IMG/VR virus record: IMGVR_UViG_3300020455_000109
Coordinates: 1 to 20,556 of that record
Direction: 5' to 3' (one strand)
Length of the DNA: 20,556 bases
Origin: a virus
The first letter of the stretch is position 1; each line of letters begins with the position of its first letter. Under the pieces are notes generated by a model. That model was given only the letters and a program-made list of their open reading frames with translations. It made no database searches and was not told the DNA's origin. Position numbers and translations under genes: made by a program. Of this stretch, positions 1-20,556 are shown in pieces.

Positions 1-219
1 GTAATTGCTACAATTTACAATAAAAATAAAGGTATAGCAGTCGAAAATATAACTGAATGGCATATCGGCGGTTATGATTTTAGAGCGGTCCAATGTGTAA
101 TGCAATCAATAAAAGACAAGCTTGAATGGAATTCAAAACAATATGATGAGCAACTAAAATTGCACGTTCAAACAGAGTTAAACAAAATTGAAAGGAGGAC
201 AATCAATGAGCATAAGTAG
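1..219 (+). CDS. Hypothetical early protein, 5' end outside the window
   Basis: Reading frame 1 is open from the first base to a TAG at 217-219, giving 72 C-terminal residues. The product is hydrophilic and lysine-rich, with a WHIGGYDFRAVQ segment followed by a probable amphipathic helix (about residues 35-65). No family is recognised. It overlaps the next gene by 14 nt, and the AAGGAGG Shine-Dalgarno of that gene lies inside this coding sequence, which is typical of packed phage early regions. The true start lies upstream of the window. Confidence 0.55.
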   Translation, partial: VIATIYNKNKGIAVENITEWHIGGYDFRAVQCVMQSIKDKLEWNSKQYDEQLKLHVQTELNKIERRTINEHK

Positions 220-403
220 AAAACACTTTGACGATCTCGCTACTATCATAGCTGACGCGAAAAACGATATTGATTTATTTCCAACGCGACAATGCGTAAT
301 AAATCATATCAACGTTGAACTGATACGCTTTGGTAAAAAGCACAACAGACAATTCCAAACAGATCGTTGGAATAACTTTATAGAAAAGAAGGTGAACGCA
401 TGA
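206..403 (+). CDS. Small hypothetical early protein (65 aa)
   Basis: The frame could be extended upstream to a TTG at 188, but the ATG at 206 is preceded at ideal distance by AAAGGAGG (191-198), so 206 is the start. The product (MSISRKHFDDLATIIADAKN...) is a basic soluble protein of 65 residues with no signal peptide or membrane helix. No conserved domain is recognised. Its TGA overlaps the ATG of the next gene (ATGA at 400-403), indicating translational coupling. Phage early genes of this size often act on host functions, but nothing in the sequence assigns a role here. Confidence 0.7.
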   Translation: MSISRKHFDDLATIIADAKNDIDLFPTRQCVINHINVELIRFGKKHNRQFQTDRWNNFIEKKVNA

Positions 404-669
404 CTAAACCAATAATTGATAGAACAGACAAGCTTGTTAATGTTTATTACCAAGGCGAATACGAAGCCACAACAGACAATTTTGAAAAATGGGTAAAGTA
501 CCATAATGACGAACGTGGCGCGTATAGTGAAGAAGAACTTGCAGCAATGTCAGAAGAAGAACGCCAAGAAAATGAAGACGAAGGTAATTTGTATGAAACC
601 GAAGAAGAATTTACAACTAAAGAATGCAATTTAGTACTTTTTGAAAAGGTAAAATATGAAAACACCTAA
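400..669 (+). CDS. Small acidic hypothetical early protein (89 aa)
   Basis: The ATG overlaps the preceding stop (ATGA), with GAAGGTG upstream as ribosome binding site. The product has 89 residues and is strongly acidic in its middle (about residues 42-72 contain runs such as EEELAAMSEEERQENEDE). The N-terminal part around residues 12-36 (KLVNVYYQGEYEATTDNFEKW) looks like a short beta-rich segment. The charge suggests a DNA-mimic or protein-binding role, but this is only inference, and no family is recognised. It overlaps the next small gene by 14 nt. Confidence 0.7.
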   Translation: MTKPIIDRTDKLVNVYYQGEYEATTDNFEKWVKYHNDERGAYSEEELAAMSEEERQENEDEGNLYETEEEFTTKECNLVLFEKVKYENT

Positions 670-808
670 AGCTTATTATCGTTTATTTTGTCAAGTTGAA
701 AAGCTTAAAGTTATTACGCCGTACCTTATTATACTAATTATGTTTTTACTTGGAAGTTATGTCATTGCAGACATAGCTATAAAAACGAGAGAGGTAGTTT
801 TATGGTAA
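656..808 (+). CDS. Small single-pass membrane protein (50 aa)
   Basis: ATG at 656 (overlapping the previous gene) to TAA at 806-808. GAAAAGG (643-649) serves as ribosome binding site. The product has a basic N-terminus (MKTPKAYYRLFCQVEKLK) followed by a hydrophobic stretch of about 22 residues (about 19-41, VITPYLIILIMFLLGSYVIA), then a short charged tail. This is one predicted transmembrane helix with the N-terminus probably inside. It is the first of two tiny membrane proteins in the early cluster. Its function is unknown; interference with the host envelope or superinfection exclusion are possibilities only. Confidence 0.55.
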   Translation: MKTPKAYYRLFCQVEKLKVITPYLIILIMFLLGSYVIADIAIKTREVVLW

Positions 809-954
809 TGACTAAAATTTGCGAAACTTGCAAACAAGAATTTGTAATAACCAAGCACCAAACAACGAAACGTTATTGTTCTGCGCCGTGTTCTAAAGGT
901 TATTATAAATCAACAAACAAAAAAATGCGAACAGGAGGAGGAAAGTATGCCTAA
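802..954 (+). CDS. CxxC mini-protein, zinc-ribbon-like (50 aa)
   Basis: Starts at ATG 802 (GAGAGGTAG upstream), overlapping the previous stop, and ends at TAA 952-954. The product has two cysteine pairs, CETC near residues 7-10 and CSAPC near residues 26-30, about 15 residues apart with basic residues between. This is consistent with a small zinc-binding finger. Similar HNH-associated or FPG-like CxxC...CxxC ribbons exist in many phages, but no exact family is recognised. The C-terminus is lysine/glycine-rich and could bind nucleic acid. A second in-frame ATG lies two codons downstream (808), so the start is uncertain by two residues. Confidence 0.55.
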   Translation: MVMTKICETCKQEFVITKHQTTKRYCSAPCSKGYYKSTNKKMRTGGGKYA

Positions 955-1081
955 ATCATACAGAAACCGACGCACAACAGGAAGCTTATTAACTCGTGTA
1001 AGTCTATTAACAATATGGTCAGTAGGCTTAACAATTTTGCTTTTTTGGTGTGTGTTTTTAGATTATTTTTGGTATATTTAA
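947..1081 (+). CDS. Small single-pass membrane protein (44 aa)
   Basis: ATG 947 is preceded by a very strong AGGAGGAGG Shine-Dalgarno (933-941), and the stop is TAA at 1079-1081. The N-terminus is very basic (MPKSYRNRRT), and residues about 18-44 are hydrophobic and aromatic (LTIWSVGLTILLFWCVFLDY), giving one transmembrane helix with N-in topology. The gene overlaps the previous one by 8 nt. The stop codon lies within the start of the promoter-like element at 1080, so this gene closes the first early cluster. The function is unknown. Confidence 0.6.
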   Translation: MPKSYRNRRTTGSLLTRVSLLTIWSVGLTILLFWCVFLDYFWYI

Positions 1082-1111
1082 TGCACTACTGTATTAATAG
1101 GTACACGTTAT
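1080..1111 (+). promoter_or_regulatory. Promoter/operator-like element, copy 1
   Basis: This 32-nt stretch (core ATGCACTACTGTAT, then TAATAGGTACACGTTAT) matches the element at 6436-6467 at 29 of 32 positions. The shared 3' half AATAGGTACACGTTAT is identical. Repeated intergenic elements of this size in T7-like phages are usually promoters of the phage RNA polymerase. Here the element precedes the structured region and the second early gene cluster. A host-type reading also fits: TTGGTA at 1069-1074, 17 nt, TATTAA at 1092-1097. The 5' half is nearly palindromic, so an operator role is also possible. Confidence 0.6.
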
Positions 1112-1137
1112 TGAACTCATATAAAGGTTCAATTTTT
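1110..1137 (+). terminator. Hairpin followed by U-run directly after promoter-like element
   Basis: ATTGAAC (1110-1116) pairs with GTTCAAT (1127-1133) around a 10-nt loop, and the 3' arm runs into five T (1133-1137). The shape is that of an intrinsic terminator or attenuator, but the stem is AT-rich and weak. It lies immediately downstream of the promoter-like element, so it could attenuate transcripts, or it could be the 5' hairpin of the structured region that follows. Confidence 0.35.
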
Positions 1138-1226
1138 ATGAGCGAGGCAATGCCTCCTTCCTTGCAGCTTACTTTTTGTAGCTGTGTGGTCAGCGGAGTG
1201 GTTACCGCTTGCATAGCTTCGCTCTC
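1138..1226 (+). ncRNA. Candidate multibranched structured RNA
   Basis: This gap is locally richer in GC than its surroundings and contains nested inverted repeats. An outer stem GAGCGA (1140-1145) pairs with TCGCTC (1219-1224). Inside are GGC/GCC (1146-1148 with 1152-1154, which can extend to GAGGC/GCCTC in competition with the outer stem), GCAGCT..AC with GT..AGCTGT (1164-1172 with 1178-1185, T5 loop, one bulged T), and AGCGG with CCGCT (1192-1196 with 1205-1209). Together they make a three-arm multibranch fold. It lies between a promoter-like element and the RBS of the gene at 1253, so it could be a small RNA or a 5' leader. It matches no RNA family that I recognise. Confidence 0.4.
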
Positions 1227-1252
1227 CAATTTCAACAAAATAAGAGGAAATT

Positions 1253-1414
1253 ATGATTACAGTAGAAACTAGTACAAACAAAGATTTGATTTTCGAAACA
1301 GACAGCGAAGACGCTAACATGCAGCTTGTAGAGTTTGCAATTAGTATTCTTCAATCTTTAGATAATAGAAAACGTTCGTTTACTATCATACGCGACGGAC
1401 AGGAGGTTAAATGA
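1253..1414 (+). CDS. Small hypothetical early protein (53 aa)
   Basis: ATG 1253 with AAGAGGAAA upstream (1242-1250); TGA 1412-1414 overlaps the ATG of the next gene. The product is a 53-residue soluble protein with an acidic N-terminal half (ETDSEDANMQLVEFAI...) and a basic C-terminal strand (NRKRSFTIIRDGQEVK). A beta-alpha-beta arrangement is plausible. No family is recognised. It begins the second early cluster, downstream of the structured region. Confidence 0.55.
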   Translation: MITVETSTNKDLIFETDSEDANMQLVEFAISILQSLDNRKRSFTIIRDGQEVK

Positions 1415-1572
1415 ATAAACTTAATTTTATTGACGTCAGAGAAGCTAATATTACTTACGACGCAATTGCAGTTAAAAATCAACAACTACAAAAAGAACTA
1501 AATAAAGCTATTGATGAAATTATTGAATTAAAGGAAAAATTAAATGAGCGAAACGGACAATCCGCAGCATAA
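1411..1572 (+). CDS. Small helical (coiled-coil-like) hypothetical protein (53 aa)
   Basis: ATG 1411 overlaps the previous stop (ATGA) and has ACAGGAGG (1399-1406) as ribosome binding site; stop TAA 1570-1572. Residues about 20-47 (VKNQQLQKELNKAIDEIIEL...) show heptad-like spacing of leucine and isoleucine, suggesting a short coiled coil. The 3' end overlaps the MazG-like gene by 29 nt. No family is recognised; oligomerisation or binding of a host partner is only an inference. Confidence 0.55.
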   Translation: MNKLNFIDVREANITYDAIAVKNQQLQKELNKAIDEIIELKEKLNERNGQSAA

Positions 1573-2005
1573 TCCTGTAGATTTAATAAACGACATAAAT
1601 AGTTTTTATAAACAATTTGGTTTGCCTTCGCAGAACAGGCCATCTATTCCAGACAGTCAAAAAGAACTGATAAAATTTAGATGCAGTTTACTTCAAGAAG
1701 AACTTGACGAACTAAAAGATGCAGTAAAAAATAATAAAATTGACGATGCATTAGATGCATTAGTGGATATAGTTTATGTTGCTTTAGGCACAGCATGGTT
1801 ATTTAATTTGCCTTTTGAAAAAGCTTGGGTTGAAGTCCATAAAGCGAATATGGAAAAAACGCATGGTAAAACTCAAAGACATTTTCAAGACGCAATAAAG
1901 CCAAAAGGCTGGAAGCGACCAGATATTCAAAAAGTTATTGATGAGTATTCAAACTTTTTGGACGAACAAGAAAAATTAAAAACGCAATTTTTGAAAGGAG
2001 GTTAA
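1544..2005 (+). CDS. MazG-like / PRA-PH-type nucleoside triphosphate pyrophosphohydrolase
   Basis: The 153-residue product has the all-alpha NTP pyrophosphohydrolase signature. Helix one carries QEELDELKDA (acidic E52, E53, E56) and the next helix carries DALDALVDIVYVALGTA (D71, D75). These are followed by the EVHKANMEKTHGKTQR segment (about 97-112) and KPKGWKRPDI that typify the phage MazG-like subgroup. Such enzymes hydrolyse (d)NTPs to (d)NMP and pyrophosphate using magnesium bound by the acidic pairs. T4 dCTPase gp56 belongs to the same all-alpha superfamily, which is notable given the dCMP hydroxymethylase-like gene at 8636. Substrate cannot be told from sequence; ppGpp or damaged nucleotides are alternatives. 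It starts inside the previous gene, and the family assignment is secure. Confidence 0.85.
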   Translation: MSETDNPQHNPVDLINDINSFYKQFGLPSQNRPSIPDSQKELIKFRCSLLQEELDELKDAVKNNKIDDALDALVDIVYVALGTAWLFNLPFEKAWVEVHKANMEKTHGKTQRHFQDAIKPKGWKRPDIQKVIDEYSNFLDEQEKLKTQFLKGG

Positions 2006-2006
2006 C

Positions 2007-2186
2007 ATGGAAAAAAATCAGCAATCTTGCAATTTTGGAATCTTGTTAAATAGACAAGGCTTGCAAAATTACATTCGAGCTGTAACAGCACAGCTCAATT
2101 ATGTTGAGATTAGAGATTGTCATCATGAGCATATAAATCGCGAATGGTGGTTCTTTGTCGAATGCAACAGTCCAAGTATTAATTAA
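2007..2186 (+). CDS. Small hypothetical protein (59 aa)
   Basis: ATG 2007 follows the MazG-like stop by 1 nt, with a strong AAAGGAGG ribosome binding site (1995-2002) located in the preceding coding region; stop TAA 2184-2186. The product contains a CHHEHINREWWFFVEC stretch (about 38-53). This cluster of histidines and cysteines might bind metal, but it matches no motif that I recognise. No membrane helix or signal peptide is seen. Confidence 0.55.
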   Translation: MEKNQQSCNFGILLNRQGLQNYIRAVTAQLNYVEIRDCHHEHINREWWFFVECNSPSIN

Positions 2187-2202
2187 AAGAGAGGAAAACA
2201 CT

Positions 2203-2337
2203 ATGTTTATCAATTTCATCTTTTTTAAATTCTACTTTGAATCATTTAAAAGATTTGTTTTTTTTAAATTAAAAATAAAATACAATGAGGTTATAGTTGA
2301 TTTTGGATTTTGGAGAATCTATCTATACCGCAAATAA
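2203..2337 (+). CDS. Small aromatic basic hypothetical protein (44 aa)
   Basis: The frame extends upstream to 2155, but ATG 2203 is preceded by AGAGAGGAAAA (2188-2198) and is preferred. The 44-residue product is very rich in phenylalanine, isoleucine and lysine (MFINFIFFKFYFESFKRFVF), in part because the DNA is a run of T and A. It could be membrane-associated through an amphipathic helix. No family is recognised. The extreme composition lowers confidence that it is a conserved gene, though the good RBS and tight position between neighbours support it. Confidence 0.45.
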   Translation: MFINFIFFKFYFESFKRFVFFKLKIKYNEVIVDFGFWRIYLYRK

Positions 2338-2354
2338 ACGAAAGGGGAGACGAG

Positions 2355-2678
2355 ATGTCAAAAGCGCAAAGATTGTTAAAAGCAGTTGAGCACTTTAGGC
2401 TAATAGACGGCGGAATGCATGCACAAGCAATAAGTATTTTTTTGTTTGTAGCTACACATCACCCAAAACCTATCGCGATGCAAACAATAGCAAAAGAAAT
2501 TGGAGTATCGCAGGCTAGTGTTAGTAGGAACGTCGCTTTACTATCATCAACAACTAGATATAGAACAAAGGGACCTAACTTATTAAACGCCGAAGAAGAC
2601 CCTGAAGAGCGCCGATGCAAATTGGTGAGTCTTACAGCTAAAGGAATTAATTTTACAAAAGCTTTATCAGAAATATGA
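2355..2678 (+). CDS. Winged-helix (MarR-like) DNA-binding regulator, candidate lysogeny repressor
   Basis: ATG 2355 is placed by AAAGGGGAG (2341-2348); an upstream in-frame ATG at 2310 lacks a ribosome binding site. The 107-residue product has a helix-turn-helix at about 41-64 (MQTIAKEIGVSQASVSRNVA) followed by a wing ending in EERRCKLVSLTAKG (about 84-97), the hallmark of MarR-type proteins. These usually bind palindromes as dimers. Its last codons overlap the integrase start (ATGA), so the two are co-expressed. Palindromic sites at 3868-3887 and 6437-6450 are plausible operators. MarR relatives are not the usual phage repressors, so a different regulatory role is possible. Family call from sequence; repressor role from context. 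Confidence 0.65.
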   Translation: MSKAQRLLKAVEHFRLIDGGMHAQAISIFLFVATHHPKPIAMQTIAKEIGVSQASVSRNVALLSSTTRYRTKGPNLLNAEEDPEERRCKLVSLTAKGINFTKALSEI

Positions 2679-3688
2679 AAAGAGGAATTAATTCTTGGCA
2701 AGTAAGCGTAACTTATAAGGGTAATCGTCATCGGATTACAATCCACGATGAGTCTAAAGTAGCGCTAGCAAAGCAACTAATGCTTGCTGCTCTGCGTGAC
2801 GGGCTTGATGTAGAAGAGGTCTTGCAACGACAAGGCCTTTTCTCACGGCCGAATATATCCATTAATGCAATTTATGCACAAGTGGTTAAACGTTATTGGG
2901 ATAACGATTCAAAACAAAAAGGTAATGCAAAACAAATTGTGGACTTTTTTGGAACTGAAAGAGATATTACAACAATAAATGAAAGTGATGTTGATGAAAT
3001 GGTAGAGCACTTTCAAGATATGGGAAATTCAAATGCTACTGTTAATCGCAAGCTTGCAGCATTATCGAAAATGCTAACTTATGCAGTGCGCCGAAAGCAC
3101 ATGACTCACAAACCAAGTATTGAATGGTTAAAAGAAGGCAATGCGCGCATACGTTGGGTTGATGAGCTTGAAGAAACAAAAATGTTAAATGTTTTACATC
3201 ATGGAGAAAAAGACAAATTTGCAGATTTTTGTACAATATTAATTGATACTGGTTTTCGTCGTAGTGAGTTAATAAAAGCTAAAACTACTGACATTCTCAG
3301 AAGCCATACTGGAGGAAAAACTTGGTCATTATATGATACTAAAAACAACTTAAATCGAACGATACCTTTGACTGAAAGAGTACAAGCTATATTAAATAAG
3401 TATCACAACAGCGATCGCCCATTTGAAGATATGACTGACCATAGATTAAGAGCAAACTGGGATTTTCTTAGAAACAGAATGAATTTGACAAACGATAAAC
3501 AATTTACGCTTCACTGCTTACGCCATACTTGCGCCTCAAGATTGGTTCAAAGAGGTATACCAATTCTTGTAGTCAAAGAATGGTTAGGTCATAAAACACT
3601 AACGATGACATTACGATATGCACATCTAGCACCTGACAATTTACTTTCAGCTGTTAAAGTGCTAGAACAAGAGCCAATGGCCTCGTGA
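2675..3688 (+). CDS. int: Tyrosine recombinase integrase
   Basis: 337 residues, the normal length for a phage integrase. The N-terminal arm-binding region (1-60) is followed by a core-binding SAM-like domain (about 62-150) and the catalytic domain. Active-site residues are visible: R195 in TGFRRSEL, K223 in the beta hairpin, H280 and R283 in HCLRHTCAS, H306 in WLGHKT and nucleophile Y315 in RYAHLAP. It would insert the phage at a host tRNA-Leu gene, because its last four codons and TGA stop lie inside a complete tRNA-Leu (3679-3766). The ATG overlaps the stop of the upstream regulator. This int position, just ahead of the RNA polymerase gene, is known from temperate T7-like pelagiphages. Confidence 0.95.
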   Translation: MKRGINSWQVSVTYKGNRHRITIHDESKVALAKQLMLAALRDGLDVEEVLQRQGLFSRPNISINAIYAQVVKRYWDNDSKQKGNAKQIVDFFGTERDITTINESDVDEMVEHFQDMGNSNATVNRKLAALSKMLTYAVRRKHMTHKPSIEWLKEGNARIRWVDELEETKMLNVLHHGEKDKFADFCTILIDTGFRRSELIKAKTTDILRSHTGGKTWSLYDTKNNLNRTIPLTERVQAILNKYHNSDRPFEDMTDHRLRANWDFLRNRMNLTNDKQFTLHCLRHTCASRLVQRGIPILVVKEWLGHKTLTMTLRYAHLAPDNLLSAVKVLEQEPMAS

Positions 3689-3766
3689 TGAAATTGGTAG
3701 ACATTCAAGACTTAAAATCTTGTGGAGTTAATCTCCGTACCGGTTCGAGTCCGGTCGAGGCCACCA
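3679..3766 (+). tRNA. tRNA-Leu (anticodon UAA), full length with encoded CCA; overlaps attP
   Basis: A complete 88-nt cloverleaf can be drawn. The acceptor stem GGCCTCG pairs fully with CGAGGCC followed by ACCA. The D stem is GATG/CATT with the AAATTGGTAGA loop, the anticodon stem CAAGA/TCTTG encloses CTTAAAA (anticodon TAA), a long variable arm GGAG/CTCC is typical of leucine tRNAs, and the T arm ACCGG/CCGGT has the TTCGAGT loop. There are no mismatches beyond one D-stem wobble. The first ten bases are also the 3' end of int. The usual reading is an attP carrying the identity segment of a host tRNA. A full tRNA is more than needed to restore an interrupted host gene, so it may also work as a tRNA. 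Confidence 0.9.
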
Positions 3767-3768
3767 TA

Positions 3769-3794
3769 TTGTGTCTTTTATTGTGTCTTTTTTT
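3769..3794 (+). repeat. Tandem direct repeats, candidate integrase arm sites
   Basis: TTGTGTCTTTTA (3769-3780) is followed directly by TTGTGTCTTTTT (3781-3792). A third copy, TTGTGTCTTTTAA, lies at 3974-3986, just before the RNA polymerase RBS. Short direct repeats on one side of a tRNA-embedded core are the usual form of integrase arm-type binding sites. The T-run at 3787-3795 could alternatively help terminate transcripts leaving the tRNA. Confidence 0.45.
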
Positions 3795-3859
3795 TGAAAA
3801 ACCTGTTTTTATAAATAAAATTTGAGGAGTTATCTATGTCGCCATAGACTTAAAATCAT

Positions 3860-3893
3860 TTGAAAATCCTATACACTAATGTATAGGTATAGT
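3860..3893 (+). promoter_or_regulatory. Host-type promoter overlapped by palindrome, upstream of RNA polymerase
   Basis: TTGAAA (3860-3865), 16 nt, TATAGG (3882-3887) reads as a sigma-70-like promoter. The palindrome CCTATACACTAATGTATAGG (3868-3887; 8-bp arms, CTAA centre) covers its spacer and -10 box. The palindrome shares ATACACTA.TGTAT with the element at 6437-6450. This is the expected form of an early promoter under repressor control and would drive the phage RNA polymerase at 3998. TATAGT at 3888-3893 is an alternative -10 with a poor spacing. Confidence 0.5.
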
Positions 3894-3925
3894 CCCAATT
3901 AAATATTTCACAATATCAGTAGACT

Positions 3926-3951
3926 ATTCACTAATGCATTAAATACACACG
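3926..3951 (+). promoter_or_regulatory. Degenerate copy of the promoter/operator element
   Basis: ATTCACTAATGCATTAAA matches the first 18 positions of the 6437 element at about 13, and the tail CACACG resembles its TACACG. It lies between the palindromic promoter and the polymerase RBS. It could be a weaker second operator half or a diverged promoter. The similarity is limited, so this is tentative. Confidence 0.25.
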
Positions 3952-3997
3952 AACTTTTATATGTGTCCGAATCTTGTGTCTTTTAAAGGAGGTTATA

Positions 3998-6433
3998 ATG
4001 ATTCACTATAATTTAGAAAAAGAGCAACGTGAGCTTGAAGAAGAATCACGATTAAATGGTGGCAAACGAACGCGAGACAGAGACTTTAAGCACGCTGAAA
4101 AGCACTCTGAATCGCTCACAAAGCACGGAAAACGCATAACAGCAGCTACAATTGATATAATTGCTAAAGCACTCGTCGATCGTGTCAATATAACTCATTC
4201 TGGTCCAGTACCACTATCATCACAACTGTTATCTCAAATTGACCCATACATTGCAGCTATTATTACAACGAGATTTATTATAGATGCAATTAGTCAAACA
4301 AATCGTAAATTTACAGCAGCAGCAATATCACTTGGAGGAAAGATTGAAGACGAAATTCGTTTTACATATTGCCATAAAGATAACCCTTATTTAGTCGATA
4401 AAGTTATTAAAGATATTGAAAGCCGTTCTGTTCATTACGGTTATAAAAAGCTAAAGCTATCTCAAGTCCAACAAAAAATTGGTACGGTTTGGAACTTATG
4501 GGACACTAAAAGCAAACTGCATGTTGGAGAAAAGCTAGTTGACATATTTATAGAGAACACAGGATTAGTAAAAATAGAGAAAAAAGCTCATCGAGGTAAA
4601 ACGTACAATTACTTATTAGCTACTGACAAAACAATGGAATGGATTAGTCATTCTAAAAAGTTTAATGAATTTTTAGATCCAGAGTTATTTCCAATGATTG
4701 TTAAGCCTACAACATGGGCTAATCCGTTTAAAGGGGGTTATCGTACGCTAAAAAATCTTTATTTTGTCAAAGGCCATAAGATCACTTCACATCTAAATTA
4801 CTTGCAAGAACTAACTAAGTACGAAATGCCTGTTGTTTACGAAGGTGTTAATGCAATGCAAGATACTAAATGGTCTGTAAATTCGCCAATATTGCTTGTA
4901 TTAAAAACTTGCTTTAATGAAGGCGATAGAAGTAGAGGAAAATTAATTAATAATAATCTTTTAGATTTACCACAAAAACCACACAATATATCAACGGACA
5001 AAAAAGCTTTAAAAGAATGGAAAGCAAAAGCCGTTGTCGTGCATACATCTAACGAAAGAACAAAGTCAAAAAAACTAGCAACTGCTAAAACAATATATCT
5101 TGCTAATAAATTTGATAATCGAGAAATATATTTTCCACATACTACAGATTTTAGAAACAGAGCTTACGCAGTAGTGCCATATCTTAATCCACAAGGCACT
5201 GATTACGCAAAAGCTTTACTTCGATTTTCAGAAGGGATTAGTTTAGGCGATACTGGACCTAGATCACTAGCCATTCATATTGCTAATGTGTTTGGCCAAG
5301 ACAAGTTGCCTTTAGATGAACGAGAAAAATGGACTTTAGACAATACTGATACAATTATTAAATGTAGCAGTGAGCCATTTACAGAACGATTTTGGGAAAC
5401 AGCAGATAAACCGTGGGCATTTTTAGCTGGTTGTATTGAATGGCACGAATACACAAAACATGGCAAAGATTTTAAATCAACATTGCCTGTTGCGTCAGAT
5501 GGCTCATGTAATGGCCTTCAACACTTTAGCGCTATGCTGCGAGATGAAGTAGGAGGTCATGCTGTAAACTTAACGCCTACAAAACAGCCACAAGACATTT
5601 ATGGTGAAGTTTTGCAAGTAGTAGTCAAAAAGTTAGAAAATGCCAAAAAAAGTGTTGCAGAGATGAGTGAGAAAGAGAGGTTCTTAGCTACTGAATGGCT
5701 AGATATGGGCCTAGATAGAGGTGCTTGCAAGCGTTCTGTTATGACTTTGCCTTATGGTTCAACAAGGTATTCAGCAACAGAATTTGTTGATGAGTACATA
5801 CAAAAGCGTATTGACGCTGGAGAAGAATTAAATTTTCAAAACAGACAAGCTTCTTCAATTTACTTAGCAGGAAAAATATGGGATTCAATCGGCGAAGTTG
5901 TTGTTAAAGCTCCTGAAGCAATGGCATGGTTACAAAAAGTTGCTCGTTTGTTATCAGATCAAAAAACACCGGTCTTTTGGATTACTCCTCTAGGTTTTCC
6001 TGTAAGACAAGCTTATTACTCGCAAGCTGAAACAGTATTAAGAACGAAAATGATGGGGAGAATAAGGATTAGGTCTACAACTACTAGAATAGATAAACGA
6101 AGACAAGCTAATGGTATATCACCAAATTTTGTACACGCACTTGACGCAACAATGCTTTATATGACAATTCATTATTGCAAACAACACAACATTCAAGATT
6201 TTGCAATGGTTCATGATTCTTTTGGTACCCACGCAGCAAATCAACAGCAAATGAATATTTGTTTAAGAGAAGCTTTTAGAGATTTATATTCTCAAGTTGA
6301 TCCTTTAGATAATTTCTTAGAAAGTGTGCTGCCAATGATACCTGAAAAACTTCATCGAAAAATTCCTGAACTTCCTGAAAAAGGAAATTTAGATATTAAC
6401 GACGTAATGAAAGCTGACTATTTTTTTTCTTAA
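3998..6433 (+). CDS. T7-like single-subunit DNA-directed RNA polymerase
   Basis: 811 residues against 883 for T7. A TTG further upstream (3974) is open, but ATG 3998 has an AAAGGAGG ribosome binding site (3985-3992). Palm and finger motifs are clear: motif A ASDGSCNGLQHFSAMLRDEV with D501 (T7 D537), motif B CKRSVMTLPYGS with K578 and Y586 (T7 K631, Y639), and motif C MVHDSFGTHA with H739 and D740 (T7 D812). It transcribes middle and late phage genes from its own promoters; the elements at 1080 and 6436 are the best candidates here. The N-terminal domain, which binds promoter and lysozyme in T7, is shorter and diverged. Three differently shaped regulatory sites lie in the 231 nt before it. Identification is secure. 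Confidence 0.97.
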   Translation: MIHYNLEKEQRELEEESRLNGGKRTRDRDFKHAEKHSESLTKHGKRITAATIDIIAKALVDRVNITHSGPVPLSSQLLSQIDPYIAAIITTRFIIDAISQTNRKFTAAAISLGGKIEDEIRFTYCHKDNPYLVDKVIKDIESRSVHYGYKKLKLSQVQQKIGTVWNLWDTKSKLHVGEKLVDIFIENTGLVKIEKKAHRGKTYNYLLATDKTMEWISHSKKFNEFLDPELFPMIVKPTTWANPFKGGYRTLKNLYFVKGHKITSHLNYLQELTKYEMPVVYEGVNAMQDTKWSVNSPILLVLKTCFNEGDRSRGKLINNNLLDLPQKPHNISTDKKALKEWKAKAVVVHTSNERTKSKKLATAKTIYLANKFDNREIYFPHTTDFRNRAYAVVPYLNPQGTDYAKALLRFSEGISLGDTGPRSLAIHIANVFGQDKLPLDEREKWTLDNTDTIIKCSSEPFTERFWETADKPWAFLAGCIEWHEYTKHGKDFKSTLPVASDGSCNGLQHFSAMLRDEVGGHAVNLTPTKQPQDIYGEVLQVVVKKLENAKKSVAEMSEKERFLATEWLDMGLDRGACKRSVMTLPYGSTRYSATEFVDEYIQKRIDAGEELNFQNRQASSIYLAGKIWDSIGEVVVKAPEAMAWLQKVARLLSDQKTPVFWITPLGFPVRQAYYSQAETVLRTKMMGRIRIRSTTTRIDKRRQANGISPNFVHALDATMLYMTIHYCKQHNIQDFAMVHDSFGTHAANQQQMNICLREAFRDLYSQVDPLDNFLESVLPMIPEKLHRKIPELPEKGNLDINDVMKADYFFS

Positions 6434-6435
6434 TT

Positions 6436-6467
6436 AATACACTAGTGTATCAATAGGTACACGTTAT
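6436..6467 (+). promoter_or_regulatory. Promoter/operator-like element, copy 2, ahead of the replication genes
   Basis: Identical to the element at 1080-1111 in 29 of 32 positions. Its 5' half, ATACACTAGTGTAT (6437-6450), is a perfect 14-bp palindrome, and its 3' half is AATAGGTACACGTTAT. It sits in the 59-nt gap between the RNA polymerase and SSB genes, where T7-like phages place promoters for the replication block. No convincing -35 box lies 17 nt upstream, which favours recognition by the phage polymerase. A dimeric repressor could also bind the palindrome. Confidence 0.65.
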
Positions 6468-6492
6468 GAATTATTAACAACACGAGGAATAT

Positions 6493-7062
6493 ATGGAAAA
6501 CAATAAAGACAAATACCATAAATTTATAACACCAACAGGTATAGCTCGTTTCCCTTGGTTAACCAAAGCGGACACAAAGTTTAATCCTGACGGTATTTAT
6601 AAAACGGATCTTTTACTATCATCAGAGGACGCTAAAGCAATCGCTACTGAGCTAAAAGATTTATTTAAAAAACATCACCCAAAAGCTAAAGGAAAATTTC
6701 CTTGGGCTAAAGATGTTAGTGAAGACGGAAAAGAAACAGGAAATATTATTTTTAAATTTAAAACTAAAAATAAACCTGCTCTTTTTGATGCTAAAGGTAA
6801 ACCTATACAAAACACAAATGTATATGGTGGTTCACAAATTAAAGTATCAGCAACAGCTGCTCCGTATTCAGCAGCAGGTAATGTTGGGATTACGTTATAC
6901 TTAAATGCAGTACAAGTAATTGAGTTAGTAACTGGAGATTCAGGTGGTCAACAATCTTTTGGATTTGTTGCTACAGACGGTTATGAACATTCTTCTGAAG
7001 TAGAAGAAGCGTTTAATACTGATGAAACTTCTACAGCTACTGACGATGACGACGAATTTTAA
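6493..7062 (+). CDS. Single-stranded DNA-binding protein, T7 gp2.5-like
   Basis: 189 residues. The N-terminal part (KFITPTGIARFPWLTKADTK) and the following OB-fold-like beta strands (about 10-150) match the T7 gp2.5/DUF2815 type of ssDNA-binding protein. The C-terminus (about 165-189) is highly acidic and ends in TDDDDEF; an acidic tail with terminal Phe is what T7 gp2.5 uses to contact polymerase and helicase. The RBS is GAGGAA (6483-6488). It is the first gene after the promoter-like element at 6436 and overlaps the endonuclease gene by 17 nt. It should coat ssDNA during replication and recombination. Confidence 0.85.
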   Translation: MENNKDKYHKFITPTGIARFPWLTKADTKFNPDGIYKTDLLLSSEDAKAIATELKDLFKKHHPKAKGKFPWAKDVSEDGKETGNIIFKFKTKNKPALFDAKGKPIQNTNVYGGSQIKVSATAAPYSAAGNVGITLYLNAVQVIELVTGDSGGQQSFGFVATDGYEHSSEVEEAFNTDETSTATDDDDEF

Positions 7063-7483
7063 TAGACCACTTACAGTAAAAGCTAGGAAATTAGGATTTA
7101 GATCAGGATTTGAAGTTAAAATTGCAAAACAATTAGATGCTGCAAAAGTCTTGTATACGTACGAAACAAAAACAATTCATTATATAGTGCCAGAAAAAAA
7201 GGCAACATATAGACCAGATTTTATTTTAGATAATGGAATACTTATCGAAGTAAAAGGTTTGTTTCAAACTAAAGACAGACAAAAACATCTTTTAATTAAA
7301 GAGCAATATCCTGATTTAGATATTCGGTTTGTATTTAGTAATAGCAAAATAAAAATTTCAAAAAAATCAAAAACAACATACGGCGCATGGTGCGACCATC
7401 ACGGCATACTATACGCAGATGAAAAGGTTCCAAAGGAGTGGTTAAATGTTAAACGCAGGAAGAAAAAGAAGAGAAAAAACTGA
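7046..7483 (+). CDS. Endonuclease I, T7 gp3-like Holliday junction resolvase
   Basis: The frame is open from 7022, but the product matches T7 endonuclease I (149 aa) when started at ATG 7046 (145 aa). Catalytic residues are conserved with a constant offset of three: E23 in FRSGFE (T7 E20), D58 in YRPDFIL (T7 D55), and E68 and K70 in LIEVKGL (T7 E65, K67). The KHLLIKEQYPDLDIRFVFS region and the TTYGAWCDHHGI tail also correspond. It cleaves branched DNA and in T7 helps break down host DNA. The C-terminus is lysine-rich. It overlaps both neighbours (SSB, lysozyme-like), and its RBS lies within the acidic tail of SSB. Confidence 0.93.
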   Translation: MTTNFNRPLTVKARKLGFRSGFEVKIAKQLDAAKVLYTYETKTIHYIVPEKKATYRPDFILDNGILIEVKGLFQTKDRQKHLLIKEQYPDLDIRFVFSNSKIKISKKSKTTYGAWCDHHGILYADEKVPKEWLNVKRRKKKKRKN

Positions 7484-7796
7484 GTCATTAGTTGTATATC
7501 GGACTATGAGTGATGACTCAGTGCCACTTACAATGCATGACTTAACAAAAGTCCAATTAGAACTAGGTCATTTAGGTATTAGTTACCATTACGTCATTTT
7601 ATTGAATGGCCAAATAGAAAAAGGAATTGAAATTGATGAAGTTGGTATTGGTGAAAATACTGATGTAAGTGTTTGTGTTATTGGAGGCAAAAAAAATAAA
7701 AAGAAAATGACTGATGAGCAATCAGACACTTTTAAATTAATTAAAGATTTTGTTTACAAAAAATATTCACTGTCTGGCGAGGTTAAATACGCATGA
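7446..7796 (+). CDS. T7 lysozyme (gp3.5)-like protein lacking zinc ligands; probable RNA polymerase regulator
   Basis: ATG 7446 has CAAAGGAG upstream. Of 116 residues, about 12-107 align by eye with T7 lysozyme (151 aa): LGISYHYVILLNGQIEKG corresponds to the VGYHFIIKRDGTVEAG region, and VSVCVIGG to IGVCLVGG. T7 zinc ligands are H17, H122 and C130. Here the H17 position is Y18 (LVVYRTMSD), and the protein ends (SGEVKYA, TGA) just where the T7 LRAHHEVAPKACPSF segment would begin, so both other ligands and the catalytic lysine are absent. Amidase activity is therefore unlikely. T7 lysozyme also inhibits T7 RNA polymerase, and this second role may be what is kept. The stop overlaps the kinase ATG. 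Confidence 0.75.
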   Translation: MLNAGRKRREKTESLVVYRTMSDDSVPLTMHDLTKVQLELGHLGISYHYVILLNGQIEKGIEIDEVGIGENTDVSVCVIGGKKNKKKMTDEQSDTFKLIKDFVYKKYSLSGEVKYA

Positions 7797-8329
7797 GATT
7801 TATTATTGAAGGACCAGATTGTTCAGGTAAAACAACGTTAGCTAAAGCTTTATATTTTAGATTAGCAACACACAAATACGTGCATAGCAGTTTGGATAAT
7901 GGGCAACATTGTCAAAGAAATGTAAAAGGGCAAATTACAAAACACGTTGATAATTTGTTTCATAGCCATTTAGATACATTAAGACTAAACAAAGATATTG
8001 TTATAGATCGACATTGGCCTTCAGAACTAGTTTACGGCCACATATTTAGAGAAAAATTAGAATACAATATTTCAGACATGCGAAGGCATGCCAACATTTA
8101 TAAGCCTGTATACATAGGTTGCTTGCCATCGTGGGAAGCTGTGAAAGAAAAGTTTGAAGAAAGAAAAGCAACTGAAGACTTTGAAACAGTTGATCGTGTT
8201 TACAACATGTATGCCCGTTTATTTCAGCAAGATATTAAATTTAGAATATTCAATTATGAAAATCAAAAATTAAACAATTTTATTACGGAGGTATTAAATG
8301 TCAGAAGAGATTCTTCCGTACCGTCCTAA
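7793..8329 (+). CDS. P-loop deoxynucleoside monophosphate kinase, thymidylate-kinase-like
   Basis: 178 residues beginning with a beta strand and Walker A loop (IIEGPDCSGKTTLAKAL, K13), followed by the IVIDRHWPSELVYG segment (D72, R73), equivalent to the DR motif of thymidylate kinases, and a lid-like charged region (EKFEERKATEDFE, about 123-135). It should phosphorylate a dNMP, or possibly a deoxynucleoside, with ATP. It lies two genes before the dCMP hydroxymethylase-like gene, which suggests it makes the diphosphate of the product of that enzyme, as T4 gp1 does for hydroxymethyl-dCMP. Substrate cannot be decided from sequence. The start overlaps the previous stop (ATGA). Confidence 0.75.
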   Translation: MRFIIEGPDCSGKTTLAKALYFRLATHKYVHSSLDNGQHCQRNVKGQITKHVDNLFHSHLDTLRLNKDIVIDRHWPSELVYGHIFREKLEYNISDMRRHANIYKPVYIGCLPSWEAVKEKFEERKATEDFETVDRVYNMYARLFQQDIKFRIFNYENQKLNNFITEVLNVRRDSSVPS

Positions 8330-8639
8330 AACTAATCGTGTGCGATCAGTAGCTACTACAATAATGCATCGTAACGATAAGTATCATGTAATTGTAGGGT
8401 ATGACGAAAACATAGAGCCACGAGTTGTTCGTATATTTCCATCTTTTAAATTTGGAACTGATATGAGTGTAATATGTGGAATTTTTTCTAATTACATTAC
8501 AGTTAAACTTCAAGTTTATAAAAATTATAAAACAGCATTAAGAAGATTAATTAAAGAAGAGCCGCAATACCACGACGGTTCAAATTACACAATTATTGCT
8601 ACCATTGCTAAAAAATTATTAAAGGATCCTCAACTGTGA
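8298..8639 (+). CDS. TSCPD-domain-like small protein (113 aa)
   Basis: ATG 8298 with ACGGAGG upstream (8285-8291). The protein is a stand-alone match to the TSCPD fold found at the C-terminus of some class II ribonucleotide reductases and as free small proteins in alphaproteobacteria and phages. It has a YHVIVGYDENIEPRVVRIFP strand pair (about 29-48), then KFGTDMSVICGIFSNYITVKLQ (helix, about 51-72), an LRRLI helix, and TIIATIAKKL near the end. The cysteines of reductase versions are mostly absent. No ribonucleotide reductase gene is seen in the window. It overlaps the neighbours on both sides in a nucleotide-metabolism block. Role unknown; domain call by pattern only. Confidence 0.6.
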   Translation: MSEEILPYRPKTNRVRSVATTIMHRNDKYHVIVGYDENIEPRVVRIFPSFKFGTDMSVICGIFSNYITVKLQVYKNYKTALRRLIKEEPQYHDGSNYTIIATIAKKLLKDPQL

Positions 8640-9373
8640 GTACAAATAAGGTTTGGCAAAAATTAATTAGAGATTTACTTATGGCTCCAATTGTTTCTCC
8701 AAGAGGATTTAAAACAAAAGAACTTATTGGCTATCAAACTAAAATTGATATGAGTGAGCCGTTTGTTTCTGTTCCACAAAGAAGAATTGGAGAAAAATTC
8801 AGATACGCAGAAGCAGCTTGGATATTATCAGGCGACAATAAAGTTTCTACTATAAAACCTTATTCAAAAATAATTGAAAAATTTAGTGACGATGGAATTA
8901 GATTTTTTGGTGCTTATGGTCCAAAAGTTGTAGACCAATTATCGTATGTCATCACTAACTTAATGGAAGACCAAGTTACTAGACAAGCAGTAATAAATAT
9001 ATGGAGAGAAAAACCTCAAAAAAGTAAAGACGTTCCTTGTACTTGCTCTTTACAATTTTTCTTACGTGACGCTAAAATACATTGTATTGCGACAATGCGA
9101 TCGAGTGATGCATGGTTAGGTTGGGTATATGATGTGTTTAATTTTTCATGCATTGCTAACTACATACGAATACAATTGCATGACCAATACGGATTTCACT
9201 TAAATTTAGGCACTTTAACTGTAAATGCAGGATCACAACATTTATACGAGCAGCATTGGCATTCTTCAGAAGCTTGTTTGAGATACAAAGGCTTAGGGCC
9301 AACAAAAATGCTTGGTGGATTTTTAAATGGAGAAGATTTTATAAAACATTTGTGGGCTAAAGCTAATGGCTAA
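8636..9373 (+). CDS. Thymidylate synthase superfamily enzyme, probable dCMP hydroxymethylase/methylase
   Basis: GTG start at 8636 with AAAGGA (8621-8626); 245 residues. Family signatures are present: E59 in EAAWILSGDN, catalytic C135 in VPCTCSLQFF, MRSSDAWLG (R155, D158) and NAGSQHLYEQH (H202, Y204). The residue that in thymidylate synthase is Asn177 (LGLPFN) is Asp166 here (LGWVYD). Asp at this site (D179) marks T4 gp42 dCMP hydroxymethylase, and the stretch from CT..LQ..LRD.KI to MRS.D...G...D follows gp42 closely. It would convert dCMP to 5-hydroxymethyl- or 5-methyl-dCMP with a folate cofactor. It sits with a dNMP kinase and a TSCPD protein. A plain dUMP enzyme with an unusual residue remains possible. 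Confidence 0.8.
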   Translation: MSTNKVWQKLIRDLLMAPIVSPRGFKTKELIGYQTKIDMSEPFVSVPQRRIGEKFRYAEAAWILSGDNKVSTIKPYSKIIEKFSDDGIRFFGAYGPKVVDQLSYVITNLMEDQVTRQAVINIWREKPQKSKDVPCTCSLQFFLRDAKIHCIATMRSSDAWLGWVYDVFNFSCIANYIRIQLHDQYGFHLNLGTLTVNAGSQHLYEQHWHSSEACLRYKGLGPTKMLGGFLNGEDFIKHLWAKANG

Positions 9374-10907
9374 TTTTGTTAAACACGAGCCTTGCCCAAA
9401 ATGTGATTCAAAAGATAATCTTGCTAGATACGACGATAATACTGCATATTGCTTTGGTTGCGCTTATTATGAAAATGCTGAAGGTCAAGTTGTACAGCAG
9501 CCATTAGGTTTATACAAAGCGTTAACTAAACGAAAAATTACAGAAGAAACTTGTCGCCGCTTTAATTATAAAGTTGGAGAAGTTGATGGCAAGACTGCGC
9601 ATATTATGGATTATGGTTGCGCAACAAAATTTCGATATAAAGATAAAAGTTTTGCATGGAAAGGCGAAGCTAAAAACGCATTACTATTTGGTGAAAAATT
9701 ATTTCGAACTAATGGTAAAAGAATTGTTATTACAGAAGGTGAGATAGATTGTTTAACAGTCTCTCAAGTTTTTGGTAACAAATGGCCGGTCGTCTCCATC
9801 AAAAACGGGGCTCAATCCGCAGTTAAAGATTTACAAAACTCATTACATTTCCTTTCAAGTTATGATGATATTGTTATTTGCTTTGACCAAGATAAAGCTG
9901 GTAAAGAAGCAGCTAACAAAGTCGCGGATCTTTTTGCGCCAGCACAGGCACGCATCGTTTATCTCCCCCTAAAAGATGCAAATGAAATGCTTGTAGCAGG
10001 TAAAGTGCAAGAGTTAATCAATGCAATTTACGACGCAAAAACTTATAGACCCGACGGTATTGTGGACGGAAGCGTCTTACTTGAAAACCTCCTTCAAGTA
10101 GATACTCACGTGTCCGTCCCTTACCACTACAAAAAATTAAATGAAAAAACGCATGGGTTACGACAAGGTGAGTTAGTAACAATTACTGCTGGATCAGGTA
10201 TTGGTAAATCTTTAATGTGTAGGGAAATAGCTTACGATTTAGTTGTCAATCACAATAAAAAATTAGGTTATATTGCTTTAGAAGAGTCAATTAAAAAATC
10301 AGCATTAGGTTTGTTGTCTATTGATTTAGATAAACCATTACACATTACAGCAGATTACACAGAAGATGAGTTAACTGCATCTTTTAATAAAGTTTTAAAA
10401 TCTGGAAACATTCTATTTTACGATCATTTTGGTTCACTTGATTCTACTAATTTAGTATCGAGAATTAGGTATTTGGCTAAAGGTTGCGAATGCGACTACG
10501 TAATATTAGATCATATAAGTATAGTTATCTCTGGGTTAGAAGGTGGCGACGAGCGTAGAGCTATTGATAATGCAATGACAAATCTACGTTCGCTCGTTGA
10601 AGAAACTGGTATTGGTTTAATACTTGTATCGCATTTAAAAAGGCCAGTAGATAAAGGACACGAAGAAGGTGCACAAACATCATTGTCTCAATTACGTGGC
10701 TCTGCAGGTATAGGGCAATTAAGTGATATTGTTATTGGTTTAGAAAGAAATCAACAAAGCGCAAAGAATGCGCATGTTACTACAATTAGAATTTTAAAAA
10801 ATAGGTTTAGCGGTGAAACAGGTGTAGCAGGTAAATTGCTATATAACCAAGTTACTGGAAGGCTCGTTGAATTTGATAATGAAACGACTGACCCAGACCC
10901 AATATAA
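9366..10907 (+). CDS. Primase-helicase, T7 gp4-like
   Basis: 513 residues (T7 gp4A has 566). The N-terminal zinc-binding domain has C10, C13, C29 and C32 (CPKC...CFGC). The TOPRIM primase core carries the catalytic glutamate E125 in VITEGEIDCL and the DxD pair D174/D176 in ICFDQDKAG. A linker leads to the RecA-like hexameric helicase with Walker A GSGIGKS (about 276-282), a CDYVILDHIS Walker B region and a late VSHLKRP segment. It unwinds DNA at the fork and primes lagging-strand synthesis, with DNA polymerase at 11096 and SSB at 6493 as partners. The ATG overlaps the end of the preceding gene by 8 nt. Confidence 0.96.
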   Translation: MANFVKHEPCPKCDSKDNLARYDDNTAYCFGCAYYENAEGQVVQQPLGLYKALTKRKITEETCRRFNYKVGEVDGKTAHIMDYGCATKFRYKDKSFAWKGEAKNALLFGEKLFRTNGKRIVITEGEIDCLTVSQVFGNKWPVVSIKNGAQSAVKDLQNSLHFLSSYDDIVICFDQDKAGKEAANKVADLFAPAQARIVYLPLKDANEMLVAGKVQELINAIYDAKTYRPDGIVDGSVLLENLLQVDTHVSVPYHYKKLNEKTHGLRQGELVTITAGSGIGKSLMCREIAYDLVVNHNKKLGYIALEESIKKSALGLLSIDLDKPLHITADYTEDELTASFNKVLKSGNILFYDHFGSLDSTNLVSRIRYLAKGCECDYVILDHISIVISGLEGGDERRAIDNAMTNLRSLVEETGIGLILVSHLKRPVDKGHEEGAQTSLSQLRGSAGIGQLSDIVIGLERNQQSAKNAHVTTIRILKNRFSGETGVAGKLLYNQVTGRLVEFDNETTDPDPI

Positions 10908-11088
10908 ACAAATACTTGTCGAAGAAGCAATTAAAGCCGCAATTAATTCAGTAAAGACAAACGATTTACAAATAATTGCAGTACACACAATAGAAGATTT
11001 TGCAATGGTGGCTCAATTGTTAATTGAGTTATCACTCGATTTTCCCGAAGCAGACAACGTCTGCGTAGAAATTCAAACAATTAATTAG
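10879..11088 (+). CDS. Small hypothetical protein between helicase and DNA polymerase (69 aa)
   Basis: The frame is open from a TTG at 10867, but ATG 10879 is the more likely start; neither has a clear Shine-Dalgarno, so coupling to the helicase gene (29-nt overlap) is likely. The product is mostly helical and acidic toward the C-terminus, without membrane segments or recognisable motifs. T7-like phages often carry small genes (4.x) at this position. The function is unknown. Confidence 0.6.
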   Translation: MKRLTQTQYKQILVEEAIKAAINSVKTNDLQIIAVHTIEDFAMVAQLLIELSLDFPEADNVCVEIQTIN

Positions 11089-11095
11089 GAGGTAT

Positions 11096-12835
11096 ATGAA
11101 ATATTGTATTGATATAGAAACAAATGGATTACTTAAAGAGTTAAATACGATTCATTGTATTGTAGCAAAAAATATTGAAACTGGTGAAATAACAAAAAGC
11201 TACGGTGAAGATATAAAAGATTTTTGTAAAAAATTAGAAAAAGCAGAACTATTAATAGGTCATAATATTTATGCTTTTGATATTCCTGCTTTAGAAAAAG
11301 TTTTACAATTTAATTATACAAATAAAGTGTTTGATACTTTAGTAGCAACGCGATTAATTTGGGCTGATATAAAAGACAGAGACTTTGCAAGAGCTCGTAA
11401 TGGTTTTCCAACTACACTTATAGGCAGACATAGTTTAAAAGCTTGGGGATTTAGGTTAGGTATTTTAAAAGAAGAAATAGAAACTGATTGGCAAGAATTT
11501 TCAATGGAAATGCTTGCTTACTGTGAGCAAGATGTAAAAGTAACTCATGCTTTATACAAAAAAATACTTGAACAAAATTATTCAGAAAGATCGTTAGAAT
11601 TAGAACATGATATACAACGCGCTTGTATAAAAATGATGAATAATGGAATTGGATTTGATATTAATGCCGCAGGAAAACTTCACGCAAAATTAACAGGCTT
11701 AAAGAACGATTTACTTGTTTCGTTGCAAAAAACATTTCCACCTTGGGTTGTTGAAACTCCATTTACTCCTAAAGTAAATAATAAAAATAGAGGTTACATT
11801 AAAGGAGTACCTACTGTTAAAAGAAAAACAATTGAATTTAATCCTGCTAGTAGAGATCATATTTGTAATAGATTAAAAGCTACACATAATTGGAAACCAA
11901 AAGCATTTACGCCAGATGGTAAACCTAAAATGGACGAAGAAATTTTAAGCACTCTTAAATTTCCTGAAGCTAAATTATTATCTGAGTATTTTCTTATTGA
12001 TAAAAGATTAGGCATGTTGGCAGAAGGCAAACAAGCTTGGTTAAAGCACGAAGTAAATGGTCGTGTGCATGGAAATATAAATGCAAATGGAGCTGTTACT
12101 GGTAGAGCAACTCATTCAAATCCAAACATAGCTCAAGTGCCTGCACCTTACGCTCCGTATGGACCAGAGTGTCGTTCTTTATTTGTTGCGCCAAATAACA
12201 AAGTATTAATTGGCTGTGATGCTGCGTCATTAGAATTAAGAATGCTTGCGCATTACATGGCAAAGTATGATGGAGGTAAGTATGCCGATATTGTTGTTAA
12301 TGGAGATATACACACTCATAACCAAGAAATGACTGGTATTGAAACTAGAACATTAACTAAAACTTGGACGTACACTTATTTGTATGGAGGAGGAAACGCA
12401 AAGCTCGGAGCTTTATTAGGAAAATCTGCTGCAGAAGGTAAACGAATTAGAGAAAAGTTTTTAGAGAATGTTCCTGCAATGGCTAGTTTGCAAGATGATG
12501 TTCAAAGCAGAGCAGAACGAGGTTATTTGTTTGGATTAGATAAAAGGAAAGTTATGGTCCGTTCAACATTTAGTGCTCTTAATGCCTTACTACAATCTGC
12601 TGGAGCAATATTGTGTAAACAATGGATTATAGAACTTGAAGATATATTTCGTGATGAAACTAAACTTGTTGGCTGGATTCACGACGAAATCATAATAGAA
12701 ACTACTAAGGAAAAAGTTGATGAAGTCTCATCAAGAGCAGTTGACGCTATTCGAACAGCTGGAAAAAACTTGCGACTCAAAGTTGAAACAACAGGAGATG
12801 CAAGAGTTGGATCGAATTGGTCAGAAATACATTGA
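11096..12835 (+). CDS. DNA polymerase A, T7 gp5-like, with shortened thumb insertion
   Basis: 579 residues against 704 in T7 gp5; ATG 11096 with TTAGGAGG (11085-11092). The 3'-5' exonuclease has D6 and E8 in CIDIETNGL and a later YCEQDVKVTHALY motif. The polymerase has motif A GCDAASLELRMLAHYM (D375), motif B RTLTKTWTYTYLYGGG (R418, K422, Y426, same spacing as T7 R518, K522, Y526) and motif C WIHDEI (H529, D530, E531). The segment between the exonuclease and FNPASRDHI is much shorter than the T7 thioredoxin-binding loop region, so host thioredoxin may not be the processivity factor. It replicates phage DNA with the primase-helicase and SSB. Identification is secure. Confidence 0.96.
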   Translation: MKYCIDIETNGLLKELNTIHCIVAKNIETGEITKSYGEDIKDFCKKLEKAELLIGHNIYAFDIPALEKVLQFNYTNKVFDTLVATRLIWADIKDRDFARARNGFPTTLIGRHSLKAWGFRLGILKEEIETDWQEFSMEMLAYCEQDVKVTHALYKKILEQNYSERSLELEHDIQRACIKMMNNGIGFDINAAGKLHAKLTGLKNDLLVSLQKTFPPWVVETPFTPKVNNKNRGYIKGVPTVKRKTIEFNPASRDHICNRLKATHNWKPKAFTPDGKPKMDEEILSTLKFPEAKLLSEYFLIDKRLGMLAEGKQAWLKHEVNGRVHGNINANGAVTGRATHSNPNIAQVPAPYAPYGPECRSLFVAPNNKVLIGCDAASLELRMLAHYMAKYDGGKYADIVVNGDIHTHNQEMTGIETRTLTKTWTYTYLYGGGNAKLGALLGKSAAEGKRIREKFLENVPAMASLQDDVQSRAERGYLFGLDKRKVMVRSTFSALNALLQSAGAILCKQWIIELEDIFRDETKLVGWIHDEIIIETTKEKVDEVSSRAVDAIRTAGKNLRLKVETTGDARVGSNWSEIH

Positions 12836-13169
12836 TCGCTTTATCGCTCGTCGCATATCTAAATTAAGATATAAATCTAAACAAAAGAAAATAAAATTTA
12901 ATTTAACAACAGAACACTTAAAAGCTATTTATCCAAAAGACAATAAGTGTCCAGCTCTTAAAACTGATTTTAATTTTTTTGGTGACTACAAAACTAAACC
13001 TACAATTGACAGAATTATTCCGGAAAATGGGTATGTTAATGGAAATGTAGTATGGGTAAGTCAACAAGCTAACTTAATAATGAGCTGCGCACACCCATCA
13101 GATGTTATTCGTGTAGGTAAGTATGCAGAAAAGATATTTAAGAAAACCTATCCTTTTAACATAAAGTAA
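12798..13169 (+). CDS. HNH-like endonuclease, small (123 aa)
   Basis: The frame is open from 12717 inside the polymerase gene; ATG 12798 gives the most protein-like N-terminus (MQELDRIGQKYIDRF). It overlaps the polymerase end by 38 nt. A basic N-terminal half (ISKLRYKSKQKKIKFNLT) is followed by CPALKTDFNFFG and TIDRIIPENGYVNGNVVWVS, the beta-beta-alpha pattern of HNH nucleases common in phages, in which D and R of IDRI and the N of GN contribute to the metal and DNA site. It could nick host or competitor phage DNA, or act as a free-standing homing endonuclease, as is common next to DNA polymerase genes. Exact start uncertain. Confidence 0.65.
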   Translation: MQELDRIGQKYIDRFIARRISKLRYKSKQKKIKFNLTTEHLKAIYPKDNKCPALKTDFNFFGDYKTKPTIDRIIPENGYVNGNVVWVSQQANLIMSCAHPSDVIRVGKYAEKIFKKTYPFNIK

Positions 13170-13254
13170 CAAAAAAAGGCTTTCCAGAATGCGCGAGGAT
13201 TCAAACTTTCAGTGCTTCTAATACCATAGTACCCCACAAAAAGAGGAAAAATTA
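13170..13254 (+). other. Short intergenic region without assigned function
   Basis: An 85-nt gap between the HNH gene and the excisionase-like gene. It contains an A-run, a stretch of higher GC around 13184-13198, and AAGAGGAAA (13241-13249) as RBS of the next gene. GAAT (13188-13191) and ATTC (13200-13203) could form a weak hairpin. I see no copy of the 32-nt promoter-like element here. In this compact genome such a gap probably carries a signal, but none is recognised. Confidence 0.4.
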
Positions 13255-13437
13255 ATGTATGTACCAATAAGTCAAGTTTCAAAGTTTATGAAAGATATAG
13301 GAATACCTAGAGGCTTTGAACAAAACACAATTAACAGAAATATAAGAAACAATAAGTTTAACGTTCCGTTTATTAAAATCGGTTTAGTTAAATATTTTAA
13401 AAAAGAGGATTTAATTAAATGGTTAGAGAATCAATAA
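13255..13437 (+). CDS. Excisionase/AlpA-like small HTH protein (60 aa)
   Basis: ATG 13255 with AGAGGAAAA upstream. The C-terminal half, FNVPFIKIGLVKYFKKEDLIKWLENQ by position 35-60, follows the pattern of MerR-type excisionase DNA-binding domains (HTH_17), in which a strand 'PFIKIG...YF' precedes 'KEDLIKWL'. The N-terminal half would hold the recognition helix (ISQVSKFMKDIG). Such proteins bind att arm sites and direct integrase to excision, or act as small transcription regulators. It lies almost 10 kb from int, in the replication block, so it would be expressed in lytic growth. Fold call moderate; excision role is inference. Confidence 0.5.
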   Translation: MYVPISQVSKFMKDIGIPRGFEQNTINRNIRNNKFNVPFIKIGLVKYFKKEDLIKWLENQ

Positions 13438-13604
13438 TAATTGTATTACTAATTATTCTTATTTGTTTTTTAGCTTGGTATTGCCTTGAGCTAGAAAGCA
13501 TTAGAAATCAAAACTACTGCACATCAGAAATACAAATACTTAGAGATCAAGTAAGCGATCTTTGGTACATGAATAACTTAGACGAAATGGATATACAAAA
13601 ATGA
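13419..13604 (+). CDS. Small membrane protein with N-terminal helix (61 aa)
   Basis: ATG 13419 with AAAGAGGAT (13402-13410), overlapping the previous gene by 19 nt. Residues about 5-24 (SIIIVLLIILICFLAWYCLE) form one transmembrane helix or signal anchor; the remaining 35 residues are polar and probably helical, which would place them outside the membrane or in the cytoplasm according to topology. The size and arrangement resemble phage Rz-like spanins or pinholins, but the location upstream of the exonuclease is not typical for lysis genes. No family is recognised. Confidence 0.6.
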   Translation: MVRESIIIVLLIILICFLAWYCLELESIRNQNYCTSEIQILRDQVSDLWYMNNLDEMDIQK

Positions 13605-14341
13605 CAACATTATTAATTGACGGTGATATTACGCTATACCAAATAGCTTCTAAATGCGAAGTAGCTACAGAATGGGAAGAAGGATTATGGACTTTACATT
13701 CTGATTTGAATGAAGGTATTAAGCTATTTAACGAAGAAATAGAAAGACTGCAAGATAACCTCAACGCAAAAGATTATATTGTGTGTTTAACTGGCAGCAA
13801 GAATTTTAGAAAAAAAATATTTCCTGAGTATAAAGCAAATAGAATAGGTAAACGTAAACCTTTAATATTAGGAGCTTTACGAGCATACGTTATAGAACAG
13901 CATCGTACTCAATGTGAAGATAATTTAGAAGCTGATGACTTACTTGGATTACTAAGTCAAAAAATTAAAAATAGTATTATTGTTTCTTCTGATAAAGATA
14001 TGAAATCTATTCCTTGTACTTTGTCAATAGACGGTGAAGAAACTATAAAAATATCTAAAGAACAAGCTCAATGGAATTTTTATAACCAATGTTTAACTGG
14101 AGACGCTACTGATAATTATTCAGGTTGCCCAAACATTGGACCAGCTAAAGCAACTAAACTTTTAGAAAAGGCAAGCAGCTATTGGCCCACAATAGTAGAA
14201 GCGTACAAAAAAGAAAATTTAGATGAAGGCCACGCATTAGTACAAGCTCAAATGGCTTACATATTAAGAAGGCCAAAAGACTACAATTTTAAAACAAAGA
14301 AAGTAAAATCATGGGCACCAACAAAAAGAGTAACGCTATAG
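13601..14341 (+). CDS. 5'-3' exonuclease, T7 gp6-like (FEN family)
   Basis: 246 residues (T7 gp6 has 300). Starts at ATG 13601, overlapping the previous stop (ATGA). The FEN/5'-nuclease signature is clear: LLIDGDI with D7 and D9, CEDNLEADDLLG in the helical arch region, SSDKDMKSI, and the TGDATDNYSGCPNIGPAKA segment that combines metal-binding aspartates with the helix-hairpin-helix for DNA binding. It removes RNA primers and degrades host DNA in T7, working with endonuclease I and the polymerase. The 3' end overlaps the DUF3310 gene by 31 nt. Confidence 0.92.
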   Translation: MTTLLIDGDITLYQIASKCEVATEWEEGLWTLHSDLNEGIKLFNEEIERLQDNLNAKDYIVCLTGSKNFRKKIFPEYKANRIGKRKPLILGALRAYVIEQHRTQCEDNLEADDLLGLLSQKIKNSIIVSSDKDMKSIPCTLSIDGEETIKISKEQAQWNFYNQCLTGDATDNYSGCPNIGPAKATKLLEKASSYWPTIVEAYKKENLDEGHALVQAQMAYILRRPKDYNFKTKKVKSWAPTKRVTL

Positions 14342-14532
14342 ATCCACACCATTATAAACGCTTTGAAATAGAGCCATACGAATTTATTTCAAAGAACAAA
14401 TTATCTTATGGTCAAGGAAACGTAATTAAGTACACGTGCCGGTATAAGCACAAAAACGGTATAGAAGACCTAGAAAAAGCAAAAGTTTACATAAATTTTT
14501 TAATTAAGGAGCTAAAAGATGCTAAAAAATAA
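14311..14532 (+). CDS. DUF3310 protein, short relative of T7 gp1.7 nucleotide kinase (73 aa)
   Basis: ATG 14311 lies inside the exonuclease gene. The 73-residue product is essentially a single DUF3310 domain: HYKRFEIEPYEFISKNKLSY, GNVIKYTCRYKHKNG and IEDLEKAKVYINFLIKEL by position about 14-68. This domain occurs in T7 gp1.7, an unusual nucleotide kinase for dGMP and dTMP, and as free-standing proteins in many phages. T7 gp1.7 is 196 residues, so kinase activity here is uncertain. The gene ends in an overlap with the next ORF. Confidence 0.8.
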   Translation: MGTNKKSNAIDPHHYKRFEIEPYEFISKNKLSYGQGNVIKYTCRYKHKNGIEDLEKAKVYINFLIKELKDAKK

Positions 14533-14761
14533 GGGTAACAGATACCTCTATAGGAATAACAACACTTTATCAGAAGATCCTGTTCTTCCTACTACGGTAG
14601 AAGAAGTAGTGAAATTAATTGATAAAACATTTCCATCATTTAATGCAACAATAGATATGAGCTCTGATGAGATACGTTTCAAAAGTGGTCAAAGAAGTGT
14701 TGCTGAGTGGCTTAACAATTTATTAAAGGAAAGTAAAAACAATGTGTATGTTCGGAAGTAG
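14519..14761 (+). CDS. Small hypothetical protein before the virion genes (80 aa)
   Basis: ATG 14519 overlaps the previous gene by 14 nt, with AAGGAGC (14507-14513) as RBS. The product has a basic N-terminus and a middle section PTTVEEVVKLIDKTFPSF that looks helical; the rest (IRFKSGQRSVAEWLNNLLKE) is also helical. No family is recognised. It overlaps the following structural-type gene by 20 nt, so it marks the border between replication and virion modules. Confidence 0.6.
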   Translation: MLKNKGNRYLYRNNNTLSEDPVLPTTVEEVVKLIDKTFPSFNATIDMSSDEIRFKSGQRSVAEWLNNLLKESKNNVYVRK

Positions 14762-15005
14762 CAGTTCACCGCCTCAGAGAGTAACACCTCAAGGTCCTAG
14801 AGACTGGAGACTTACTCACTATAACGGGAATATATACGATCCAAAACCAGACGGTGAAGTGGCTAAAGATGTATTAGATACAGTCATTTTAAAAAAACCA
14901 AAACCTGAATCAACAGAACAGCAATTAGGTTTAGACTCTGGTGTAAATACTCAAATTTATGATTCGAATAGCCAAACTCAATCAGGATTAACAATACAAA
15001 CATAA
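14742..15005 (+). CDS. Small MC-starting virion-associated protein candidate (87 aa), T7 gp6.7-like position
   Basis: ATG 14742 with AAAGGAAAG upstream (14726-14734). The protein begins MCMFGSSSSPPQRV and ends SQTQSGLTIQT. T7 gp6.7, a minor virion protein encoded at this place, also begins with Met-Cys and is small and low in complexity. The C-terminus shares SGLTI with the next gene (SNSGLTIPN). The shared tail suggests a common assembly or processing signal. The sequence is otherwise polar, without predicted fold. Assignment rests on position and terminal motifs, so treat the T7 correspondence as a suggestion. Confidence 0.55.
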   Translation: MCMFGSSSSPPQRVTPQGPRDWRLTHYNGNIYDPKPDGEVAKDVLDTVILKKPKPESTEQQLGLDSGVNTQIYDSNSQTQSGLTIQT

Positions 15006-15017
15006 GGATAAGGAAAC

Positions 15018-15278
15018 ATGTGTAGAAGACGTAGGCCTTCACCTCCGCCACCTCCGCCGCCACCACCACCTCCAGTTCCAACACCTGTTCAAACTTCAGC
15101 TGAAGAAGCAAGAATAAGAAGAATGGAAGAACAGCAAATTGAAGTGGAAATACAAGGTGATGATGAGCTAAACCAAGAAGCGTTAAAAAAGAAAAAAGCC
15201 AAAAAAGGCAAAGAGCAACTTAACACTTCTATTGGGACCGGCAGTATGTCAAATAGTGGCTTAACAATACCAAATTAA
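15018..15278 (+). CDS. Proline-run virion-associated protein candidate (86 aa), T7 gp7.3-like position
   Basis: ATG 15018 with AAGGATAAGGAA upstream. The product starts MCRRRRPS, then has eleven consecutive prolines, a Glu/Arg-rich helix (EEARIRRMEEQQIEVEIQGD), a lysine-rich section (KKKKAKKGKE) and the tail NSGLTIPN. T7 gp7.3, a tail assembly protein encoded just before the connector, is likewise short, lysine-rich and ends in GGGINI. The poly-proline tract is encoded by mixed CCN codons, so it is selected at protein level and is not a simple DNA repeat. Likely structural; exact role unknown. Confidence 0.55.
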   Translation: MCRRRRPSPPPPPPPPPPPVPTPVQTSAEEARIRRMEEQQIEVEIQGDDELNQEALKKKKAKKGKEQLNTSIGTGSMSNSGLTIPN

Positions 15279-15282
15279 AATT

Positions 15283-16860
15283 ATGAATTTTTTAGATAAA
15301 ACAGCTAAAGAGCGGTACGAATCTATGCGCGAACATAGAGAGCATTTTTTAAAACGTGGACGTGAGTGTTCAGAATTAACTTTACCAAGTGTTTTACCAG
15401 ATGACTCTATGAGTAGTTCAAGTGATTTGTACACACCGTATCAATCTGTTGGTGCAAGAGGCGTTAATAATCTGGCGTCAAAACTATTACTACTTTTATT
15501 ACCTCCAAACCAGCCGTTTTTCAGATTAGTAACTGACGGCAAAACTAACGAACAAATGCAGCAGTCGGCAGAAATGAAGACTGAAATAGAAAAGTCGCTA
15601 GCAAAAATTGAGCGCGAAGTAATGAGTGAAATAGAAGCTAGTGCTATTCGTGTTCCAGTATTTGAAGCTCTTAAACATTTAATTGTAACTGGCAATGTAC
15701 TTATCCACATGCCTAAAAAAGGAAACATGAGAGTTTTTCCTTTAAGCCAATTTACATGTCGAAGAGACCCTGAAGGAAATATTTTAGAATTAATAGTAAA
15801 AGAAAGTGTTTCACCATTATCTTTTGATGAAGAAGACAGAGCTATAATAATGCATGGTGAGCAAGACACGCCTTCAACAGCCGCAGTAGATGTATATACA
15901 AAGATTTGTTTAATAGACAAAGACAAATTTTATGTTTGCCAAGAAGCAAATGATTACAAGATTCCAAAATCGGAAGGTTATTATAAATCAGAAGATATGC
16001 CGTGGACCGTCCTTCGTATGATTAGAATGGATAACGAAGACTATGGAAGAAGCTACGTTGAAGAATATTTAGGTGATTTAAAATCACTTGAAGGCTTATC
16101 TCAATCACTTGTAGAATCAGCAGCAGCTTCGTCGAAAGTTGTATTTATGGTTCGTCCAAATTCAACTACTAAAAAACGAGATTTAGCTATAGCACAAAAT
16201 GGCGATATAATAACTGGGCAACAAGATGACGTTGCTGTGTTACAAACAGATAAACAATACGATTTAAGAGTAGTTGCTGACGCAATACAAAGATTTGAAG
16301 AAAGAATGAGTTTTGCATTTTTACTTAATGCTGCTGTTCAAAGAGATGCTGAAAGAGTAACTGCTCAAGAAATAAGGTATATGGCTAACGAATTAGAAAC
16401 TGCTTTAGGTGGTGTGTATTCGTTATTATCTCAAGAATTTCAATTACCACTTGTACGAATACTATTAAAACGTATGAGTGCAAAAGGATCAATTCCAAAA
16501 CTACCAAAAGGACTAGTGCGTCCTACTATCATAACTGGAGTAGAAGCGCTTGGCAGAGGAAATGATTTACAAAAGTTAAGAGAATTTACAATGGAAATAC
16601 AAAACATTGCTCAAATTAACCCAGAAGTAGTACAGATGCTAAATCTAACTGATTTAATATCTCGTATTGCAACTGGTCACGGTATTGATACTGAGGGTTT
16701 AATTAAGTCTCAAGATCAATTGCAAGCTGAAGCTCAACAACAAGCTGAAGCGCAACAACAAAGTCAGATGATGGACGCTGCAGTTAATCCACAAACGATG
16801 AATACTGCTGCAAAAGCTATCGCTGACAACATTCAACAAGAAGGAGTAGAAGTTGGTTGA
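15283..16860 (+). CDS. Portal (head-tail connector) protein, T7 gp8-like
   Basis: 525 residues, close to T7 gp8 (536). The N-terminal RYESMREHREHFLKRGRECSELTLPSVLP and the segment GARGVNNLASKLLLLLLPPNQPFFRL (about 47-72, in two parts) are typical of podovirus connectors. PWTVLRMIRMDNEDYGRSYVEEYLGDL and the FAFLLNAAVQRDAERVTAQEIR region match the conserved core and crown. A dodecamer of this protein forms the DNA-packaging vertex. The C-terminus is glutamine/alanine-rich and includes an imperfect six-codon tandem duplication (16723-16758). Start at ATG 15283 with a weak RBS, 4 nt after the preceding stop, so coupling is likely. Confidence 0.95.
   Translation: MNFLDKTAKERYESMREHREHFLKRGRECSELTLPSVLPDDSMSSSSDLYTPYQSVGARGVNNLASKLLLLLLPPNQPFFRLVTDGKTNEQMQQSAEMKTEIEKSLAKIEREVMSEIEASAIRVPVFEALKHLIVTGNVLIHMPKKGNMRVFPLSQFTCRRDPEGNILELIVKESVSPLSFDEEDRAIIMHGEQDTPSTAAVDVYTKICLIDKDKFYVCQEANDYKIPKSEGYYKSEDMPWTVLRMIRMDNEDYGRSYVEEYLGDLKSLEGLSQSLVESAAASSKVVFMVRPNSTTKKRDLAIAQNGDIITGQQDDVAVLQTDKQYDLRVVADAIQRFEERMSFAFLLNAAVQRDAERVTAQEIRYMANELETALGGVYSLLSQEFQLPLVRILLKRMSAKGSIPKLPKGLVRPTIITGVEALGRGNDLQKLREFTMEIQNIAQINPEVVQMLNLTDLISRIATGHGIDTEGLIKSQDQLQAEAQQQAEAQQQSQMMDAAVNPQTMNTAAKAIADNIQQEGVEVG
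16723..16758 (+). repeat. 18-bp tandem duplication inside the portal gene
   Basis: Two head-to-tail copies of an 18-nt unit (CAAGCTGAAGCTCAACAA, then the same with one T-to-G change) encode QAEAQQ twice near the connector C-terminus. The repeat keeps frame. It looks like a recent slippage duplication in a region that tolerates length changes. Confidence 0.8.
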
Positions 16861-17614
16861 ACAAGTAGAAATAAAAACAGAGGAGACTTCTTCAGTACAG
16901 CCTGAAGAGACTACTCAACAAACTCCAGAAGCTAAACCTGAAAGACCAAATTGGTTGCCAGAAAAATTTGCATCAGCAGAAGATATGGCAAAAGCTTACG
17001 GCGAACTTGAAAAGAAACAAAGTCAAGCCGAAGTACCAGAGGTAGAGGAAAAACAAGAAACTCCAAAGCCCCAAGAAAATGATTTGGAAATTGAAAAAGC
17101 AGCAGAAGATGCTGTGGCTTCAGCTGGTTTAAATATGGAAACACTCCAAGCAGAATACGATTCTACTGGAGAACTAAAAGACACATCTTATGATGCTCTT
17201 GCAAAAGCAGGAGTAAGTAAAGAGTATGTCGACGCTTTCATTGCTGGTCAACAAGCGATTGCGGACCAAATTTCTAATAGTGTAAAAGCCACTGTTGGAG
17301 GTAATGAAAGTTATACAGAAATTGTTAATTGGGCCAAAAGCAACTTAAGTGCACAAGAACAGAATGCGTATAACAACGCAGTAAATTCAAATGACTTAAG
17401 TACGGTACAATTAGCAGTTGCAGGTTTGCAATCTCGTTATCAAGCGGCTAATGGCACTGATCCAAAATTAGTGTCAGGACAAGCTTCTAATAATGCAGGT
17501 AATGGGTATCAATCATGGGCTCAAGTAACAGAAGCCATGAATGATCCACGTTATGCAAAAGATGCGGCTTATCGTACTGAAGTACAGAAACGAATAGGCG
17601 CAAGTAAACTGTAA
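16853..17614 (+). CDS. Capsid assembly scaffolding protein, T7 gp9-like
   Basis: 253 residues. No ATG fits: the start is TTG 16853, supported by AAGGAG (16840-16845) 7 nt upstream and by an 8-nt overlap with the portal stop. The product is very acidic at the N-terminus (EQVEIKTEETSSVQPEETTQ), contains the PNWLPEKFASAEDMAKAYGELEKK segment (about 28-50) found in podovirus scaffolds, a helical middle, and a basic C-terminal helix (YAKDAAYRTEVQKRIGAS) like the capsid-contacting end of other scaffolds. It directs procapsid assembly between connector and major capsid protein and is absent from mature heads. Confidence 0.9.
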   Translation: MVEQVEIKTEETSSVQPEETTQQTPEAKPERPNWLPEKFASAEDMAKAYGELEKKQSQAEVPEVEEKQETPKPQENDLEIEKAAEDAVASAGLNMETLQAEYDSTGELKDTSYDALAKAGVSKEYVDAFIAGQQAIADQISNSVKATVGGNESYTEIVNWAKSNLSAQEQNAYNNAVNSNDLSTVQLAVAGLQSRYQAANGTDPKLVSGQASNNAGNGYQSWAQVTEAMNDPRYAKDAAYRTEVQKRIGASKL

Positions 17615-17644
17615 GTGTTGTGCTACTTTTTTAAGTGGCAACAC
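17615..17644 (+). other. Hairpin directly after the scaffold stop codon
   Basis: GTGTTG (17615-17620) pairs with CAACAC (17639-17644) and CTACTT (17623-17628) with AAGTGG (17633-17638), with a 2-nt bulge and a TTTT loop, 12 pairs in total. It begins at the base after the scaffold stop. No U-run follows directly, so it is more likely an RNA-processing or stability element than a terminator. T7 has RNase III sites between several genes. Confidence 0.5.
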
Positions 17645-17645
17645 C

Positions 17646-17730
17646 GCTGTTTTAGATTAAGTGTAATACGCTTGACACTCTAAGGAGTACAATCTTGAAT
17701 AAAAACTGAAATTCTAAAAACGGCTTTTTT
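17646..17730 (+). other. Long-range inverted repeat with T-run in the capsid gene leader
   Basis: GCTGTTTTAGA (17646-17656) can pair with TCTAAAAACGGC (17713-17724) with one wobble and one bulged A, closing a 56-nt loop that contains the promoter-like sequence. TTTTTT (17725-17730) follows the 3' arm. It could act as a weak terminator for read-through RNA or as a leader structure for the capsid mRNA. The large loop makes it uncertain. Confidence 0.3.
17664..17689 (+). promoter_or_regulatory. Candidate late phage promoter ahead of the capsid gene
   Basis: TAATACG (17664-17670) is identical to the start of the T7 class III promoter, and TTGACACTCTAAGGAG (17672-17687) resembles the SP6/T7 core (TGACACTATAG / CACTATAGGGAG). 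The spacing between the two parts is 2 nt longer than in T7. It lies at the position of phi10, upstream of the major capsid gene. It does not resemble the 32-nt elements at 1080 and 6436, which weakens the case for either set as promoters of the same polymerase. Confidence 0.35.
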
Positions 17731-17759
17731 AAACAACAATCAAACAAAAGGATAATACT

Positions 17760-18740
17760 ATGGCTAATGCTGCCCCAGTAAGTGTGGGTTTAGTCAATGC
17801 GGCCGGTACTGAAGATGCGTTGTTTCTGAAAGTCTTTGCAGGAGAAGTTTTAACTTCTTTTGACAGAGCTTCAGTAACAGCAGGTGCAGAAATGGTTAGA
17901 TCTATTTCTAATGGTAAGTCAGCAACATTCCCAGTTATGGGAAGAGTTGGTGCGGCTTATCACACTGCAGGCACGGAAATAACCGGCTCAGACGTAAACC
18001 ACAACGAAAAAGTCATTACAATAAATGACTTACTACTTAGCTCTGTGTTCTTATCGAACATTGAAGAAGCTAAAAACCATTGGGACGTTCGTTCTGCTTA
18101 TTCTACAGAAATAGGTAGAGCACTTGCGTTTCAAAAAGACAAGCATGTCTTGCAAACAATCGGACAAGCTGCACAAGCTTCTGCAAACGTAGGCGACGCA
18201 GGCTACGGAGCAGGAACTGTACTAACTGATGCTAACATCGCTAGTGCAACTGATGCAACTGCCGCTAATGCAATGATTGATGCATTGTTTGATGCTGCTA
18301 AGTCACTTGATGACAACTACGTTCCAAAAGAAGGCAGAAAATGCTTCTTAAGAACTGAAGAGTACTACAAGATGGCTAACGCAACAAACGCAGTTAACAT
18401 TGACTTTAGTGGTTCAGGTTCAATTGCTGAAGGTAAAGTAATGAAAGTTGCTGGAATCGAATTGGTTCCAACGCCTCATTTCGTTGCCTCTGACTTATCT
18501 GCATCTACAGCAGTAGACGCGGGTAAAACAGCAACAGGTGCTTACCCACAAAGAGTTAACTTAGCTAACTATGTGGCTCTTGTCTGCCACCCTTCAGCTG
18601 CAGGTACCGTTAAATTAATGGATCTTGCTGTTGAAAGTGAGTATGACATCAGACGTCAAGGTACGCTAATGGTTGCTAAATACGCTATGGGTCATGGTGT
18701 ATTAAGACCAGAAGCTGCAGTTGGTATTAAAGAAGCGTAA
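17760..18740 (+). CDS. Major capsid protein, T7 gp10-like
   Basis: 326 residues (T7 gp10A has 345), ATG 17760 with AAAGGATAA upstream. The HK97-fold capsid pattern of T7-like phages is visible: DALFLKVFAGEVLTSFDR and RSISNGKSATFPVMGR near the N-terminus, then VITINDLLLSSVFLSNIEEA, a helical spine (about 115-140), and the C-terminal VALVCHPSAAGTVKLMDLAV, ESEYDIRRQGTLMVAKYAMG and GVLRPEAAV. There is no sign of a -1 frameshift extension like T7 gp10B: the TAA is followed by 71 nt and a terminator. It has its own 145-nt leader with hairpin and promoter-like sequence and a terminator behind it, consistent with high separate expression. Codon use is richer in GC than in the early genes. Confidence 0.96.
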   Translation: MANAAPVSVGLVNAAGTEDALFLKVFAGEVLTSFDRASVTAGAEMVRSISNGKSATFPVMGRVGAAYHTAGTEITGSDVNHNEKVITINDLLLSSVFLSNIEEAKNHWDVRSAYSTEIGRALAFQKDKHVLQTIGQAAQASANVGDAGYGAGTVLTDANIASATDATAANAMIDALFDAAKSLDDNYVPKEGRKCFLRTEEYYKMANATNAVNIDFSGSGSIAEGKVMKVAGIELVPTPHFVASDLSASTAVDAGKTATGAYPQRVNLANYVALVCHPSAAGTVKLMDLAVESEYDIRRQGTLMVAKYAMGHGVLRPEAAVGIKEA

Positions 18741-18767
18741 GCTTTAATAATACTAATACAGATAACT

Positions 18768-18799
18768 AGAGGAGAGGCGAAAGTCTCTCCTCTTTTTTT
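18768..18799 (+). terminator. Intrinsic terminator after the major capsid gene
   Basis: A perfect 9-bp stem, AGAGGAGAG (18768-18776) with CTCTCCTCT (18785-18793), closes an 8-nt loop GCGAAAGT and is followed by seven T (18793-18799). This is a textbook rho-independent terminator, 27 nt after the capsid stop, at the position of T-phi in T7. It should reduce transcription into the tail genes. Confidence 0.92.
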
Positions 18800-18811
18800 A
18801 TAAGGATATTT

Positions 18812-19417
18812 ATGGCATTTAGAATTACCCCTACAAGTGAATTAGATGCAGTTAACACACTATTAAGTATTATTGGTGAAGCGCCAGTAAACTCAATTAC
18901 TGGAAACACAGGTGTTGATGTTGCTCTGGCAATACAAATTTTAAATGAAGTTAATGTTGAGGTACAATCAAGAGGTTGGCATTTTAATACAGATATTAAT
19001 ATTTTAGTTAATTTAGATGACGATAACAAATTACCTTTAGCTAGTAATGTTGTTTCTTGCGACATATCAACAAGCGCAACAACTGGTGGAAATGTTTGTT
19101 ACAGAAACGGTTACGTTTACGATTTAGAAAAACACACAGATATATTTGAAGCAAGTTTGCGTGTTGACCAAGTAACTATACAAAAGTTTGACCAGTTGCC
19201 TGAAGTAATAAGAAAACTTATTGTAACACGCGCAGGTAGAAAGTTTCAAGCGCGAGTAGTTGGTTCAACAGAACTACAAGGATTTACTGAAATTGACGAA
19301 CAGCTTGCTTTAGTAGACGCTGAAAGAATTGATGCTAGTACAGCTGACTACAACATATTAAAAGGAACTAATTCCGTTTATTCTATTATTAACCGTCCTA
19401 GAAGAAGAACGTACTAA
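18812..19417 (+). CDS. Tail tubular protein A (gatekeeper), T7 gp11-like
   Basis: 201 residues (T7 gp11 has 196). ATG 18812 with TAAGGATA upstream (18801-18808). The N-terminus LDAVNTLLSIIGEAPVNSI, the VNVEVQSRGWHFNTD motif (about 49-63), and the LPEVIRKLIVTRAGRKFQAR helix (about 129-148) are characteristic of podovirus gp11. The protein forms the upper ring of the tail under the connector. Its TAA overlaps the ATG of the next gene (TAATG). It is expressed after the capsid terminator, presumably at lower level. Confidence 0.94.
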   Translation: MAFRITPTSELDAVNTLLSIIGEAPVNSITGNTGVDVALAIQILNEVNVEVQSRGWHFNTDINILVNLDDDNKLPLASNVVSCDISTSATTGGNVCYRNGYVYDLEKHTDIFEASLRVDQVTIQKFDQLPEVIRKLIVTRAGRKFQARVVGSTELQGFTEIDEQLALVDAERIDASTADYNILKGTNSVYSIINRPRRRTY

Positions 19418-20556
19418 TGGGATTAATTTCGCAAAGCATTCCAAACTTAGTTAATGGGATAAGCCAACAAACACCAACGCAAAGAAATGTTACACAAAGC
19501 GAACTTCAAGAGAATGCACAATCAAGATTAGTAGAAGGATTAACAAAGCGTCCACCACTCGAATATAGTGCAAATCTCGGTGCTGGTGCTGCTGGTACTG
19601 ACGATAAAATTGTTGGTGTACAAAGAGACGCCAATACAGCTTATATTGCGCATTTTATACAAAATGATGTTGATGTTTATAGTTTAAGTGGAGTAGCAAA
19701 AACTGTTTCTTTTCCAAATGGAACATCGTATTTGAATACTGCAACTCCAGATACAAGTATTAAAACAGTAAATGTTGCGGATTATTTATTCGTAGTAAAT
19801 ACATCTATTACACCAGCAATGCTAGCAACTACATCAGCAGCTAAAATTGAAAGAACATTAGTGTACTCAAAATTATCAAACTACGGTTCAATGTACGAAA
19901 TAATACTTTCACACCCAGATCTTGCTTACAATATTGGAGTGCAATTTCAAATGCCTTCAGGAAACGCGTACGATACTGATGCAAAATTTAGAGACACTAC
20001 AAAAATTATGGATATTTTGTGTTTTGGGACTGCATCAACTCATTGGGACGGTGCTGCAGATGGCATTGGTTTTAAAACAGTAAGAAAAGATACAGGAGGA
20101 GTTTTAAGTACAACTCAAGGACTTAAAAATTATAGCGCTATAACTGCTGAATTTACTACTAATATATATGGGTCAACTTTAGACATTAAACCGGCAGACG
20201 GAAACGTAAATTATAGTGTTACAACAAACGACGGCTATGGCGGTAACTCAATGTATATGGTTAAAGACGAAATTCAAGATTTTGCAAGATTACCTTTTAC
20301 TGCGCCAACAGATGCTATTATTAAAATTACTGGCGACGAAGGTGATGCGTTATCAGATTACTATGTTAAATTTATTCAAGATGGATTATGGCGCGAAACT
20401 GTAGGTCCAAATGTAGTTACAACTATTGATCCGGCTACAATGCCTCATGCTTTGGTTAACAACAACGATGGCACTTTTACATTTAAACAATTAAGTTGGG
20501 ATTTAAGAGCATCAGGTGATGAATACACAAATTCTAATCCCTCTTTTGTAGGCAAA
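19417..20556 (+). CDS. Tail tubular protein B (nozzle), T7 gp12-like, cut by window end
   Basis: Open from ATG 19417 (sharing a base with the gp11 stop) to the last base, 380 codons without a stop; T7 gp12 has 794 residues, so about half is present. The N-terminus SIPNLVNGISQQTPTQRNVT and LVEGLTKRPPLEY match the start of gp12 proteins, which read similarly (IPNLINGVSQQ..., RP). The segment GFKTVRKDTGG (two-part) and the final TNSNPSFVGK, equivalent to the 'NPSF' motif of gp12, support the call. It forms the tail nozzle together with gp11. Confidence 0.93.
   Translation, partial: MGLISQSIPNLVNGISQQTPTQRNVTQSELQENAQSRLVEGLTKRPPLEYSANLGAGAAGTDDKIVGVQRDANTAYIAHFIQNDVDVYSLSGVAKTVSFPNGTSYLNTATPDTSIKTVNVADYLFVVNTSITPAMLATTSAAKIERTLVYSKLSNYGSMYEIILSHPDLAYNIGVQFQMPSGNAYDTDAKFRDTTKIMDILCFGTASTHWDGAADGIGFKTVRKDTGGVLSTTQGLKNYSAITAEFTTNIYGSTLDIKPADGNVNYSVTTNDGYGGNSMYMVKDEIQDFARLPFTAPTDAIIKITGDEGDALSDYYVKFIQDGLWRETVGPNVVTTIDPATMPHALVNNNDGTFTFKQLSWDLRASGDEYTNSNPSFVGK

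Follow-up and report, generated by a model that had tools for sequence, protein, structure and literature searches.

What is the role of the GC-rich, strongly folded RNA that lies between a promoter and a small early gene in a temperate T7-like phage? An earlier note on this DNA had picked out positions 1110-1226 as a structured RNA candidate and had offered three functions for it, namely a small regulatory RNA, a decoy and a leader controlling the second early cluster. Our analysis supports this interpretation in part, with the leader as the best fit of the three, given the fold, the order of promoter, element and gene, and the compensatory changes found in a relative. Of the two outcomes that the note had named as refuting it, a folding energy no better than that of shuffled sequence and a lack of compensatory changes in relatives, neither was observed.

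The window, that is, the whole stretch of 20,556 nucleotides that was analysed, is a 20.6-kb fragment of a podovirus of the HTVC019P type, in which replication and head genes follow the RNA polymerase (RNAP) gene. Judged by RNAP, its closest relatives in culture belong to Votkovvirus, namely the pelagiphages HTVC200P and HTVC119P, at about 50% identity, and its capsid gene region shares 70-78% nucleotide identity with Pelagivirus and other pelagiphages. A SAR11 bacterium is the presumed host, given these pelagiphage relatives. The overlap between tRNA-Leu and the integrase end probably reflects the way in which phages of the HTVC019P type arrange their attachment site; matches to the tRNA occur also in the related contig L003, in L006 and L038 and, on the other strand, in L064. 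A tRNA-like identity of the element itself was rejected, as ARAGORN finds only the tRNA-Leu. The element (1110-1224) is intergenic, lying between a hydrophobic ORF and an early gene for a 53-aa product, upstream of the ribosome-binding site (RBS) of the latter, and its three-way junction ends 28 nt before the start of that gene. L003 and L004 carry homologues of the 53-aa gene in this position and share with the window the order hydrophobic ORF, promoter, structured gap, 53-aa gene, second small gene, MazG-like gene, MarR-like gene, integrase, tRNA-Leu and polymerase. Pfam and PHROG matches to the 53-aa product were sought and none was found, and as a protein query against phages it gave zero matches. 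The features are collected in the table.

Features of the leader region and its surroundings in the window, and hammerhead motifs in the early regions of Pelagivirus phages
Feature	Record	Position	Strand	Remarks
Hydrophobic ORF, 44 aa	window	947-1081	+	directly upstream of the promoter and leader; L003 and L004 have a similar ORF there (synteny anchor)
Phage-RNA-polymerase-type promoter CACTACTGTATTAATAGGTACA	window	1084-1105	+	repeated motif
Hairpin A	window	1110-1133	+	8 bp, AU-rich, 8-nt loop, then a run of T4-5
P1, 5' strand	window	1140-1153	+	1140-1148 (9 bp with 1216-1224), mismatch A1149 (A-A with A1215), 1150-1153 (4 pairs with 1211-1214)
Motif CTCCTTCC	window	1154-1161	+	junction J1/2 (1154-1159) and first two P2 bases; identical in L003
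P2 hairpin	window	about 1160-1189	+	hairpin in window and L003, sequence not conserved
P3 hairpin AGCGG-AGTGGTTA-CCGCT	window	1192-1209	+	pair probabilities 0.73-0.84
P1, 3' strand	window	1211-1224	+	1211-1214, mismatch A1215, 1216-1224
Early gene, 53 aa	window	1253-1414	+	ORF list; RBS AAGAGGAAA just upstream; directly behind the leader
Integrase	window	2675-3688		
tRNA-Leu (TAA), complete	window	3679-3766		overlaps integrase end; ARAGORN
Single-subunit RNA polymerase	window	3974-6433		
Hammerheads	L065 (HTVC168P)	494, 1226	+	
Hammerheads	L066 (HTVC109P)	563, 1111, 2325	+	
Hammerhead	L067 (HTVC019P)	2954	+	
Hammerhead	L246 (HTVC304P)	2437	+	
Hammerhead	L247 (HTVC031P)	1301	+	
Hammerhead	L248 (HTVC142P)	669	+	
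Hammerhead	L249 (HTVC022P)	2303	+	
Hammerheads	L250 (Eistla)	1294, 1765, 2548	+	
Hammerhead	L252 (HTVC201P)	2268	+	
Hammerhead	L253 (HTVC131P)	2664	+	

The promoter-like element that had been noticed ahead of the gap turned out to be a repeated promoter of the phage type rather than a sigma-70 site. A second copy at 6440-6461 stands just behind the RNAP gene, and two copies with at most 3 mismatches compare with 0.00 expected by chance in the window. In L003 and L004 this motif also stands ahead of the 53-aa gene, and many related contigs have it after the RNAP gene, a distribution that makes it most likely the promoter of the phage's own polymerase. By analogy with T7 promoters, transcription would likely start at G1100, and 1110-1224 would then most likely fall within the first ~125 nt of the transcript. 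The copy at 6440 has only a short leader before a gene for an ssDNA-binding protein, too short for a comparable structure. As an observation in its own right, the form CACTASTGTATYAATAGGTACA at 1084-1105 and 6440-6461 has only these two close copies within the fragment, and further promoters, if present, must be more divergent.

The minimum free energy (MFE) fold of about 1140-1224 (to 1226) is a three-way junction of -37.6 kcal/mol, in which the stem P1 closes two hairpins, P2 and P3. P1 consists of 13 pairs with one mismatch, has pair probabilities of 0.97-1.0 and could stack on P2 or P3. The inverted repeats thus sit where the earlier note had placed them, with corrections: its outer stem is present but, at 6 bp, had been drawn too short, and the three hairpins that it enclosed are two in the preferred fold. 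The third, GAGGCAATGCCTC (1144-1156), was ruled out, for it uses P1 bases and is missing from the MFE fold. The separate hairpin upstream of the junction, hairpin A, was confirmed, though it is weak; it has a shorter version in L003, is absent from L004 and has no compensatory support. The locally raised GC content was likewise borne out, at 54% in 1140-1224 compared with 33% in the genes on either side and 35% window-wide; no more than 0.23% of 85-mers reach such a GC content.

The element is more stable than shuffled sequence, with z of -4.41 for 1140-1226 and -3.90 for 1100-1235, which includes the upstream hairpin, and in neither case did any of 200 shuffled sequences fold as stably. Both strands were also scanned in 1864 stretches of 88 nt, with z taken from 30 shuffles. 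The element had the lowest MFE of all, but by z it ranked only in the top 1-2% (-3.5 for 1139-1226; -4.3 for an overlapping one at 1101). Several coding stretches outdo it, and because these reach -5 to -6, a low folding energy does not by itself decide the matter in this genome and the significance of the fold from the single sequence is moderate. Three in-frame stretches on the plus strand (16585-16680, 17220-17320 and 7437-7525) have z of -4.8 to -5.8; either they hold structures in their own right or z-scores alone are unreliable here. Elsewhere in the window, a strong terminator-like hairpin lies behind the capsid gene at 18768-18793, with an 11-bp stem (AGAGGAGAGGC/GTCTCTCCTCT), a GAAA loop and a following T run, and the surrounding 96 nt have a z of -6.4.

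Most of the case for the fold is carried by compensatory changes in L003, whose RNAP is 89% identical to that of the window. The same fold forms there, with a 13-pair P1, two hairpins and a z of -7.2. It retains P1 and P3 together with two motifs of unpaired bases, CTCCTTCC and TGGTTA, that are conserved; in P3 the loop TGGTTA and CCGC are kept, whereas the closing pair changes from A-U to U-A. All five variable pairs of P1 and P3 are still paired in L003, and in three of them both bases have changed (A-U to U-G, G-C to A-U and A-U to U-A). With random substitutions at the same positions, every pair survived in about 1% of trials (chance about 0.01). These counts come from two sequences aligned by hand along the helices, since MAFFT aligns P2 and P3 wrongly. 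In both sequences, folding is stronger on the plus than on the minus strand.

In L004, whose RNAP is 81% identical, an unrelated hairpin with a z of -5.8 stands between the same promoter and gene (2549-2640); it has ~28 bp in two segments and a 22-nt pyrimidine-rich loop, and looks like an RNase III substrate. A DNA similarity search of 50,697 phage records gave no homologue of the element. By DNA-pattern search, the promoter precedes such a leader among viral contigs only in those of L003 and L004, and among genome contigs in none, while searches with MazG in viral and genome contigs turned up distant relatives of that protein and no further recognisable copy of the locus. Other database relatives either do not have this region or differ there. 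A separate strong hairpin, GAGACAAGGAAGCA...TGCTTTCTTGTCTC, was seen in an early intergenic gap of HTVC200P at about 1590-1645 (z -5.8), just before CACTAGTGGATT, which resembles part of the phage promoter.

The explanation that we favour, and to which we give roughly an even chance of being right, is that the element is a cis-acting structured leader of an early or middle polycistronic mRNA, stabilising the transcript or helping to process it, in an HTVC019P-type phage related to SAR11 phages. The phage polymerase would start at about 1100, as the repeated promoter motif suggests, and the first ~125 nt of its transcript would fold into the hairpin and the three-way junction. The rigid fold would guard the 5' end of the mRNA, be cut by a host double-strand RNase, or both, such that the long early transcript made by the host enzyme and the transcript made by the phage enzyme would both yield a stable mRNA. 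That mRNA would begin just upstream of the RBS of the gene at 1253 and serve this gene and those behind it. Because only two sequences share the fold, namely the window and L003, its function is something that we infer, as are the transcription of the leader, its processing and its stabilising effect. Different folds in one slot, as in the window and L004, suit a generic role such as stability or double-strand cutting better than the binding of a specific ligand.

Two classes of T7 structure offer precedents for such a leader. The RNase III hairpins of the T7 early region (R0.3, R0.5, R0.7, R1 and R1.1) resemble the element in being structured intergenic or leader RNA just upstream of an RBS. 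However, they are long irregular hairpins, with a double-stranded stem of about two turns as a mark of the type, whereas the element is a three-way junction that bears conserved unpaired motifs and follows immediately on a phage promoter; the long hairpin of L004 is nearer to the T7 type. The T7 early mRNA is cut at five RNase III-type sites (PMC4858673). A comparable role for the element is proposed by this analogy. Two points stand against the explanation that we favour: with 13 pairs, P1 is a short stem by the standard of classical bacterial RNase III sites, stacking of helices apart, and the conserved unpaired motifs exceed the needs of a mere stability element. The other class is represented by the 5' leader hairpin of T7 gene 10, on a transcript of the T7-type phage polymerase. 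There too a stem-loop lies close to where a phage-polymerase transcript begins, but the fold in the window is much larger, and the other promoter copy of this phage is followed by only a short leader.

The conserved junction raises the alternative of a translational switch, in which its pyrimidine-rich CTCCTT would pair with a Shine-Dalgarno (SD) site, either that of the gene behind it or those of other mRNAs, and access would be under the control of the fold. CTCCTTCC resembles an anti-SD sequence, is complementary to AGGAG-type sites and remains identical in L003 while the helices change, the unpaired bases of flanks, junction and loop being identical at 26 of 29 positions against 27 of 38 in the helices. 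CCTCC is also present in the L004 loop. However, the complementarity is a weak argument because any CCTCC complements any SD site, and with the leader folded together with the gene start, CTCCTTCC is not paired with the SD site in the window or in L003. A switch of this kind is possible but, in our view, unlikely. Pairing of CTCCTTCC with SD sites might also give the favoured leader an additional part in translation, which the same joint folds do not support.

We consider it distinctly unlikely that the element acts in trans, as a small RNA or as a decoy against, for example, ribosomes, an RNase or a defence system. A compact, stable fold with conserved unpaired bases and a promoter of its own would suit such an RNA, as the earlier note had envisaged. 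Yet a scan found no terminator-like site behind the element at 1224-1253, hairpin A lies upstream of the junction and not behind it, and the next gene starts a short way downstream; with no terminator between structure and gene, the element is joined to the mRNA unless it is processed. Nor does any described family match it: a covariance-model search of the window with Rfam 15 gave no family at the element, at gathering score or at E up to 10, and the same search of L003 gave only chance-level matches far below gathering scores.

The three-way junction also recalls hammerhead ribozymes, which have been described between the genes of phages and in a region of A. tumefaciens that holds ardA, marR and integrase (PMC3088659). 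We found 15 hammerhead motifs in the early regions of 10 phages of the sister genus Pelagivirus, all on the plus, coding strand, with a complete catalytic core and all helices, in stem I-open or stem II-open forms. By the annotation tables, 12 of the 15 lie wholly inside intergenic gaps, and the other three (HTVC109P 563 and 1111, HTVC201P 2268) overlap an annotated gene end. As a control, the descriptor gave two implausible matches in 1.3 Mb of unrelated loci; in a permissive-threshold scan of the HTVC168P stretch, the hammerheads of that phage fell below Rfam gathering thresholds. These motifs look like self-cleaving punctuation of early transcripts. We found no paper linking pelagiphages and hammerheads in the open literature (most subscription journals lay outside this search).

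The element shares with hammerheads (RF02276 type II, RF02275 HH9 and relatives) a three-way junction among the early genes of related temperate T7-like phages. In contrast, it has neither the catalytic core CUGANGA/GAAA, for which a descriptor search found no match in the window, L003 or L004, nor a match to any hammerhead model, and a hammerhead identity was rejected. A broader proposal, that the junction with CTCCTTCC and TGGTTA represents a new functional RNA class (a self-cleaving ribozyme or a ribosome- or SD-binding RNA) that replaces the hammerheads of the sister phages, strikes us as improbable and speculative. That the element is specifically a self-cleaving ribozyme of an undescribed class we hold to be very unlikely: the conserved single-stranded motifs of the junction, and its position of a kind where sister phages carry hammerheads, would fit, but no Rfam ribozyme family matches even at the permissive E value, only two sequences are at hand and L004 is completely different.

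Equally improbable is a chance fold in a GC-rich intergenic patch; the low z of coding stretches and the small number of homologues (two) would allow it, whereas the retention in L003 of every variable pair in the same register, together with the extreme GC content and MFE, argues against it. A translated leader peptide with incidental RNA structure is hardly credible and was rejected, for although a 44-aa frame behind a possible RBS (AAAGG) starts at ATG 1138 and L003 has an ATG at the same place behind AAGGGG, its 25-aa frame ending in the RBS of the next gene, L003 has one base fewer before TGCCTCC, such that the frame is not conserved and the peptides differ, and its changes preserve pairs rather than codons.

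A cis-acting leader also accords with what is seen in the wider lineage. The hammerheads at the boundaries of early genes in Pelagivirus make it plausible that RNA is cut there in this group, and the simplest common reading is that the hammerheads of Pelagivirus, the long hairpin of L004 and the three-way junction of the window and L003 all serve to set and protect mRNA ends at early gene boundaries. SAR11 phages rank with the most abundant marine viruses, and to our knowledge the processing of their early mRNA has been little studied. The three-way-junction leader, the L004 hairpin in the same slot and the Pelagivirus hammerheads together suggest that these small genomes punctuate their early transcripts with RNA structure.
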